64,000 nucleotides of DNA from Pseudorhodoplanes sp. GTDB taxonomy: Bacteria > Pseudomonadota > Alphaproteobacteria > Rhizobiales > Xanthobacteraceae. The stretch is from positions 124,001-188,000 of the forward strand of contig JALHOD010000004.1 of assembly GCA_022843165.1 (NCBI GenBank), in the 5' to 3' direction. A program made the translations under genes and the position numbers. Below the pieces are notes generated by a model. That model made no database searches, was not told the origin of the DNA, and saw nothing but the letters and a program-made list of their open reading frames with translations. The number at the start of each line of letters is the position of its first letter. Position 1 is the first letter of the stretch. Below are positions 1 to 64,000 of the stretch, in pieces.

Positions 1-294
1 GGCGAGATCGCCGGCTTTCGCGATCACAGGTCCCGAGGTGGAGCGGAAATTCACGCCCAGTTCGCGCGCCATGATCTGCGCCAGTGTCGTCTTGCCAAGA
101 CCGGGAGGACCGACGAACAGCACATGATCGAGCGCCTCCTTGCGCTCGCGCGCGGCGCGGATGAACACCTCGAGATTGGCGCGCGCCTGTTCCTGGCCGA
201 CGAATTCGGCGAGCTTCTGCGGACGCAAGCTGGCTTCGGCGGGATCGTCGTCCCGCTTGTCGGCTGACAGAAGCGTGCGTCCGCTGGCAGTCAT
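1..294 (-). CDS. ruvB: Holliday junction helicase RuvB, N-terminal part (truncated by window edge)
   Basis: Only the first 98 codons lie in the window; the gene runs off the left edge. RuvB is the AAA+ motor that drives Holliday-junction branch migration with RuvA. The translation from ATG at 294 begins [18 protein letters not shown], continues with [12 protein letters not shown], and carries the Walker A motif GPPGLGKTT at about residues 66-74, all typical of RuvB. It is the last gene of the ruvC-ruvA-(deaminase-like)-ruvB series on this strand; the upstream deaminase-like gene stops 2 bases before this start, so the two are surely co-transcribed. Identification is very secure; the C-terminal half cannot be judged. 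Confidence 0.97.
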
Positions 295-295
295 G

Positions 296-718
296 TCACC
301 CCGCCTGCCCGCGCGTATACTTGTTCGGCAGCAGATCGGCGATCGATACCACCTGCTCGCCGTCGCCGTTCGGCACGATCACGCGCGCCCCGGAATCGTA
401 ATCGTGGATCACCTCGCGGCACATGCCGCAGGGCGACACCACCTTGATGGTCCGGTCATGGTCGTCGGGCTTGGGATGGCGCACCGCGACGATGGTCTCG
501 ATCCCCTTGTCGCCTGCTTCGGTGATGGCGCGGCCGATCGCGACCGGCTCGGCGCAGACCGCCATGCGGCCGAGATAGGCGTCGATATTCACGCCTGTCA
601 CCACGCGGCCGTCGCGCGTGCGCAAGGCGGCGCCGACCTCCTGCCAGTCGTTGCGGTAACGCTGCCGGATTGCCTCGCGCGCGGCCTCGATCAAATCCCT
701 GTCCTTCTGGGTCAACAT
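296..718 (-). CDS. Cytidine deaminase-like zinc hydrolase
   Basis: A 140-residue protein of the cytidine deaminase fold. It shows the zinc and proton-shuttle signature in the form [10 protein letters not shown] (Cys, Ala, Glu) and the second zinc site PCGMCRE, near residues 54 and 97, so a zinc ion held by three cysteines is expected. The length fits tetrameric Cdd enzymes and blasticidin-S-deaminase-like relatives. The likely reaction is hydrolytic deamination of a cytosine nucleoside or a related aminated base, but the substrate cannot be read from sequence. It sits between ruvA (12 bases upstream) and ruvB (1 base downstream), an unusual position inside a recombination operon; a link to DNA repair is only inference. 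Confidence 0.8.
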
Positions 719-729
719 TCACGCGTCTC

Positions 730-1347
730 TTACTTCGACAGTTCTTTCAGACCAAAACGTATCAGCTTCGCGGTGTCGGCGCCCTCGCCCGCCTGCCGCG
801 CGGCGGCCGCAATGGCGGCGGAGGCCTGCGGCTGAGCATAGCCGAGATTGACCAGCGCGGAGACCGCGTCGAGCACCGGCCGCGGCGCCCGGTTCTCCTC
901 GACGGCACCGGCCAGAGCCACCAAAGCCGGATCGATATTGCTGAACGCCGGCACCTTGTCCTTCAATTCTGTCACGATGCGTTCGGCGACCTTGGCGCCG
1001 ACGCCCGGCGCCCGCGACACCGACGCCTTGTCGCGCAGGGCGATGGCATCCGCCAGATCGGCCGGCCGCAGCGTGCTCAGCACGGCCAGCGCCACCTTGA
1101 CGCCGACGCCCTGCACCGTCTGCAGCAGCCGGAACCATTCGCGCTCATGATCGCTGGTGAACCCGAACAGCCGGATCTGGTCCTCGCGCACATGGGTCTC
1201 GATCGACAGCGCCACCGCTTCGCCCTGCAGCGGCAGCGATTGCAGGGTGCGCGCCGAGCAATGCACCTGATAGCCGACGCCCTGGACGTCGAGGATCACA
1301 TAATCCTCGCCGTAGGAATCGATCACCCCTTTGAGCTTGCCGATCAT
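730..1347 (-). CDS. ruvA: Holliday junction DNA-binding protein RuvA
   Basis: 205 residues, the usual RuvA length. RuvA forms tetramers that hold the four-way junction open and recruit RuvB. The N-terminal OB domain begins [21 protein letters not shown], and the helix-hairpin-helix region shows [14 protein letters not shown] and [17 protein letters not shown] (about residues 72-125). Domain III, which contacts RuvB, is at the C-terminus. ATG at 1347 is the family start. The gene is separated from ruvC by an opposite-strand FAD oxidoreductase gene, so ruvA must have its own promoter in the region 1348-1445. I see no alphaproteobacterial LexA box (GTTC-N7-GTTC) there. Confidence 0.97.
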
Positions 1348-1384
1348 TTTGGCTTGTTACCACGAGTCGGCAGGGGGGCCATGG

Positions 1385-1419
1385 CGGGATCGAATCCCGG
1401 TCTGGGGCGTTAACGCCCC
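1385..1419. promoter_or_regulatory. Two adjacent perfect inverted repeats in the divergent ruvA / FAD-oxidoreductase spacer
   Basis: The 98-base divergent spacer holds two clean dyads. One is CGGGAT-CGA-ATCCCG at 1385-1399; the other is the 16-base perfect palindrome GGGGCGTTAACGCCCC at 1404-1419. They end 26 bases before the ATG of the FAD oxidoreductase and lie about 40-70 bases upstream of ruvA. Operator sites or an RNA hairpin are both possible. No T-run follows on either strand, so a classical terminator is unlikely. Function is inferred only from position and symmetry. Confidence 0.35.
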
Positions 1420-1445
1420 GTTTCAGCAGGTCTTTTCAGCAAAAT

Positions 1446-2663
1446 ATGGCAACCGACAGCAAGAATTTGCGCACCGGCCGCACGGTCTGGCAGAGCCGGC
1501 GCGCGCCCGTCATCCCGTACACGCCGCTGACGCGAGACGTCCGGACCGACGTGCTGGTCATCGGCGCGGGCATCACCGGAGCCTTGGTGGCGGAGGCGCT
1601 GTCCGGCGCCGGCCTGCAGGTTGTACTCGCGGATAAGCGCCGCCCGATGGCGGGCGCGACCTCGGCCAGCACCGCGCTGATCCAGTACGAGATCGACGTG
1701 CCGCTCACCGACCTGAGCCGAAAGATCGGCGCGGCGGATGCGGCGCGGGCCTGGCGGCGGTCGCGGCTGGCCGTGACGTCGCTCGCCGCGCAGATCGGCG
1801 AACGCGACATTCCCGGCGTGGTGAGCCGGGACTCGCTCTATCTCGCCGGCAACAAGATGAACGCCGCCGATCTGCAACAAGAAGCCGAGGCGCGCCGCGC
1901 GATCGGCCTCGAGACGCTGTATCTCGGGCGCGCGGCGCTGAAAGAGCGATTCGGCATATCGCGCGCCGCCGCCCTGCTCGGCTACGGCAATCTCGCCGCC
2001 GATCCGCGCAAGCTGACGGCCGCCTTTCTCAACGCCGCGCATGACCAGGGCGCGCGCATTCACGCACTGGTGGACATTGTTGACGTCGACGCCAGGAAAG
2101 CCATGGTGATCGCGACCACACGCGAAGGTCACCGCATTCGCTGCCGTCATCTGATCTTCGCCACCGGCTATGAATTTCCCGACACGGTGCCGGCCAAGGG
2201 TCACCGCATCGCCTCGACCTGGGCCATCGCCACCGTTCCGCAAAAGTCGAGATTGTGGCCGGAGCAATGCCTGATCTGGGAAGCCTCCGATCCGTATCTC
2301 TATCTGCGCACCGATTCCGACGGCCGCGTCATCTGCGGCGGCGAGGACGAGGAATTCTCCGACGCATGCGCGCGCGATGACCTGCTGGCGCGCAAGACCG
2401 ACACGCTGCAGCGCAAGCTGGCGAAACTGTTTCCCGATCTGGACACCCGCGTGGACTTTGCCTGGGCTGCTTGTTTCGGCGAAAGACCGACGGGCTTGCC
2501 GATCATCGGCGAAATTCCGCGGATGAAAAACTGCTGGGCCGCGCTCGGCTATGGCGGCAACGGCATCACCTACAGCCGCATCGCTGCCGACATCCTGCGC
2601 ACCGCGCTCACCGGCGGCCGGGATCCCGACGCCGATCTCTATTCCTTTCAACGCCGGCGCTAG
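1446..2663 (+). CDS. FAD-dependent amine/glycine-type oxidoreductase (DAO family)
   Basis: 405 residues. The dinucleotide-binding signature DVLVIGAGITGALVAEALS is near residue 35, followed by an acidic residue at the end of the second strand (VVLADKRRP), as expected for FAD binding. A C-terminal FGERPTGLPIIGE and YGGNGITYSRIAADIL segment is typical of the DAO family (sarcosine, glycine and gamma-glutamylputrescine oxidase relatives). It probably oxidises a C-N bond of a small amine or amino acid; the substrate is unknown. There is no Rieske domain and no signal peptide, so it should be cytosolic. It is transcribed against the ruv genes between ruvA and ruvC, which marks it as an insertion into a normally contiguous block. 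Confidence 0.85.
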   Translation: MATDSKNLRTGRTVWQSRRAPVIPYTPLTRDVRTDVLVIGAGITGALVAEALSGAGLQVVLADKRRPMAGATSASTALIQYEIDVPLTDLSRKIGAADAARAWRRSRLAVTSLAAQIGERDIPGVVSRDSLYLAGNKMNAADLQQEAEARRAIGLETLYLGRAALKERFGISRAAALLGYGNLAADPRKLTAAFLNAAHDQGARIHALVDIVDVDARKAMVIATTREGHRIRCRHLIFATGYEFPDTVPAKGHRIASTWAIATVPQKSRLWPEQCLIWEASDPYLYLRTDSDGRVICGGEDEEFSDACARDDLLARKTDTLQRKLAKLFPDLDTRVDFAWAACFGERPTGLPIIGEIPRMKNCWAALGYGGNGITYSRIAADILRTALTGGRDPDADLYSFQRRR

Positions 2664-2690
2664 CTTGTCATCCGGCCGATGCCGGCGCGC

Positions 2691-3200
2691 TCATTGCGCG
2701 GCCAGCTTGAGCAGCACGCTGGTGCGGTGATGGGCGTGGCACACCGCGATGGCGAGCGCGTCGGCGGCGTCTTCCGTCTGCGGATCGGCCTTCGGCAGCA
2801 ATACGCCGATCATCATGCGGATCTGGGTCTTGTCGCCGTGGCCGGCGCCGACGATTGTCTTCTTCACCAGATTGGGTGCGTATTCGGCGACGGAAATGCC
2901 GGCACGGGCCGGGATCAGCATGGCGATTCCGCGCGCCTGGCCGAGCTTCAAGGCCGAACCGGCATCCTTGTTGACGAAGGTGTTCTCCACCGCCGCCTCG
3001 TCGGGGCGAAAATCCTCGACCACGCGCATCAGGCCGTCGTGAATGGCGAGCAGCCGCATCGCCAGATCCGCACGCTGGCTGGTCTCCACCGAGCCGCAGG
3101 CCAGATACGACAACCTGTTGCCTTCGCACGCAATCACGCCCCAGCCGGTGCGGCGGAGCCCCGGATCGATGCCGAGAATGCGAATCGGTGCCTTGCTCAC
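2691..3200 (-). CDS. ruvC: Holliday junction endodeoxyribonuclease RuvC
   Basis: 169 residues, the family size. RuvC cuts four-way junctions symmetrically after RuvAB migration. The RNase-H-like fold carries the expected acidic residues: Asp in [15 protein letters not shown] near the N-terminus, Glu in [10 protein letters not shown], and the paired acids near the C-terminus in [15 protein letters not shown]. The start at 3200 gives a normal N-terminus. In related genomes ruvC lies immediately before ruvA and after yebC; here an FAD oxidoreductase gene separates it from ruvA, and an EamA gene plus two TSUP genes separate it from yebC. Confidence 0.97.
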
Positions 3201-3232
3201 ACCCCGTTGATAGCCGCCCGGACTTGCGGCGG

Positions 3233-4156
3233 CTAGGCAGGCCTCTTTTCGAGTGCGCCACTGGCGAAGGCGACGCCGAATGACGTGGCCACGATCCCGA
3301 CCAGCGCGAGGGATGTGGGGATTTCACCCAGGACAGGGATCGCCAGAATGGCGGCCAGCGCCGGGATGGCGGCCGCGAAGGCCGCCGCCCGCGACGGCCC
3401 CAGACGCAGGATGGCGCTGGCAAACAGTACGGTCGCGACGATGCCCGACAGGACACCTTGCACCAGAGCCTGCACGGCGATCTCGCCGCCGCGGTTCTGC
3501 TGAACGGCGTCGATCAGCGGCACGATTCCAAACGGCAGCAACATGATGGCCGACCAGACGGAAATCAGCGCCGTCGCCTCGAATGCCGAAAGTCCGCTGC
3601 GCCGCAGCGCGATGGTGTAGACGGCCCAGAGCAGCGCGCTGATCAGCACCAGCAAATGCCCCGGCGCCTCGGCCGGCGTGACCGACAGGAGTTCCGGACC
3701 CACGATCGTTGCAATGCCGGCCGCAATCAGGAGAAAACCGGATTTGCGCAACCAACTCGTGCGCTCGCGGTTGATGACACCCGCGAGAATGGCCACGAAC
3801 AGCGTCATGGTTCCCGGCAATAGCGGCCCGACTTCCGCGGCGGGTGTGAAGCGCATGCCGAACGCCGCCGCAAGAAAGAACGGCGTGCCGGCACCGGCGA
3901 TCAGCGCAATCAGGACCCGGTGCGAGACGCCACGCGGCACCAGTCCGATGCGCAGCCATAACGGTGCGAGCGCCAAGGCCGGAATGCCGTAGCGCAGCAA
4001 TGCGACCACGGAAATATCGAGTGTTTGTGCGGCGTGTCGCGTTGCAACAATCCAGCCCGCCCAGATCAACACGGCGCCCAGCGCACACGCAGTGCCCGTG
4101 AGCACGACGTGGCGCGAGGATGGGAAAATGGATTGCGTCTTCACCGTATCCGACAT
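3233..4156 (-). CDS. EamA/DMT-superfamily transporter
   Basis: 307 residues with about ten hydrophobic segments in two EamA-like halves, the 10-TMS drug/metabolite transporter design (for example [20 protein letters not shown] in the first half and [19 protein letters not shown] in the second). Such proteins export amino acids, metabolites or drugs across the inner membrane; this one's substrate is unknown. I took ATG at 4156 (MSDTVKTQ) as the start, because upstream in-frame codons encode an unconvincing polar leader. The 3' end lies 32 bases upstream of ruvC on the same strand, so read-through into ruvC is possible. Confidence 0.85.
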
Positions 4157-4345
4157 GCGAACGCAATCTACTACAACCTCAATCCCTGTCGCTTTTTTTA
4201 TGCACCATTGAATGACAGCCGATTCCATTTCGATTCAAAACGTTTCGATCTGAAAAGGCAGTTTAATGTCTGTATAAGCGGGGCTTGCCTGCGTGACATG
4301 CGCAAGCTCACGCTGATAAAGACCCGACTCTCGCCGGTGTTCATC

Positions 4346-5125
4346 GTGATCGACCTTCCCATCGCCGAAATTTTTGCCGCCGTCGTCGCCGATCCGCGCT
4401 TTCCATTCGCGGTGGCGATATCGATTGTCGCCGGCGCGGTGCGCGGCTTTTCCGGTTTCGGTTCGGCGCTGATTTTCATTCCGCTGATGAGCGCGGTTTA
4501 TGGACCGCAGATCGCGGCCGCGACCTTCGTGACCATCGACCTTGCCGTGGGGCTGTTCTTCGTCCCGCGCGTCTGGCGCAATGCCGATTTCCGGCAGATC
4601 CTGCCGCTCGCCATCGCCGCGATCACCGCCGCGCAGTTCGGCACGCTGATCCTGCTGTACACGGACCCGTCCACGTTGCGCTGGGGCATTGCCGCCCTGG
4701 TCGCGATCGTGGTGGTCATCCTGGCCTCGGGCTGGCGCTATCACGGCCGGCCGGTGCTGCCGGTGACCATCTGTGTCGGCCTGCTGGCGGGCCTGATGGG
4801 CGGAGCGGTGCAGATGTCGGGGCCGCCGATCATCGTCTACTGGCTCGGCAGCGCCGCGGCCGCGGCGATCGTGCGCGCCAATTTCATCGTCTATTTCACG
4901 ATCTTTTCCGCCGCCTCGGTGCTGACCTACGCGCTGCGCGGCTTGCTGCCGCTGCATATCCTGATGCTCGCGCTGCTGATCGGCCCGTTGCAGATCACGT
5001 CCATGGCGCTGGGCGGGCGGCTGTTCCATCTGGCGTCGGAAAGAACCTATCGCCGCGTCGCCTATCTGATCGTGGCGTTTTCCGCGATTGTCGCGATGCC
5101 GGTCTGGGACAAATTACTGCGCTGA
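4346..5125 (+). CDS. TSUP (TauE/SafE-like) permease, copy A of a tandem pair
   Basis: A polytopic membrane protein of the sulfite-exporter TauE/SafE (TSUP) family, with the conserved GAVRGFSGFGSALIFIPLM and GGAVQMSGPPIIVYWLG segments of the two family repeats. The GTG at 4346 is chosen because it gives 259 residues that align end to end with the neighbouring paralogue, which is also 259 residues; an in-frame ATG at 4298 is the alternative. TSUP proteins move sulfite, sulfoacetate, organosulfonates and similar anions; the cargo is not known here. It is divergent from the EamA gene and probably co-transcribed with the next gene. Confidence 0.85.
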   Translation: MIDLPIAEIFAAVVADPRFPFAVAISIVAGAVRGFSGFGSALIFIPLMSAVYGPQIAAATFVTIDLAVGLFFVPRVWRNADFRQILPLAIAAITAAQFGTLILLYTDPSTLRWGIAALVAIVVVILASGWRYHGRPVLPVTICVGLLAGLMGGAVQMSGPPIIVYWLGSAAAAAIVRANFIVYFTIFSAASVLTYALRGLLPLHILMLALLIGPLQITSMALGGRLFHLASERTYRRVAYLIVAFSAIVAMPVWDKLLR

Positions 5126-5231
5126 ATACCAATATGCGACGCACCGCGCATGGATGCCCCGCAAAGGCATCGGTCGCGGGACGCCACGCCGCCTGCTAAG
5201 GATGCGTCCATTCCCCGCTGGGTTCCCGTTC

Positions 5232-6011
5232 ATGTTCGCGCTGCCGGCCACCGAGACCATCACAGCGCTCATCGCCGATCCGAGGTTCATCCTCGCAGTC
5301 GGCGTCTCGTTCCTGGCTGGGCTGGTGCGGGGATTTTCCGGTTTTGGCTCGGCGCTGATCTATATCCCCCTGGTCAGCGCGATCTACGAGCCGCGCATCG
5401 GCGTCGTCACCTTGCTGCTCATCGATTTTGTCTGCGGCACGCCGTTCGCGATCCGCGAAGCGCGGCGCTGCAACTGGGAGCAATTGCTGCCGGTGGCGCT
5501 GGCGGCGGTGCTCTGCATCCCGCTCGGCGCGCTCGCACTGCAATATGCCGACCCGGTGATGCTGCGCTGGGCGATGGCGGCGCTGGTGTTTTCGCTGCTG
5601 GCAGTCCTCGCCAGCGGTTGGCGCTATCGTGTCACCCCGCGGCTGCCGGTGTCGCTTGGCGTCGGCGCGCTATCCGGTCTTGGCGCCGGCGCGGTGCAGA
5701 TCGCAGCGCCGCCGCTCCTGATCTACTGGCTCGGCGGCGCCAGCAGCTCGATCGTGATCCGCGCCAACCTGATGGTCTATTTCATCCTGCTCGAGATCGT
5801 CTCGATCGGAACCTATTGGTGGCGCGGCCTGTTCGCCAGCGACACCATCATCCTGTCGCTGCTGCTTGGTCCGGTTTTCATTCTGGCGATGGCGGGCGGC
5901 GCGTGGATGTTCCGCGGCTCGGCCGAACAGACCTACCGGCGCGTCGCCTATCTCATTACCGCGGTGTCGGCGCTGCTGGCGCTGCCGATCTTCGATGGAC
6001 TGTTCCGCTGA
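5232..6011 (+). CDS. TSUP (TauE/SafE-like) permease, copy B of a tandem pair
   Basis: 259 residues, clearly paralogous to the preceding gene over the whole length: GLVRGFSGFGSALIYIPLV matches copy A's GAVRGFSGFGSALIFIPLM, and both end in a FxxLxSERTYRRVAYL-like segment (here GSAEQTYRRVAYL). ATG at 5232 is the start (MFALPATETI). Eight or so hydrophobic helices are visible. Tandem TSUP genes may form a heteromeric permease or be a recent duplication with split substrate range. No sulfur-metabolism gene adjoins to suggest a cargo. It ends 5 bases before the stop of yebC on the other strand, so the two genes converge tightly. Confidence 0.85.
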   Translation: MFALPATETITALIADPRFILAVGVSFLAGLVRGFSGFGSALIYIPLVSAIYEPRIGVVTLLLIDFVCGTPFAIREARRCNWEQLLPVALAAVLCIPLGALALQYADPVMLRWAMAALVFSLLAVLASGWRYRVTPRLPVSLGVGALSGLGAGAVQIAAPPLLIYWLGGASSSIVIRANLMVYFILLEIVSIGTYWWRGLFASDTIILSLLLGPVFILAMAGGAWMFRGSAEQTYRRVAYLITAVSALLALPIFDGLFR

Positions 6012-6015
6012 GCGG

Positions 6016-6762
6016 CTAGGCGCTCATCTTCGACATCAGCGCGTCGGAAACTTCAAAATTGGCGTAGACGTTCTGCACGTCGTCGTTTTCTTCTAGCGCC
6101 TCGATCAGCCGCAGCAGCTTCTCGCCCTGCTCGTCGTCGACCGACAGCGAGTTCTGCGGCTTCCAGGTGAGCGCCGCCTTGCGCGGCTCGCCGAACTTGG
6201 CTTCCAGCGCCTTGGCGACTTCGGCCAGCGAATCCTGCGCGGTGTAGACGACATGACCATTCTCGTCGGAGAGCACGTCGTCGGCGCCGGCGTCGATGGC
6301 GGCTTCCAGCATGGCGTCGGCGCTCGCCACCTTGGGCTCGAATTCCACCACGCCGACGCGATCGAACATGAACGACACCGCGCCGGTCTCGGCCAGATTG
6401 CCGCCATTCTTGGTGAAGGTGGCGCGCACATCGCCGGCGGTGCGGTTGCGGTTGTCGGTCAGCGCCTCGATGATGACGGCGACGCCGCCAGGGCCATAGC
6501 CCTCGTAACGGACCTCGTCATAATTCTCGGAATCCCCGCCCTGGCTCTTCTTGATGGCGCGCTCGATATTGTCCTTGGGCATGTTCTCGGCGCGCGCGGC
6601 GATGATGGCGGCGCGCAGGCGCGGATTGAAATTGGGATCGGGCAGCCCGAGCTTGGCGGCCACGGTGATTTCCCGGCCCAGCTTGGAGAACAGCCGGGCG
6701 CGCACCTTATCCTGGCGCCCCTTGCGGTGCATGATGTTCTTGAACTGGGAGTGACCTGCCAT
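6016..6762 (-). CDS. yebC: YebC/PmpR-family protein
   Basis: 248 residues beginning [21 protein letters not shown], the invariant family start. YebC-family proteins bind DNA as transcription regulators in some species, and recent work links them to translation of proline-rich stretches; which applies here cannot be read from sequence. The three-domain layout is intact, with the signature [21 protein letters not shown] at about residue 87. In most alphaproteobacteria yebC stands directly upstream of ruvC; here three genes intervene. Confidence 0.95.
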
Positions 6763-6854
6763 GGGCTCGACCGCTGGGATGTGAGTGGGGCGGCGCGGTT
6801 ATAGGATGGCTGGGGCAATTTCGACAACCCTCTGCCGGAGCCGGCCGGGCCGGA

Positions 6855-7676
6855 TCAATCCCAGAAAACCGGCCGCGCCTCTTCCAGCCGCGCGCCGAGG
6901 CGCACCGCCGAAACGCTCCGGGCAAGACCGGTGGCGTCGTCGGTTTCCACCGCAATGCCGCACAATGTCGGCGCGCCGGTGGCCGCCTCGAACTTGCCGG
7001 ACGGAATGCGGCGCAGGAAGCGCGACAGCGGCTCGTCTTTCACCATGCCGATGACGGAATCATAATCGCCGGTCATGCCGGCGTCCGACATAAAGGCGGT
7101 GCCGCCCGGCAGAATCTGATGATCGGCGGTCGGCGCATGCGTGTGGGTGCCGACGACGAGCGAGGCGCGGCCATCGGCGAAATGGCCCATCGCCTGCTTC
7201 TCGCTGGTCACTTCGGCATGGATGTCGATCACGATGGCGTCGGCGTCGCGCTTGAGCGCGCAGGCGGCGAGTTCGCGCTCCACGGCGGCAAACGGATCAT
7301 CGAGCGGATCAAGGAAGATGCGTCCCATGGCGTTGATCACCAGCACCTGGGCGCCGTTCCTGGCTTCGACCATCGCCGCGCCGCGGCCGGGCGTGCCTTG
7401 CGGATAATTGATCGGGCGGATGAGTTTCGGCGCACGCTCGATGAACACCAAGGCCTCGCGCTGGTCCCAGGCGTGATTGCCGAGCGTCACCGCATCCACC
7501 CCGGCATCGAGAAATTCATTGAAGATCGCTTCGGTGATGCCAAAACCGCCGGCGGCGTTCTCGCCGTTGAGCACGACCAGATCGAGCTTCCAGTCACGCA
7601 CCAGACCCGGCAGCCGGTCCTGGACAATGGCGCGGCCGGAGCGGCCGACAACGTCACCGATGAAAAGAATGCGCAC
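6855..7676 (-). CDS. YmdB/TIGR00282-family metallophosphoesterase
   Basis: 273 residues with the full dinuclear metallophosphoesterase motif set: GDVVGRSGR at residue 6, NGENAAGGFG near 38, LGNHAWDQ near 66, then IDIHAEVTSEKQAMGHFADGRASLVVGTHTH. This family includes Bacillus YmdB, a cyclic-nucleotide phosphodiesterase, and related cytoplasmic enzymes. In Hyphomicrobiales the gene is regularly found next to 5-formyl-THF cyclo-ligase, as here, with only 3 bases between them, indicating one transcript. Substrate in this organism is unproven; hydrolysis of 2',3'- or 3',5'-cyclic nucleotides is the best guess. Confidence 0.9.
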   Translation of the reverse strand: MRILFIGDVVGRSGRAIVQDRLPGLVRDWKLDLVVLNGENAAGGFGITEAIFNEFLDAGVDAVTLGNHAWDQREALVFIERAPKLIRPINYPQGTPGRGAAMVEARNGAQVLVINAMGRIFLDPLDDPFAAVERELAACALKRDADAIVIDIHAEVTSEKQAMGHFADGRASLVVGTHTHAPTADHQILPGGTAFMSDAGMTGDYDSVIGMVKDEPLSRFLRRIPSGKFEAATGAPTLCGIAVETDDATGLARSVSAVRLGARLEEARPVFWD

Positions 7677-7679
7677 CCG

Positions 7680-8270
7680 TCACCGCTCCCGCAGGTCGAT
7701 CATCTCATGCTCCGTTAGCACGAGGTCGAGCCGGGCGTCGAACGGCGTCGCGGGGACCTGGTTAATTTCCTGATCCGCGAAAGCCAGACCGATGGCGGTG
7801 ACAGGCTTCATTGTGCGCAGGCGGGTGATCGTCATGTCGTAATAGCCGGCACCATAGCCGATGCGGTGTCCCGCACGGTCAAAGGCCGCGAGCGGCACGA
7901 GGAGGATGTCGGGAAAGACTTCCGGCGCGTCAGGTTTTGGTTCGCGAATGCCCCAGACGCCCGAGCCAAGCTCTTCGCCGAACGACCATGCGCGCATGAT
8001 CAGCGGCTTGCCGCGCCCGGCCACGACCGGCAGCGCGAGCTGCGCGCCGGCATCGGCGAGCTTGCGCATCAGCGGGACGGGATTGAGTTCGCTTTTCATC
8101 GGCGAATAGCCGGACACCACAGCGCCCGGCGCGATCTCAACCGGGAACCGCCGCGCGGCGACGGTTTGCGCCGCCGCCGCCCGCGCGTCGGCAGGCAAGG
8201 CATCGCGTCGCGCGAGCGCGGCGGCACGCAATTCGGCCTTGTAGGATTGAAGCGCAGCGAGGTCCGGCAT
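7680..8270 (-). CDS. fau: 5-formyltetrahydrofolate cyclo-ligase
   Basis: 196 residues of the 5-FCL family, which converts 5-formyl-THF and ATP to 5,10-methenyl-THF. The conserved C-terminal region DILLVPLAAFDRAGHRIGYGAGYYD supplies the ATP/metal site, and FPVEIAPGAVVSGYSPMKSELNPVP gives the middle of the fold. It lies directly downstream of the 6S RNA gene on the same strand. The zapA-ssrS-5FCL arrangement is strongly conserved in Proteobacteria and supports both assignments; read-through from ssrS is a plausible means of expression. The start at 8270 (MPDLAALQSYKAELR) fits the family. Confidence 0.95.
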   Translation of the reverse strand: MPDLAALQSYKAELRAAALARRDALPADARAAAAQTVAARRFPVEIAPGAVVSGYSPMKSELNPVPLMRKLADAGAQLALPVVAGRGKPLIMRAWSFGEELGSGVWGIREPKPDAPEVFPDILLVPLAAFDRAGHRIGYGAGYYDMTITRLRTMKPVTAIGLAFADQEINQVPATPFDARLDLVLTEHEMIDLRER

Positions 8271-8329
8271 CCGGCATCAGTATCGCCATTCGGCGGCGAG
8301 GCGAAGGGCCGGAACCGCAGAACAACAAG

Positions 8330-8493
8330 AGAAAGAGTGCGGAGCCACATGAGCCGTCGGAATTGCGACCCCGGGAACCTACAGAAGTAGGTGGGCGCCA
8401 TATGTCCGGGCCCACGGGCCCGGTCAGGGACAGCTCCCTTCAGGATCGTAAGGCCCCGGGAGTATGAATATCCGTCGAACTCCGCAGCCCCGC
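8330..8493 (-). ncRNA. ssrS: 6S RNA
   Basis: The 260-base gap between zapA and the 5-FCL gene holds a long imperfect hairpin of about 160 nt on the minus strand, the expected size and place of alphaproteobacterial 6S RNA. The closing helix pairs TGCGGAG (8486-8480) with CTCCGCA (8344-8338). Inside it lie complementary CCCGGGG blocks, a central open region, a GGGCCC-rich arm and a terminal hairpin CACCTAC-TTCT-GTAGGT (8380-8397). A TAGATT -10-like element at 8505-8500 would start transcription near 8493. 6S RNA binds RNA polymerase holoenzyme as a promoter mimic. Ends are approximate. Identification rests on synteny plus structure seen by eye. Confidence 0.8.
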
Positions 8494-8530
8494 AGACCCA
8501 ATCTAGTCACGAACGGGCCGGACCGCCACC

Positions 8531-8923
8531 TTATCCGCCGACCGCGATCCCGCTGCCGTTGCTGACGGTCTGGTTCAGCTTGCGGGTGATGCCTTCAAGG
8601 CGTTCCGACGCCGCATTGAGCGCGGCGATGATCGCGGCCTGGGTCTGCTGCGCGCGATCCGCGGCCACCACCCGGGCATCCTGCAGGCCGGCCAGTTCCT
8701 CCTCCATCCGGCGGATCTTCTTGCCCGCCTCGACCAGTTCGTCGGCGACCGTCAGCGCCGCCATGACCGTCAGCCGCGAATCCCCGACCTCGCCAAAGTT
8801 GCCACGCAGTTGCTCGATGCGGTCGTCGATATCCTTGGCGAGCCGCATCAGATGGTCCTCCTGCCCGTCCTCGCAGGCCATCCGGTATTGCCGGCCGTTG
8901 ATCGTGACATTCACCTGCGCCAT
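8531..8923 (-). CDS. zapA: Cell division protein ZapA
   Basis: 130 residues. The N-terminal ZapA head reads MAQVNVTINGRQYRMACEDGQ and is followed by LAKDIDDRIEQLRGN and a predicted coiled coil (ADELVEAGKKIRRMEEELAGL). ZapA binds FtsZ and bundles protofilaments at the division site. The protein is longer than the E. coli form by an Ala/Gln-rich C-terminal helix ending in GIAVGG, a common alphaproteobacterial feature. It precedes ssrS and follows a DUF4164 coiled-coil gene 18 bases upstream, with which it should be co-transcribed. Confidence 0.93.
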   Translation of the reverse strand: MAQVNVTINGRQYRMACEDGQEDHLMRLAKDIDDRIEQLRGNFGEVGDSRLTVMAALTVADELVEAGKKIRRMEEELAGLQDARVVAADRAQQTQAAIIAALNAASERLEGITRKLNQTVSNGSGIAVGG

Positions 8924-8941
8924 GCGATCTGTCCCCGGCGG

Positions 8942-9223
8942 TCAGCGGTCATTGGCTTCGATGACGGAACGGATGGTGTCGATGGCAAGATCGAGCCGCC
9001 GTGCGATCTCGCGGTTGGTGGTCTCCAGTTGCCGCGCATGGGCCGCCGCCGCGTCGAGCTCGGCCGCCAGCCGCGAGCGGTCCCCGCCCAGAGCATGTAA
9101 TTGCGCGACAAGCTGGTCTTCGCCGCGATCGGCCTCGCGGCGCCGCTCGACAGCCGCCTCCAGCGCGTCCAGCGCCAACGCCAGACGCCGCGTCGCATTC
9201 TCGATCGCACTCGGATCGGTCAT
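8942..9223 (-). CDS. DUF4164-type coiled-coil protein
   Basis: 93 residues, almost entirely helical and coiled-coil (RLALALDALEAAVERRREAD and LETTNREIARRLDLAIDTIR), with no membrane segment or catalytic motif. The ATG at 9223 (MTDPSAIENATRR) is taken as start since upstream in-frame sequence is arginine-rich and shadow-like. Hyphomicrobiales genomes commonly carry a DUF4164 protein next to zapA, so a role as a division-associated coiled coil, perhaps a ZapB-like partner of ZapA, is a reasonable inference but not shown by the sequence. Confidence 0.75.
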   Translation of the reverse strand: MTDPSAIENATRRLALALDALEAAVERRREADRGEDQLVAQLHALGGDRSRLAAELDAAAAHARQLETTNREIARRLDLAIDTIRSVIEANDR

Positions 9224-9395
9224 GGACCCTGAACTCGCAAACGGGAACTCGCGTGACTCGAAAAGTCTTTTGCAGCAAGGCCTTAACTCAAAAAGCCTAA
9301 ATTGCTGGTTCAACGCCGTCAACGCTGCCCATGCCGTCGTCCCCATATTCCCGCCGCGCCCTGTGCAAAGCGCCTGCGGCGGCGGCGGCAGCGCG

Positions 9396-9423
9396 TTGGA
9401 CTCATGACGTTCGCGTGTTATGT
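9396..9423 (+). promoter_or_regulatory. Putative sigma-70 promoter of tkt
   Basis: TTGGAC at 9396-9401, a 16-base spacer, then TTATGT at 9418-9423. Transcription would start near 9430, about 25 bases before the tkt ATG at 9454. It lies in the divergent spacer between the DUF4164/zapA genes and tkt. Match to consensus is fair; not tested. Confidence 0.4.
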
Positions 9424-9453
9424 CCCGCCACCACGGAACGGCCCTTAAACACA

Positions 9454-11493
9454 ATGAACGCAAGACCTTCGGCGGCCGCGGCCGCTGCACAACCGGACAT
9501 TTCCGCCATGTCACGCGCCGATCACGACCGCATGGCGAACGCCATTCGCGCGCTCTCGATGGATGCCGTCGAGCAAGCCAAATCAGGCCATCCCGGCCTG
9601 CCGATGGGCGCCGCCGACATCGCGACCGTGCTGTTCACACAGTTCCTGAAATTCGATCCGGCCGATCCGAAATGGCCGGACCGCGACCGCTTCGTGCTCT
9701 CCGCCGGTCACGGCTCGATGCTGATCTATTCGCTGCTGCATCTGCTCGGCTACGAGGCGATGACGATCGACCAGCTCAAGCGCTTCCGCCAGCTCGGTTC
9801 GATCACCGCCGGCCATCCCGAATACGGTCACACGCCCGGGATCGAGACCACGACCGGACCGCTCGGCCAGGGCATCGCAAACGCCGTCGGCATGGCGATT
9901 GCGGAACGGCACCTTGCCGCGGTGTTCGGCGACATCGTCGATCACAAGACCTATGTGCTCGCCTCCGACGGTGACCTGATGGAAGGCATCAGCCAGGAAG
10001 CCATCGCGCTCGCCGGCCATCTCAAGCTGAGCAGGCTGGTCGTGCTGTTCGACGACAACGGCATCACCATCGACGGCAAGCTCTCGCTGTCGGACTCGGT
10101 CGATCAGGTGAAGCGGTTCGAAGCCGCTGGCTGGCGCGCGGAACGCATCGACGGCCACGATCCGGAAGCCATTGCCGCCGCGCTCGCGCGCGCGCAGGAG
10201 GCGGAGCATCCCTCGCTGATCGCCTGCAAGACCACGATCGGCTTCGGCTCGCCCGCCAAGGCCGGCAGCGAGAAGGCGCATGGCTCGCCGCTCGGCGCCG
10301 ACGAGATCGCGGCCACCCGCAAGAAGCTCGGCTGGGATTATCCGGCGTTTGAAATTCCCGGCGACATCCGCGCGCTCTGGAGCAAGGCCGGGCAGCGCTC
10401 GAAAGAGACGCACAGGGCCTGGGACAAGAAACTCGCCGCTCTGCCTGCCGGAACGCGCGCCGAATTCGAACGCCGCATCAAGGGCGAATTGCCGAAAGAC
10501 AAGCTCGCCGCCACGGTGCGCGCGGTGAAAGAGACGCTGGCAAAGGCGCCAAAGGACATCGCCACCCGCTCGGCGTCGGAATTCGCGCTGGAATCGCTGT
10601 GCGACACCGTGCCGGAGATGATCGGCGGCTCCGCCGACCTCACCGGCTCCAACAACACCCGCACCAAGTCGATGAAGGCGATGAATGCGTCGGATTTCTC
10701 CGGCCGCTTCATCCATTACGGCATTCGCGAGCACGGCATGGCCGCCGCCATGAACGGCATGGCGCTGCATGGCGGCGTCATTCCCTATTCCGGCACGTTC
10801 CTGGTGTTCTCAGATTATTGCCGCCCGGCGATCCGGCTCGCGGCGCTGATGGGCGAGCGCGTCATTCATGTAATGACGCACGACTCGATCGGTCTCGGCG
10901 AAGACGGCCCGACCCATCAGCCGGTCGAGCACATGGCCGCCTTGCGCGCGATTCCGAACCTGCTGGTGTTCCGCCCCTGCGACGTGGTCGAAACGCTGGA
11001 ATGCTGGGAACTCGCATTGAATGCGAAGGATCGCCCGAGCGTGCTGGCGCTCACGCGCCAGAACCTGCCGCAATTGCGGCCGGTCGCCGACGCCGACAAT
11101 ATCTGCGCGGCCGGTGCCTACGAAATCGCGGGCCCCGACGGCGCCGCCGACATCTCGATCTTCGCGTCGGGCTCGGAAGTCGCGATCGCGGTCGAGGCCG
11201 CCCGGCTGATCGCCGAAAAAGGTGTCGCGGCGCGCGTGGTCTCGGTGCCGTGCTTCGAATTGCTGCGCGAGGCGCCGGCCGAGAAGCGCCGCGCCATCAT
11301 CGGCACCGCTAAGGTGAAGGTCGGCGTGGAAGCCGGCGTCCGCCAGGGCTGGGACGAGATCATCGGCTCCGACGGCATCTTCATCGGCATGAGCGGCTTC
11401 GGCGCCAGCGCGCCCTACAAGGAATTGTACAAACATTTCGGCATCACGCCGGAGGCGATCGCCCAAGCGGCGCTGGCCAGGCTGGGCCGCTAG
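9454..11493 (+). CDS. tkt: Transketolase
   Basis: 679 residues, the usual size. Transketolase moves two-carbon ketol units in the pentose phosphate pathway using thiamine diphosphate. Motifs seen: [18 protein letters not shown] near the N-terminus, [12 protein letters not shown], the ThDP/metal segment [14 protein letters not shown] with downstream DDNGITIDG, and [18 protein letters not shown] with [19 protein letters not shown] in the second half. ATG at 9454 gives a short Ala-rich leader; ATG at 9508 ([19 protein letters not shown]) is an alternative closer to many homologues. It heads the tkt-gap-pgk-fba row on this strand, though gap appears to have its own promoter. Confidence 0.97.
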
Positions 11494-11608
11494 CGAAGAC
11501 TGGCCCGCGACCGGCACCATTGCGGGCATGTCCGGAACGGCTCCAGACAGGCACTCCTGCGGGCATGGCAGCCATTTACCGCGTGCCGCGCAAAAGGCCC
11601 GATAGCGA

Positions 11609-11636
11609 TTGAGTTGCAGGCGAAAACCGCTATATC
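11609..11636 (+). promoter_or_regulatory. Putative sigma-70 promoter of gap
   Basis: TTGAGT at 11609-11614, 16-base spacer, TATATC at 11631-11636 (a CTATAT register is also possible). It is about 45 bases before the gap ATG at 11682, inside the 188-base tkt-gap spacer that has no terminator-like hairpin with a T-run. Suggests gap-pgk can be expressed apart from tkt. Confidence 0.45.
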
Positions 11637-11681
11637 CAAGCCAAATTCGATCGAAAGCCACGCCAGCCGGGAGTTTCTGAC

Positions 11682-12689
11682 ATGACAGTCCGCGTCGCCA
11701 TCAACGGGTTCGGCCGCATCGGCCGCAATGTCCTGCGCGCCATCGCCGAAAGCGGCCGCAAGGACATCGAAGTCGTGGCGATCAACGATCTCGGCCCGGT
11801 CGAGACCAACGCGCATCTGCTGCGCTTCGACTCGGTGCACGGCCGCTTTCCGGGCGAAGTGACGGTGGACGGCGACACGATCTCGGTCGGCAACGGCAAG
11901 ATCAAGGTCACCGCGATCAAGGACCCCTCCACCCTGCCCTGGAAGGATCTCGGCGTCGACATCGCGATGGAATGCACCGGCATCTTCACCGCCAAGGACA
12001 AGGCGTCCGCGCATCTGACCGCGGGCGCCAAGCGCGTGCTGATTTCCGCACCCGGCGAGAATTCCGATCTCACCGTCGTCTATGGCGTGAACCACGACAA
12101 GCTGACCAAGGATCACAAGATCGTCTCGAATGCCTCCTGCACCACCAACTGCCTCGCGCCAGTGGCCAAGGTGCTGAACGACGCGGTCGGCATCGACAAG
12201 GGCTTCATGACCACGATCCACGCCTATACCGGCGATCAGCCCACGCTCGACACCATGCACAAGGATCTCTACCGCGCGCGCGCCGCGGCGCTCTCGATGA
12301 TCCCGACCTCGACCGGCGCGGCCAAGGCGGTCGGTCTCGTGCTGCCGGAACTGAACGGCAAGCTCGACGGCGTCGCCATCCGCGTGCCGACGCCGAATGT
12401 CTCGGTCGTCGATTTCAAGTTCGTCGCCAAGAAGGCGACCAGCAAGGACGAGATCAACGGCGCGATCAAGCGCGCCGCCGAGCAGCAGCTCAAGGGCATT
12501 CTCGGTTATACCGACGCGCCGAACGTCTCGATCGACTTCAACCACGATCCGCATTCCTCGATCTTCCACATGGACCAGACCAAGGTGATGGACGGCACGC
12601 TTGTGCGCGTGATGTCGTGGTACGATAACGAATGGGGCTTCTCCAACCGCATGTCGGATACCGCGGTGGCGATGGGCAAGCTGATCTGA
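11682..12689 (+). CDS. gap: Glyceraldehyde-3-phosphate dehydrogenase, type I
   Basis: 335 residues. It oxidises glyceraldehyde-3-phosphate to 1,3-bisphosphoglycerate with NAD(P). The N-terminal Rossmann motif is [17 protein letters not shown], and the catalytic cysteine is Cys153 in [12 protein letters not shown]. The domain-closing [12 protein letters not shown] is at the C-terminus. The second-strand end reads VVAINDLG, with Asp as in many NAD-preferring enzymes, but cofactor choice is not certain. It sits 19 bases upstream of pgk, so the two enzymes that share 1,3-bisphosphoglycerate are co-expressed. Confidence 0.97.
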
Positions 12690-12708
12690 TCGTCATTGCG
12701 GGTTTGTC

Positions 12709-13902
12709 ATGAGCGCGTTCCGTACCCTCGATCAGGTTGACGTCAAGGGCAAACGCGTCCTTGTCCGCGTCGATCTCAACGTGCCGATGGACAGCGGCAA
12801 GGTGACGGACGCGACGCGCATCGAGCGCATCGCGCCGACCATCACCGAGATCGCCGACAAGGGCGGCAAGGTGATCCTGCTTGCGCATTTCGGCCGGCCC
12901 AAGGGACGCGATCCGAAGGACTCGCTCAAGCCCGTCGCCGCCGCCGTCGCTGACATCATCAAGCGACCGGTCGCCTTCGCCGAGGATTGCATCGGAGATG
13001 TCGCGAAAGCCGCGATCGACAAGATGCAGCCGGGCGAGATTCTCTGTCTGGAGAACACGCGCTTCTACAAGGAAGAAGAGAAGAGCGATCCCTCCTTCGT
13101 CGAGAAGCTCGCCGCGCTCGGCGACATCTACGTCAACGACGCCTTCTCCGCCGCGCACCGCGCGCATGCCTCGACGGAAGGCCTTGGCCACAAGCTGCCG
13201 GCCTATGCCGGCCGTACCATGCAGGCGGAAGTCGAAGCCCTGTCGAAGGCGCTGGAACATCCGCAGCGTCCGGTAGCGGCGGTGGCGGGCGGCGCGAAAG
13301 TGTCCACCAAGCTCGACCTGCTCGGCAACCTGCTCGACAAGGTGGATGTGCTGATCATCGGCGGCGCGATGGCCAATACCTTTCTGCTTGCGCAAGGCAA
13401 GAGCGTCGGTAAATCGCTGGTCGAACAGGACCTGCTGCCGACGGCCCGCGAGATCATGGCCAAGGCAAAGGCCAAGGGCCGCGAGATCGTGCTGCCGGTG
13501 GACGTCGTGGTGGCGAAGGAGTTCAGGGCGCACGCGCCCTCGCGCGTGGTCGATGTCGAGCATGTCGCCGCCGACGAGATGATCCTGGATATCGGCCCGC
13601 GCAGCGTCGAGCACGTGATCTCGGTGCTGGCCCGCAGCAAGACCCTGGTCTGGAACGGCCCGTTCGGCGCCTTCGAGATGGAGCCGTTCGACAACGGCAC
13701 CGTGGCCGTGGCCGAAGCCGCCGCGGAACTGACACAAGCCGGAAAGATCATTTCGGTCGCGGGCGGTGGCGACACCGTGGCCGCCCTCAATGTGGCGGGC
13801 GCGGCCGGCCGGTTTTCCTATGTATCCACAGCCGGCGGGGCCTTCCTGGAATGGCTTGAGGGCAAAAGCCTGCCGGGCGTCGAGATATTAAGGGCAAAAT
13901 GA
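12709..13902 (+). CDS. pgk: Phosphoglycerate kinase
   Basis: 397 residues, normal bacterial length. It transfers phosphate between 1,3-bisphosphoglycerate and ADP. The family opens with [19 protein letters not shown], continues with [26 protein letters not shown] and [14 protein letters not shown] in the N-domain, then [19 protein letters not shown] and the C-terminal nucleotide site WNGPFGAFE with [15 protein letters not shown] at 12709 follows gap by 19 bases. A stable stem lies just past the stop codon. Confidence 0.97.
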
Positions 13903-13909
13903 CGCCGCC

Positions 13910-13932
13910 CCTTCCCGCCCGGCGCGGGAAGG
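13910..13932 (+). other. GC-rich hairpin in the pgk-fba spacer
   Basis: CCTTCCCGC (13910-13918) pairs perfectly with GCGGGAAGG (13924-13932) across a 5-base loop, 8 bases after the pgk stop. No T-run follows, so a classical intrinsic terminator is doubtful. It may protect the 3' end of gap-pgk mRNA or lower expression of fba; both are inferences. Confidence 0.4.
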
Positions 13933-13991
13933 ATGTAAACAATGCCGCAAAAGGCCGGCCTGCCCGGCGCCTGGCATGAGGAGACGCACGA

Positions 13992-15017
13992 ATGAATCTC
14001 GCTGAACTGAACAAGGTCGCGGTCGCCATGGTCGCGCCGGGCAAGGGCATTCTGGCGGCCGACGAATCCTCGGGCACGATCAAGAAGCGGTTCGACGGCA
14101 TCGGCGTAGAATCGACCGAGGACAATCGCCGCGACTATCGCGAAATGATGTTCCGCACCAATGAGGCGATGTCGAAATACATTTCCGGCGTCATCCTCTA
14201 CGACGAGACCATCTGGCAGAAGGCCAAGGACGGCACGCCGCTGGTCGAGGTGATCAGGAAGTCCGGCGCGATCCCCGGCATCAAGGTGGACGAAGGCACC
14301 AAGCCGCTGCCGAACTGCCCGGGCGAACTCATCACCATCGGCCTCGACAAACTCGCCGACCGGCTGCCGAAATATTACGACCAGGGTGCGCGTTTCGCAA
14401 AATGGCGTGCAGTAATCGATATCGCCCCCGGCATCCCGAGCTACACCGCGATCCTCACCAATGCACATGCGCTGGCGCGCTACGCCGCGCTCTGCCAGCA
14501 GGCGCAGATCGTGCCGATCGTGGAGCCGGAAGTGCTGATGGACGGCGATCACGACATCGACCGCTGCGTCGAGGTCACCGAATTCGTGCTGAAGGAAACG
14601 TTCCAGCAGCTCTACTATCAGCGCGTGCCGCTGGAAGGCATCGTGCTGAAGCCGAACATGGCGGTCGCCGGCAAGAAGAGCGCAAAGAAAGCGTCCGTTC
14701 AGGAAGTCGCCGAGAAGACCGTGCGCATGCTCAAAAACTGCGTGCCGGGCGCGGTGCCGGGCATCGCCTTCCTGTCGGGCGGCCAGTCCGACGAAGAGGC
14801 GACGGCGCATCTCGACGCCATGAACAAGATCGGCAACCTGCCATGGAACCTGACTTTCTCCTATGGCCGCGCGCTGCAGGCGGCGCCGCAGAAAGCGTGG
14901 TCGGGCAAATCCGAGAATGTCGCCGCCGCGCAGCGCGCCTTCCTGCATCGCGCGCAGATGAACGGCCTCGCCTCCCTCGGCCAGTGGAAATCCGATCTGG
15001 AAAAGAAGGCGGCATGA
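13992..15017 (+). CDS. fba: Fructose-bisphosphate aldolase, class I
   Basis: 341 residues of the animal/plant-like class I aldolase family, which cleaves fructose-1,6-bisphosphate by a Schiff base. The N-terminus reads VAPGKGILAADESSGTIKKRF; the Schiff-base lysine is Lys220 in EGIVLKPNMA; FLSGGQSDEEAT supplies the phosphate-binding region. A SYGRALQAAPQKAW segment near the end matches the family. The terminal Tyr of vertebrate enzymes is absent (the protein ends KSDLEKKAA). It follows pgk on the same strand with an 89-base spacer containing a hairpin. Confidence 0.96.
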   Translation: MNLAELNKVAVAMVAPGKGILAADESSGTIKKRFDGIGVESTEDNRRDYREMMFRTNEAMSKYISGVILYDETIWQKAKDGTPLVEVIRKSGAIPGIKVDEGTKPLPNCPGELITIGLDKLADRLPKYYDQGARFAKWRAVIDIAPGIPSYTAILTNAHALARYAALCQQAQIVPIVEPEVLMDGDHDIDRCVEVTEFVLKETFQQLYYQRVPLEGIVLKPNMAVAGKKSAKKASVQEVAEKTVRMLKNCVPGAVPGIAFLSGGQSDEEATAHLDAMNKIGNLPWNLTFSYGRALQAAPQKAWSGKSENVAAAQRAFLHRAQMNGLASLGQWKSDLEKKAA

Positions 15018-15024
15018 CCGCGCA

Positions 15025-15048
15025 CCTCTCCCGTGTCCGCGGGAGAGG
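15025..15048 (+). repeat. Short palindromic repeat unit after fba
   Basis: CCTCTCCCG (15025-15033) pairs with CGGGAGAGG (15040-15048). No T-run follows. The sequence matches the core of the much longer inverted repeat at 40572-40739 (CCCTCTCC...GGGAGAGGG), so this is probably a short copy of the same intergenic repeat family, and may also act as an mRNA 3' stem. Confidence 0.5.
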
Positions 15049-15087
15049 GTCAAATTGCCGCCCGATTACAGCCGCATCTGACTGGCG

Positions 15088-15747
15088 ATGATATCTCGAC
15101 GGCAAAGAAAAGAACCGGAACACCCCGCCCCGCGGCTTTACCTCGTCACGCCGGTGATCGGGGAGATCGGCGATTTTGCCGACAGGCTGCGCGAGGCGCT
15201 GTCCGCCGCCGATATCGCCGCCGTGCTGCTGCGGCTGGCGCCTGCCGACGAACGCACGCTGATCAATCGCGTCAAGGCGCTTGCGAAGATCGTGCAGGAC
15301 AAGGATGCCGCGCTCATCCTTGACGGCCATGCCGACATCGTCGCGCGCAGCGGTGCCGACGGCGCACACCTGACCGGCATCGCCGCGTTTGAAGAAGCGG
15401 TCGGCAGCCTGAAGCCGGACCGCATCGCCGGCGCCGGCGGCTTCGAAACCCGCCACGACACGATGCTCGCCGCCGAACGCGGCGCCGACTACATCCTGTT
15501 CGGCGAACCGGACGAGACCGGGCACCGGCCCGCGCGCGAGGCCGTGCTGGAGCGCGTCGCCTGGTGGGCGGAAGTGTTTGAAATTCCCGGCGTCGCCTAT
15601 GCCGCCAGTCTCGACGACATCCCGGAGCTGGTGCAGGCCGGCGCGGACTTTGTCGCCGTCGGCGATTTCATGTTCAGCGATCCGCGCGGACTGCGCGCGA
15701 TGGCCGGCGCTGCGCAACAGGCGCTGCTGGCGGAGCCGGTGTCATGA
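15088..15747 (+). CDS. Thiamine phosphate synthase-like TIM-barrel protein
   Basis: 219 residues of the ThiE/TenI superfamily. Visible segments are PRLYLVTPVIGEIGDFADRL at the N-terminus, VLLRLAPADE, DAALILDGHADIVARSGADGAHL (the hypopyrimidine-diphosphate binding face), and ADYILFGEPDE followed by EIPGVAYAASLDDIPELVQAGADFVAVGDFM. ThiE joins the pyrimidine and thiazole halves of thiamine. However, the classical GQ-D motif is diverged (LFGE) and no other thiamine gene adjoins, so it may be a TenI-like or unassigned paralogue. It overlaps the next gene by 4 bases (ATGA), implying translational coupling. Confidence 0.75.
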   Translation: MISRRQRKEPEHPAPRLYLVTPVIGEIGDFADRLREALSAADIAAVLLRLAPADERTLINRVKALAKIVQDKDAALILDGHADIVARSGADGAHLTGIAAFEEAVGSLKPDRIAGAGGFETRHDTMLAAERGADYILFGEPDETGHRPAREAVLERVAWWAEVFEIPGVAYAASLDDIPELVQAGADFVAVGDFMFSDPRGLRAMAGAAQQALLAEPVS

Positions 15748-16727
15748 TCGCGCTTCGCCTCGTCCTCGTGACCACCATAACGCTCGCCATGACGGCAGGC
15801 GCCGGTGCGCAAGGCGCCAAGCCGCAGCCCAAACCCAGGCCCGACCCCGCGCCGGCCGCGGCACCGTCGCCCTCGGGCAACGTCGATATCGCCTACGGCG
15901 CCTATCAGCGCGGCTATTACATGACCGCCTTCGCCGCAGCGACCAAGCGCGTCGAGGACAAGAGCGATCCCGCAGCCATGACGCTGCTCGGTCTGCTCTA
16001 TGCCGACGGCCTGGGCGTGCCGCAGAACGATGTGAAAGCCGCCGAATGGTACAAGCTCGCCGCCGATCGCGGCGACCGCGAAGCGATGTTCGCGCTCGCG
16101 ATGTTCCGCATCGTCGGACGCGGCGGCCCGAAGAACCGCGACGAGAGTGCCAAGCTGTTCGCTGCCGCCGCCAAGCTGGGACATGCAGCTGCGGCCTACA
16201 ATCTCGCTCTCCTCTATATGGAAGGGCAGCAGTTCCCGCAGGATTTCGTCCGCGCGTCGGAATTGCTGCGAACCGCCGCCAATGCCGGCAATCCGGAGGC
16301 GCAATACGCGCTGGCGACGCTCCACAAGGAAGGACGCGGCGTCAAGAAGGACGACCGCGAGGCCACGCGCCTGCTCGGCGCCGCCGCGCTCGCCAACAAT
16401 CTCGACGCCCAGGTCGAATATGCCATCGCACTCTACAACGGCACCGGCGTCCCCAAGAACGAGGCTGCCGCGGCGGAGCTGCTGCGCAAGGCCGCCCGGC
16501 GCGGCGCACCGATCGCGCAGAACCGGCTGGCACGCATTCTGGCCACCGGCCGGGGGCTGAAGGCCGACCCGGTCGAGGCGGTGAAATGGCACATCGTCGC
16601 CAAGGCGGCGGGGGCCACCGACCTCTGGCTCGACGAATTCACGCAGAAACAGTCGCCGGAGACCCGCAGCGCGGCCGAAAAGGACGCCAAACCGTGGCTG
16701 GCGCTGATCGCGGCATCGCGCACCTAA
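15744..16727 (+). CDS. Secreted Sel1-repeat protein
   Basis: 327 residues. A signal peptide (LRLVLVTTITLAMTAGAGA, cleavage near residue 23) is followed by a proline-rich linker and then Sel1-like repeats with the pattern AxxLLGLLYADGLGVPQNDVKAA, e.g. AAYNLALLYMEGQQFPQDFVR and QYALATLHKEGRGVKKDD; about six to seven copies fill residues 45-290. Sel1 proteins are periplasmic or envelope scaffolds for protein contacts. Start ATG overlaps the ThiE-like stop by ATGA. There is no catalytic motif; partner and role are unknown. Confidence 0.85.
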   Translation: MIALRLVLVTTITLAMTAGAGAQGAKPQPKPRPDPAPAAAPSPSGNVDIAYGAYQRGYYMTAFAAATKRVEDKSDPAAMTLLGLLYADGLGVPQNDVKAAEWYKLAADRGDREAMFALAMFRIVGRGGPKNRDESAKLFAAAAKLGHAAAAYNLALLYMEGQQFPQDFVRASELLRTAANAGNPEAQYALATLHKEGRGVKKDDREATRLLGAAALANNLDAQVEYAIALYNGTGVPKNEAAAAELLRKAARRGAPIAQNRLARILATGRGLKADPVEAVKWHIVAKAAGATDLWLDEFTQKQSPETRSAAEKDAKPWLALIAASRT

Positions 16728-16853
16728 GCGCGATCAGGAAAAGTGGAAACCGGTTTTCCGTCCGCTCGCGCGAAAACACACACTTGACGGCGGTTGCAGG
16801 ACCGGGGCACACCACCCCGGAACCATCATTCCCCGAACACGACGGAACGCCTT

Positions 16854-17420
16854 ATGGCCAAAATCAATGGCAACGAAATTCGTCCTGGCATGGTCATCGA
16901 GTACCAGGACACGCTCTGGGTGGCGGTGAAGACCATGGCGGTGAAGCCGGGCAAGGGCCCGGCCTATAACCAAGTCGAACTGAAAAACCTGATCGACGGC
17001 CGCAAGCTCAACAACCGCTTCGGCTCCGACGAACGCGTCGAACGCGCCCGGCTGGAACAGAAGGATTTCCAGTATCTCTACAAGCAGGGCAACGCGCTGG
17101 TGTTCATGAACAACGACACCTACGAGCAGCTCGAATTGCAGGAAGAGTTTGTCGGCGAACGCGCCGCCTTCCTGCAGGACGGCATGACCGTCACGCTGGA
17201 AATGCATGAAGAGCGCCCGATCGGCATCAAGTTGCCCGATTATGTCACGCTCGCCATCGTCGAGGCCGATCCGGTCGTGAAGGGTCAGACCGCGTCGTCA
17301 TCCTACAAGCCGGCGCGCCTGGAAAACGGCCTGCGCGTCATGGTGCCGCCCTTCATCACCGCCGGGGAAAAGATCGTGGTCGACACCAACGAAGTCGCCT
17401 ACGTCCGCCGCGCCGAATAA
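16854..17420 (+). CDS. efp: Elongation factor P
   Basis: 188 residues, the exact size of E. coli EF-P. It rescues ribosomes stalled on polyproline. Start ATG at 16854 ([17 protein letters not shown]) is chosen because it gives the canonical N-terminus. Lys34 stands at the tip of the beta3-beta4 loop in [11 protein letters not shown], the site that is beta-lysylated by EpmA in species with that pathway. The C-terminal OB domain ends [18 protein letters not shown]. It is followed 34 bases later by the inositol-phosphatase gene on the same strand. Confidence 0.97.
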
Positions 17421-17454
17421 TTCCGGATTTCCGCGAGGAGCGGACTTCAACATC

Positions 17455-18252
17455 ATGCTTCGCTCCGCTCTCCTGAACGTCATGATCAAGGCTGCGCGCA
17501 AGGCCGCGCGCGGCCTCACACGCGATTTCGGCGAAGTCGAAAAGCTGCAGGTCTCGATGAAAGGGCCGGCGAATTTCGTCTCCGCCGCCGACCGAAAGGC
17601 CGAACAGATCCTGCGCGAGGAATTGCTGACCGCGCGTCCCGGCTATTCCTTCCTCGGCGAGGAAAGCGGCAAGACCGAGGGCACCGACCAGACCCATACC
17701 TGGATCGTCGATCCGCTCGACGGCACCACCAATTTCCTGCACGGCATTCCGCATTTCTCGATCGCCATCGCGCTGGAGCGCGAAGGCGTGATCGTCGCCG
17801 GACTGGTCTACAATCCGATCAGCGACGAGATGTTCACCGCCGAGCGCGGCAAGGGCGCCTTCGTCAACGACCAGCGCCTGCGCGTCGCCAACCGCCAGCG
17901 CATGTCGGACGCCGTGGTGGCCTGCGGCCTGCCGCATCAGGGCCGCGGCGACCTCACATTGTTCCGCCAGGAATTCGGCGTGGTGCAGGAACAGGTTGCG
18001 GGCTTGCGCCGCTTCGGTTCGGCGGCGCTCGATCTCGCCTTCGTTGCGGCCGGCCGCTTCGACATCTACTGGGAGCGCAACCTGTCGCCTTGGGACATGG
18101 CGCCGGGCATCCTGCTGGTGCGTGAGGCCGGCGGCTTTGTCACCGATTGCGATGGCCACGACGCCATGATGATCAAGGGCGACATCATGGCCGGCAACGA
18201 CACCCTGCATCGCGCCTTGTTGAAGACGCTGAAGGACGCGCAAAACTCCTGA
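17455..18252 (+). CDS. suhB: Inositol monophosphatase family protein (SuhB-like)
   Basis: 265 residues of the Mg-dependent IMPase family. Metal ligands appear in LGEESG, the signature WIVDPLDGTTNFLHGIPHFS (near residue 83) and the C-terminal WDMAPGILLVREAGG. SuhB/IMPase proteins dephosphorylate inositol-1-phosphate and similar substrates; E. coli SuhB also acts in rRNA antitermination, which cannot be assumed here. It lies downstream of efp and converges end to end with the methyltransferase gene (stops adjacent at 18252/18253). Confidence 0.92.
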   Translation: MLRSALLNVMIKAARKAARGLTRDFGEVEKLQVSMKGPANFVSAADRKAEQILREELLTARPGYSFLGEESGKTEGTDQTHTWIVDPLDGTTNFLHGIPHFSIAIALEREGVIVAGLVYNPISDEMFTAERGKGAFVNDQRLRVANRQRMSDAVVACGLPHQGRGDLTLFRQEFGVVQEQVAGLRRFGSAALDLAFVAAGRFDIYWERNLSPWDMAPGILLVREAGGFVTDCDGHDAMMIKGDIMAGNDTLHRALLKTLKDAQNS

Positions 18253-19281
18253 TCAGCGTGCGGGCCTGAGCCGGTAATGACTCACGCCCCACTCTGTCCC
18301 GTGCGCATGGCCGAACATGCCGGCGGTTGCCAGAAAGAACAGCCGCCAGCGCCGATGCCACAACTTCGCATCGCGGCCATAAACCAGGTCGAGCAACGGC
18401 ATGATCTCGCGGGTGCGTGAATCGTAGTTCGCCAGCCAGTCATCGGCCGTGCGCCGGTAATGCCGGCCGTTCCAGAACCAGTCCCGCTCCAGCGTGAAGA
18501 GATCGCCGAATTGCCGGATCAGGTTGTGGCTCGGCATGATCCCGCCAGTGAAGAAATGCTGCGCGATCCAGTCGGCCCTGTCGTTGACGTCGTAGCGATA
18601 GGGCGCCAGCCGATGCGTGAAAACGTGCAGGAACAGGCGCCCGTCCGGCTTCAGCCATGACCGCACCCGCTCCAGCAGCACGCGCCAGTTTGACATGTGC
18701 TCGAACATCTCCACCGACACCACGCGGTCGAACCGGCCCTGCGCCTGGAACGCATTCATGTCGGCGGTGATGACGGTCAGGTTGCGGATCTGCAGCAGGG
18801 CCGCCTCGCGCTCGATGAAGGCGCGCTGGGCGTGCGAATTGGATACCGCCGTGATGCGGGCATTGGGATAGTGCTGCGCTATCCACAGCGACAACGAGCC
18901 CCAGCCGCAGCCGAGTTCGAGAATGGCCTGCCCGTCCGCAAGCGCGGCGTGGCGCGCGGTCTCGGCCAAGGCGAAGTCCTCCGCCTGCGCGAGCGTGGTG
19001 TCGTCCGTCGGATAGAGGCAGCTGGAATATTTTCGGCGCGGCCCGAGGAACAGCGCAAAGAACTCCGGCGGCAGTTCGTAATGCTGCGCGTTGGCGTCGC
19101 GGGTGTTTTCCGCCACCGCATATGCGCTCATCTCGCGCGCGAAGGCGTCATTGCTGGCCTCTCCCATCCGCGCGAGATATCGCGCGGTACGCCCCACCAG
19201 GCAGCCAATGCCGAAGCGGGTCAGCGGATCGGGAATCGGCAGGCGCTCGGCGGCGTCGATGACGGTGGCGACGGCAGTCAT
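18253..19281 (-). CDS. Cyclopropane-fatty-acid-synthase-like SAM methyltransferase
   Basis: 342 residues related to Cfa (COG2230). The SAM-binding motif is ILELGCGWGSLSLW at about residue 120, preceded by YSSCLYP (matching the conserved Y-S-C-A/L-Y of Cfa enzymes) and followed by VEMFEHM and a C-terminal WEVSHYR-like end (here WGVSHYRLR). Such enzymes methylate or cyclopropanate unsaturated acyl chains of phospholipids. The protein is shorter than E. coli Cfa (382) and lacks most of its N-terminal domain. It is 3 bases downstream of the DUF1295 gene, so the pair is one operon and probably one lipid-modifying pathway. Confidence 0.85.
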   Translation of the reverse strand: MTAVATVIDAAERLPIPDPLTRFGIGCLVGRTARYLARMGEASNDAFAREMSAYAVAENTRDANAQHYELPPEFFALFLGPRRKYSSCLYPTDDTTLAQAEDFALAETARHAALADGQAILELGCGWGSLSLWIAQHYPNARITAVSNSHAQRAFIEREAALLQIRNLTVITADMNAFQAQGRFDRVVSVEMFEHMSNWRVLLERVRSWLKPDGRLFLHVFTHRLAPYRYDVNDRADWIAQHFFTGGIMPSHNLIRQFGDLFTLERDWFWNGRHYRRTADDWLANYDSRTREIMPLLDLVYGRDAKLWHRRWRLFFLATAGMFGHAHGTEWGVSHYRLRPAR

Positions 19282-19284
19282 GGC

Positions 19285-20097
19285 TCAGTTCCTGCGCGGT
19301 CCGGGGAAGAAGATATTGACGCGGGCCTGATGGGCGCGGAACGCATCGCCGCGCGTGCGCTCCATGTGGCGCTCCAGATGCGGCACGCCGGTGGCGTAAC
19401 GCAGCACCCAGTACATGACGGCGGGCCCCAGCAGCGCCAGCCAGCCCCACGGATAGATACCGGTGACATCGATTGCGATCAGCGGATAGGCGAGCCAGCC
19501 GAACCACTGGAAAAAGTAATTCGGATGCCGCGACCAGCGCCACAATCCGAAATCGATGATCCGTCCCTTGTTGGCGGCATCGCGCCTGAAATCGCGCAAC
19601 TGGCTGTCGGCGATCATCTCGCCCACGATCCCCGCCGCCAGAACGGCGAAGGCGAGAAAATCGCGCGGCCGCAGCGCCGTCGCTGGAAATTGGGCGGCGA
19701 TGAAAATCGACAATGCGAGCGGCACCGATCCCAGCGCCTGCTGCTGCAGGAAGACGAACATCCGCCGCGGCGCCGACGCGCCCCAGTCCTGCGCCAGCTT
19801 GGCATAGCGCGGATCGTCGGAGATCGACGCGGTGCGGATCGCGATATGCAGACCCAGCCGCAAGCTCCAGACGGCAATGAGGCCCGCCAGCACGATCTGG
19901 CGCGTGTCGGGACCGAGCGCGGCGGGCACGGGGACCAAGGCCGCCGCGATCCCGACTGCGCCCAGACCGAAGGTCCAGGTGGTGTCGACCCACCCGGAAT
20001 TGCCGGTGTGCCGCCAGATCAGCCAGGCCCCGGCCATGATGATGCAAAGCACCAGCGCGATGGCCAGAATGGCCTGAATCAGAAATACAATCGTCAT
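19285..20097 (-). CDS. DUF1295 membrane protein (steroid 5-alpha-reductase-like fold)
   Basis: 270 residues with six or seven hydrophobic helices (MTIVFLIQAILAIALVLCI at the start). The C-terminal region carries LWRWSRHPNYFFQWFGW, the NADPH-binding R-HPNY motif shared by DUF1295, ICMT and steroid 5-alpha reductases. ATG at 20097 is taken as the start, giving an N-terminus that enters the membrane at once; 20115 is possible. Paired by 3 bases with a Cfa-like methyltransferase. A reductase or isomerase step on methylated acyl chains is a reasonable inference; no assay-based function can be claimed. Confidence 0.85.
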   Translation of the reverse strand: MTIVFLIQAILAIALVLCIIMAGAWLIWRHTGNSGWVDTTWTFGLGAVGIAAALVPVPAALGPDTRQIVLAGLIAVWSLRLGLHIAIRTASISDDPRYAKLAQDWGASAPRRMFVFLQQQALGSVPLALSIFIAAQFPATALRPRDFLAFAVLAAGIVGEMIADSQLRDFRRDAANKGRIIDFGLWRWSRHPNYFFQWFGWLAYPLIAIDVTGIYPWGWLALLGPAVMYWVLRYATGVPHLERHMERTRGDAFRAHQARVNIFFPGPRRN

Positions 20098-20276
20098 GAT
20101 CCTGCCGTCATTCACATGTGCTGGCAGATACGGGCCGCGACGATTTTCGTTTCAAACCACAGGCGCCGCGCCGGATATTGGCAACCCGGCCGTGATGCCC
20201 CCATATGTTTTCTTTCGCCGCTTCTGTGCCATAGTCTGGGCATGCTTTGGCGATGAACACGGGCCAAGGACGCGCA

Positions 20277-21257
20277 ATGGCACGCGATAGCGACCCTTTC
20301 AAACTCTCCTCTCCGCGCATCTTTCTGGTGCGGATGCTGGTCTTTCTCATCCTGTGCGGATTGCTCGCCTTCATCCTGCAGAAGCAGATCTGGGACGCCT
20401 TCCTCGCCAATCCCGGCCTCAACGGGCTGATCGGCGGCGTGCTGGTGATCGGCATCCTGCTGTCGTTCCGGCAGGTCATCCGGCTGTTCCCGGAAGTGGC
20501 GTGGGTGAACAGCTTCCGGCTGGCCGATCCCGGCATCACGGTCGAGCGCCCGCCGGCCCTGCTCGCCCCGATGGCCACAATTCTCGGCGACCGGCTCGGC
20601 CGCATGGCGATGTCCTCGCAGATGATGCGCGGCATTCTGGACTCCATCGCCACCCGGCTCGACGAAGCGCGCGACCTGTCGCGCTACATGACCGGGCTGC
20701 TGATCTTCCTCGGCCTGCTCGGCACCTTCTGGGGCCTGATCGAAACTGTCGGCTCGGTGGGCAAGGTGGTGGAAAATCTCAAGCCCGGTGGCGAAGCCGC
20801 GGCGGTGTTCGAATCCCTGCGTGAAGGTCTCGCCGCCCCGCTCGGCGGCATGGGCATCGCGTTTTCGTCCTCGCTGTTCGGACTGGCCGGTTCGCTGGTA
20901 CTGGGCTTTCTCGATCTGCAGACCAGCCAGGCGCAAAACCGTTTTTATACCGATCTGGAAGACTGGCTCTCCACCACGGTGCGCGATATTTCCGCCGACA
21001 CCCAGGCGCCGGGCCCGTCGCAAGCGATCTCCAACGATCTGCGCGTCGCCATTGAGCGCCTGCGCGAATCCATCGCCGAAACCGGATCGAGCCGCGCCGC
21101 CACCAGCGCCATGGCCAATCTGGCGGAAGCGATCCAGGGCCTGGTGCATCACATGCGCACCGAGCAGCAGATGATCCGTGACTGGGCCGACGCGCAGGCC
21201 GAACAGAATGCGGAAATCCGCCGCGTGCTGGAGACGCTGGCGCGGGAGCGCACCTGA
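20277..21257 (+). CDS. MotA/TolQ/ExbB-type inner-membrane protein
   Basis: 326 residues. Two early hydrophobic helices (MLVFLILCGLLAFILQK and LIGGVLVIGILLSF) and a later pair around TGLLIFLGLLGTFWGLIETV and GMGIAFSSSLFGLAGSLVLGF, the latter carrying the conserved MotA/ExbB-like GLLGTFWGL motif. A helical cytoplasmic tail follows. ATG at 20277 is chosen because AAGGA lies 6 bases upstream; TTG 20247 and ATG 20253 are in frame. The stop overlaps the start of the OmpA/MotB-like partner (TGATG), so the two form a proton-driven stator-type pair, not linked to flagellar genes. Energising an envelope process is inferred. Confidence 0.85.
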   Translation: MARDSDPFKLSSPRIFLVRMLVFLILCGLLAFILQKQIWDAFLANPGLNGLIGGVLVIGILLSFRQVIRLFPEVAWVNSFRLADPGITVERPPALLAPMATILGDRLGRMAMSSQMMRGILDSIATRLDEARDLSRYMTGLLIFLGLLGTFWGLIETVGSVGKVVENLKPGGEAAAVFESLREGLAAPLGGMGIAFSSSLFGLAGSLVLGFLDLQTSQAQNRFYTDLEDWLSTTVRDISADTQAPGPSQAISNDLRVAIERLRESIAETGSSRAATSAMANLAEAIQGLVHHMRTEQQMIRDWADAQAEQNAEIRRVLETLARERT

Positions 21258-22279
21258 TGGCGCTGGCGCGGGCCCGCCGCGACCGCGGCATCGATTACTG
21301 GCCGGGATTCGTGGACGCCTTGTCCACGCTGGTGCTGGCCGTGATCTTCATGATCTCGATCTTCTCGGTCGTGCAGTTCTACATGGCGCAGGAGGTGACC
21401 GGAAAGGATACGGCCCTCACCCGCCTGAACGCGCAGATCGCACAGCTCACCGAATTGCTGTCGCTGGAAAAGACCGGCCGCGCCAATCTGGAAGAACTGA
21501 TGGCGACCTTCCGCTCCAATCTCGCCACCGCCGAATCCGAACGCGACCGCTTCCGCGGCATCGCCGAGGGCGCGGGCAAGGCGGTCTCCGAACAGGGGCG
21601 CGCCAACGAACTTGCCACCGCGCTCGACAACGAGAAGCAACTAACGGCGCGCGCGCTGTCGCAGGTGGAGCTGCTGAACCAGCAGATTCTCGCGTTGCGC
21701 CGCCAGCTCGGCGCGCTCGAAGCCGCGCTTGAGACATCCGAAAAGCGCGACCGTGAATCGCAGTCGCGCATCGCCGATCTCGGTCAGCGTCTCAATGTCG
21801 CGTTGGCCCAGCGCGTGCAGGAATTGTCGCGCTACCGGTCGGATTTCTTCGGACGGCTGCGCACCATCCTCGGCAATCGGCCGGACATCCGCATCGTCGG
21901 CGACCGGTTCGTGTTCCAGTCAGAAGTCTTCTTCGACGCCGGCCAGGCCGTGCTGAAACCGGAAGGTCGCGTGGAAATCGACAAGATCGCCGCCGCCCTG
22001 CTCGAACTGGAAAAGCAGATCCCGGCCGACATCGCCTGGGTGATGCGGGTGGACGGCCATACTGACATCCGCCCGATCGCCAGCGCGCAATTTCCCTCGA
22101 ACTGGGAATTGTCGTCGGCGCGCGCGATCGCGGTGGTGCAATATATGATCAGCAAGGGCGTCTCGCCGCAGCGCCTCGTCGCCGCCGGCTTCGGGGAATT
22201 CCAGCCGCTCGACCCGGAAAAGACCGACGACGCCTTCCGGCGCAACCGCCGCATCGAGTTGAAGCTGACCGAACGGTGA
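21257..22279 (+). CDS. OmpA/MotB-type peptidoglycan-binding partner with long coiled coil
   Basis: 340 residues. One N-terminal transmembrane helix contains an aspartate (Asp20 in GFVDALSTLVLAVIFM), the position of the proton-carrying Asp in MotB/ExbD. Residues about 50-190 form a long coiled coil (repeated LxxxLxxL/QIxxL patterns). The C-terminus is an OmpA-like domain: VFFDAGQAVLKPEGR, DGHTDIRPI, NWELSSARAIAVVQYMISKGV and RRIELKLTE, with the Asp and Arg that bind diaminopimelate. Together with the upstream MotA-like gene (1-base overlap) it forms a cell-wall-anchored stator-like complex. It is followed by a GNAT gene in a 4-base overlap. Confidence 0.88.
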   Translation: MALARARRDRGIDYWPGFVDALSTLVLAVIFMISIFSVVQFYMAQEVTGKDTALTRLNAQIAQLTELLSLEKTGRANLEELMATFRSNLATAESERDRFRGIAEGAGKAVSEQGRANELATALDNEKQLTARALSQVELLNQQILALRRQLGALEAALETSEKRDRESQSRIADLGQRLNVALAQRVQELSRYRSDFFGRLRTILGNRPDIRIVGDRFVFQSEVFFDAGQAVLKPEGRVEIDKIAAALLELEKQIPADIAWVMRVDGHTDIRPIASAQFPSNWELSSARAIAVVQYMISKGVSPQRLVAAGFGEFQPLDPEKTDDAFRRNRRIELKLTER

Positions 22280-22731
22280 CCCCGACGCTTCGGCCATATG
22301 CGGCGGCGGACGAAGACGCCGCCATCGCCCTGTGGCAGCGCGCCTGGCAGGTTGCCTATCCCAGGATCGCGTTCGCCAGACGGGTTGAATGGTGGCAGGG
22401 GCGATGGCGCAACGATCTCGTGCCGGTGGCCACCATCGTCGTGATGGAGCGCGATGGCGAACTGATCGGGTTTGTCACCATCGACCGCAAGACCGGCTAT
22501 CTCGACCAGCTTGTGGTGGCACCGGAGCATTGGGGTCAGGGGCTGGCGCGGGCGCTGATCGCGGAAGCCCAGCGGCTCTCGCCCGGCGGCATCGACCTGC
22601 ATGTCAATCAGGACAATGCGCGCGCGCTGCGGCTTTACGGCAAATGCGGCTTCGCCGTCGCCGGAGAAGACGTCAACCCGCATTCCGGCGCGCCGGTGTA
22701 CCTGATGCGGTGGCGGCCTCAGGTGCCCTGA
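22276..22731 (+). CDS. GNAT-family N-acetyltransferase
   Basis: 151 residues, starting at GTG 22276 in a GTGA overlap with the preceding gene. GNAT features: LDQLVVAPEHWGQGLARALIAEA, the acetyl-CoA-binding Q/R-x-x-G-x-G/A loop, and LHVNQDNARALRLYGKCGFAVAGEDV near the C-terminus. Acceptor substrate is unknown. The gene is translationally coupled to the OmpA-like gene, hinting at a shared transcript rather than a shared role. Its last 13 bases overlap the 3' end of the convergent ABC exporter gene. Confidence 0.85.
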   Translation: MTPTLRPYAAADEDAAIALWQRAWQVAYPRIAFARRVEWWQGRWRNDLVPVATIVVMERDGELIGFVTIDRKTGYLDQLVVAPEHWGQGLARALIAEAQRLSPGGIDLHVNQDNARALRLYGKCGFAVAGEDVNPHSGAPVYLMRWRPQVP

Positions 22732-24539
22732 AACTGCAGCCGGGCGAGGCGTGCATAAAGCCCGTCCGAGGCGGCGAGTTGCTCGTGCGTGCCCTGTTCG
22801 ACGATACGGCCATGGTCCAGGACCAGAATGCGGTCGCAGGACAGCACGGTCGCCAGACGATGCGCGATCACGATCGTGGTCCGATCTCTCATCAGCCGCT
22901 CCAGCGCATTCTGCACCAGGGTTTCGCTTTCGGCGTCGAGCGATGACGTGGCCTCGTCCAGCAGCAGCAGCGGCGCGTTGCGCAGGATCGCGCGCGCGAT
23001 GGCGATGCGCTGGCGCTGCCCGCCCGACAATGTGATGCCGCGCTCGCCTACCAGGGTGTCATAACCTTCCGGCAGGCGTCGGATGAACTCGGCCGCCGCC
23101 GCCATCTCCGCCACACGCTCGATCTCCGCGTCGGAGGCGTCGGGCTTGCCGAAACGAATATTCTCGCGCACCGACATCGCAAAGATCGCCGTCTCCTGCG
23201 GCACCAGCGCGATATGCCGGCGCAGGTCGAGCGGGTCGGCATCGCTCAGCCGCACGCCGTCGAACGTCACCTCGCCGGCGGAGGGATCGTAAAAGCGCAG
23301 CAGCAGGTAGAAGATGGTGCTCTTGCCGGCGCCGGACGGACCGACAATGGCCACCTTCTCACCCGGCCGCACATGGAACGACACACCCTGCAAAGCCGAG
23401 ACATCGCGGCGCGAGGGGAAGGAGAAATGCACATCGCGGAACGCGACGTCGCCGCGCGCCGGCTCAGGCAGCCGCACCGGATGCGCCGGCGCTTTCACGT
23501 CGGACTTGATATGCAGGATCTCGAACAGACGCTCGGCCGCACCCGCGGCCTGCGAAATCTCGCCCCAGACCTGCGACAGCTCTCCCAGCCCGCCGGCCGC
23601 GAACACCGCATAGAGCACGAACTGGCCGAGACGCCCCGGCGTCATGTCCCCGCTCAGCACGTCCTGTGCGCCGACCCAGAGCACCAGCACCACGCTCGCG
23701 AAGACCAGAAAGATCGCGATTGCGGTGAGCACCGCGCGCGACAGCGTCGATTGCCGCGCCGCCTGGAATGCCGCCTCGACCGCAGCGCGGAACCGCGACG
23801 TCGCCATCGCCTCGTTGGTGAAGGCCTGCAGGGTGCGGACCGCGCCGATGGTTTCGGCCGCATAGGCGGAGGCGTCGGCGAGCGAATCCTGGGCAATGCG
23901 GGAGCGCTTGCGCACCGCGCGCCCGAAGGCGACGAGCGGCAGGACGATGACCGGGATCACGCCCAGCACATACAGCGACAGTTTTGGGCTGGTGACCACC
24001 ATCATCGTGCTCGCGCCTAGAAACAGCACGAGATTGCGTAGCGCGACCGACACCGACGCGCCGACCGCCGCCTTGATCTGGGTGGTGTCGGCGGTGAGCC
24101 GCGACATCATCTCGCCGGTCTGCGAGCGATCGAAGAACGACGGCGACAACCGCGTCAGGTGTCCAAAAACTTCCGAGCGCAGATCGGAGACGATGCGTTC
24201 GCCGAGCGTCGTGACCAGATAGAAACGGAAGGCGCTCGCCAGCGACAGCACAAAGACGACGCCGATCATGACCGCGAAATAACTGTCGATCAGGCCGCGG
24301 TCGCCGGAGAAGCCGAAATCGATCATGCGGCGCACGGCGAGCGGCACCGCCAGCGTCGCCAGCGCCGCGGCCGTCAGGGCGGCCAGGGCCGCCAGCGCGC
24401 GCATCCGATAGCGCAGGACATAGGGAACCAGCAGCAGCAGCGGTTTCAGCGCCGCCCGTCCGGCCGCGGACTTGTCCGCCGCCGGGGTCCCCCCGGCAGC
24501 CTCCCGATCGGCCTTTTCGCGCCCGGCAATCAGCGCCAT
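22719..24539 (-). CDS. ABC exporter, fused membrane and ATPase domains (MsbA-like)
   Basis: 606 residues. The N-terminal half has six hydrophobic helices of the type I exporter fold, with the coupling segment GEMMSRLTADTTQIKAAVG. The nucleotide-binding domain has Walker A GPSGAGKST (about residue 400), the Q-loop in ALVPQETAIF, the ABC signature LSGGQRQRIAIARA, Walker B LLLLDEATSSLD and the switch His in IVIAHRL. As a homodimer it would export a lipid or amphipathic compound. Resemblance is to MsbA/LmrA-type half transporters; the substrate cannot be fixed. A leading Lys/Ala-rich cytoplasmic stretch of about 30 residues precedes the first helix. Confidence 0.9.
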   Translation of the reverse strand: MALIAGREKADREAAGGTPAADKSAAGRAALKPLLLLVPYVLRYRMRALAALAALTAAALATLAVPLAVRRMIDFGFSGDRGLIDSYFAVMIGVVFVLSLASAFRFYLVTTLGERIVSDLRSEVFGHLTRLSPSFFDRSQTGEMMSRLTADTTQIKAAVGASVSVALRNLVLFLGASTMMVVTSPKLSLYVLGVIPVIVLPLVAFGRAVRKRSRIAQDSLADASAYAAETIGAVRTLQAFTNEAMATSRFRAAVEAAFQAARQSTLSRAVLTAIAIFLVFASVVLVLWVGAQDVLSGDMTPGRLGQFVLYAVFAAGGLGELSQVWGEISQAAGAAERLFEILHIKSDVKAPAHPVRLPEPARGDVAFRDVHFSFPSRRDVSALQGVSFHVRPGEKVAIVGPSGAGKSTIFYLLLRFYDPSAGEVTFDGVRLSDADPLDLRRHIALVPQETAIFAMSVRENIRFGKPDASDAEIERVAEMAAAAEFIRRLPEGYDTLVGERGITLSGGQRQRIAIARAILRNAPLLLLDEATSSLDAESETLVQNALERLMRDRTTIVIAHRLATVLSCDRILVLDHGRIVEQGTHEQLAASDGLYARLARLQFQGT

Positions 24540-24616
24540 TCCCGGCTCCCCCCGTAACTGTAAAGGCTTGAATGCCGTGCGGAATCGGCGCGTGCAAGGA
24601 CCAATTGCCGCCCCGC

Positions 24617-24645
24617 TTGTCTGGCGGAGCCGTGTGGGCTATAGA
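24617..24645 (+). promoter_or_regulatory. Putative promoter of rpmE
   Basis: TTGTCT at 24617-24622, a 17-base spacer and TATAGA at 24640-24645, about 60 bases before the rpmE ATG. It lies in the 168-base divergent gap between the ABC exporter and rpmE. Good spacing and a recognisable -10; not tested. Confidence 0.5.
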
Positions 24646-24707
24646 CCCCGCCAATCCCCCTTTATCCGCACCAGCGAGCGCGGCCGTCCGCGCGGGAAGC
24701 ACAGGCC

Positions 24708-24938
24708 ATGAAGTCCGATATTCATCCCGATTACCACACCATCACGGTCAAGATGACCGATGGCACCGAATTCACCACCCGCACGACCTGGGGCAAGGCC
24801 GGCGACACGATGCATCTCGACATCGATCCGAAGTCGCATCCGGCCTGGACCGGCGGCTCGCAGCAATTGCTCGACCGCGGCGGCCGTTTGTCGCGCTTCC
24901 AGAAGAAATTCTCGGGCTTCATGAAGGACGGGAAGTAA
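24708..24938 (+). CDS. rpmE: 50S ribosomal protein L31
   Basis: 76 residues, beginning [22 protein letters not shown] and containing [25 protein letters not shown], the L31 signature. The CxxC zinc ligands of the type A protein are missing (C-minus form), as is usual in this bacterial order, so its expression is not expected to depend on zinc. It is a stand-alone gene with its own promoter-like sequence and a strong intrinsic terminator 29 bases after the stop. Confidence 0.97.
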
Positions 24939-24966
24939 TCCCTCCGGACTCCGCTCCATACAGAAA

Positions 24967-24989
24967 CCCCCGCCTTGCGCGGGGGTTTT
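24967..24989 (+). terminator. Intrinsic terminator of rpmE
   Basis: CCCCCGC (24967-24973), loop CTTGC, GCGGGGG (24979-24985), then TTTT. Textbook hairpin plus T-run directly after rpmE. Confidence 0.9.
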
Positions 24990-25016
24990 GCTTTCTGGCG
25001 ACGCGCTCGGCGGGCG

Positions 25017-25535
25017 TCAGCTGGTGCGTTCGAAGGCCGCTTTCAGCAGGCCGAGCTGGCTTTCCACGGGATTGTTCTTGAACACAATCGGCTCTTCCGG
25101 GCCGTGCATGGTGGCATCCAGACGGCGCACCTGCTCGGTCAGCCGGTGCGAGCGCTCGATCAGATCGTTGAGCGCGTCCGGCAATTGCTTCATCGATTCC
25201 GGATCGCTCGGATGGCCGGCCGACAATTTGACCTTGGTCTTTTCCTGATTGACCTGCGCGAGCGACATCTCGCCTTCCTTGACGGCGCGATGCAGCAGCA
25301 GCCAGGAGGCGAGCTGCATCAGCCGCGTGGTCAGCCGCATGCTTTCGGTCGCATAGACCAGGGCCGCCGCGCGGCCCAGTTGCTTGGATTCCTTGCGGCC
25401 TGGCCCGTCGAGATAGGCCGCGGTCTCCTCGACCAGCGCCATGCCGTCCTTGAACAGATTGGAGAATGCCTGCGAATTCGCCAGCCTCTCCTTGAACAGG
25501 ACAGGACTGGAATCCTGAACGGATTTTTCCGACAT
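25017..25535 (-). CDS. rcdA: RcdA-family protease adaptor (DUF1465)
   Basis: 172 residues of the DUF1465 family, whose best-known member is Caulobacter RcdA, an adaptor that works with CpdR and PopA to present CtrA and other proteins to ClpXP at the G1-S transition. Family features: SQAFSNLFKDGMALVEETAAYLDGPGR near the N-terminus, then ESMRLTTRLMQLASWLLLHRAV, a three-helix-bundle core, and a charged, less ordered C-terminus. The assignment is from recognition of these segments. A perfect CtrA box lies 243 bases upstream (25778-25792) facing this gene, with a terminator in between. CtrA is reported to activate rcdA in Caulobacter, which fits. Confidence 0.8.
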   Translation of the reverse strand: MSEKSVQDSSPVLFKERLANSQAFSNLFKDGMALVEETAAYLDGPGRKESKQLGRAAALVYATESMRLTTRLMQLASWLLLHRAVKEGEMSLAQVNQEKTKVKLSAGHPSDPESMKQLPDALNDLIERSHRLTEQVRRLDATMHGPEEPIVFKNNPVESQLGLLKAAFERTS

Positions 25536-25660
25536 TTTTTACGCCTCACCCAACTCCAACCAAACAATACGCACGAGGCGGCTGCAGGGTAAAGCGAATG
25601 CGTTGCTAATTTAATTTCATAGTTGCCGATGAAGGTGAACGACCTGCCCCGATTTGACAC

Positions 25661-25688
25661 AAAAAAGAGCCGCCGTTTCCGGCGGCTC
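25661..25688 (-). terminator. Intrinsic terminator (minus strand)
   Basis: On the minus strand GAGCCGCC (25688-25681), a 6-base loop, GGCGGCTC (25674-25667) and six T (25666-25661). The T-run exists only on this strand. It lies between the CtrA box and rcdA, so it either ends a small RNA or attenuates rcdA. Confidence 0.88.
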
Positions 25689-25755
25689 AAGTTAATAACA
25701 GGGAGGCGTCAAACAGAGTGGACAGGAGCCACTCAACGTCCAGAAGATGGACGAG
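25661..25755 (-). ncRNA. Candidate CtrA-controlled small RNA (or attenuated rcdA leader)
   Basis: The 315-base gap 25536-25850 is AT-richer than its surroundings and on the minus strand holds three hairpins in a row. These are GTCCA-TCTTC-TGGAC (25752-25738), GAGTGG-CTCCTGT-CCACTC (25734-25716), and a terminator stem GAGCCGCC/GGCGGCTC (25688-25667) followed by TTTTTT. The linker carries CGCCTCCC and one loop carries CTCCT, both able to pair with Shine-Dalgarno sequences, as in several rhizobial trans-acting sRNAs. A CtrA box ends 23 bases upstream of the predicted 5' end. No ORF of note is present. Ends are estimates; the alternative is a leader of rcdA that terminates early. Confidence 0.55.
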
Positions 25756-25777
25756 GCTTAGTAATGCCTGAGAAAGC

Positions 25778-25792
25778 TTAACTTTAAGTTAA
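25778..25792. promoter_or_regulatory. Full CtrA-binding site
   Basis: TTAACTTTAAGTTAA: two TTAA half-sites separated by exactly 7 bases, the alphaproteobacterial CtrA consensus TTAA-N7-TTAA, and itself nearly palindromic. I found no other complete copy in the window. Reading toward lower coordinates, a TTACTA-like -10 follows 13 bases later, placing the box over the -35 region, the usual layout of CtrA-activated promoters. Confidence 0.75.
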
Positions 25793-25850
25793 ATGAGAAA
25801 TATTCAGTGAATCCAACCTGTTGAATTCAATCGATCAATTGTTGCATTCG

Positions 25851-26042
25851 CTACTTTTTGAAGAACTGATCCGCGGTCTTGAGCGACGCCTGTTTCGACA
25901 TCATCGCGGTTTCCAGCCGCGCGATTTCAGCCTGCAGAATTCCGATGCGCTCGCTCAGTTCCTGCACCGACAGCAGCGCGAGCTCCTGGCCGATCTCGTG
26001 CTGCAACTTTTTCTTCGGGCGGTCGTCGTCGATCGCGGTCAT
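25851..26042 (-). CDS. DUF1192 family small protein
   Basis: 63 residues, start ATG at 26042 (MTAIDDDRPKKKLQHEIGQ). The middle is a predicted coiled coil, SVQELSERIGILQAEIARLETAM, and the N-terminus is acidic-basic. This matches DUF1192, a short family restricted largely to alphaproteobacteria with no known activity. It is divergent from the quinone oxidoreductase and lies upstream of the CtrA box and candidate sRNA on the same strand. Confidence 0.8.
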   Translation of the reverse strand: MTAIDDDRPKKKLQHEIGQELALLSVQELSERIGILQAEIARLETAMMSKQASLKTADQFFKK

Positions 26043-26158
26043 GGCGCACCTCTTTGCGCCCCAAATTTAACCCGCTGCCGCATGGTTGTCACATCGGGTT
26101 CCGGCGACTAAACAACCTGCATCGCAGGCGAATTTCCGCGCATCATCAGGACACGCTC

Positions 26159-27157
26159 ATGGCTTCCGTTCCCTCACGCATGACGGCAATCGGCATCAGG
26201 TCTCCCGGCGGGCCGGAGACGCTCGTTCCGGAAGACCGGCCGGTGCCGCAGCCCGGCGCCGGCGAGATCCTGATCAAGGTCGCCGCCGCCGGCGTCAATC
26301 GTCCCGATGTCATGCAGCGCATGGGTCTTTATCCGCCGCCGAAAGGCGCGCCGGATATTCCGGGACTGGAGATCGCCGGCGAGGTCGCGGCACTCGGCGA
26401 AGGCGTCACGCGCTGGAAACTCGGCGACAAGGTCTGCGCGCTAGTGATCGGCGGCGGCTATGCCGAATATTGTCTCGCGCATGAAAGCCATGCGCTGCCG
26501 GTGCTGGCCGGCTATTCCATGACCGAGGCTGCCGCGATCCCGGAAACCTTCTTCACGGTGTGGCACAACGTGTTCGAGCGCGGCGGATTGAAGACCGGCG
26601 AAACCCTGCTGGTGCATGGCGGCTCGTCCGGCATCGGAACCACCGCCATCCAGCTCGCCAAGCAGTTCGGCGCACGCGTGATCGTCACCGCCGGCTCCGA
26701 CGACAAATGCGAGGCCTGCCGCAAGCTCGGCGCCGATGTCGCCGTTAACTATAAGACGCAGGACTTCGTCGCCATGACCAAGGAGGCGACCGGCGGCAAG
26801 GGCGCCGACGTGATCCTGGACATGGTCGGCGGCGATTACATCGAGCGCAATTACGAAGCCGCCGCCGTCGAGGGCCGCATCGTGCAGATCGCGTTCCAGG
26901 GCAGCCCGAAGGCGACCGTCGATTTCCGCCGCATCATGCTCAAGCGCCTGCACCATACCGGTTCGACGCTGCGGTCGCGGTCGGTCGAAGACAAGGGGTT
27001 GATCGCTCAGGCGATCGCGCAGAGCGTGCTGCCCATGATCGCGTCCGGGAAGGTCAGACCGGTCATGGATTCCACTTTCCCGCTGGCCGAGGCGTCAAAG
27101 GCCCATGCCCGCATGGAATCCAGCGCTCATATCGGCAAAATCGTGCTGACCGCCTAA
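26159..27157 (+). CDS. NAD(P)H quinone oxidoreductase (PIG3/QOR-like, zinc-free MDR)
   Basis: 332 residues of the medium-chain dehydrogenase/reductase superfamily without catalytic zinc. Features: AAGVNRPDVMQRMGLYPPPKGAPDIPGLEIAGEV near the N-terminus and the nucleotide-binding LLVHGGSSGIGTTAIQLAKQFGA near residue 145, followed by CRKLGADVAVNYK and DVILDMVGG. It likely reduces quinones with NADPH, as PIG3-type enzymes do. ATG at 26159 (MASVPSRMTAIGIR) is chosen; a second ATG lies at 26180. Confidence 0.9.
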   Translation: MASVPSRMTAIGIRSPGGPETLVPEDRPVPQPGAGEILIKVAAAGVNRPDVMQRMGLYPPPKGAPDIPGLEIAGEVAALGEGVTRWKLGDKVCALVIGGGYAEYCLAHESHALPVLAGYSMTEAAAIPETFFTVWHNVFERGGLKTGETLLVHGGSSGIGTTAIQLAKQFGARVIVTAGSDDKCEACRKLGADVAVNYKTQDFVAMTKEATGGKGADVILDMVGGDYIERNYEAAAVEGRIVQIAFQGSPKATVDFRRIMLKRLHHTGSTLRSRSVEDKGLIAQAIAQSVLPMIASGKVRPVMDSTFPLAEASKAHARMESSAHIGKIVLTA

Positions 27158-27250
27158 AATCCCGGGCAACTTGTGTCCGGTCCTTCACCTTGCCCGAGGT
27201 CTGTGCTGGCCCATGCCCGTGCTGATAGGCCATAATGTACCGAAGACGGC

Positions 27251-27276
27251 CTTTGCGCCCCGAAAACGGCGCAAAG
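27251..27276 (+). other. Hairpin in the spacer before the EAL gene
   Basis: CTTTGCGCC (27251-27259) pairs perfectly with GGCGCAAAG (27268-27276) across an 8-base loop. A TAGAAT -10-like hexamer follows at 27289-27294. There is no T-run. It could terminate the upstream quinone oxidoreductase transcript weakly or act as an operator. The rest of the 212-base spacer shows nothing else clear. Confidence 0.3.
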
Positions 27277-27369
27277 CTGGTCCGTTGCTAGAATTTGCGG
27301 GGACTGGCGCCCGTTCGGGGACGCCGCGAACATTGATTGAATCTGCCTGAGACAGTCGGAGGGCGTCGT

Positions 27370-30246
27370 TTGCGTATACTGCGCTTTTCGGCAATTTGCG
27401 TCGCGCTCGCGGCGACTCTCGCGTGCGTCGGCACGCCCGCGCGTGCGGTCGATGCCATCAATGTCCGCATCGACGCCCCCGCCATCGACCTGACCGAAGC
27501 CACCGAGCGCCCCCGCACCGACGGCGACCGCGTCCAGGTTTCGACCGCACCCGGCCCCGACGGCATCGTCCGCCGCATCGAGGTGCGCGGCCGCGAAGCC
27601 GGCAATCACTGGGCGGTGTTCGCGCTCGCCAATAACAGCGACGAGCAGATCGACCGCCTGATCGTCATTCCGCATTACCGCATGGTCGGCTCCGGCATGT
27701 TCTGGCCGGACCTCGGTCTCTCGCGTGTGGTCGGCATCACGCCGAGTTCGGGCGAACGCCCCGAGCGCCAGGACAGCGCGACCGCCGACATTTTCCGCGT
27801 CACGCTCGATCCCGGATCGGTCATCACCTACGTGATGGAATTGCGCACCGACTACCTGCCGCAGCTCTATCTGTGGGAGCCGGACTCCTACAAGGACAAG
27901 ATCAACTCCTTCACGCTCTATTATGGCATCGTGATCGGCATCTCCGGTCTGCTCGCGCTCTTTCTCACCATCCTGTTCGTGGTGAAAGGCAGCGTGATGT
28001 TCCCCGCCGCCGCCGCGCTTGGCTGGGCGGTGCTGGTATATATCGGCATCGATTTCGGATTCTGGGCGAAGGTGTTCGACATGTCGGCCGGCGCCGAGCG
28101 CGTATGGCGCGCCATCGGCGAAGCGATCCTTGCCGCAACCCTGCTCGTCTTCCTGTTCGCCTATCTCAATCTCAGCCGCTGGCATGTGCGCTATGCGCAC
28201 ATCACGCTCGCCTGGCTCGGCGGTCTCGGCGCGCTGGTGATGCTCGCCCTGTTCGATCCGCCGATCGCCTCGGGCATCGCGCGCTTCTCGCTCGGCGCGG
28301 TCGCCTTTCTCGGCTTCGCCCTTGTCATCTATCTGTCGACCCACGGCTACGACCGCGCGGTCCTGCTAATCCCGACATGGTTCCTGCTGGTGGTCTGGGC
28401 GATCGCCGCCGGACTGACCATCGGCGGCTTCGTCACTAACGACATTGTCGGACCCGCCCTGCTCGGCGGTCTGGTGCTGATCGTCATGCTGATCGGCTTC
28501 ACCGTCATGCAGCACGCCTTCGCCGGCTCGATCACGCACGGCATCGTGTCGGATGTCGAACGCCGCGCGCTGGCGCTGACCGGCGCCGGCGACATGATCT
28601 GGGACTGGGACGTCTCCTCCGACAAGGTGTTCACCTCGCCGGAAACCGAGCACATGCTCGGCCTGAAGCGCGGCGCACTCGAAGGCTCCGCCGCCGGCTG
28701 GCTCGACTATCTGCATCCGCTCGACCGCGACAAGTTCCGCGCCTCGCTCGACGGCGTGGTCGAGCAGCGCCGCGGCCGTCTGGTGCAGGATTTCCGGCTG
28801 CGAACGCATGACGGGCATTATCTCTGGATGGCGCTGAAAGCGCGCCCGGTGGTGGGCTCCGACGGCGAGGTCGTGCGACTGGTCGGCACGCTGACCGACG
28901 TCACCGAATTCAAGACCGCGGAGGAACGCCTGCTGCACGACGCCGTGCATGACAATCTCACCGGCTTGCCGAACCGGCAATTGTTCCTCGACCGCTTCGA
29001 GGCGATCCTGGCCTTCGCGAAGAACGATCCTGCGATCCGCCCGACCGTGATGATGATCGATCTCGACCGCTTCAAGCAGGTCAACGATTCCGTCGGTATC
29101 GCGGTCGGCGATTCCATCCTGCTGACGCTGGCGCGGCGGCTCGGCCGCCTGCTGAAGCCGCAGGACACGCTGGCGCGGCTCTCCGGCGACCAATTCGCGC
29201 TTATCCTGCTGTCCGAACGCGATCCCGGCAAGATCATCGCCTTCGCGGAAACCATCCGCCGCACTTTGCGCGCGCCGATCACCTTCAACGACCGCGAGAT
29301 CTTCCTGACCGCCTCGATCGGTCTCGCGCTCGCCGACGGCCAGACCGCGCGCACCGAGGAAATCCTGAAGGACGCCGAACTCGCGATGTATCACGCCAAG
29401 CGCATCGGCGGCGACCGCATCGAGGTGTTCAAGCAGGCGATGCGCGCGCGCAAGACCGACCGCCTGACGCTGGAATCCGAATTGCGCCGCGCGCTCGAGC
29501 GCGAGGAAATCACCCTGCTCTATCAGCCGATCATCCGGCTGGAGGATCGCACGGTGGCCGGCTTCGAGGCGCTGGCGCGCTGGGATCATCCGAAAATGGG
29601 GCGGATGTCACCGGCGGAATTCATCTCCATCGCCGAGGAGATCGGCCTGATCGTCGATCTCGGCATGTTCGCGCTCGAACGCACCGCCAAGCAGCTCAGC
29701 CTGTGGCAACGCAACATGCGGCCGCAGGATGCGATCTTCGCCAGCGTGAATGTATCCTCGCGGCAATTGCTGCGGCAGGACCTGATCCACGATCTGCGCA
29801 CCGTGCTGTCGCGCTCCTCGGTCATGCGCGGCACGCTCAAGCTCGAACTCACCGAGTCGCTGGTGATGGAAAATCCGGAACATGCCGCGCAGATGCTGCT
29901 GCGCATCCGCGAGCTTGGCGCCGGGCTGGCGCTCGACGATTTCGGCACCGGACATTCCTCGCTCGCCTATCTGCAGCGCTTCCCGTTCGACACGATCAAG
30001 ATCGACCAGTCTTTCGTGCGCACCACGGCGAAGGGCCGCCGCCCGGTCATCCTGCGCTCGATCATCGCTCTCGCGCACGATCTCGGTATGGAAGTGGTGG
30101 CGGAAGGCGCGGAGACGGATTCGGATGCGGTCGAGCTCTATCAGCTCGGCTGCGAATACGCGCAGGGCTTCGCCTTCGGCGAGCCGATGACCGTCGAGCA
30201 GGCCACCAAGCTCCTGGCCGCCGACCGCCTGGAAATGGCGCGCTAG
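27370..30246 (+). CDS. Membrane c-di-GMP phosphodiesterase: signal peptide-DISM-like sensor-7TM-PAS-GGDEF-EAL
   Basis: 958 residues if started at TTG 27370, which has GGAGGG 6 bases upstream and begins a clear signal peptide (RILRFSAICVALAATLACVGTPARA). A periplasmic 7TMR-DISM-like domain (to about residue 180) is followed by seven hydrophobic helices (about 181-387), a PAS domain (about 405-520), GGDEF (about 525-690) and EAL (about 704-955). The GGDEF core is SGDQF at 605, so cyclase activity is probably lost, leaving a GTP-sensing role possible. The EAL domain keeps EALARW (Glu733), NVSS, ELTES, DDFGTGHSS, KIDQSF and QGFAFGEPM, so c-di-GMP hydrolysis is expected. Confidence 0.92.
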   Translation: MRILRFSAICVALAATLACVGTPARAVDAINVRIDAPAIDLTEATERPRTDGDRVQVSTAPGPDGIVRRIEVRGREAGNHWAVFALANNSDEQIDRLIVIPHYRMVGSGMFWPDLGLSRVVGITPSSGERPERQDSATADIFRVTLDPGSVITYVMELRTDYLPQLYLWEPDSYKDKINSFTLYYGIVIGISGLLALFLTILFVVKGSVMFPAAAALGWAVLVYIGIDFGFWAKVFDMSAGAERVWRAIGEAILAATLLVFLFAYLNLSRWHVRYAHITLAWLGGLGALVMLALFDPPIASGIARFSLGAVAFLGFALVIYLSTHGYDRAVLLIPTWFLLVVWAIAAGLTIGGFVTNDIVGPALLGGLVLIVMLIGFTVMQHAFAGSITHGIVSDVERRALALTGAGDMIWDWDVSSDKVFTSPETEHMLGLKRGALEGSAAGWLDYLHPLDRDKFRASLDGVVEQRRGRLVQDFRLRTHDGHYLWMALKARPVVGSDGEVVRLVGTLTDVTEFKTAEERLLHDAVHDNLTGLPNRQLFLDRFEAILAFAKNDPAIRPTVMMIDLDRFKQVNDSVGIAVGDSILLTLARRLGRLLKPQDTLARLSGDQFALILLSERDPGKIIAFAETIRRTLRAPITFNDREIFLTASIGLALADGQTARTEEILKDAELAMYHAKRIGGDRIEVFKQAMRARKTDRLTLESELRRALEREEITLLYQPIIRLEDRTVAGFEALARWDHPKMGRMSPAEFISIAEEIGLIVDLGMFALERTAKQLSLWQRNMRPQDAIFASVNVSSRQLLRQDLIHDLRTVLSRSSVMRGTLKLELTESLVMENPEHAAQMLLRIRELGAGLALDDFGTGHSSLAYLQRFPFDTIKIDQSFVRTTAKGRRPVILRSIIALAHDLGMEVVAEGAETDSDAVELYQLGCEYAQGFAFGEPMTVEQATKLLAADRLEMAR

Positions 30247-30270
30247 TTTTCTGCAAATGCGGCAGGACGT

Positions 30271-30885
30271 TCAGGCGTGCCCGACGTCGCTCGACAGCAT
30301 GCCAGGCTCGATCCCGAGCTTGCGCAGGGCCTTGTCGTATTTCTGGCCGGTATCGGCGCCGAAAATCAGTTCGGCGTCGGCCGGACAATGCAGCCAGCCG
30401 TTTTCCTGGATCTCGGATTCCAGTTGTCCGGGCGCCCAGCCGGCATAGCCGAGCGCAAGAATCGCATTGGCCGGACCGTCGCCCTTGGCCATCGCCTTGA
30501 GAATATCGAGCGTCGCCGTCAGGCAGATGCCCTCGTCGATCGGCAAGGTGGAATTCTCGATGAAGAAATCCGCCGAATGCAGAACGAAACCGCGCCCGGT
30601 TTCCACCGGTCCGCCCTTGAGAACCGTCACGTCTTCGCGCGAGGTGACGTCAACGGCTTCCTCTTCCGGAATCACATCGAGCTGCACCAGCAGGTCGGGG
30701 AAATTGATGTTCGACGCCGGCTGGTTGACGACGATGCCCATCGCCCCTTCCGACGAATGCGCGCAGACATAGATCACGCTGCGCGAGAAACGGTCGTCGT
30801 TCATGCTGGGGGTCGCGATCAGCATCTGGCCGTCGAGATAGCCCCGCCCCGCCTTTTTCTGCAGGGCTTTGCGAGACATTTTCAT
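30271..30885 (-). CDS. yqgE: YqgE/AlgH family protein
   Basis: 204 residues of the UPF0301 family. Family hallmarks: [40 protein letters not shown] near the N-terminus, [16 protein letters not shown] in the middle, and [22 protein letters not shown] in the last third. It is a cytosolic protein of unsettled function (AlgH has been linked to alginate regulation in Pseudomonas). It is convergent with the EAL gene and divergent from the DsbD-like gene. The start at 30885 adds a short basic leader [16 protein letters not shown]. Confidence 0.92.
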
Positions 30886-30990
30886 GCCGAAAGGTTACCC
30901 CCAACGGCGAAACTTTGGAAATGGAACTTGAACCGCATATTCACGACCATTTCAATGGCGCCGGCGGCCATCCAGGCCTAAACGGAGCCG

Positions 30991-31884
30991 ATGTTTACGG
31001 CTGTAATTCGACCGATTTCATGGCCCGCCGTCCCACGGTTTAGTGGCCGGGCACAGGCTGCCCTGTGTTGCGGCCTCCTGCTGCTCGGCGCAACAGCGCA
31101 GCCGGGGCAGGCGGCCGACAGTTCCGAATGGGCAGGCGATTCGCGTTCGGCCGCGCGGCTGGTCGCAGGCGCAGCGCGCACCGACGGGGACAAGAAGATC
31201 TTCCGCGCCGGCGTTGAAATCCGGCTCGCGCCGGGGTGGAAAACCTATTGGCGCTATCCCGGCGATTCCGGCGTGCCGCCGCATTTCGACTTTGCCGGTT
31301 CCGACAATGTCAAAACCGTGACGGTCCTGTGGCCCGCGCCGCAGCGGCTCGCCGACAGCGAAGGCGTGACCATCGGCTATAAGGGCGGCGTGACATTTCC
31401 GGTCCGCATCGAACCCGTCGATCCCGCCAAGCCGGTCGCCCTGAAACTGAAACTCGATTACGCCGTGTGCGAAAAATTGTGCATCCCGGTCGATGCCAAG
31501 GCCGCGTTGAATCTGACCGGCATTGCCGGTGCGGGCGAGGCCGGCATCAATGCGGCCGAGGCGCGCGTGCCGAAGGCGATGGACGCGGGCCACGGCGGCG
31601 ATATCGCCGTCACGTCCGTGCGCCGCGACGCCACAGCGCCAAAACGAATCCTGGTCGATGTGAAGGCGCCGGCGGGAACGACGGCCGAATTGTTCGCGGA
31701 AGGCCCGACGCCCGACTGGGCCTTGCCGGTGCCGGAGCCGGTGGCCGGCGCGGAGGCAGGTTCGCAACGCTTTGCCTTCCTGCTCGACGGCCTGCCCCCG
31801 GGCGCGAATGTAAAAGGCGCCCTGCTCAGGTTGACGGCGGCGGCCGGCGGGCGGGCGATCGAGGCCCGCTTTCGTCTCGACTAA
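30991..31884 (+). CDS. DsbD alpha-domain-like periplasmic protein
   Basis: 297 residues with an N-terminal export signal (helix around AALCCGLLLLGATAQPGQA, cleavage after QAA about residue 42). The remainder resembles the DsbD N-terminal (alpha) domain of COG4233: GVEIRLAPGWKTYWRYPGDSG, YKGGVTFPVRIEPVDP, and the cysteine pair VCEKLCIPVDA. These cysteines match the redox pair in DsbD-alpha. Unlike full DsbD there is no membrane electron-conducting domain or thioredoxin-like C-terminus, so a separate partner would be needed. It precedes the tandem peroxiredoxins by 74 bases, so a shared thiol-redox role is plausible. Confidence 0.82.
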   Translation: MFTAVIRPISWPAVPRFSGRAQAALCCGLLLLGATAQPGQAADSSEWAGDSRSAARLVAGAARTDGDKKIFRAGVEIRLAPGWKTYWRYPGDSGVPPHFDFAGSDNVKTVTVLWPAPQRLADSEGVTIGYKGGVTFPVRIEPVDPAKPVALKLKLDYAVCEKLCIPVDAKAALNLTGIAGAGEAGINAAEARVPKAMDAGHGGDIAVTSVRRDATAPKRILVDVKAPAGTTAELFAEGPTPDWALPVPEPVAGAEAGSQRFAFLLDGLPPGANVKGALLRLTAAAGGRAIEARFRLD

Positions 31885-31958
31885 TCGGAACGTCCCGCCT
31901 ATTTTGCCGCCCATTCCAATAACGGCGAAAGCCGAAACCCGCGGAGAGGATTGAAGCC

Positions 31959-32447
31959 ATGTCCATCAAGGTCGGCGACCGCCTGCCTCATGCGACCTTC
32001 CATGTCATGACGCAAGAAGGACCGAAGCCGAAGACGACGGACGAAATTTTCAAGGGCAAAAAAATCGTACTGTTCGCAGTGCCGGGGGCTTTCACACCGA
32101 CCTGCCACAAGAACCACCTGCCCGGTTTCATCACGCATGCCGACGCGATCAAGGCCAGGGGCGCGGACGCAATCGCCGTTACCGCGGTGAATGACGTATT
32201 CGTCATGGAGGCGTGGAGGCTGGCGTCGGACAATGACGGTAAAATCGATTTTTTCCTCGCAGACGGCAACGCCGAATTCGCCAAGGCGATAGGCCTTGAT
32301 GTCGACGCCTCTTCAAGCGGACGCGGAATACGTTCCGATCGTTACTCAATGATCGTCGAGGACGGGGTGGTGAAGTCTCTCAACATCGAGAACGGACCCG
32401 GCAAGGCCGATATTTCAGGCGCGGAGAATCTGATGCGACAACTCTAG
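31959..32447 (+). CDS. Peroxiredoxin (Prx5-type), tandem copy 1
   Basis: 162 residues. Peroxidatic Cys49 lies in VPGAFTPTCHKNHLPGF, the PxxxTxxC motif of peroxiredoxins, with the conserved Arg in RYSMIVEDGV. It reduces hydrogen peroxide and organic peroxides using a thiol donor; no fused glutaredoxin domain is present, so an external reductant is needed. ATG at 31959 has GAGAGGA upstream. About 150 bases downstream is a second, diverged copy. Confidence 0.92.
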   Translation: MSIKVGDRLPHATFHVMTQEGPKPKTTDEIFKGKKIVLFAVPGAFTPTCHKNHLPGFITHADAIKARGADAIAVTAVNDVFVMEAWRLASDNDGKIDFFLADGNAEFAKAIGLDVDASSSGRGIRSDRYSMIVEDGVVKSLNIENGPGKADISGAENLMRQL

Positions 32448-32600
32448 ACCATACGGCAGCCGGCGCGCTGCATATCTGACACGCAACTTGGCCATTGGCA
32501 CGGTCTCGACTCATGAAAGAAATGAGCTAACGTGCCAGCCGTCGGTGCAAACCTGCCTGACCGGTGACGCCGCAGAAATTCGAAACGAAAGGACTGGACC

Positions 32601-33080
32601 ATGCCTATCAAGGTCGGCGACAAATTGCCCAATACCACATTCCGAGTGATGACCGCCGACGGTCCGAAGCCAAAAACCGCCGACGAGGTGTTCAAGGGCA
32701 AGAAAGTCGCCCTGTTCGGCATGCCGGGCGCATTCACAGGCGCTTGCCACGGAAAACATATGCCGACGGTTTTGCAGAATCTCGACGCGCTCAAGACCAA
32801 AGGCGTCGATGCCGTCGCGGTCACGACGGTCAACGATCCGTTCGTGCTCGGAATTTGGCAAAGAGAAATTGGCACAGACCAGATCCAACTGCTCGGTGAC
32901 GGCAATGCCGAGTTCGCGAGCGCAATCGGGCTCACATTCGACGGGTCGCATATCGGATTTGGCACGCGCTCGCAGCGCTATTCGATGCTGGTCGAGGACG
33001 GCGTGGTGACGAAACTGAATGTGGAGCAGCCGGGTAAATTCGAGGTGGCTGGCGGCGACACTCTGCTGAAACAGATCTGA
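32601..33080 (+). CDS. Peroxiredoxin (Prx5-type), tandem copy 2
   Basis: 159 residues aligning with copy 1 from end to end (both MxIKVGDxLP at the start and RYSMxVEDGVV near the end). Peroxidatic Cys49 is in MPGAFTGACHGKHMPTV. The residue before the active-site Cys pair differs (PTC in copy 1, GAC here), and the C-terminal 40 residues are more diverged, which suggests a different thiol donor or peroxide preference. Its stop codon is directly adjacent to the convergent rnhA stop (33080/33081), leaving no room for a terminator. Confidence 0.92.
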   Translation: MPIKVGDKLPNTTFRVMTADGPKPKTADEVFKGKKVALFGMPGAFTGACHGKHMPTVLQNLDALKTKGVDAVAVTTVNDPFVLGIWQREIGTDQIQLLGDGNAEFASAIGLTFDGSHIGFGTRSQRYSMLVEDGVVTKLNVEQPGKFEVAGGDTLLKQI

Positions 33081-33560
33081 TCATTCCTGCTTTCCGCGCG
33101 CCGCCGGAAATCCGCTGGCGGCGCGCATCTCCGCGATCGCGTCCCGCGCCAGCTGGTCGGCCCGCTCGTTCAGTTCATGCCCGACATGGCCCTTCACCCA
33201 GTGCCATTTCACATGATGGCGCGCGATCGCCTCGTCGAGCCGCTTCCACAGATCGACATTCTTCACCGGCTTCTTGTCGGCGGTCTTCCATCCGTTGCGC
33301 TTCCAGCCATGGATCCATTTCGAGATGCCATCCTGCACATATTTGCTGTCGGTGTGCAGATCGACGCGGCACGGTTTCTTTAGGGCGTCGAGCGCGGAAA
33401 TCGCCGCCATCAGCTCCATGCGGTTGTTGGTGGTGTGGGCCTCGGAGCCCTTCAGTTCCTTCTCGGTGGCGCCAAAAGACAGGATCGCGCCCCAGCCGCC
33501 GGGGCCGGGATTGCCCGAGCACGCGCCGTCGGTGTGGATGATGACGTGAGGCTCGCTCAC
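33081..33560 (-). CDS. rnhA: Ribonuclease HI
   Basis: 159 residues from GTG 33560, a start supported by the 4-base GTGA overlap with thrB and by the family N-terminus ([20 protein letters not shown]). The catalytic carboxylates are visible: Asp in [10 protein letters not shown], Glu in [13 protein letters not shown], Asp in HTDSKYV, and the final His/Asp in [17 protein letters not shown]. It removes RNA from RNA-DNA hybrids. It is third in the ispH-thrB-rnhA operon, a common alphaproteobacterial arrangement. Confidence 0.97.
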
Positions 33561-34537
33561 GCGGTCAGTTCCCTGGCTTCCACGCCGTAATCGCCGATGC
33601 TTTTGACCTGCTGGTGGAAGCGCAGCTTGCGGAAATATTCCTGCGGGCTTTTCGGCTTCACCAACGCGCCCGGCGGCACGTTCAGCCAGTCCACGAGGCG
33701 TGTCAGCAGGAAGCGCGTCGCGGCGCCGCGCGCCAGTACCGGCATCGCGTTCAGTTCGGCTTCCGACAGCGCCCGCACCTTGCGGTAGGACTGCAGCAAC
33801 GCGCGGCCCTTGGTGATGTTGTACGAAAGGTCCTGCTCGAAGCACCAGGCGTTCAGGCAGATCGCGACGTCATAGGCCAGCGTATCGGTGCAGGCGAAAT
33901 AGAAATCGATCAGGCCCGACAATTTATCGCCGAGAAAGAACACGTTGTCCGGGAACAGGTCGGCATGGATCACGCCCTGCGGCAGGTTGCGCGGCCATTT
34001 CGCTTCCAGAAAATCCAGTTCCTGCGCGACGGTTTCGGTCAGGCCGTGCTGCACGCCGTCGGCGCGGTCGGCGCAGGCGTCATAGATCGGACGCCAGCCT
34101 TCGACCGAGAGCGCATTGGCGCGGGTCATCGGAAAATCCGCGCCGGCGAGATGCAATTGCGCCAATGCTTCGCCGACGGCCGCGCAATGCCGGGCGTCGG
34201 TGCGGCGCATCCACATGCCTTCGAGGAAGGTGACGATGGCCGCGGGGCGGCCGGCCACCTTGCCGAGCGCCTCGCCCTTCCGGTTCTTGACCGGCTGCGG
34301 ACAGTTCAGCCCGCGCGCGGCGAGATGCTCCATCAATCCGATGAAGAACGGCAGGTCGGCGGCGGCGACGCGCTTCTCGTACAGCGTGAGAATGAAATGT
34401 CCGGCCTCGGTGTGCAGGAGAAAATTGGAATTCTCCACGCCCTCGGCGATGCCCTTGTAGGAGAGCAGCTTGCCGATGTCGTAACCGGCGATGAAGACTT
34501 CCAGATCCTCGACCGCGACGTCGGTGTAAACGGCCAC
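33557..34537 (-). CDS. thrB: Homoserine kinase (APH-fold ThrB)
   Basis: 326 residues. This is the aminoglycoside-phosphotransferase-like homoserine kinase of alphaproteobacteria, not the GHMP type. It phosphorylates homoserine for threonine synthesis. Motifs: [27 protein letters not shown] (nucleotide-binding lobe), and the catalytic loop [28 protein letters not shown], with the catalytic Asp in HADLFPDN and the metal-binding Asp in LIDFYFA. It starts 4 bases after ispH and overlaps rnhA by 4 bases. Confidence 0.95.
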
Positions 34538-34540
34538 GGC

Positions 34541-35518
34541 CTACTCCGCGGCTTCGGTCTGGCGCAGCGGACGCGGCAGCGGGAAAAACACGCCCTCTTC
34601 CGCCGCCGACACGGTCTCGACCTTGACGTCGTAACGCGCGGCGAAAGCGTCGATGATTTCCTCCACCAGCACTTCCGGCGCCGAGGCGCCGGCGGTGATG
34701 CCGAGCGAGCCGATGGCGCCGAATTTCGTCCAGTCGATATCGGCGGCGCGCTGCACGAGCGCGGCATGGCGGCAACCCGCGCGTTCGGCGACTTCCTTCA
34801 GCCGCTGCGAATTCGACGAGTTCGGCGCACCCACCACAATCATGGCCGCGACCGAGGGCGCCACCCGCTTGACCGCTTCCTGGCGGTTGGTCGTGGCGTA
34901 GCAGATGTCTTCCTTGTGCGGGCCGACGATCGCGGGGAAACGCTTCTTCAGGAACGCCACGATCTCGGCGGTGTCGTCGAGCGACAACGTGGTCTGCGTG
35001 ACATAGGCAAGTTGCGTCTCGTCCTGGGGCGCAAACGCTTCCGCGTCGGCCAGGGTCTCGACCAGCTTCACCGCGCCGCCCGGTAGTTGTCCCATGGTGC
35101 CGACGACTTCCGGATGCCCGGCATGTCCGATCAGCACGATCTCGCGCCCGCGGCGGAAATGGATCTCGGCCTCGCGATGCACCTTCGTCACCAGCGGACA
35201 GGTGGCGTCGAGCGCAAAGAAACTGCGCTTGCTGGCCTCTTCCGGCACCGCCTTGGCGACGCCATGGGCGGAGAAGATCACCGGCGCGGCGGTGTCGGGG
35301 ATCTCGTCGAGTTCCTCGACAAAGACCGCGCCCTTGGCCTTCAGGCTGTCGACCACATAGCGGTTGTGGACGATCTCGTGCCGCACATAGACCGGCGGAC
35401 CGTAAAGCGCGAGCGCGCGCTCCACCGAATCGATCGCCCGCACCACCCCGGCGCAGAACCCGCGCGGGGAGCACAGCACGACTTTCAGCGGCGGCTTCGG
35501 GGCGGCGGACACGGGCAT
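34541..35518 (-). CDS. ispH: 4-hydroxy-3-methylbut-2-enyl diphosphate reductase
   Basis: 325 residues. The last enzyme of the MEP isoprenoid pathway, an iron-sulfur protein giving IPP and DMAPP. The three cluster cysteines are in [14 protein letters not shown] (near residue 21), [12 protein letters not shown] (near 105) and the C-terminal [12 protein letters not shown] (near 205). HGV and SNSQRL motifs of the substrate site are present. The first gene of the ispH-thrB-rnhA operon; a TTGACA box lies on this strand at 35584-35579 but its -10 is weak. Confidence 0.97.
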
Positions 35519-35621
35519 TCCTGTTCGGGCGGCGGAATCTGCGACATCTCACGCGAATTGGGGCGCGTCCCCCTGAACTGTCAAGGCGAGCCAATCGACT
35601 TAAAGAAATGGGAAGGGTAAT

Positions 35622-36047
35622 ATGCTGCAATCGCGCCGGGAATTGACCGTTCTGGATTGGGGCCGGCAGATGCCGTCGACCAAATGTGTGGCTGTGATGG
35701 CCGGTCTGGCCAGCCTCGCGCTGGCCGGCTGCTCGTCGTCGTCCGGCCTCTCCCGCTACACCTATGACAGCCCGCAGGCGGCCCAGGCCGCCGGGGTCCA
35801 GTCGTCCGGCCTCTATGTGGATGGAACCGGCCCGAGCGCAGAGGCCGCCGAGCGGGCCGAAACCCGCCGTCCGGTCCGCCGGGCCGCTCCGCTCGCGGCC
35901 GCCCGGTCCGAGGACCTGTCCGCCCGCACCACCGGCGCCCGCGCGCCCGCCGAGCCGCTCAAGCCTTATTCGGACGAATGGTGGGAGAAGGAAAACCGCG
36001 AGGACGCCCGCCTGAAGCAAAAAATGAACATCTGCCGCGGCTGCTGA
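35622..36047 (+). CDS. Predicted lipoprotein of unknown function
   Basis: 141 residues. The start at 35622 has GGAAGGG 4 bases upstream; the signal peptide proper begins later (MPSTKCVAVMAGLASLALAGC) and carries a lipobox LALAGC, so Cys37 would be lipidated. A shorter start at 35670 is possible. The mature part is rich in Ala, Ser, Arg and Glu with no known domain, and ends in a conserved-looking DEWWEKENREDARLKQKMNI and RGC. It is divergent from ispH. The function is unknown. Confidence 0.6.
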   Translation: MLQSRRELTVLDWGRQMPSTKCVAVMAGLASLALAGCSSSSGLSRYTYDSPQAAQAAGVQSSGLYVDGTGPSAEAAERAETRRPVRRAAPLAAARSEDLSARTTGARAPAEPLKPYSDEWWEKENREDARLKQKMNICRGC

Positions 36048-36203
36048 GCGGCGTTTTCCCCCAATTCACCGTTTTTGCCCCTGCCAGATCGCGGGCATTG
36101 CCCCCCACCCCGGCTGGGCCTATATTCCGGCGAATTCCCGTCATCCACGATGACCACCGGCTTCGACCCGCATGGGCGGGCGAAGCACAGAGGAGATTTT
36201 GCC

Positions 36204-36923
36204 ATGCAGGAAGCGCCCCTGATGCCGAAAGCCACGGCGGTCTGGCTGGTCGAGAACACCGCCTTGTCGTTCGACCAGATCGCCGAATTCTGCAAACTGC
36301 ACCCGCTCGAAGTAAAGGCGGTGGCCGACGGCGACGCCGCCCAGGGCATCAAGGGCATGGACCCGATCCAGACCGGCCAGCTCACCCGCGAGGAAATCGA
36401 GAAGGGCGAGAAGGACAACAGCCACAAGCTGCATCTCGCGGACCGCAAGGTGCGGGTGCCGGAACAGAAGTCGAAGCGCGGCCCGCGCTATACGCCGGTG
36501 TCGCGCCGCCAGGACCGCCCGAACGCGATCCTGTGGCTGCTGCGCAATCATCCCGAACTGAAGGACAGCCAGATCATGCGGCTGGTCGGCACCACCAAGT
36601 CGACCATCCAGGGCATCCGCGACCGCACGCACTGGAACGCGGCCTCGCTGTCGCCGCTCGATCCGGTGACGCTCGGCCTGTGCTCGCAGATCGATCTCGA
36701 CATGGAAGTGCGCAAGGCGGCGAAGGAAAAGCCGGCGCCGGCGGAAGGCGATCGCATCACGCTCCTGCCCGCGTCGGTCACCACCGCGCCCGCGCAGGAG
36801 GAAGAGCAGGAGCTCACGCCGCAGGAAACCAAGACCAAGGACGACGCCGACGTCAGCGCGGTGTTCGCCAAGCTCAAGCAGATCGGTGGCGGACGCCGCG
36901 GCGAGGGCGACGACGAGGATTGA
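36204..36923 (+). CDS. trcR: Cell-cycle transcriptional regulator TrcR (DUF1013)
   Basis: 239 residues of the DUF1013 family, whose Brucella member TrcR was described as a cell-cycle transcription factor. Features: PKATAVWLVENTALSFDQIAEFCKLH with a helix-turn-helix-like pattern, RPNAILWLLRNHPELKDSQIMRLVGTTKSTIQGIRDRTHWN (second helical DNA-contact region), and an acidic, Pro/Gln-rich C-terminus. ATG at 36204 is chosen for the AGGAG 8 bases upstream; the ATG at 36222 is an alternative. The gene ends in an intrinsic terminator at 36951. With rcdA it is the second CtrA-circuit-related gene in the window. Confidence 0.85.
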   Translation: MQEAPLMPKATAVWLVENTALSFDQIAEFCKLHPLEVKAVADGDAAQGIKGMDPIQTGQLTREEIEKGEKDNSHKLHLADRKVRVPEQKSKRGPRYTPVSRRQDRPNAILWLLRNHPELKDSQIMRLVGTTKSTIQGIRDRTHWNAASLSPLDPVTLGLCSQIDLDMEVRKAAKEKPAPAEGDRITLLPASVTTAPAQEEEQELTPQETKTKDDADVSAVFAKLKQIGGGRRGEGDDED

Positions 36924-36950
36924 TTTCCGACTCACGAATTCGGCCATCAA

Positions 36951-36976
36951 TGCCCGGCGCAAGGCCGGGCATTTTT
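36951..36976 (+). terminator. Intrinsic terminator of trcR
   Basis: TGCCCGGC (36951-36958), short loop, GCCGGGCA (36964-36971), then TTTTT. Classical hairpin plus T-run 28 bases after trcR. Confidence 0.9.
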
Positions 36977-37088
36977 GTTTGGCGCATGCAGAGCGTACCG
37001 GCGCCACAGACGCGACACAGAGATGACCATCGATTCAGTTTTATGAACGCGATTTTTGGCAGCGTAACAAGGTTTAACGAGGGTTCCC

Positions 37089-37114
37089 GGAACGCATCCG
37101 CCGCGATGCACGTT
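37089..37114 (+). promoter_or_regulatory. Putative EcfG (general stress) sigma-factor promoter
   Basis: GGAAC at 37089-37093, a 17-base spacer, CGTT at 37111-37114. This matches the alphaproteobacterial EcfG/RpoE2 consensus GGAAC-N16/17-CGTT exactly. It lies about 33 bases before the start codon of the small secreted protein gene at 37147, correctly placed and oriented. It is the only full match I noticed in an intergenic stretch of the window. Confidence 0.65.
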
Positions 37115-37146
37115 CTCCCGCGGGGAGAGACCAGAGGAGAACCACG

Positions 37147-37374
37147 ATGTTCCGCAAGTCATTGATCGCAACCGGCGTCACGCTCGGCCTCGTCCTGCCC
37201 GCCTTCGCGCAGGTCACCGAGTATTACGTCGTGCAGGATACCGCGACCAAAAAATGCACCATCGTCGACAGGAAGCCGACGACGAAGACCACGGTCGTGG
37301 TGGGTGACGGCGTGTTCAAGACCCGCACCGACGCCGAAGCCGGCCTGAAGAGGATCAAGGTCTGCACCAACTGA
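37147..37374 (+). CDS. Small secreted protein, putative general-stress gene
   Basis: 75 residues. Residues 1-21 are a signal peptide (FRKSLIATGVTLGLVLPAFA, cut before Gln22), leaving a ~54-residue periplasmic protein with two cysteines (KKCTIV and KVCTN) that could form a disulfide. Similar small proteins with YYVVQDT and TKTTVVVGDGVFKTRTDAEAG segments are frequent in Bradyrhizobium-like genomes but have no known function. GAGGAGA precedes the ATG, and an EcfG-type promoter and a downstream hairpin bracket the gene, so it is a self-contained unit. Confidence 0.75.
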   Translation: MFRKSLIATGVTLGLVLPAFAQVTEYYVVQDTATKKCTIVDRKPTTKTTVVVGDGVFKTRTDAEAGLKRIKVCTN

Positions 37375-37391
37375 CGCCGTGCAGTGACTGC

Positions 37392-37427
37392 GGGCGGAGC
37401 CGGCCCTGCCGCGCTCCGCCCGTTCTT
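37392..37427 (+). terminator. Probable terminator of the small secreted protein gene
   Basis: GGGCGGAGC (37392-37400) pairs with GCTCCGCCC (37413-37421) around a 12-base loop, followed by GTTCTT. Strong stem but an imperfect T-run. Confidence 0.6.
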
Positions 37428-37471
37428 ATGCTCCGCAGACGCAATCTCCGTGGGACATGGAAGGACACGCC

Positions 37472-37660
37472 ATGAGCGACACCATTGACGTGCGGATGGA
37501 CAAGCCGTTTTGCCCGCAATGCCATTTGCCGATGCAGCTTTCGCATGTGGAGTCGGCGCGGCATGACGCGAGCACGAAGCTGGCGCATGACCGCTTCACC
37601 TGGCGCTGCGCCTGCGGAGAAGTGCTGGAGAAAACGGCGCTGCAGGACAGTCCGGCATAG
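37472..37660 (+). CDS. Small zinc-ribbon-like protein of unknown function
   Basis: 62 residues from ATG 37472, which has GGAAGGA 6 bases upstream (an upstream ATG at 37457 lies before that site). Two Cys pairs, CPQCHLPMQ near residue 14 and WRCACGE near residue 47, suggest a zinc ribbon. No homologous family is recognised by me. It belongs to a run of short genes between trcR and the L,D-transpeptidase that are all on this strand. Confidence 0.55.
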   Translation: MSDTIDVRMDKPFCPQCHLPMQLSHVESARHDASTKLAHDRFTWRCACGEVLEKTALQDSPA

Positions 37661-37791
37661 CGTCGATCGCGCGCAGCAGTCTTGTGGCCGAAGATTTGTT
37701 CGCGCGTAGGTTGCCTGAAATTCCCGTGCCGCGATTCAATCCGAATTAACGTCCCGCCCCTAGCGTGCGCGCCGACGGGAGACGGGCGATA

Positions 37792-38085
37792 ATGGATTGC
37801 AAACGCTGCCAGGTGGCGCACGGCGCGCAGGGCTGGACCGCGCAGACCGAAAAGGGCGAAGCGGGCCCCTATGCGACGCAGGACATGGCCATGCGCGTCG
37901 CGGTGTCGGAAGTCTTGCGGCTGCGGCGGGCCGGCCGCGCCGCCCGCCTCGCGCTGCGCAACGCGCGCGGCGACCTGCGCGACATCTGCCTGTGCGCCTT
38001 GGTCGACAAGCCGACCTTGATGGATGGCGAACGGCGCATGCAATGCCCGTTCCTGCCCGACATCATCGACATCGCGGACGTCTGA
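37792..38085 (+). CDS. Hypothetical protein
   Basis: 97 residues from ATG 37792. The N-terminus has DCKRCQVAHGAQGW, the middle is an Arg/Ala-rich helical stretch (EVLRLRRAGRAARLALRNARG), and two further cysteines appear in DICLCAL and MQCPFLPD. No family is recognised. Codon usage matches its neighbours and the reading frame is intact, so it is likely real. Its function is unknown. Confidence 0.5.
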   Translation: MDCKRCQVAHGAQGWTAQTEKGEAGPYATQDMAMRVAVSEVLRLRRAGRAARLALRNARGDLRDICLCALVDKPTLMDGERRMQCPFLPDIIDIADV

Positions 38086-38256
38086 CCGGAAACATCGCTG
38101 CCTCGGTCAGACGTCGCGAAGTGCCTGGCATGTAAACCCGGTCTTCTGGCCGGAACTTTCCCCAAAAGCTCGGCTTGATTGTTCTTCTAGCGCCGCCGCC
38201 GGCGCGTGCCTTGCGCTAGCGCAATATCCGGAAAGGAAGCCTGTCCGGCGGCCGCC

Positions 38257-38300
38257 TTTTACCCGGGTGGTATTGACTTTGTTTTACCCGGACATAAATA
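38257..38300 (+). promoter_or_regulatory. Promoter with duplicated TTTTACCCGG operator upstream of DUF2239 gene
   Basis: TTTTACCCGG occurs at 38257-38266 and again at 38282-38291, exactly 25 bases apart. Between them is a -35-like TTGACT (38273-38278), and TAAATA (38295-38300) forms a -10 with 16-base spacing; the second repeat therefore lies in the promoter spacer. The first copy also forms the dyad TACC-CGGGT-GGTA. This layout suggests repression by a regulator bound to tandem sites. The regulator is not identifiable from the window. Confidence 0.55.
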
Positions 38301-38325
38301 CGGCGCCAACGCAGGAGGATTTCCC

Positions 38326-38919
38326 ATGACCGCACACCTGTCCGGGCACCGCCACAGCCCCGTCACCGCCTTTGCCGGCACCCGCCGCGTCGCCTCCGGC
38401 GCGCTGGCCGAGGTCGCGCTCAAGGCGAAGAAATTCGTCGACCGCGACGAGACCGTGCTGATTTTCGACGACGCCACCGCCGAACCCGTGGAAGTGGATT
38501 TCCGCGGCTCCGCGCAGGACGTGCAGGCGCGCCTGAAGGCCGGCGCGCAGAAGGCCGCGCAGCCGGAAGCCGAGAGCAAAGGCCCCGGCCGGCCCAAGCT
38601 CGGCGTGGTGGCGCGCGAGGTCACGCTGCTGCCCCGACACTGGGACTGGCTCAACAGCCAGCCGGGCGGCGCGTCGGTCGCCTTGCGCAAGCTGGTGGAC
38701 GAGGCGCGCCATCTGCGGAGCGGGCAGGACCGCGTGCGGCAGGCGCAGGAGCGCGCCTATCGCTTCATGCATGCGGTAGCCGGCAATCTCGCCGGCTTCA
38801 AGGACGCGACGCGCGCCTTGTTCGCGGGCGACGGCGCGCGCTTCCGCGGCGTGACGGCGAAATGGCCAAAAGACGTGCGCGAGCACGCGGCCAGGCTCGC
38901 CGACGGCGCGCTCGGCTGA
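38326..38919 (+). CDS. DUF2239 family protein
   Basis: 197 residues. ATG at 38326 has AGGAGG 7 bases upstream. The protein opens with TAFAGTRRVASGALAEVALKAKK and DETVLIFDDATAEPVEVDFRG, then GPGRPKLGVVAREVTLLPRHWDWL and a helical C-terminal half (AYRFMHAVAGNLAGFKDATRALFAGD), matching DUF2239, a family of unknown function found mainly in Proteobacteria. The GRPKLGV...PRHWDWL stretch could contact nucleic acid but that is speculation. It has its own promoter with a duplicated operator. Confidence 0.8.
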   Translation: MTAHLSGHRHSPVTAFAGTRRVASGALAEVALKAKKFVDRDETVLIFDDATAEPVEVDFRGSAQDVQARLKAGAQKAAQPEAESKGPGRPKLGVVAREVTLLPRHWDWLNSQPGGASVALRKLVDEARHLRSGQDRVRQAQERAYRFMHAVAGNLAGFKDATRALFAGDGARFRGVTAKWPKDVREHAARLADGALG

Positions 38920-38928
38920 ACGAGACGG

Positions 38929-38952
38929 CGCCCGCATCGCAGGATGCGGGCG
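38929..38952 (+). terminator. Probable terminator of the DUF2239 gene
   Basis: CGCCCGCATC (38929-38938), 4-base loop, GATGCGGGCG (38943-38952): a perfect 10-bp stem 9 bases after the stop. No T-run follows, so termination may be weak or factor-dependent. Confidence 0.45.
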
Positions 38953-39027
38953 TATCGCTCGGCACGCGCGTTTCAAGCGCCCCTGCCCTTTCTTACGTCA
39001 TCGCATGACGCCGGATAGACTGCGCAA

Positions 39028-39525
39028 ATGACACCATCCATCTGGCGCCCGATGACGACAGCCGACATCGCCGCGGCGCATGCGCTGTCGGAGATCGTGC
39101 ATCCCGGTTTTCCGGAAGACCGCGCCGTGTTCGAGGAACGTCTCGCACTCTATCCCGCGGGCTGTTTCGTGCTGGCATCAGGCGATGAACTGCACGGCTA
39201 CGCGCTCTCGCATCCTTATGTGAAAGACTCCGCGCCCGCGCTGAACACGCGGCTCGGCGCGCTGCCGGACAGGTGCGACACTTATTACTTCCACGACATC
39301 GCGATCCTGCCTGACGCGCGCAACAGCGGCGCGGGCGACGCCATCGTGTCGATCCTGAAGGAGCACGCCCGCATAGCGGGCTTCGACACGATCGGCCTGA
39401 TCGCGGTCAACAACTCCGCGCCGTTCTGGCAGCGGCACGGATTTGCGGCGCGGGATGTCGCGGGGATGCGGGAGAAGCTGGAGAGTTATGGGGATGGGGC
39501 GGTCTGTATGAGGAGCGCAGCCTGA
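39028..39525 (+). CDS. GNAT-family N-acetyltransferase
   Basis: 165 residues. GNAT landmarks: WRPMTTADIAAAHALSEIVHPGFPED at the start, then DTYYFHDIAILPDARNSGAGDAIVSILKEHA with the acetyl-CoA-binding loop, and FDTIGLIAVNNSAPFWQRHGFAA near the C-terminus. Acceptor unknown. ATG at 39028 lacks a good ribosome-binding site. It is not obviously coupled to a neighbour. Confidence 0.82.
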   Translation: MTPSIWRPMTTADIAAAHALSEIVHPGFPEDRAVFEERLALYPAGCFVLASGDELHGYALSHPYVKDSAPALNTRLGALPDRCDTYYFHDIAILPDARNSGAGDAIVSILKEHARIAGFDTIGLIAVNNSAPFWQRHGFAARDVAGMREKLESYGDGAVCMRSAA

Positions 39526-39653
39526 GAGACAAGCCAGGCCGCCAGCCACCAGATACTCCCCCCACTGTGTCCTCCCTGCACTAGCCGCCCGATACCGCCG
39601 CCCCTAATTTGCGGCCCTTCACCGGCGGGGGCTCGTGGAGGGAAGTGTCTGAA

Positions 39654-40490
39654 ATGCGCGTGTTTTCAACGTCGTTGATTGCCGTTCTGGCCGTGTCCGG
39701 CCTGCTTGTTGCTCCCCTTTCGGCCCAGACCCTGGCTGCGGCGACGGCGTCGGGGGGCGCCGGCCAGTCAGAGGCGCCGAAAGCCGAAGCTCCGAAAATC
39801 GACGCCGCCACGCCGGCCCAGAAGCCGAAGGCAAGGCGCGAGACCGCGAAGCCCGCGCCCGAGCCGAGTGCGGCCGAAAAGTTCATGAACATGTTCCGTG
39901 GCAACGACGCAGCCCCGGCGCCCGCCCGCGCGGCGTCGGCCTCGGCGCGGTCCTCTGCGCAGGGCGGCTCGACCGCCGACGTGATGATGCGGCGCGCGGT
40001 GTCGTCCTATTCCACCTCCTCGAACGCCATGGGCTTCGGGCTCTACCGCATCACGCCGCGCGAGACCGTGGAATTCCGCGAGAAGCACGCGCCCGGCACC
40101 ATCCTGGTGCGCCAGCGCGAGAAGCGGCTCTATTACGTGCTCGGCGACGGCAAGGCGTTGCGCTATGCAATCGCGGTCGGGCGCGAGGGCGCGGCCTGGG
40201 CGGGCGTCTCCACCGTGTCCGACAAGCGCGAATGGCCGGCCTGGACGCCGACGCCGAACATCCTCCGCCACCAGCCCGACCTGCCGCGCCATGTCGAAGG
40301 CGGCGCGCACAATCCGCTCGGCGCACGCGCGCTCTATCTCGGCCAGACCATGTACCGCATCCACGGCACCAACGAACCGTGGCGGATCGGCGAAGAGGCG
40401 TCCTCGGGCTGCATCCGCATGACCAACGACGACGTGATCGATCTGTACAACCGCACGCGGCTGGGCGCGACGGTGATCGTCACGCGGTGA
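39654..40490 (+). CDS. L,D-transpeptidase (YkuD domain)
   Basis: 278 residues. A signal peptide (VFSTSLIAVLAVSGLLVAPLSA) is followed by a low-complexity Ala/Pro/Lys region of about 110 residues, then a YkuD domain. Its active site reads HGTNEPWRIGEEASSGCIRM with catalytic Cys253. Such enzymes make 3-3 cross-links in peptidoglycan or attach outer-membrane proteins to it. GTG 39645 or ATG 39654 could both start translation; ATG is preferred for the signal peptide. An excellent terminator follows. Confidence 0.9.
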   Translation: MRVFSTSLIAVLAVSGLLVAPLSAQTLAAATASGGAGQSEAPKAEAPKIDAATPAQKPKARRETAKPAPEPSAAEKFMNMFRGNDAAPAPARAASASARSSAQGGSTADVMMRRAVSSYSTSSNAMGFGLYRITPRETVEFREKHAPGTILVRQREKRLYYVLGDGKALRYAIAVGREGAAWAGVSTVSDKREWPAWTPTPNILRHQPDLPRHVEGGAHNPLGARALYLGQTMYRIHGTNEPWRIGEEASSGCIRMTNDDVIDLYNRTRLGATVIVTR

Positions 40491-40515
40491 GCGCTTCCGA
40501 AATTCTGGAATCGAA

Positions 40516-40548
40516 ACGGCCGGGCGAAAGTCCGGCCGTTTTTTTTTG
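40516..40548 (+). terminator. Intrinsic terminator of the L,D-transpeptidase
   Basis: ACGGCCGG (40516-40523), 8-base loop, CCGGCCGT (40532-40539), and a run of ten T through 40548. Confidence 0.93.
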
Positions 40549-40571
40549 GAAAGGTTGCGTCTTGCTCCGTG

Positions 40572-40739
40572 ACCCTCTCCCCTTGCGGGAGAGGGTGGCG
40601 AGTTGCGAACGCAAGTGAGTAGCGAGCCGGGTGAGGGTTATAGTGCTGGTGGGTCTTCCGACGCGCGCTGATGCGCGTTAGCCCCTCACCCGCCTCGCTC
40701 GCAGCCGCTCGCTCGGCACCCTCCCACAAGGGGAGAGGT
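40572..40739. repeat. Long intergenic inverted repeat element (~168 bp)
   Basis: The left arm opens ACCCTCTCCCCTTGCGGGAG and continues with GGCGAGTTGCGAACGCAAG and a GAGCCGGGTGAGGG stretch; the right arm mirrors it (CCCCTCACCCG, then AGCCGCTCGCTCGGCACC, ending AAGGGGAGAGGT). The arms are imperfectly complementary, giving one long hairpin with internal stems. Elements with this wording are frequent between genes of Bradyrhizobium- and Rhodopseudomonas-like chromosomes. A short related stem occurs at 15025-15048. No ORF, no target-site duplication evident, and no transposase nearby. Confidence 0.8.
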
Positions 40740-40765
40740 AACAGATTGCGCATTGAGCACAGAGT

Positions 40766-42685
40766 TCAGCCCCCCACACCCTTCCCCTTCAGCGCCGTCC
40801 CGATCTCATCCAGAATGACCGGATCATCGATGGTCGCCGGCATGGTCCATTGCTCGCCGTCGGCGATCTTCTTCATGGTGCCGCGCAGAATTTTTCCCGA
40901 GCGCGTCTTGGGCAGCCGCGGCACCGTGATCGCGAGCTTGAACGCGGCCACGGGTCCGATCTTTTCGCGCACCAAAGCCACGATCTCCTTCTCGATCTCG
41001 GCGTGGTCGCGCGTGACGCCGGCCTTCAGCACCACGAAGCCGCAGGGCACTTCGCCCTTCAGCGCGTCGTTGACGCCGATCACGGCGCATTCGGCAACAT
41101 CGGAATGCGAGGCCAGCACTTCCTCCATGCCGCCGGTGGAAAGCCGGTGCCCGGCGACATTGATGATGTCGTCGGTGCGGCCCATGACGAAGACATAGCC
41201 GTCGGCGTCGCGATAACCGGCGTCGGCCGTCTTGTAATAGCCGGGGAATTCGGCGGTGTAGCTTTCGCGGAAGCGCTCGTCCTGCTGCCACAGGGTCGGA
41301 AAACATCCCGGCGGCAGCGGCAGCTTCACCACGATCGAGCCTATGGTGCCGGCCGGCAGCTTGTTGCAGGATTCGTCGACGATATCGATCTCGTAGCCCG
41401 GCATCGGCACCGTCGCCGAGCCGTGCTTGACCGGCAACATGCCAAGCCCGACGGGATTGCCGGCGATGCACCAGCCGGTCTCGGTTTGCCACCAGTGATC
41501 GACCACCGGCACGTTCAGCTTCTCCTCCGCCCATTGCACGGTCGGCGGGTCGGCGCGCTCGCCGGCAAGGAACAGCGTGCGGAATGTCGACAGGTCGTAT
41601 TTCGACAGCAGCTTCGCGTCCGGGTCTTCCTTCTTGATGGCGCGGAAGGCGGTCGGCGCGGTGAACAGTGCGACCGCCTTGTGTTGGGACACGACGCGCC
41701 AGAACGCGCCGGCGTCGGGCGTGCCGACCGGCTTGCCCTCGTACATGACCGAGGTCGCGCCATGCAGCAGCGGCGCATAGACGATGTAGGAATGCCCGAC
41801 CACCCAGCCGATATCGGAGGCGCACCACCAGATCTCGCCCGGCTTCACGCCGTAGAGATTTTCCATCGACCATTTCAGCGCGACCATGTGGCCGCCATTG
41901 TCGCGCACCACGCCTTTTGGCAATCCGGTCGTGCCGGAGGTATAGAGGATGTAGAGCGGGTCGGTGGCGAGCACCGGCACGCAATCGGCGAGCTTCCTGT
42001 CGGCCATGGCGGCGTCACGCAGGCCGGCCCAGTCGTGATCGCGGCCCTCGTTCATCGCGGCGCGTTCCTGCGGGCGTTGCAGGATCAGGCAGGCCTCCGG
42101 CTTGAAGTCCGACAGCGTGATCGCCTCGTCCAGCAGCGGCTTGTATTTGACGATGCGGCCGGGCTCGATGCCGCAGCTCGCCGACAGGATCAGCCTGGGC
42201 CTGGCGTCGTCGATGCGCTTGGCCAGTTCCTTGGCCGCGAAGCCGCCGAAGACCACCGAATGCACCGCGCCGATGCGCGCGCAGGCCAGCATCGCGAACA
42301 CCGCTTCCGGCACCATCGGCATGTAGAGGATGACGCGATCGCCTTTCTTCACGCCGAAATCGGCCAGCACAGCGGCCAGCGTCGCCACCTCGTACAGCAT
42401 TTCGGAATAGGAATAGGATGCGGTGATGCCGGTGACCGGAGAATCGTAGATCAGCGCGGCCTGGTCGCCGCGGTCCGCCGCCACATGGCGGTCGAGTGCA
42501 TTCCAGCAGGTGTTGCAGAGCGCACCGGTGAACCAGCGGCCATAGATGCCCTGGCCCGGATCGAACACCTTGGCGGCCGGTTCGAACCAGTCGATCTCCT
42601 TCGCCGCCTCCGCCCAGAATCCCTCCGGGTCGCGCTGCCACTGCGCATAGATCTCGCGATAGCGGCTCGTGGTCTTGGCATCCAT
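40766..42685 (-). CDS. prpE: Propionyl-CoA synthetase
   Basis: 639 residues. An acyl-CoA synthetase of the acetyl/propionyl-CoA synthetase group: YREIYAQWQRDPEGFWAEAA and FTGALCNTCWNALDRH near the N-terminus, the AMP-binding motif YTSGTTGLPKGVV, WWQTETGW, and the C-terminal lysine in RLPKTRSGKILRGTMKKIA. The NTCWNALDRHV form and length favour PrpE over acetyl-CoA synthetase. ATG at 42685 is chosen because GGGAGGGGG precedes it. No methylcitrate-cycle gene is adjacent. Confidence 0.92.
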   Translation of the reverse strand: MDAKTTSRYREIYAQWQRDPEGFWAEAAKEIDWFEPAAKVFDPGQGIYGRWFTGALCNTCWNALDRHVAADRGDQAALIYDSPVTGITASYSYSEMLYEVATLAAVLADFGVKKGDRVILYMPMVPEAVFAMLACARIGAVHSVVFGGFAAKELAKRIDDARPRLILSASCGIEPGRIVKYKPLLDEAITLSDFKPEACLILQRPQERAAMNEGRDHDWAGLRDAAMADRKLADCVPVLATDPLYILYTSGTTGLPKGVVRDNGGHMVALKWSMENLYGVKPGEIWWCASDIGWVVGHSYIVYAPLLHGATSVMYEGKPVGTPDAGAFWRVVSQHKAVALFTAPTAFRAIKKEDPDAKLLSKYDLSTFRTLFLAGERADPPTVQWAEEKLNVPVVDHWWQTETGWCIAGNPVGLGMLPVKHGSATVPMPGYEIDIVDESCNKLPAGTIGSIVVKLPLPPGCFPTLWQQDERFRESYTAEFPGYYKTADAGYRDADGYVFVMGRTDDIINVAGHRLSTGGMEEVLASHSDVAECAVIGVNDALKGEVPCGFVVLKAGVTRDHAEIEKEIVALVREKIGPVAAFKLAITVPRLPKTRSGKILRGTMKKIADGEQWTMPATIDDPVILDEIGTALKGKGVGG

Positions 42686-42841
42686 CGACGCCCCCTCCCT
42701 GATCTTCTTGTTTGCCTGCATTGTGGGCGGACCGCGCGCCATTGCAAGCGCGGCACGCAGCCGCCCCATACCCAAAAAGCACTAGTGGACGCCGGCCTGC
42801 CGGGCTTTGATCCGGCGCAAGTCCTCCAGCCCTTCCGGCGC

Positions 42842-43606
42842 ATGCCCCTTCCCGCAGATCCGATCTTCTGGCTCGTCGCCGCGCTTTGCGTGTTGCTGCT
42901 TGGTCTTGCCAAGGGCGGCTTCACCGGCGTGGGCGCAGTCGCGACGCCGATCCTGGCGCTGCTGCTGCCGCCGCTGCAGGCGGCGGTGATCCTGCTGCCG
43001 ATCATCCTGCTGCAGGACCTGATTTCCGTGATCGCCTACCGGCGCCACTGGGATGCCTGGAACCTGAAAATCGCGATCCCCGGCGGCCTGATCGGCGTGG
43101 GACTGGCCGGCGCGCTCGCGGCCCATGTCACCGACGCCCATATCCGGCTCGCCATCGGCCTGATCGGCATCTGCTTCGTGCTGTGGCGCTGGTTCGGCCC
43201 GAAGGGCGGGGATATCGGCCTGAAGCCCTCGGCGGCGAGCGGCGTATTCTGGTCCACGATCAGCGGCTTCACCTCCACGCTCTCGCATGCCGGCGGACCG
43301 CCCTGGCAGGTGCACATCCTGCCGCAGAACCTGCCCAAGCTGGTGCTGGCCGGCACCACCACGTTCTTCTTCGCCGCGATCAACTACGCCAAGATCATCC
43401 CGTTCGTCGCGCTCGGGCAATTCTCGTTCGACAATTTCGCGGTCTCAGCCGTGCTGATCCCGCTCGCCGTCGCGACCAATTATTTCGGCCTGTGGCTGGT
43501 GCGGGTCACGCCGCAGGACCTGTTCTACAGGATCGTGTATGTGTTCACCTTCCTGATTTCTCTCGAACTGATCCGCAACGGCGCGGTCGCGCTGTGGCAC
43601 GGGTGA
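42842..43606 (+). CDS. TSUP (TauE/SafE-like) permease, second pair copy 1
   Basis: 254 residues from ATG 42842. The repeats of the TSUP fold are visible as LGLAKGGFTGVGAVATPILAL and ISGFTSTLSHAGGPPWQVHILPQ, the latter a strong signature of the family. About eight hydrophobic helices. Likely an anion exporter or importer; the cargo is unknown. It is divergent from prpE and is separated by just 2 bases from a second TSUP gene, so the pair is one operon. Confidence 0.87.
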   Translation: MPLPADPIFWLVAALCVLLLGLAKGGFTGVGAVATPILALLLPPLQAAVILLPIILLQDLISVIAYRRHWDAWNLKIAIPGGLIGVGLAGALAAHVTDAHIRLAIGLIGICFVLWRWFGPKGGDIGLKPSAASGVFWSTISGFTSTLSHAGGPPWQVHILPQNLPKLVLAGTTTFFFAAINYAKIIPFVALGQFSFDNFAVSAVLIPLAVATNYFGLWLVRVTPQDLFYRIVYVFTFLISLELIRNGAVALWHG

Positions 43607-43608
43607 CC

Positions 43609-44367
43609 ATGTCCCTCATCACCGATCCGATCTTCTATGCCATCGCGCTGCCCGCCGTGCTCGCGCTCGGCCTGTCGAAAGGCGGCTTTGCCGGCATCGG
43701 GATCCTGGCGACGCCGCTGCTCGCGCTCTATCTGCCGCCGCTGGAGGCGGCGGCGCTGCTGCTGCCGATCCTGATCGTGCAGGACGCGATCTCGGTCTGG
43801 GTCTATCGCCGCGACTGGAGTGCCTGGAATCTGAAAGTGCTGCTGCCTGGCGCACTGATCGGCATGGGCGTGGCCTGGCTGTTCGCGGCGCAGGTGTCGG
43901 ACACGGTGATCCGGCTCGCGGTCGGCTCCATCGGCGCCACCTTTGTGCTGCACACCTTCCTGAAGCGCGGCCCGGTCGAGCCGCAGAAAAAGACCGCCGC
44001 GAGCGGCGTGTTCTGGGGCGGCATCTCCGGCTTCACCTCGTTTCTGGTGCAGGGCGGCGCCCCGCCCTATCAGGTGCATGTGCTGCCGCAGCTGCTGCCG
44101 AAGATGACGCTGGTCGGCACCTCCACTATGTTCTTCGCGGTGGTGAATTTTCTCAAGATCGGGCCGTATTTCGCGCTCGGGCAATTCTCCCTGCCGAATT
44201 TCGCGACATCGCTCGCGCTGCTCCCGCTCGCTATCGCCGCCAATTTCCTCGGCATCTGGCTGGTGCGGGTGACGCCGGTCGAGACCTTCTACAGGATCGC
44301 CTATATCCTCGTGCTCTGCGTGTCGCTGCTGCTGCTCTGGCAGGGCTTTTCCGACCTGCGGCGCTGA
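43609..44367 (+). CDS. TSUP (TauE/SafE-like) permease, second pair copy 2
   Basis: 252 residues from ATG 43609, 2 bases after the previous stop. It is clearly paralogous to the preceding gene: LGLSKGGFAGIGILATPLLAL matches LGLAKGGFTGVGAVATPILAL, and FTSFLVQGGAPPYQVHVLPQ matches FTSTLSHAGGPPWQVHILPQ. Note the HAGGPP to QGGAPP change. Two membrane-embedded subunits may form a heteromer. The downstream acyl-CoA ligase is on the same strand, but there is no clear substrate link. Confidence 0.87.
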   Translation: MSLITDPIFYAIALPAVLALGLSKGGFAGIGILATPLLALYLPPLEAAALLLPILIVQDAISVWVYRRDWSAWNLKVLLPGALIGMGVAWLFAAQVSDTVIRLAVGSIGATFVLHTFLKRGPVEPQKKTAASGVFWGGISGFTSFLVQGGAPPYQVHVLPQLLPKMTLVGTSTMFFAVVNFLKIGPYFALGQFSLPNFATSLALLPLAIAANFLGIWLVRVTPVETFYRIAYILVLCVSLLLLWQGFSDLRR

Positions 44368-44485
44368 ACCGCCGGCGCGCGATTGATCGCGGCCTGTCTC
44401 CTCATTAGGTTGCCAGGACCTTTTGTTGCCAAGACCTGTTGACGTAATGCGTGATCCTTCGGATCCCGCGCCGGGGGAACAAGAA

Positions 44486-46114
44486 ATGGCGAAATCGCCC
44501 TACGATACCGATCTCGACCGCACGCCCGCGAATTTCCAGCCGCTGACGCCGCTGCAGTTTCTGGAGCGCGCGGCCAGCGTCTTTCCGGACCACACCGCCA
44601 TCGTCCACGGCCAACTGCGCCGCAGCTATCGCGACTTCTATGCGCGCGCGCGCCGCCTGGCTTCGGCCCTGACCAAGCGCGGGATCACGAAGAACGACAC
44701 GGTCGCGGCGGTGCTGGCCAACACGCCGGCCATGCTGGAGGCGCATTACGGGGTGCCGATGGCCGGCGCGGTGCTGAATGCGATCAACACCCGGCTCGAT
44801 GCGGCGACCGTCGGCTTCATCCTCGACCATGCCGACGCGAAAGTGCTGATCACCGATCGCGAATTTTCCAAAGCCGTGAAGGAAGCGCTCAGCCTCGCCA
44901 AGGTGAAACCGCTGGTGATCGACTATGACGATCCGGAATTTTCCGGCGGCGGCGAGCGGCTCGGCGGCCTCGAATACGAGGATTTTCTCAAGGACGGCGA
45001 CCCCGAATTCGCCTGGCAGGTGCCGGGCGACGAATGGGACGCGATCTCGCTCAACTACACGTCGGGCACCACCGGCGATCCCAAAGGCGTGGTGTATCAC
45101 CATCGCGGCGCCTATCTGCTGGCGATGGGCAACGTCATCACCACCGCCATGCCGGCGCATCCAGTCTATCTCTGGACGCTGCCGATGTTCCATTGCAACG
45201 GCTGGTGCTTTCCCTGGACGGTCTCGATCGTGGCCGGCACGCATGTCTGCCTGCGCGCGGTGCGGGCGGCGGCGATGTACGACGCCATCGCCGAACACAA
45301 GGTCACGCATCTGTGCGGCGCGCCGATCGTCATGTCGACGCTGCTCAACGCCAGGCCGGAGGAGAAAAAGCCGATTTCGCATCAGGTGAATTTCGCCACC
45401 GCCGCGGCGCCGCCGCCGGAAGCCGTGCTTGCCGGAATGAAGTCTGCGGGATTCAACGTCACGCATGTCTATGGCCTGACCGAAGTCTATGGCCCGGCCA
45501 CCGTGAATGACTGGCACAGCGCATGGGATGAACTCCCGCCCGCCGAACAGGCGGCGAAGAAGGCGCGCCAGGGCGTGCGCTACCCGGTGCTGGAAGCGCT
45601 CGACGTGCGTGATCCCGACACCATGCAGCAGGTCGCCCACGACGGACAGACGCTCGGCGAAGTGATGTTCCGCGGCAATGTGGTGATGAAGGGCTATCTG
45701 AAGAATAAATCAGCGACCGAGAAGTCGCTGGCCGGCGGCTGGTTCCATTCCGGCGATCTGGGGGTGATCCATCCCGACGGCTATATCCAGCTCAAGGACC
45801 GCTCCAAGGACATCATCATTTCCGGCGGCGAGAACATCTCCTCCATCGAAGTGGAAGACGCGCTCTACAAGCATCCCGCCGTCCAGGCCGCCGCCGTGGT
45901 CGCAAAGGCCGACGAGAAATGGGGCGAGACGCCATGCGCCTTTGTCGAACTGAAACCCGGCCAGAGCGCGAGCGCGGACGAACTCGTGGCGTGGTGCCGG
46001 AAAAACCTCGCCGGCTACAAGGTGCCGAAATACGTGGTGTTCACGGAACTGCCGAAGACAAGCACCGGCAAGATCCAGAAATTCAAGCTGCGCGACATGA
46101 CAAAGGACGTGTGA
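44486..46114 (+). CDS. Acyl-CoA ligase (AlkK/DmdB-type)
   Basis: 542 residues from ATG 44486. An AMP-forming acyl-CoA synthetase: P-loop-like LNYTSGTTGDPKGVVYHHRG, MFHCNGWCFPWTVS, GLTEVYGPATVNDWH, GWFHSGDLGVIHPDGYIQLKDRSKDIIISGGENIS and the C-terminal PKTSTGKIQKF lysine. The MFHCNGW wording and length place it with medium-chain and 3-methylmercaptopropionyl-CoA ligases. Substrate is uncertain: medium-chain fatty acids or MMPA are the main options. Its stop abuts the FNT transporter gene. Confidence 0.9.
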   Translation: MAKSPYDTDLDRTPANFQPLTPLQFLERAASVFPDHTAIVHGQLRRSYRDFYARARRLASALTKRGITKNDTVAAVLANTPAMLEAHYGVPMAGAVLNAINTRLDAATVGFILDHADAKVLITDREFSKAVKEALSLAKVKPLVIDYDDPEFSGGGERLGGLEYEDFLKDGDPEFAWQVPGDEWDAISLNYTSGTTGDPKGVVYHHRGAYLLAMGNVITTAMPAHPVYLWTLPMFHCNGWCFPWTVSIVAGTHVCLRAVRAAAMYDAIAEHKVTHLCGAPIVMSTLLNARPEEKKPISHQVNFATAAAPPPEAVLAGMKSAGFNVTHVYGLTEVYGPATVNDWHSAWDELPPAEQAAKKARQGVRYPVLEALDVRDPDTMQQVAHDGQTLGEVMFRGNVVMKGYLKNKSATEKSLAGGWFHSGDLGVIHPDGYIQLKDRSKDIIISGGENISSIEVEDALYKHPAVQAAAVVAKADEKWGETPCAFVELKPGQSASADELVAWCRKNLAGYKVPKYVVFTELPKTSTGKIQKFKLRDMTKDV

Positions 46115-46119
46115 AGCCA

Positions 46120-47019
46120 ATGCCGGGAGAAACGCCACATGAGACGATTGATGCGCTGCTGCCGCAGGACATCGCGCTGAAGGCCGAACAGGTCGGCATC
46201 GACAAGGCCCGTCGCGACACGGTCAGCCTGTTCGTGCTCGGCATTCTCGCCGGCGCATTCATTTCACTCGGCGCGATGTTCGCCACCACCGTGCTGGCCG
46301 GCTCGGAAGGCGTCGTACCATTCGGGCTGGCGCAACTCGCCGCCGGTCTCGCCTTCGGGCTCGGACTTGTTCTGGTGATCATCGGTGGCGCCGAATTGTT
46401 CACCGGCAATACGCTGATGGTGATGGCGCTGGCGGCGGGCAAATTGCCGCTCTCCGCCATGCTGCGCGCCTGGATCATCGTCTATCTCGGCAATTTTGTC
46501 GGCGCGGTCGGCACCGCCCTGCTTGTGTTCCTGTCCGGACAGTATCTCGCCGGCGACGGCACGGTCGCCGCCGTGGCGATGAAGATCGGCGCCAGCAAGG
46601 CGACGCTCGATTTCGTGCCGGCCTTCTTTCTCGGTATTCTGTGCAACGTGCTGGTCTGCCTTGCGGTGTGGCTGTCCTATGGCGCGCGCACCACCACCGA
46701 CAAGATCGCAGCAATGATCCTGCCGGTCGCCGCATTCGTCGCCGCAGGTTTCGAGCACAGCGTCGCCAACATGTATTTCATTCCGCTGGCGCTGATGATC
46801 AAGGCGGGCGCGCCCGACGCCGTCCTCGCCAAACTGGCAAGCGTCAACCACGCCGGGCTCGACTGGACGGGACTGATCCACAACCTCGTGCCGGTCACCG
46901 CCGGCAACATCGTCGGCGGCGGCGTTCTGGTCGGTGCGGTGTACTGGTTCGTCTATCTGCGCGGCCGCCAGGAACCGGCCGCCAGCCGCGCGTCTGCGAA
47001 AACGAAGCGGGGGCGGTAA
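46120..47019 (+). CDS. Formate/nitrite transporter family protein
   Basis: 299 residues. FNT signatures: FVLGILAGAFISLGAMFATTV at the first helix and LVLVIIGGAELFTGNTLMVMALAAGK, then VYLGNFVGAVGTALLV and the C-terminal ITAGNIVGGGVLVGAVYWF-like segment. FNT pentamers carry formate, nitrite, acetate or hydrosulfide. ATG at 46120 is taken; an in-frame GTG at 46111 overlaps the upstream stop codon and would couple translation. Co-transcribed with the acyl-CoA ligase, so a small carboxylate cargo is plausible. Confidence 0.9.
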   Translation: MPGETPHETIDALLPQDIALKAEQVGIDKARRDTVSLFVLGILAGAFISLGAMFATTVLAGSEGVVPFGLAQLAAGLAFGLGLVLVIIGGAELFTGNTLMVMALAAGKLPLSAMLRAWIIVYLGNFVGAVGTALLVFLSGQYLAGDGTVAAVAMKIGASKATLDFVPAFFLGILCNVLVCLAVWLSYGARTTTDKIAAMILPVAAFVAAGFEHSVANMYFIPLALMIKAGAPDAVLAKLASVNHAGLDWTGLIHNLVPVTAGNIVGGGVLVGAVYWFVYLRGRQEPAASRASAKTKRGR

Positions 47020-47044
47020 AGCGCCGGGCGCGGACCACCCATCG

Positions 47045-47401
47045 TCACCGCCCGTTCTTCACCTTCTGCAGATCGTCCATCTTCGCCTGCAATTTGGCGA
47101 ACTCTTCCTTCAGCGTCGCGAGGTCCTTGCTGGCCGACGCAAGCTGGGCCTTCGCCGCCGCGATCTCCCGGTCCGCCGCCGCCTGTTTCTGCTGCGCATC
47201 CTGCGTCGTCCTGTTCAGCCGCTGCTGCAGGAATTCGATATTGGCCTGCAGGCAGCCGGTGCGGCGCTCCATCTGCTTTTCGGCGGTGCAGACCTCGAGG
47301 CCGCGCACGTCCTGCGCCGCGGCCGGCAGCAAGGCCACCAGCAATGCGAGGCCGGCAAGCGCGGCGCAATGGCCGGTGCATTTGGGAAACATTGTCCTCA
47401 T
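47045..47401 (-). CDS. Secreted coiled-coil protein of unknown function
   Basis: 118 residues from ATG 47401, in an ATGA overlap with the upstream Bug-type gene. A signal peptide (CAALAGLALLVALLPAAA) is followed by CTAEKQMERRTGCLQANIEFLQQRL and a long heptad-like coiled coil to the C-terminus. Two cysteines 13 residues apart may pair. No family is recognised. The overlap means it is translated with the binding-protein gene; a periplasmic role together is an inference. Confidence 0.65.
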   Translation of the reverse strand: MRTMFPKCTGHCAALAGLALLVALLPAAAQDVRGLEVCTAEKQMERRTGCLQANIEFLQQRLNRTTQDAQQKQAAADREIAAAKAQLASASKDLATLKEEFAKLQAKMDDLQKVKNGR

Positions 47402-48375
47402 TCGACCTTCAGCCCGAGCTGCCTGATCAGCGCCGACCATTTCTTCTCGTCGCGGTCGAGCAAGGCCGCGTGCTCCTGCGGCGTCGAGGACATCGGCACC
47501 GCCGCGTCCTGCGAGATGCGCTGCTTCACGTCGTCGGTCGCGAGCGCCTTGCGCAACTCGCCGCTGAGCCTGTCGACGATCTCGCGCGGCGTGCCGGCCG
47601 GCGCCAGCAGACCGTAATAAAGCTCCGTCTCGAAGCCGGGCAGCCCGGACTCATGGGCGGTCGGCACATCCGGCAACAGCGGCGAACGCTTCGACGACGT
47701 CACCGCCAGCGGCCGCAATGTCCCTGCCTTCAGATTGCCGAGAGCCGGCGGAATGATGTTGCACGCGGCCGAAACATGGCCGCCGACCAGATCGTTGATG
47801 CTCTGCGCCGTGCCCTTGTAGGGAATGAGATTCATCTTCGCACCCGACAGCGACATGAACAATTCGGCGCAGAGATGCGAGCCGGTGCCCTTCGGCGAGG
47901 AGCCGATATTGATCTTGCCCGGTTCCTTCTTCGCCGCCGCGATCAGGTCGGCCACCGTGCTGTAGGGCGTCGACGGATTTGCCATGATCGCCATCGGCAT
48001 CACCGCCATCAGGCCGATCGGCGCAAAATCCCTGCGAATGTCGTAGCCGGTATTCGGCGCATGGAGTTCCGGATTGATGCCCAGCGTGCCGGTGTGCCCC
48101 ATGAGCAGGGTGTAGCCGTCGGGCGCCGCCTTCGCGACCGCGCGCGTGCCGATCAGTCCGCCCGCGCCGCCGCGATTGTCGACCACCACCTGCTGGCCCA
48201 GCGCCGTCGACAATTTGTCGGCGATGATGCGCGCCATGGCGTCGTTGCCGCCGCCGGGCGGGAACGGCACCACCAGCGTGATCGGGCGCGACGGATAGGA
48301 TTGCGCCTGCGCCACCCCGGACGCGGCCACAAGACCGGCCAGCAGCACACCCACGCAGCGAGCCAAAGACCACAT
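47398..48375 (-). CDS. Bug-family (TctC-like) periplasmic binding protein
   Basis: 325 residues from ATG 48375 (MWSLARC), which has GGGAG upstream; a longer start at 48396 is possible. Signal peptide ends QAQS. The family motif YPSRPITLVVPFPPGGGNDAMARI is followed by VVVDNRGGAGGLIGTRAVAKAAPDGYTL, and PYKGTAQSINDLVGGHV is visible. These proteins bind carboxylates for tripartite tricarboxylate transporters, but no TctA/TctB genes adjoin, as is usual for orphan Bug proteins. Ligand unknown. Confidence 0.9.
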   Translation of the reverse strand: MWSLARCVGVLLAGLVAASGVAQAQSYPSRPITLVVPFPPGGGNDAMARIIADKLSTALGQQVVVDNRGGAGGLIGTRAVAKAAPDGYTLLMGHTGTLGINPELHAPNTGYDIRRDFAPIGLMAVMPMAIMANPSTPYSTVADLIAAAKKEPGKINIGSSPKGTGSHLCAELFMSLSGAKMNLIPYKGTAQSINDLVGGHVSAACNIIPPALGNLKAGTLRPLAVTSSKRSPLLPDVPTAHESGLPGFETELYYGLLAPAGTPREIVDRLSGELRKALATDDVKQRISQDAAVPMSSTPQEHAALLDRDEKKWSALIRQLGLKVE

Positions 48376-48509
48376 CCGACGCTCCCCAAGTTGCAACTTT
48401 ATGATCTGGTGCCTTCTTTATAGACACCTTTCAGAAAATCGAAACCGCCGCCCTCCCTTCGGAGAGCCGGCGGCTCGACCGTTCAAAAAACACCCCTCGT
48501 GCCGCGCAG

Positions 48510-48695
48510 CTAGTGAATGCTGGCGCTCACGCCATGCTGCAGGCGGGCGATCTCGTCTTTCACCTGCAGCTTGCGACGCTTCAACTCGGCAATCCTTGTG
48601 TCATCTGTGGACGGATGCGCGAGCGCATCCGAAATTTCATCCTCAAGCGCCCGGTGACGGGCCTCAAGTTCCGCAAGATGAACATCTGGGGACAT
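48510..48695 (-). CDS. DUF465 (YdcH-like) small coiled-coil protein
   Basis: 61 residues from ATG 48695, preceded by AAGGAG. DUF465 signature: HLAELEARHRALEDEISDALA and DDTRIAELKRRKLQVKDEIARL, a helical hairpin. YdcH-like proteins are small cytosolic proteins of unknown function. A second DUF465 gene lies 280 bases away on the opposite strand, with the intervening spacer serving as a shared divergent promoter region. Confidence 0.85.
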   Translation of the reverse strand: MSPDVHLAELEARHRALEDEISDALAHPSTDDTRIAELKRRKLQVKDEIARLQHGVSASIH

Positions 48696-48975
48696 ACAGG
48701 TCTCCTTCCGGTTGGAGCCTAGGGCTGCAAATCTGACACGAGAAATATGGCAAGTCGATTGCCCGATCGCGATGCGGTGCAAAAAATCCCCGATATTCCT
48801 CAATGGAACCTTGCGTGCGGGACCGCGCCGGTGGAATGATCCGGCATTCGCGATGCTCACGCGAAGCAGGCAACCCTTTGACCCGGGTTGGTTTTCGTCG
48901 AAGCGATCCGGTCCCCGGCGGCGGGGCGGCCGGGGCCGATCCGGATCATGCCGTCTTCAAATTTTCGTGGCGGTG

Positions 48976-49182
48976 ATGACACAAGAGGAAGAAAGCGAGC
49001 TTCGGGCGCAACTGGCCCGCCTGCAGCAGGAGCATCGCGACCTCGACGCCGCGATCGACGCGCTGGTGACCTCGCCCGCGTCCGATCTGATCCAGGTGCA
49101 ACGCCTCAAGAAGCGCAAGCTGGTCCTGCGCGACCGTATTTCCTATATCGAAGACCAGCTTACGCCGGATATCATTGCCTGA
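48976..49182 (+). CDS. DUF465 (YdcH-like) small coiled-coil protein, divergent paralogue
   Basis: 68 residues from ATG 48976 (MTQEEESELRAQL), with an in-frame GTG directly before it. LRAQLARLQQEHRDLDAAIDALVT and VQRLKKRKLVLRDRISYIEDQL match DUF465. It shares the core ...RLKKRKL...DRI... with its divergent neighbour (...ELKRRKL...DEI...). The 280-base spacer between the pair shows no other feature that I can name. Function unknown. Confidence 0.82.
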   Translation: MTQEEESELRAQLARLQQEHRDLDAAIDALVTSPASDLIQVQRLKKRKLVLRDRISYIEDQLTPDIIA

Positions 49183-49252
49183 AATGAGAGAGAAACGCCG
49201 GCTCATCTGCTGGATTCTTGATCACCGCGGCGGCCATCTGCGCAGCTTTGTC

Positions 49253-49280
49253 TTGCTCCACCCCCGCCCCTCCCTATAAT
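49253..49280 (+). promoter_or_regulatory. Putative sigma-70 promoter of purEK
   Basis: TTGCTC at 49253-49258, 16-base spacer, perfect TATAAT at 49275-49280. Transcription would start near 49287, about 23 bases before the purE ATG at 49310. The best -10 match seen in the window. Confidence 0.6.
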
Positions 49281-49309
49281 CCGCCGCTTCTTTTCGGGGG
49301 GTCAGAAGC

Positions 49310-49807
49310 ATGGCGGCAAAGTCCGCGAACAAGCCGGTCGCGATCATCATGGGCAGCCAGTCGGACTGGGAGACCATGAAACACGCGGCCGAAACGCTCG
49401 ACGCCCTGAAGGTCGGCTATGAAGCCCTGATCGTGTCGGCGCATCGCACGCCCGACCGGCTCTACGACTTCGCCAAATCCGCCCGCAAGAAGGGCTTCAA
49501 GGTGGTGATCGCAGGCGCCGGCGGCGCCGCGCATCTGCCCGGCATGGCCGCGTCGATGACCTCGCTGCCGGTGTTCGGCGTGCCGATGAACGTCACCGCG
49601 CTGGAAGGCAAGGATTCGCTTCTCTCGATCGTGCAGATGCCGGCGGGCATTCCGGTCGGCACGCTGGCGATCGGCAAGCCGGGCGCCATCAACGCCGGTC
49701 TGCTGGCGGCGTCCGTTCTTGCCCTGTCGGACGCTGCGCTGGCCAGGCGCCTCGACGCGCGGCGCGCGCAGCAGACGAAGAACGTCGCGAAAAAACCGAA
49801 AGACTGA
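49310..49807 (+). CDS. purE: 5-(carboxyamino)imidazole ribonucleotide mutase
   Basis: 165 residues. PurE rearranges N5-CAIR to CAIR in purine synthesis. Signatures: [20 protein letters not shown] near residue 13, then [40 protein letters not shown] and [22 protein letters not shown]. All catalytic residues of class I PurE, including the SAHRTP His, are present. It is followed by purK after 6 bases and preceded by a strong promoter. Confidence 0.97.
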
Positions 49808-49813
49808 GAGCGC

Positions 49814-50908
49814 ATGAGCAAGCCCGCCTTCCATGCGCTGAAGCCCGGCGCCACCATCGGCATTCTCGGCGGCGGCCAGCTCGGCCGCATGCTGGCGCAG
49901 GCCGCCGGACAGCTCGGCCTGCATTGCCACATCTTCGCGCCGGAAACGGATTCCTGCGCGTTCGAAGTGGTGCGGCGCGCGACCATCGCCGATTATGCCG
50001 ACCGCGCCGCGCTCGACGCCTTCGCGCAGGATTGCGACGTCATCACCTATGAATTCGAGAATGTGCCGGCGGAGACCGCGGCCTTTCTCGCCGCGCGCAA
50101 GCCCGTGCTGCCCGATCCGCAGGTGCTGGCGCTGACGCAGGACCGGCTGGTCGAAAAGGATTTCGTCTCCAGGCTGAAAATTCCGACCGCGCCCTATGCC
50201 GCCGTCGGCAGCGCCGGCGAACTCGCCGCCGCCGTCAAAAAGATCGGCCTGCCCGCCGTGCTGAAGACACGACGGCTCGGCTATGACGGCAAGGGTCAGG
50301 CGATGATCCGCAAGGGTGACGATCCGCTCAAGGCCTGGCGGTCGCTCGGCGAGGCGCCGTGCATTCTGGAAGGCTTTGTCACATTCGCCTGCGAGGTGTC
50401 GGTGGTCGCGGCGCGGTCGCGCGACGGCAAGGTGGCGTCCTTCGACGTCGCCGAGAACGTGCATCGCGACCATATTTTGAAGACGACCGCTGTTCCCGCG
50501 CGAATTTCGGCTGCTGAAGCGAGCAAGGCCCGGAAGATCGCGGAGAAGATCGCAAAAGCGTTCAATTACGTCGGTGTGCTGGCGGTGGAGATGTTCGTGG
50601 TCAAGAACGGCCGCGAGCGCCACGTCCTGGTCAACGAGATCGCCCCGCGCGTGCACAATTCCGGCCACTGGACGCTGGATGGCTGTACTGTCTCGCAATT
50701 CGAGCAGCATATCCGGGCGGTGGCAGGCTGGACGCTGGCCAGACCGATGCGGCTCGGCCGGGTCGAGATGACCAACCTGATCGGCAAGGAGGCCAACGAC
50801 TATGCCAAATGGCTGGCGATTCCCGGCGCCTGCGTCCATCTCTACGGCAAGGGAGACCCCCGTCCGGGCCGCAAAATGGGCCATGTGACGCGGGTTTTCA
50901 CGAAATAG
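49814..50908 (+). CDS. purK: 5-(carboxyamino)imidazole ribonucleotide synthase
   Basis: 364 residues of the ATP-grasp PurK family, which makes N5-CAIR from AIR, ATP and bicarbonate, the step before PurE. GGGQLGRMLAQAAGQLG at the N-terminus, CDVITYEFENVPAETAAFL, KTRRLGYDGKGQAMI (ATP lid), VNEIAPRVHNSGHWTLDGC and FEQHIRAVAGW are visible. Directly downstream of purE, so both CAIR steps come from one mRNA. Confidence 0.97.
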   Translation: MSKPAFHALKPGATIGILGGGQLGRMLAQAAGQLGLHCHIFAPETDSCAFEVVRRATIADYADRAALDAFAQDCDVITYEFENVPAETAAFLAARKPVLPDPQVLALTQDRLVEKDFVSRLKIPTAPYAAVGSAGELAAAVKKIGLPAVLKTRRLGYDGKGQAMIRKGDDPLKAWRSLGEAPCILEGFVTFACEVSVVAARSRDGKVASFDVAENVHRDHILKTTAVPARISAAEASKARKIAEKIAKAFNYVGVLAVEMFVVKNGRERHVLVNEIAPRVHNSGHWTLDGCTVSQFEQHIRAVAGWTLARPMRLGRVEMTNLIGKEANDYAKWLAIPGACVHLYGKGDPRPGRKMGHVTRVFTK

Positions 50909-50914
50909 ACCCGA

Positions 50915-50947
50915 AAACGGGGTCCTTATGGACTCTGAACCCCGTTT
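50915..50947 (+). terminator. Nested hairpin after purK
   Basis: AAACGGGG (50915-50922) pairs with CCCCGTTT (50940-50947); inside, GTCC pairs with GGAC. The stem ends in TTT then CTGTT. It probably terminates purEK transcripts or processes a purK-rpsU read-through. A second, weaker stem (AAAGGCCT...AGGCTTTT) follows in the same 126-base spacer. Confidence 0.55.
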
Positions 50948-51034
50948 CTGTTACACGCGCGCGACTCGAAAGGCCTGAAAATAGGCTTTTCCGGCCCCCG
51001 ACACCGAAAAACCGGCTCTGAAGAAGGAACACCC

Positions 51035-51334
51035 GTGCAGGTTCTTGTCCGCGATAACAATGTCGATCAGGCCCTCAAGGCGCTCAAAAAGAAGATGCAG
51101 CGCGAGGGTATTTTCCGCGAAATGAAGCTTCGCGGTCACTACGAAAAGCCCTCCGAGAAGAAGGCCCGGCAGAAGGCGGAAGCGGTGCGCCGCGCCCGCA
51201 AGCTCGCGCGCAAGAAGCTGCAGCGCGAAGGCCTGCTGCCGATGAAGCCGAAAGTGATTCCGGGTGCCGGCGGTCCGGGCGCTGGCCGCGGCGGACGCAG
51301 CGGCGGTGCGGGCTTCGGCGGCGGCCGCAGCTGA
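51035..51334 (+). CDS. rpsU: 30S ribosomal protein S21
   Basis: 99 residues from a GTG start at 51035 (family N-terminus [25 protein letters not shown], first residue by GTG). The S21 core ends near residue 65 and is followed by [20 protein letters not shown], a Gly-rich tail that many alphaproteobacterial S21 proteins carry. S21 helps initiation on mRNAs during translation. No promoter could be fixed; two stems lie upstream. Confidence 0.95.
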
Positions 51335-51475
51335 TTCGTTCTCTCACGATTTTGTTTCCGGCGCGGAGCACGGCCAGGCCGGCTCCGCGTTGTCGTTTCT
51401 GCGGCGCGGCGTTATCGTTTCGCATCGCCTGAAGCGGATTCGACGCCGCCCGGACAGCCATCCTCGAGACTGCGC

Positions 51476-52345
51476 ATGAAATACCGGCACGACTTCTTGC
51501 GCGCCGCCCGCCCCTGCGTAGTCCTGCTGTTTGCCTTGCTTGCCGGCGGCTGCTCCAGCAGCATGATCCATTCCAATACCGGACCGCTCACCGAGGAGGC
51601 CGCTTACGCCTCTTCGCCGGTCAACATCGCCTCGCTGACCGAGGTCATCCAGCGCAACCCGAACGACCCGCAAGCCTACAACATGCGCGGCACCGTGCTC
51701 GGCCAGGCCGGACGTCGGCCGGAAGCGCTCGCCGATTTCAACAAGGCGGTCAGCCTCGATCCGAACTATGCGCAGGCTTACGCCAATCGCGGCCTGCTCT
51801 ATCGCCAGAACAACCAGCCCGATCTCGCGCTCGCCGACTACAACAGGGCGATTGCGATCGACGGAAATTACGCAGCCGCCTATCTCGGTCGCGGCATGGT
51901 GTACCGGCAGAAGCGGCAGCTGATTCTCGCGCTGAATGATTTCAACAAGGCGATTGCGACCCGTCCCGACAACGCGCAGGCCTATTACAATCGCGGCCTG
52001 CTCTATCAGAGCCAGAAGCAGCATCAATTCGCGATCGACGATCTCTCCAACGCCGTCACCTTGTCGCAGCGTGACAGCGAGCCTTATGTGGCGCGCGCGC
52101 TTAGCTATCTCGCTGTGGGCGACAACAAATCCGCGGCCGACGACCTCGACAGCGCGGTCGGACTCGATCCGCAAAGCGTCACCGCCTGGACCAGCCGCGG
52201 TCTCGCCTATGAACGACTCGGCGACCGCGAGAAATCCGCCGGCTCCTACGCCCGCGCGCTCAACATCAACCAGAATGACGAATCGGCCAATGCGGGGTTC
52301 AAGCGCGTCGGCGGACAACTCGGGAAGTCGTACCAGGCCTTCTAG
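51476..52345 (+). CDS. TPR-repeat lipoprotein (NlpI-like)
   Basis: 289 residues. Residues 1-26 form a lipoprotein signal with lipobox LLAGGC (Cys26). The rest is about seven tetratricopeptide repeats, e.g. PQAYNMRGTVLGQAGRRPEA, AQAYANRGLLYRQNNQPDLA, AQAYYNRGLLYQSQKQHQFA and VTAWTSRGLAYERLGDREKS. Such proteins are outer-membrane-anchored adaptors; NlpI for example scaffolds cell-wall hydrolases. Partner unknown. Its 3' end overlaps the convergent hydrolase gene by 4 bases. Confidence 0.88.
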   Translation: MKYRHDFLRAARPCVVLLFALLAGGCSSSMIHSNTGPLTEEAAYASSPVNIASLTEVIQRNPNDPQAYNMRGTVLGQAGRRPEALADFNKAVSLDPNYAQAYANRGLLYRQNNQPDLALADYNRAIAIDGNYAAAYLGRGMVYRQKRQLILALNDFNKAIATRPDNAQAYYNRGLLYQSQKQHQFAIDDLSNAVTLSQRDSEPYVARALSYLAVGDNKSAADDLDSAVGLDPQSVTAWTSRGLAYERLGDREKSAGSYARALNINQNDESANAGFKRVGGQLGKSYQAF

Positions 52346-53154
52346 TTGGCGGCGAAGGTGCCCGAGGCGAGAAATTCCCTCACCGCCGCTTGTGCGCCAT
52401 GCGCGTCCAGATTCTCGTGCTCGCCCGCCGGGAACGGCACCAACTGCTTCGGTTCCGGCGCCAGCTCGAACAGGCGTTGGCCATAGGCGAACGGAATGAT
52501 GTTGTCGCGCCGGCCATGCAGCACGAGGAGCGGCGCCGTGACCTTGCCGATGTGCTCGTCGGAACGAAACTGGTCCTTCATCAGCCATCGCACTGGGATA
52601 AACGGATAGGCGGCGAAGGCTATGTCCGCTGTCGAGGTAAAGGGCGCTTCCAGAATCAGCGCGGCGATCCTGTTCTCCGCCGCAACCACGACGGCCACGC
52701 CGGTGCCGAGCGATTCTCCCCAGACCACCAGTTCGGACGCGGGATATTGCGCGCGGGCAAATGCATAGGCCGCTCTTCCGTCCGCGAGCAGTCCCTCCTC
52801 GCTCGGTGCGCCGCTCGATCCGCCATAACCGCGATAGGACAAGGCCACCAGCCCGCTGCCGTCGGCGATGAGATTCCTGAAACGCGATACGCGATAGCGC
52901 AACGAGCCGCCATTGCCGTGAAAGTAGAGGAAAACCGGCTTGTTCTCCTTTGGCGGGACCGTCCACACGATGACGCGCGCGCCGCCGGCCGAATCGAGAA
53001 CCACTTCCCGGGCCTGCGGAAAACCGGCATCGGCCGGCGCGGTGCGCACGGTCTCTGGAAAATACATCAGCGAGCGTTGCGCCAGATACATCAGCCCGAC
53101 GATCCCGGCGTAACAGGCGAGTGCGGTCAGCAGAATAGATTTCACGGCGGCCAT
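52342..53154 (-). CDS. Alpha/beta hydrolase (BEM46/ABHD13-like), membrane-anchored
   Basis: 270 residues from ATG 53154. One N-terminal hydrophobic segment (SILLTALACYAGIVGLMYLAQRSL) anchors the protein; the domain then shows FLYFHGNGGSLRYR (oxyanion region), the nucleophile elbow VVWGESLGTGVAV with Ser, LVLHGRRDNIIPF with Asp, and GEHENLDAHG with His. This matches BEM46-like serine hydrolases, which may act as thioesterases or esterases. No paired gene helps to narrow the substrate. Confidence 0.85.
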   Translation of the reverse strand: MAAVKSILLTALACYAGIVGLMYLAQRSLMYFPETVRTAPADAGFPQAREVVLDSAGGARVIVWTVPPKENKPVFLYFHGNGGSLRYRVSRFRNLIADGSGLVALSYRGYGGSSGAPSEEGLLADGRAAYAFARAQYPASELVVWGESLGTGVAVVVAAENRIAALILEAPFTSTADIAFAAYPFIPVRWLMKDQFRSDEHIGKVTAPLLVLHGRRDNIIPFAYGQRLFELAPEPKQLVPFPAGEHENLDAHGAQAAVREFLASGTFAAN

Positions 53155-53244
53155 GCCCCTGCTTAGCAGCACGATTATGCAGACTTTACGACAGTCGTCA
53201 GCCGCCTTGGCGACGCGATCTTGCGGCTTTTGCTCCGCCGCCCG

Positions 53245-54120
53245 TCACCTGGGTGTCCGCATCAGCACGAAATCGTGCTTGGCGACATAGAAGGGATTGT
53301 CTACGCCCAAGCGCGTGGCTTCCCGTTCATTGTCGTGCTTGACGAAATCGATGATCAAACTGTCCTTCACGCCGAACACCGCATCGCTTTCGAGATAGGT
53401 GTCGCCGCGCACGAAGACGTGCGTCGTAACCGGGACATAGCCCCGCGCACCGACGATGAAGTGGATATGCGCCGGACGGTAGGGATGCCGTCCCATCATC
53501 ATCAGCATCTTGCCGACCGGGCCATCGGTCGGGATCGGGTAATAGCGCGGCTTGACCGAACGGAACCAGTAGCGCCCGTCGGGTCCGGTCTGGAACAGGC
53601 CGCGCAGATTGAAGTCGGGCTGAATGCCGGGCTGCTGGACGTCGTAATAGCCGTCCTCGTTGCTGTGCCAGATATCGAGCAAGGCTCCGGAGACCGGCAT
53701 CCCGTGGATGTCGACCACACGGCCGCTCATGTAGAGCGGCTCGCCCTTGCCGTCGAGGCAGATATTGTCGCCCATCTGCCGCTTCGGCGCCCCCGCGACA
53801 TGGAACGGGCCGAGCACGGTATTCTCGGTCGCCCCGCTCGGCTTGCGGTGATTGATGGCGTCGACCAGCATCGAGACACCGAGCGTATCCGACATCAGGA
53901 TGAATTCCTGCCGGCGCTCGTCGCAGATCTTTCCGGTCTCGGTGAGGAACTGGATGGCTTCCATCCATTCGTCAATGGTCGGCTCAACCTCCTTGACGAC
54001 GGCGTGCAGGTGCGTGATCACAGACCTCATCACCTCCCTGAACCGTTCGTTCCTGCACTGATCCATGCGCGCAAGAACGCAAGCGACCGAGTTCTCCTCC
54101 GTGAAATATTCGATCGACAC
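53245..54120 (-). CDS. Intradiol ring-cleavage dioxygenase (hydroxyquinol/catechol 1,2-dioxygenase-like)
   Basis: 291 residues if started at GTG 54120, which follows AGGAGG by 5 bases and lets the protein begin VSIEYFTEENSV; a longer ATG at 54192 would add 24 poorly conserved residues. Non-heme Fe(III) ligands are present: Tyr in NEDGYYDVQQPG, Tyr in PRYYPIPTDGP, and the two His in HPYRPAHIHFIV. The wording VLGPFHVAGAP and DIWHSNEDGYYD matches the hydroxyquinol/catechol branch. It cleaves the aromatic ring between the hydroxyls. No other aromatic-degradation gene is near, except the divergent MFS gene. Confidence 0.87.
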   Translation of the reverse strand: MSIEYFTEENSVACVLARMDQCRNERFREVMRSVITHLHAVVKEVEPTIDEWMEAIQFLTETGKICDERRQEFILMSDTLGVSMLVDAINHRKPSGATENTVLGPFHVAGAPKRQMGDNICLDGKGEPLYMSGRVVDIHGMPVSGALLDIWHSNEDGYYDVQQPGIQPDFNLRGLFQTGPDGRYWFRSVKPRYYPIPTDGPVGKMLMMMGRHPYRPAHIHFIVGARGYVPVTTHVFVRGDTYLESDAVFGVKDSLIIDFVKHDNEREATRLGVDNPFYVAKHDFVLMRTPR

Positions 54121-54251
54121 CACGTCCTCCTGCTGTTCCGAGAGCGAACCGGCCGGCAAGATGGATGCCCTCGGTCCCGGCCGCTTCGACATAGATCAAA
54201 TCGATCCAGAGCGGGCCGTACACAATCGACGCTTTCTATGTGCGGTGCATC

Positions 54252-55439
54252 ATGCCGGTTAAGACGCGCTGGGGCGCGGTGTTCGCCGTAATCCTGGGCG
54301 GCGTGATCGCCGCCTTCCAGATCGGCAAGGCCGCCATCGCCCTGCCCGTACTGCAGACCGAACTGTCGCTCTCGCTCTTTGCCGCCGCCTGGATCGTCGG
54401 CGCCTACAGCACGCTGGGGGCGCTCGCGGGCCTGCCGGGCGGCATCCTGGTGTCGATGCTCGATGCGCGCCGCACCATGCTGGCCGGCCTCGCGCTGGCA
54501 GGCGCGGCCAGCCTTCTGGGCGCCTTCGCTCCGTCCGGCTCCCTCCTGATCGCCACGCGCGTGCTGGAGGGCTGCGGCTTTCTGGCCGCCGCGATTGCCG
54601 GCCCGCGGCTCTTGCGGTCGCTGATCGCGCGGAAGGACAGCGAAACCGCCTATGCCTTCTGGGCGGTCTATCTGCCGGCTGGCGCCGCCATCATGATGCT
54701 GGCCGGGCCTTATCTGATGATCTTCGGCTGGCAGGCGCTCTGGATCGTCAACGGCGTGCTGGCCATCGGCTATGCCGGCTTCCTGGCCACGCTGGATCTC
54801 CATGAGCCGCCCCCCGCCACGACTACCGGCGGTGAGGTGGCCAGGAATGTCCGCGCTGTGCTGGGCTCGCCCGGGCCCATGCTGCTGGCGCTGACCTTCG
54901 GCATCTACACATTCCAGTATTCGGCGCTCACCGGCCTGATGCCGACCTTGCTGGTGCAGCAGCTCGGCCTGTCGATTCCCGCCGCAGGCTTTGTCAGCGC
55001 CCTCACCGTGGTCGCGAACGCGGCCGGCAATCTCTCGGCCGGCGCCCTGATGCGGATGGGTGTCCCGATCTGGACGGTGATCGGAGGCGCATTCGCCTTC
55101 CTCGGGCTCGCCGGCTTCGGCATTTTTTCGCAGGCGCTGCCGGTCATGGCCATCGCGATCCTCGCGTCCGTCAGCCTCGCACTGACTGGCATGATACCGG
55201 GCTCGATTTTCGCCGCCGCGCCGCGGCTGGCGCCGACATCGGCGGTGCTGGCCATCGCCATCGGGCTGATCAACCAGACCAGCAATATCGGAAATCTCGT
55301 GGGGCCGGCCGCGCTCGGCGCCTTCGTCCAGCATTTCGGCTGGACCAAGGCGCCTTTCGTCTTCGTCGGCGTGATGATCGCGGGCGTGACCGTGGCGCTG
55401 CTCCTGCGCCGCGTGCTGCAACGGAAGGCATCGACATGA
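54252..55439 (+). CDS. MFS transporter
   Basis: 395 residues with about twelve hydrophobic helices in two halves. ATG at 54252 is taken (GTG 54240 is also in frame). First-half signature: LGALAGLPGGILVSMLDARRTMLAGLA, the loop 2-3 MFS motif in weak form. It is divergent from the intradiol dioxygenase with about 130 bases between, so a shared regulator and an aromatic substrate are possible. The stop overlaps the GNAT start by 4 bases (ATGA). Confidence 0.85.
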   Translation: MPVKTRWGAVFAVILGGVIAAFQIGKAAIALPVLQTELSLSLFAAAWIVGAYSTLGALAGLPGGILVSMLDARRTMLAGLALAGAASLLGAFAPSGSLLIATRVLEGCGFLAAAIAGPRLLRSLIARKDSETAYAFWAVYLPAGAAIMMLAGPYLMIFGWQALWIVNGVLAIGYAGFLATLDLHEPPPATTTGGEVARNVRAVLGSPGPMLLALTFGIYTFQYSALTGLMPTLLVQQLGLSIPAAGFVSALTVVANAAGNLSAGALMRMGVPIWTVIGGAFAFLGLAGFGIFSQALPVMAIAILASVSLALTGMIPGSIFAAAPRLAPTSAVLAIAIGLINQTSNIGNLVGPAALGAFVQHFGWTKAPFVFVGVMIAGVTVALLLRRVLQRKAST

Positions 55440-55942
55440 TCGCCGACAACGCACAGCCTTTTGTCATCCGCTCCGCGTCGGAGAACGACCGCAGCAACAT
55501 CTGGCGCGTGCTCGAGCCGACCTTCCGCGCCGGCGCAACCTATCCGGTGCCGCGCGATATCTCCGAAGATGCGGCGCTGGCCTACTGGTTCTCGCCGGCG
55601 CACGACGTCCTTGTCGCGGTGGATGGCGGCGCCATCGTCGGCACCTATTATCTGCGCGCCAACAACCAGGGCGGCGGCGCGCATGTCGCCAATTGCGGCT
55701 ATGTCGTCGCGCCCGCGGCCATGCGGCGCGGCGTGGCGCGCGCGATGTGCGCGCATTCGCTCGAGCGCGCCTGCCAGCGCGGCTTTCTCGCCATGCAGTT
55801 CAATTTCGTGATCAGCACCAATAGCCGCGCGGTCATGCTGTGGCAGCGCTGCGGCTTCGAGATTTGCGGGGTGCTGCCGGGCGCCTTCGACCATCCCGAA
55901 CACGGAATGGTCGATGCGCTGGTGATGTATCAGCGACTGTAG
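55436..55942 (+). CDS. GNAT-family N-acetyltransferase
   Basis: 168 residues, overlapping the MFS gene by ATGA. GNAT elements: FVIRSASENDRSNIWRVLEPTF, VANCGYVVAPAAMRRGVARAMCAHSLERACQ (acetyl-CoA loop), and FVISTNSRAVMLWQRCGFEICGVLPGAF. Related members of this group act on small amines or protein N-termini. Coupled translation with the MFS gene suggests export and modification of a shared substrate, but this is inference. Confidence 0.83.
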   Translation: MIADNAQPFVIRSASENDRSNIWRVLEPTFRAGATYPVPRDISEDAALAYWFSPAHDVLVAVDGGAIVGTYYLRANNQGGGAHVANCGYVVAPAAMRRGVARAMCAHSLERACQRGFLAMQFNFVISTNSRAVMLWQRCGFEICGVLPGAFDHPEHGMVDALVMYQRL

Positions 55943-55945
55943 CGC

Positions 55946-56320
55946 TTACTTGCGCTTCTTGGCCTTGCGCTTCTTTTTCTTCTTGGTGCCCATCAGATAG
56001 GCGCCGACCTTGCCAGACGAGCGCCCGGCCGCCTTGACGGCCGCCTTCAGCTTCGCCGCCGTGACCCGGAACTTCTTCGACCAGTATTTGACTTCGTAGG
56101 CCTCGCGCAACGAGATCAGCGTGCGGTCGCGATCCTTGCGCTTGTGCAGCTTGATATAGGCTTCGACCTTCCTGGAGGAGCGGCCGACCGCCTTGACCGC
56201 CGCCTTGAGCTTGGCGGGGGTGACCTTGAACTTCTTGCTCCAGTAGCGGACCTCGTAGGGCTCGCTCAGCGCAATCAACGCACGATCGGCACCGCCGCGT
56301 TTTTTCTTGTTGTCCGCCAT
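55946..56320 (-). CDS. DUF3606 protein with an internal tandem duplication and a Lys/Arg tail
   Basis: 124 residues from ATG 56320 (MADNKKKRGG), preceded by AGGAG. It contains two DUF3606 units 53 residues apart: DRALIALSEPYEVRYWSKKF near residue 12 and DRTLISLREAYEVKYWSKKF near residue 65, each followed by KVTxAKLKAAVKAxGRSS. The C-terminus is almost pure Lys/Arg (GTKKKKKRKAKKRK). DUF3606 is a short family of unknown function; the basic tail suggests nucleic-acid binding. Most relatives have one unit, so this looks like an in-frame duplication of about 159 bp. Confidence 0.82.
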   Translation of the reverse strand: MADNKKKRGGADRALIALSEPYEVRYWSKKFKVTPAKLKAAVKAVGRSSRKVEAYIKLHKRKDRDRTLISLREAYEVKYWSKKFRVTAAKLKAAVKAAGRSSGKVGAYLMGTKKKKKRKAKKRK

Positions 56321-56362
56321 GGGCAATCTCCTGCTGATGAAATTGATTCGGCAGGAACTATT

Positions 56363-57757
56363 CTACATGCCTTTGACGATACTCTCGGTCATTTTCTTGG
56401 CATCGCCCAGCAGCATCATCGTGTTGTCGCGATAGAATAGCGGGTTGTCGATGCCGGCATAGCCGGACGCCAGCGAGCGCTTGATGAACATCACGGTGCC
56501 GGCCTTCCAGACCTGCAGCACGGGCATACCGTAGATCGGCGAGGTCTTGTCGTCTTCGGCCGCGGGGTTGGTGACGTCATTGGCCCCGATCACGAAGGCG
56601 ATGTCGGCCTGCGCGAATTCCGAGTTGATGTCCTCAAGCTCGAACACCTCGTCATAGGGCACGTTGGCTTCCGCCAGCAGCACGTTCATGTGGCCGGGCA
56701 TGCGGCCCGCCACCGGATGGATGGCGTACTTGACCTCGACGCCTTCCTTCTTGAGATGGTCGGCCATCTCGCGTAGTGCGTGCTGCGCCTGCGCCACCGC
56801 CATGCCGTAGCCCGGCACGATGATGACCTTGGAGGCGTTCTTCATGATGTAGGCTGCGTCTTCCGCCGAACCGAGTTTGACCGGCCGCTGCTCCGCCGCC
56901 CCGCCTCCGGCCGCCACTTCGCCGCCGAAACCGCCGAGGATCACGGAGATGAAGGAGCGATTCATGCCCTTGCACATGATGTAGGACAGGATCGCTCCCG
57001 AGGAGCCGACCAGCGCGCCGGTGATGATCAGCGCCGAATTGCCGAGCGTGAAGCCGATGCCGGCGGCCGCCCAGCCGGAATAGGAATTCAGCATCGAGAT
57101 CACGACCGGCATGTCGGCGCCGCCGATCGGAATGATGATGAGCACGCCAAGCAGCAAGGCGAGCCCGGTAACCAGCCAGAAATCAATCTGGCTCTGCGAC
57201 ACCACCAGCCCATAGATGAAGAAGATCAGCGCGGCGGCGATCGCGATATTGATGACGTGGCGGCCGGGCAAGGTAATCGGCGCGCCGCTCATGCGGCCAG
57301 AGAGTTTCAGGAAGGCGATGATCGAGCCGGTGAAGGTGACGGCGCCGATCGCGACGCCGAGCGCCATCTCGACGAGGCTCGCCTTGTGGATGTTGCCGCG
57401 GGTGCCGATGTCGAAGGCCGCCGGCGCGTAATAGGCGCCGGCCGCCACCAGCACCGCCGCCATGCCGACCAGCGAGTGGAAGGCCGCGACCAGTTCCGGC
57501 ATCGAGGTCATCGGCACCTTGCGTGCGATCACTGCGCCCACACCGCCGCCGATCGCCAGTCCGCCGACCACCAGCGCCCAGCCGATCGCGTCGGAGGGCG
57601 GATGCGCGCCGAGCGTGGTCAGCATGGCGATGGCCATGCCGGCCATGCCGAAGAAATTGCCCTGCCGGCTGGTCTCCGGCGACGACAATCCGCGCAGCGC
57701 CAGGATGAACAGGACGCCGGCAACCAAATAAAGAAGCGCTACGATATTGGGGCTCAT
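56363..57757 (-). CDS. pntB: NAD(P) transhydrogenase subunit beta
   Basis: 464 residues. The inner-membrane beta subunit: N-terminal hydrophobic helices (dII) followed by the NADP(H)-binding dIII domain. Seen: VIIVPGYGMAVAQAQHALREMADHLKKEGVEVKYAIHPVAGRMPGHMNVLLAEA (NADP site GYGMAVAQAQ and HPVAGRMPGHMNVLLAEANVPYD) and the helix-rich first two thirds. Transhydrogenase couples proton entry to NADPH formation. The last gene of the split pntAA-pntAB-pntB operon on this strand. Confidence 0.96.
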   Translation of the reverse strand: MSPNIVALLYLVAGVLFILALRGLSSPETSRQGNFFGMAGMAIAMLTTLGAHPPSDAIGWALVVGGLAIGGGVGAVIARKVPMTSMPELVAAFHSLVGMAAVLVAAGAYYAPAAFDIGTRGNIHKASLVEMALGVAIGAVTFTGSIIAFLKLSGRMSGAPITLPGRHVINIAIAAALIFFIYGLVVSQSQIDFWLVTGLALLLGVLIIIPIGGADMPVVISMLNSYSGWAAAGIGFTLGNSALIITGALVGSSGAILSYIMCKGMNRSFISVILGGFGGEVAAGGGAAEQRPVKLGSAEDAAYIMKNASKVIIVPGYGMAVAQAQHALREMADHLKKEGVEVKYAIHPVAGRMPGHMNVLLAEANVPYDEVFELEDINSEFAQADIAFVIGANDVTNPAAEDDKTSPIYGMPVLQVWKAGTVMFIKRSLASGYAGIDNPLFYRDNTMMLLGDAKKMTESIVKGM

Positions 57758-57764
57758 CGCGGTC

Positions 57765-58088
57765 TCACTTCTTTTTCTTCTGATACATCGCCAGCATGCG
57801 CTGGGTGACCAGGAAGCCGCCGAAAATATTCACCGCCGCAAAAACCAGCGCGATGAAGCCGAGCGCGCGCGCGATCAGCGGCCCCTGGCTGTCGGTCGCA
57901 AGCGGTACGCCGACCGCCAGCAATGCACCGACCACGATCACCGACGAGATCGCGTTGGTGACCGACATCAGCGGCGTGTGCAGGGCCGGCGTGACCGACC
58001 AGACGACGTAATAGCCGACGAACACCGCCATCACGAAGATCGACAGGCGGAACATGAAGGGATCGACGGCGGTGGCGATGTGATCCAT
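57765..58088 (-). CDS. pntAB: NAD(P) transhydrogenase subunit alpha part 2
   Basis: 107 residues, the small membrane piece of the split alpha subunit (dIIa), with three to four hydrophobic helices: FVMAVFVGYYVVWSVTPALHTPLMSVTNAISSVIVVGAL and GFIALVFAAVNIFGGFLVTQRML. The VTPALHTPLMSVTNAISS stretch is the family signature. In E. coli this is fused to the soluble alpha domain; here, as in most alphaproteobacteria, it is a separate gene 7 bases upstream of pntB. Confidence 0.96.
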   Translation of the reverse strand: MDHIATAVDPFMFRLSIFVMAVFVGYYVVWSVTPALHTPLMSVTNAISSVIVVGALLAVGVPLATDSQGPLIARALGFIALVFAAVNIFGGFLVTQRMLAMYQKKKK

Positions 58089-58116
58089 GGCGCTGTCCTT
58101 GAGATGATCGCTGTGC

Positions 58117-59250
58117 TCAGGCTGCGGGCTTGGGCATGAAATTGGGATGGATGACGGCCCCGTCGCGGGTCAGCGCGGTGCCCTTCACGATCTCGTCGTC
58201 CCAGCTGATCGCGAGCTTCTTCTCCTTCTTGTCGATCATGGTCTCGAGGAAGGTCAGCAGGTTCTTGGCGTAGAGCGCCGAGGCCGAGGCCGCGAGACGT
58301 CCCGGTACGTTGAGGAAGCCGACGATCTTCACGCCGTTGACACTGGCCACCTCGCCTGGCTTGGCGCCCTCGACATTGCCGCCGCGCTCGACCGCGAGAT
58401 CGACCAGCACCGAACCCGGCTTCATCGACGCCACCATCTCCTTGGTGACAAGGCGCGGTGCCGGACGGCCCGGGATCAGCGCGGTGGTGATGACGATATC
58501 CTGCTTCTGGATATGCTCGGCAACCAGCGCGGCCTGCTTGGCCTGATACTCTTTCGACATTTCCTTGGCGTAGCCGCCGGCCGTCTCGGCCTGCTTGAAT
58601 TCGTCGTCCTCGACCGCGATGAATTTTGCGCCGAGAGACTGCACCTGCTCTTTCACCGCCGGCCGCACGTCGGTCGCGGTCACCATGCCGCCGAGCCGGC
58701 GCGCGGTGGCGATCGCCTGCAGACCGGCGACGCCGACACCCATGACGAACACTTTGGCGGCGGGCACGGTGCCGGCCGCGGTCATCATCATCGGCAGCGC
58801 GCGGCCATATTCGGCCGCGGCGTCGATCACGGCGCGATAGCCGGCGAGATTGGCCTGGCTGGAGAGCACGTCCATGGACTGAGCGCGCGTGATACGCGGC
58901 ATCAATTCCATCGCGAAGGCGACAAGACCGGCGTCGGCCATCGCCTTCAGCGCGGCGTCGTTGCCGTAAGGATCCATGATGGCGACGACCAGCGCGCCCT
59001 TCCTGTAGGACTTGATCTCGTCGGCGGTCGGACGGCGCACCTTCAGAACGATGTCGGCATCCTTCGCCGCGCCCTTGGTCAGGGTGGCGCCCGCGGCCGT
59101 GTAGTCGGCGTCGAGAATGCCGGATTTCACGCCGGCGCCCGCGTCCACCGCCACCTCGGCGCCGAGCGCGATGAATTTCTTGACGGTCTCCGGCGTGCCG
59201 GCGACGCGCGGCTCGGCGGCGTCGGCTTCAGCTGCGATTGCGATTTTCAT
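58117..59250 (-). CDS. pntAA: NAD(P) transhydrogenase subunit alpha part 1
   Basis: 377 residues, the soluble NAD(H)-binding dI domain. MKIAIAAEADAAEPRVAGTPETVKKFIALGAEVAVDAGAG at the N-terminus, ANLAGYRAVIDAAAEYGRALPMMMTAAGTVPAAKVFVMGVGVAGLQAIATARRLGG (Rossmann) and KQDIVITTALIPGRPAP are seen. It works with the two membrane parts downstream on this strand. The next gene upstream, on the same strand, is the 50-residue aa3-oxidase subunit IV gene. Confidence 0.96.
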   Translation of the reverse strand: MKIAIAAEADAAEPRVAGTPETVKKFIALGAEVAVDAGAGVKSGILDADYTAAGATLTKGAAKDADIVLKVRRPTADEIKSYRKGALVVAIMDPYGNDAALKAMADAGLVAFAMELMPRITRAQSMDVLSSQANLAGYRAVIDAAAEYGRALPMMMTAAGTVPAAKVFVMGVGVAGLQAIATARRLGGMVTATDVRPAVKEQVQSLGAKFIAVEDDEFKQAETAGGYAKEMSKEYQAKQAALVAEHIQKQDIVITTALIPGRPAPRLVTKEMVASMKPGSVLVDLAVERGGNVEGAKPGEVASVNGVKIVGFLNVPGRLAASASALYAKNLLTFLETMIDKKEKKLAISWDDEIVKGTALTRDGAVIHPNFMPKPAA

Positions 59251-59281
59251 GCGCGCCCCCCCGACGTCCAGGTCTGGCTGA

Positions 59282-59434
59282 TCAGACCAGGAAATAGGCC
59301 ATCAGGATCAGCAGGATGATGAGGAAGCCGGAAGCCCATTTCGTCAGCGTGAGGAACATTTCATAGGTCGCCTCATGCGCCGGCAGGTCGTTGCCTTCAG
59401 CGGTGGAATATTGAATTTCGCCGTGGTCGGCCAT
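59282..59434 (-). CDS. aa3-type cytochrome c oxidase subunit IV
   Basis: 50 residues from ATG 59434: MADHGEIQYSTAEGNDLPAHE then YEMFLTLTKWASGFLIILLILMAYFLV, one transmembrane helix. This matches the short alphaproteobacterial subunit IV domain (PF07835-type). Its regular place beside the pnt operon rather than near ctaCDE is a known feature in Hyphomicrobiales. The true role in aa3-oxidase assembly is little studied. It lies upstream of pntAA and probably shares its promoter. Confidence 0.8.
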   Translation of the reverse strand: MADHGEIQYSTAEGNDLPAHEATYEMFLTLTKWASGFLIILLILMAYFLV

Positions 59435-59559
59435 CGTAAGAAGCCCCTTGTTGCCTTGATACCTTTCAAGTGAGGGGTAGCCCAACAAGCCCCCCCTTTG
59501 CAATGGCGGCGGCCGCGGAAATGCAAAAGACCCGCTTATCGCTTGATCGAATGGCTCAA

Positions 59560-60921
59560 TCAGTCCCGCGCAAGCCCGGCTTGCGCAAGCGCGGCCTGCT
59601 GGCGGGCGGCGACTTTTGCGATGGAGAAATCCTCGATCGCTTCGTTGAACAGACGGAAAAAATTCAGCTCCGCTTTCAGGTGAAGAAACACACCGCCCAG
59701 CCCGATGGCGGCGCGATCCATGAACACGAATTCGCGCGGCACGGTGACAGGCCCCTTCTCCTTCAGAGCCTGATGCACGCGAAAGGCCTCGCGCCGGCCA
59801 TATTCGGCGGGCTTCACGCCGTCGGCGATGGAGCGTACGCGATCGTCCAGCAGCGGACCGTAGATGAAGCGCGCCCAGATATTGAGCACGTCGATCAGAT
59901 CGCGCGACAGTTTCTTGAAACCCCAGGTCTCATAGGCGTGCACGATCAGGGCGTCGTCGCCCCGTTCCAGCCCGCGATACAAGTCGACCACGCCGCCGAC
60001 AAAGGCGGGCGGGAAAATCCGGATGCAGCCGTAATCGAGCAGATTGATTCCGCGCGGCTCACCGTCCTGTTCGAACACCGTGTAATTGCCGAGATGCGGG
60101 TCGCCGTGAATGACGCCGAAGCGGCTGAACGGAAACCACCACGCGGTGAACATCGCGGTGGCGAGACGGTTGCGGATGGCGAGCGAGGCGTCCTTGTGCG
60201 TCAGCAGCCGCTGTCCCTCCAGCCAGTCCAAGGTCAGCAGCCGCTTGGTCGACAGGTCCAGCCAGACGCCCGGCACGCGGATGCTGTCCGTGTCGGAGAG
60301 CATGTTGCGATAAAGCGCCGCATGCTTTGCCTCGCGCTCGTAATCCAGTTCCTCGCGGATGCGATCTGAAATCTCCCGACCGATCTCGCTCGGATCGATC
60401 GCCGGCTCCAGCCGCCGATAGAGCGCGAACAGCATTTGCAACTGCGAGAGATCGGCTTCCACCGCCGACTGCATGTCGGGATATTGCAGCTTGCAGGCCA
60501 GTTCGCTGCCGTCTAGCGCGCGCGCCTTGTGCACCTGGCCGAGCGAGGCGGCGGCGGCGGAATGATGCTCGAACGCGGAGAATTTTTTCTGCCAGTCCGC
60601 GCCCAGTTCCGCCACCATGCGGCGTTTGACGAAGGCCCACCCCATCGGCGGCGCCTCGCTCTGCAACTTGGCGAGTTCGATGGTGTATTCCGGTGGGATC
60701 GCCTCCGGGATGGTGGCGAGCAGCTGCGCCACCTTCATGATCGGGCCTTTCAGGCCGCCCAAAGCCGCCCCCAAAGCGGCGGCATTCTTGCCGCGATCGA
60801 GTCCCAGGCCCAGAAAGCGCGCACCGGCGATGCGCGCCGCCACGCCGCCGACATTGGTGCCGACACGGGCATAGCGCGCCGCGCGGGCGCTGAAACGGTT
60901 GGCTTCGCGGTCGTCGGTCAT
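59560..60921 (-). CDS. ABC1/UbiB atypical kinase family protein
   Basis: 453 residues from ATG 60921 (MTDDREANRFSARAARYAR). ABC1 landmarks: the Ala-rich KxGQ-like segment GGLKGPIMKVAQLLATIPEAIPPEY (KVAQ in place of KxGQ), EHHSAAAASLGQVHKARALDGSELACKLQYPDM, and the catalytic-like HGDPHLGNYTVF with LLDYGCIRIFP. UbiB/ADCK relatives assist ubiquinone synthesis or lipid transport using ATPase activity. There is no C-terminal transmembrane helix, unlike classic UbiB, so it may be an ADCK-like cytosolic member. Confidence 0.88.
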   Translation of the reverse strand: MTDDREANRFSARAARYARVGTNVGGVAARIAGARFLGLGLDRGKNAAALGAALGGLKGPIMKVAQLLATIPEAIPPEYTIELAKLQSEAPPMGWAFVKRRMVAELGADWQKKFSAFEHHSAAAASLGQVHKARALDGSELACKLQYPDMQSAVEADLSQLQMLFALYRRLEPAIDPSEIGREISDRIREELDYEREAKHAALYRNMLSDTDSIRVPGVWLDLSTKRLLTLDWLEGQRLLTHKDASLAIRNRLATAMFTAWWFPFSRFGVIHGDPHLGNYTVFEQDGEPRGINLLDYGCIRIFPPAFVGGVVDLYRGLERGDDALIVHAYETWGFKKLSRDLIDVLNIWARFIYGPLLDDRVRSIADGVKPAEYGRREAFRVHQALKEKGPVTVPREFVFMDRAAIGLGGVFLHLKAELNFFRLFNEAIEDFSIAKVAARQQAALAQAGLARD

Positions 60922-61041
60922 GCTCAGACGACAAGATAATGCCGGGCCGAAAAAAAACGAGTCCGGTCGTCGAAAGGCCGCAGCCATAGATTCGCCGCCG
61001 CCTGCCCCTAAGCGACATCATCGCCTGACGGAGACATTGTC

Positions 61042-61737
61042 ATGAACAGGATATTCAAGGCATCGGCGGCCGTGCTGTTATTTCTCGCCAGCCCGGCATT
61101 TGCGCAGCCGGCTTTCGAGCGCGGACCGAGCATCACCGTGCGGGGCGACGGCCGGGCGGATGTGCCGCCGGATATGGCCCGTCTCTCGGCCGATGTCGTC
61201 ACCAAGGCAAAAACGCTGGAAGCCGCCAGCGCCGCACACAAGGACCGCGCGACCAGGGCGGCCGCCGCCTTGCGCGCGATGGCCAAGGACGGCATCGAGA
61301 TCGAGCAATCGAATTTCCGGCTCGATCAGGTGCGGCAGCCGGTGCCGCAGGCAGGGCCGCGCCCGGAGACCGAATATCAGGCGGTCACGTCGTTCGAGAT
61401 CAAGTCGAGGAAACTCGACACCATCGACGCCGCGATCACCGCCATTGCGGCGACGGGGTTGTTCGAGATGCGCAACCTGCGCTTCGGTCTGGATGAAAAA
61501 AACAACGCGCTCGACATCGCGCGCCGCGATGCGGTAGCGGATGCACGCAATCGCGCGAAGGTCTATGCGCAAGCCGCCGGCGTGCAACTCGGCGAGATCA
61601 CCGAGATCGCCGACACCGAGCCGCGCTTGCTGCGCGAGGCCGCCATGCCGCTGACCGCGCGCGGCATGCAGGTGTCCCCGCCCGAGAACATCTCGGTGAC
61701 CGCCGGCATCACCATGACCTGGCGGATCAAGCCTTAG
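61042..61737 (+). CDS. SIMPL (DUF541) domain periplasmic protein
   Basis: 231 residues. Signal peptide MNRIFKASAAVLLFLASPAFA, cut before Gln. SIMPL core: ITVRGDGRADVPPDMARLSADVVTKAKTLEAASAAHKD, EYQAVTSFEIKSRKLDTIDAAITAIAATGLFE and LDIARRDAVADARNRAKVYAQAAGVQLGEITEI. Related proteins are oxidative-stress and envelope proteins of unknown biochemistry. It converges with the PhaC-like gene; the stop codons are 3 bases apart. Confidence 0.88.
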   Translation: MNRIFKASAAVLLFLASPAFAQPAFERGPSITVRGDGRADVPPDMARLSADVVTKAKTLEAASAAHKDRATRAAAALRAMAKDGIEIEQSNFRLDQVRQPVPQAGPRPETEYQAVTSFEIKSRKLDTIDAAITAIAATGLFEMRNLRFGLDEKNNALDIARRDAVADARNRAKVYAQAAGVQLGEITEIADTEPRLLREAAMPLTARGMQVSPPENISVTAGITMTWRIKP

Positions 61738-61739
61738 AT

Positions 61740-62861
61740 TCAATACGTCCGATCCGATACCGCCGAATTGTCCGGTTTCTCCGCGAGCCAGCGCGCGATG
61801 ACGGGCCAGTCTTCACCCAGCGTACGCGCGCCCATGAAGAGGCCAACATGTCCGCATGGCGCCACGGCCTTTTTGACCTGCCGCGGGGGCGTACCGATCA
61901 GGTCTGCCGCAGCAAAAATCTGTCCTGCCGCAACCACGTCGTCGTCCTGCGCAGCCAGGAGAAAGATCGGTACCGTCACCGCCTTCAGGTCAAGGCGCTT
62001 GCCGAGCGCAACGAAGTCGCCATTGGCTAAGCGGTTCTCCTTGTACAGGCGCTCGACCACTTCGAGGTAATAGGTCCCCGGCAGATCGACCGTCCAGGCG
62101 TCCCAATCGCGGAAACGGGCCAGCCGGGCTTGCCCCGCTTCCGACATGCCGATTTCTGCCTGCAGGGTCCGACAGACCGCGTCGTCCGACATGGCCTGCG
62201 CACGCCAGAGTTCAAGTGCCATCGAGCCCAGCACGCGGCCATCGCCGAGACGCAGCAACTCGTGCACCATAGCTATCGGCATGTTGGCGGCCAGCTGAGT
62301 AAGGCGCGATTGTCCGGCTGCGATGTCGACCGGCGCGCCGACCAGCACCAGGCGGCGCACCTTGGCCGGAAAGCGCGCAGCGTACATCAGCGCCAGCCAG
62401 CCGCCCTGGCACAAGCCGACCAGATTGACCGGCGGCGCCAATTCATCAACCGCAATATTGAGGTCGGCAAGATAGGTGTCGATGCAGAAGAAACGCATAT
62501 CCGGCGTCGCCGAGCGCCATTCGGTGACCAGCACGTTGCCGGGCCCGTGCGCGCGCAACGCCTCGACCACGCTGTGCCCCGGCGCGAAATCCGCGATGCT
62601 GGCGTGATGCAAGGCGAAGGGCGCGCAGACCAGCGTCGCAGGCCCGCCCTCGCCCATCGAAAAATCACGCAACATCATGGTCGGGAGCCCGAGCCTGACA
62701 CGATTGGCTGAGGTCCAAGCGGGCGGCGGCGTCGACCGCTCATCACCGCCCAAGGCGGCGGCAGCCATCCGATGCATCATTTCCGCGGTGAATTCGCTCG
62801 CGGTCGCTGCCGCCAGCATGGGCCACAGAAACGCCATCGCGGGATAGAGAGGCCGCGCCAT
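61740..62861 (-). CDS. PhaC-like alpha/beta hydrolase with a cysteine nucleophile
   Basis: 373 residues. The nucleophile elbow reads NLVGLCQGGWLAL: Cys in place of the usual Ser, the GxCxGG lipase-box form of PHA synthases. A late Asp (LLAAQDDDVVAAG) and His (APCGHVGLFMG) complete the triad. The size matches class III PhaC and PhaC-like depolymerases, and the DTYLADLN and FALHHASI stretches fit that group. It could be a polyhydroxyalkanoate synthase-type, a depolymerase or another acyltransferase. No phaE/phaR/phasin gene is adjacent, so PHA synthesis cannot be claimed. Confidence 0.75.
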   Translation of the reverse strand: MARPLYPAMAFLWPMLAAATASEFTAEMMHRMAAAALGGDERSTPPPAWTSANRVRLGLPTMMLRDFSMGEGGPATLVCAPFALHHASIADFAPGHSVVEALRAHGPGNVLVTEWRSATPDMRFFCIDTYLADLNIAVDELAPPVNLVGLCQGGWLALMYAARFPAKVRRLVLVGAPVDIAAGQSRLTQLAANMPIAMVHELLRLGDGRVLGSMALELWRAQAMSDDAVCRTLQAEIGMSEAGQARLARFRDWDAWTVDLPGTYYLEVVERLYKENRLANGDFVALGKRLDLKAVTVPIFLLAAQDDDVVAAGQIFAAADLIGTPPRQVKKAVAPCGHVGLFMGARTLGEDWPVIARWLAEKPDNSAVSDRTY

Positions 62862-62959
62862 GCAATGCCCTCTGTGCGGGCATCACGTTCGGTCCGGACT
62901 GACCGGCTGTCAATCGGGGAATCTACGCAAACGAACCGCTCAAGCCGGCGCGATTGCGG

Positions 62960-64000
62960 TCATGCCCTCCCATCGAGCGTTTCCAGCTCGGTGATCATCC
63001 GGTCGATCACACTCAGGCCACCCTGCCAGAAATTCGGGTCGCGGGCATCGAGACCGAAAGGCTTCAGCAATTCGGAATAATGCTTGGTGCCGCCGGCGGC
63101 GAGCATGTCGAGATAGCGCTCGGCGAAGCCGGCCTCCGCCTTTTCGTAGACCGCATAGAGCGAGTTCACCAGGCAGTCGCCGAAGGCATAGGCATAGACA
63201 TAGAACGGCGAATGGATGAAGTGCGGGATGTAGGTCCAGAACACTTCATAGCCCGGCCGCAGGTCGATGGCCGGTCCGAGGCTTTCGCGCTGCACCTCCA
63301 TCCAGAGTTCGTTGATGCGTTCGGCGGTCAGTTCGCCGTCCTTGCGCTCGATATGCACCTTGCGCTCGAAAGAGTAGAATGCGATCTGGCGCACCACCGT
63401 ATTGATCATGTCCTCGACTTTGGCGGCGAGCATGGCCTTGCGCTCGACCGCGTTGGTGGTCGAGGCGAGCAGTTTCTTGAAGGTGAGCATCTCACCGAAC
63501 ACGCTGGCGGTTTCGGCGAGCGTCAGCGGAGTCGGTGCCATCAAGGGACCGTTGGGCGCCGCCAGTACCTGATGCACGCCGTGGCCGAGTTCGTGCGCCA
63601 GCGTCATCACGTCGCGCGGCTTGCCCTGATAATTGAGCAGCACATAAGGATGCGCCGACGGCACGGTCGGATGCGCGAAGGCGCCGGGCGCCTTGCCGGG
63701 GCGCACCGGCGCATCGATCCAACGATCGTTGAAGAATCGCTCGGCAATATCCTTCATCTTCGGCGAGAAGGCGCCATAGGCGGAGAGCACGGTGTCACGC
63801 GCCTCATCCCACTTGAACGAGCGCATCGGCACCTGCGGCAACGGCGCGTTGCGGTCCCAATGCGGCAGCTTGTCCTTGCCGAACCAACTCGCCTTCAGTT
63901 TGTAATAGCGGTGCGACAGCCGCGGATAGGCCGCGCGCACGGCGGAGACCAGCGCATTCACCACCTCCCGCTCGACACGATTGGACAGATGCCGCGCATC
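62960..64000 (-). CDS. pepF: M3-family oligoendopeptidase F-like, C-terminal part (truncated by window edge)
   Basis: 346 codons of the 3' end lie in the window; the frame continues to the right edge (DARHLSNRVEREVVNAL precedes what could look like a GTG start at 63964). The zinc motif MTLAHELGHGVHQVL and the C-terminal PHFIHSPFYVYAYAFGDCLVNSL signature of M3B oligoendopeptidases are present. These cytosolic metallopeptidases cut peptides of about 5-15 residues. The N-terminal half cannot be seen. Confidence 0.95.
   Translation of the reverse strand, partial: DARHLSNRVEREVVNALVSAVRAAYPRLSHRYYKLKASWFGKDKLPHWDRNAPLPQVPMRSFKWDEARDTVLSAYGAFSPKMKDIAERFFNDRWIDAPVRPGKAPGAFAHPTVPSAHPYVLLNYQGKPRDVMTLAHELGHGVHQVLAAPNGPLMAPTPLTLAETASVFGEMLTFKKLLASTTNAVERKAMLAAKVEDMINTVVRQIAFYSFERKVHIERKDGELTAERINELWMEVQRESLGPAIDLRPGYEVFWTYIPHFIHSPFYVYAYAFGDCLVNSLYAVYEKAEAGFAERYLDMLAAGGTKHYSELLKPFGLDARDPNFWQGGLSVIDRMITELETLDGRA

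Follow-up and report, generated by a model that had tools for sequence, protein, structure and literature searches.

The names of the BjrC small RNAs (sRNAs) reportedly go back to Madhugiri et al. 2012. In the literature searched, one of them, BjrC1505, appeared in a single paper, within a table of Rfam hits, and its Rfam accession, RF02356, was not found. Nor did this search, which covered titles and the beginnings of abstracts among the matches listed and had the founding paper outside its scope, yield a regulator, a target, a conserved neighbour or a link to CtrA or rcdA for BjrC1505. The transcription start-site map of B. japonicum (PMC4842269) names BjrC68 and BjrC174 in its main text, which mentions neither BjrC1505 nor CtrA. 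For rcdA, conserved control by CtrA has been described by Brilli et al. 2010 (PMC2877005) in cluster A, Rhizobiales included, and the start-site map of S. meliloti (PMC3616915) reports a CtrA motif before rcdA as confirmed in that species.

A covariance search against Rfam, suggested in the first-pass annotation of the DNA studied here (a 64-kb stretch analysed at its full length, hereafter the window), produced a full-length match to RF02356 on the minus strand at 25660-25799 (positions 1-140 of 140, 109.7 bits with a cut-off of 50, E 2.2e-20). Because this match is full-length and above the cut-off, the RNA is not new; the small RNA that had been claimed from the letters alone is, by its match to the model, a member of an already catalogued and little-studied alphaproteobacterial family, BjrC1505. 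The box, the -10-like element, the hairpins, the linker, the CTCCT loop and the terminator of that annotation were all present at their minus-strand positions. The predicted transcript, ~94 nt long, would run from ~25754 to 25661 on the minus strand, with its start placed from the -10 and its end from the T-run. Folding of 25757-25660 gave -39.1 kcal/mol, against -21.6 ± 2.9 in dinucleotide shuffles, that is 6 SD lower (z-score -6.0). The closest named loci by DNA, a Pseudolabrys MAG and others, share ~80% identity. A 6S RNA (RF00013) was also found in the window, at 8338-8493 on the minus strand (82 bits, cut-off 46.4).

The RNA consists of two hairpins, a C-rich linker and an intrinsic terminator, and the covariation proposed as a check is clearly detected in relatives. 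In a set of 64 sequences, 13 of 19 pairs in the three helices showed changes on both sides, with 96.1% of cells paired, as would be expected of a member of RF02356 with conserved hairpins and terminator. By helix, this corresponds to four of five counted pairs in hairpin 1 (25737..25753, minus strand; 95.8% of cells paired), three of six in hairpin 2 (25716..25734, minus; 95.7%) and six of eight in the terminator (25661..25688, minus; 96.7%), which is formed by a 9-bp stem (25688-25667) and six T. None of 500 shuffles reached any of the five measures used, and slid versions of the structure paired at 35-58%. The counted structure was named from the window's own fold and leans towards that sequence. 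Loci L066-L145, picked because they share an exact 36-mer of the RNA (among the matches listed), are uninformative on variation in hairpin 2 and were therefore left out of this set. RNAalifold on the MAFFT alignment predicted the terminator only, and the count of terminator-like matches in 25400-26100, taken alone, did not exceed the chance expectation (one match against 0.8 expected).

Between the covarying helices, the linker GACGCCUCCCUGUU is nearly invariant. In the window it reads UUUGACGCCUCCCUGUUA (CGCCTCCC; 25696..25713, minus strand) and is proposed as the pairing seed; of the 11 columns that are invariant across the 64 sequences, six fall in the linker. UGA and UCC never vary there and the remaining letters of GACGCCUCCCUGU are each kept in at least 90%, in contrast to the variable loops. 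The CCUCCC of the window was predicted to be unpaired with a probability of 0.99-1.00, its flanks less so. The anti-Shine-Dalgarno element expected from the earlier reading is conserved in the form of the CCUCCC linker; the CUCCU loop of hairpin 2, to which that role had been given, varies in distant members.

Upstream of the RNA lies a CtrA-type box, TTAA-N7-TTAA (TTAACTTAAAGTTAA; plus strand TTAACTTTAAGTTAA), at 25778..25792 on the minus strand, the single exact occurrence of this pattern in the window (0 in 100 shuffles). To follow it across relatives, loci L001-L145 were used, less four without a usable core (L030, L056, L065 and L112) and six without full upstream sequence; the remaining 135 were dereplicated to 119. 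At least seven of the eight box letters were found in 117 of these 119 loci at -125..-60 before the linker (shuffles, 10.4 ± 2.9) and all eight in 51 (shuffles, 0.8), whereas a control stretch after the terminator had at least seven in six of 119. In 103 of the 119 loci, the distance from the start of the box to the linker is 79-84 nt. Its consensus can be summarized as TTWAC-N6-TTAA, and the whole promoter profile as TTWAC-N6-TTAAGCTTTC-N5-YATTACT. The last block corresponds to the -10-like element of the window (CATTAC at 25761..25766, or TTACTA at 25764-25759, minus strand), conserved 11 nt after the box, although a sigma-70 scan did not report the element at 25764-25759. Assuming a transcription start ~7 nt beyond the -10, the centre of the box would fall near -31, and an activator bound there would overlap the -35 region. 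CtrA activates from positions overlapping the -35. Conservation lends strong support to the CtrA box claimed in the first-pass annotation and, as far as the promoter sequence can tell, the gene would be a member of the CtrA regulon.

The Rfam model seems to include this promoter. Its positions 1-43 (window 25799-25757) formed 50.9% standard pairs in 119 rows (28-41% when slid), compared with 96.1% in the three helices, and the stretch contains both the box and the -10, which suggests that ~43 nt of the model are promoter rather than RNA.

The sRNA could be real and its box be read by another factor, or be merely an AT-rich -35 region, without CtrA being the regulator. In ~38% of loci, TTTA replaces TTAA in the first half-site. 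The profile also has a conserved GCTTTC after the second half; both features would suit such a reading, and a different regulator that recognizes a similar sequence could make use of this profile. However, the half-sites keep their 7-nt spacing in nearly all the loci counted above, far beyond the shuffles, and CtrA was found in 19 of 21 genomes searched. The genome of the window encodes CtrA (96% identity over 201 aa to the query) and GcrA as well. We consequently regard a box without CtrA as improbable.

Downstream of the sRNA lies rcdA (DUF1465; 25017..25535, minus strand), which encodes the adaptor for CtrA proteolysis. Its identification as an rcdA homologue was borne out by PF07323 (196.8 bits), by the NCBIfam RcdA equivalog (210.6 bits, cut-off 170) and by RcdA in the PDB (3ctw, E 4.8e-38). 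Upstream, a DUF1192 gene (25851..26042, minus; PF06698, 77.3 bits) is a conserved neighbour in many relatives. The arrangement with rcdA is also conserved: rcdA starts 112-287 nt downstream of the sRNA in 49 of 56 copies, and among 79 named loci it lies directly downstream in 73, with less than 300 bases of sequence left in four of the six misses. In the class-wide sample, rcdA was found within 1.5 kb and on the same strand in 19 of 47 other genomes with a model match.

Such proximity, together with the published control of rcdA by CtrA, would favour the other possibility raised in the first-pass annotation, namely that hairpins and terminator act as an attenuator within the leader of rcdA, with CtrA driving transcription through into rcdA and read-through being controlled. 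To this the distribution of the element is opposed, as it is not confined to rcdA leaders. Seven of the 56 copies have no adjacent rcdA, and sRNA, terminator and box persist in all 11 loci of this kind, four of them from the class sample (11 loci from 10 genomes, L048 and L054 being in one genome and L060-L062 in one genus). One of these genomes, G053, holds two sRNA copies (L048 and L054), both with an exact box, and rcdA was not found in it; G061 likewise has two copies. Beside rcdA, the sRNA has its box in 48 of 49 cases, whereas rcdA without the sRNA had a box of at least seven letters within 300 nt upstream in two of 17. These 17 are the 20 rcdA loci from genomes without an sRNA call, minus L301 (39.6 bits), L293 (34.2) and L303 (21.2), which were removed as carrying a possible or remnant sRNA according to an unfiltered model search. 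On this distribution, the box is to be assigned to the sRNA and not to rcdA.

Two further points speak against an attenuator. The conservation pattern of the linker would fit a trans-acting RNA, and rcdA may have a separate promoter of its own (TTTACC, 18 nt, TATTGT; 25564..25593, minus strand), recognized by eye and with similar blocks in close relatives; the latter point is weak because, even in the best 5-nt bin, the TATNNT peak comprised no more than 8 of 105 leaders. Since the box tracks the sRNA, the helices covary, and both box and synteny are conserved, a free CtrA-controlled sRNA is better supported than attenuation, which we rejected as the main reading and now hold to be quite unlikely. 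Partial read-through may nevertheless occur alongside the free sRNA. In G270, two tandem sRNA copies were observed just before rcdA (C10:31-139 and C10:233-338), with a third on another contig (C15:18-125).

We therefore consider it likely that this locus is a stand-alone BjrC1505 gene switched by CtrA, the RNA most probably acting in trans through its linker on ribosome-binding sites. CtrA would activate the gene from the box, which it would occupy over the -35 region; the resulting RNA, with its two hairpins, exposed CCUCCC linker and intrinsic terminator, would pair with purine-rich ribosome-binding sites and occlude them. BjrC1505 would in this way form an RNA arm of the CtrA regulon.

The family is frequent among relatives, 52 of 61 having an RF02356 match over the cut-off and 54 a match at E ≤ 0.001. 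The seven relatives without a match at this E-value comprise three in which no rcdA was found (G008, G013 and G039), two with an rcdA of weak score (G020 and G025) and two with a normal one (G044 and G057). Class-wide, RF02356 was over the cut-off in 14 of 289 genomes, the window's own included, and reached E ≤ 0.001 in 30; it matched none of 14 named control genomes, Caulobacter vibrioides among them. A second covariance model, built from the 64 sequences with the promoter left out, reached E ≤ 0.001 in 48 of the 289, and some of its weak matches are probably other RNAs. Of 30 model-match loci in the wider class (own included), anchoring succeeded for 26, among which 21 keep at least seven of the eight box letters. 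The other five have six letters (L227) or four to five (L246, L247, L251 and L253). The latter four show, at ~1500-1620, a C-rich sRNA of another type, which has a GAAGCCTCCC / GTGAAGCCTCCCTGT core and lacks the CtrA box; these loci may represent sRNAs of a different kind. Three of them match SorX below its cut-off and do not match BjrC1505. SorX matching does not separate the families cleanly, because the boxed L237, L240 and L252 also match SorX weakly, L252 with a better E-value than for BjrC1505.

Regarding targets, the neighbour rcdA is the sole specific candidate that we offer. Its ribosome-binding site in the window (GAGGCGT; 25541..25547, minus strand), GAGGCGU in the RNA, is complementary to ACGCCUC in the linker, and co-folding predicted a gain of 14.6 kcal/mol, a figure without a control. 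Within the window's bacterial family, linkers paired with rcdA leaders at a mean of -16.0 kcal/mol, compared with -11.3 when the linker was scrambled (an equally low value in 1 of 300). A helix of at least 7 was present in 28 of the 32 rcdA leaders; in three neighbouring genes (DUF1192 and L31 included) the corresponding figures were 5 of 32, 0 of 29 and 2 of 30, a comparison that uses helix counts rather than means. Moreover, rcdA was the strongest linker partner within its own locus in 33 of 56 named loci (9.9 expected), although these loci are related and the test gives no rank for the window, where rcdA was missed by ORF picking. With one genome per family, the pairing passed in only two of 20. 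A universal role of rcdA was consequently rejected, and since the pairing fades across families, rcdA is kept as a family-specific possibility. Other targets must presumably exist where rcdA is absent. A search of 13 genomes with a 15-letter complementary pattern, allowing up to two mismatches, gave no excess over the reversed control, and in G000 the only exact match was the sRNA gene itself.

In the window's bacterial family, repression of rcdA by the sRNA would spare CtrA from proteolysis. As a hypothesis for this lineage, CtrA would activate the sRNA, the sRNA would block RcdA translation through the GAGGCGU site, and CtrA would be protected from ClpXP, closing a positive feedback within one module of ~0.8 kb. 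We regard this complete loop as speculative and unlikely.

CcnA of Caulobacter, a putatively CtrA-activated sRNA with a C-rich loop acting on the ctrA and gcrA leaders (PMC8959179), could suggest that the RNA of the window is a CcnA-like regulator of these two genes. Yet the linker showed no mean excess of pairing with ctrA (19 leaders, -13.5 versus -13.8 kcal/mol for scrambled linkers) or gcrA (18 leaders, -14.6 versus -13.7). Four gcrA leaders (L305, L307, L308 and L309) reached -18 to -22 kcal/mol, a strength not conserved among the 18; with means at most 0.9 kcal/mol better than scrambled, both genes were rejected as targets. In addition, Caulobacter vibrioides is one of the control genomes without RF02356, the comparison with CcnA itself being one of descriptions. 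A CcnA-like function on ctrA and gcrA thus appears very improbable.

The association of BjrC1505 with CtrA across many Alphaproteobacteria gives a named sRNA a testable function. It also suggests that, where the sRNA is present, a CtrA box that was attributed to rcdA from its location may be that of the sRNA, a proposal made without per-species coordinates from the papers concerned. As far as the literature was searched, what is new is the wiring: a deeply conserved CtrA-type box goes with the sRNA, and the sRNA gene has a conserved position next to rcdA, the gene for an adaptor in CtrA destruction.

Several described RNAs resemble that of the window in part. Weak matches, below the respective cut-offs, were obtained with mmgR/suhB (RF00519, 24.5 of 41 bits), SorY (RF02651, 22.1 of 111) and SorX (RF02784, 14.2 of 46.6), and the likeness consists in a CUCCCU core before the terminator. 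Such anti-Shine-Dalgarno cores are common to SorX, mmgR-type RNAs and BjrC1505, a fact that we count against our best explanation, that of a CtrA-switched BjrC1505 acting through its linker. EcpR1 of Sinorhizobium meliloti, to which the first-pass annotation had pointed for comparison, is likewise an alphaproteobacterial sRNA tied to cell-cycle control, but it is described as lying downstream of divK-pleD, belonging to the stringent-response regulon and targeting dnaA and gcrA (PMC4414408), and the neighbours in the window are DUF1192 and rcdA. CcnA of Caulobacter crescentus is similar in its putative activation by CtrA and its C-rich pairing site, and differs, according to its description (PMC8959179), in being encoded at the replication origin and targeting ctrA and gcrA, whereas the gene of the window adjoins rcdA. 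With BjrC1505 as defined by RF02356 no difference was found in the RNA part; the Rfam model additionally spans the ~43 nt that behave here as a promoter.
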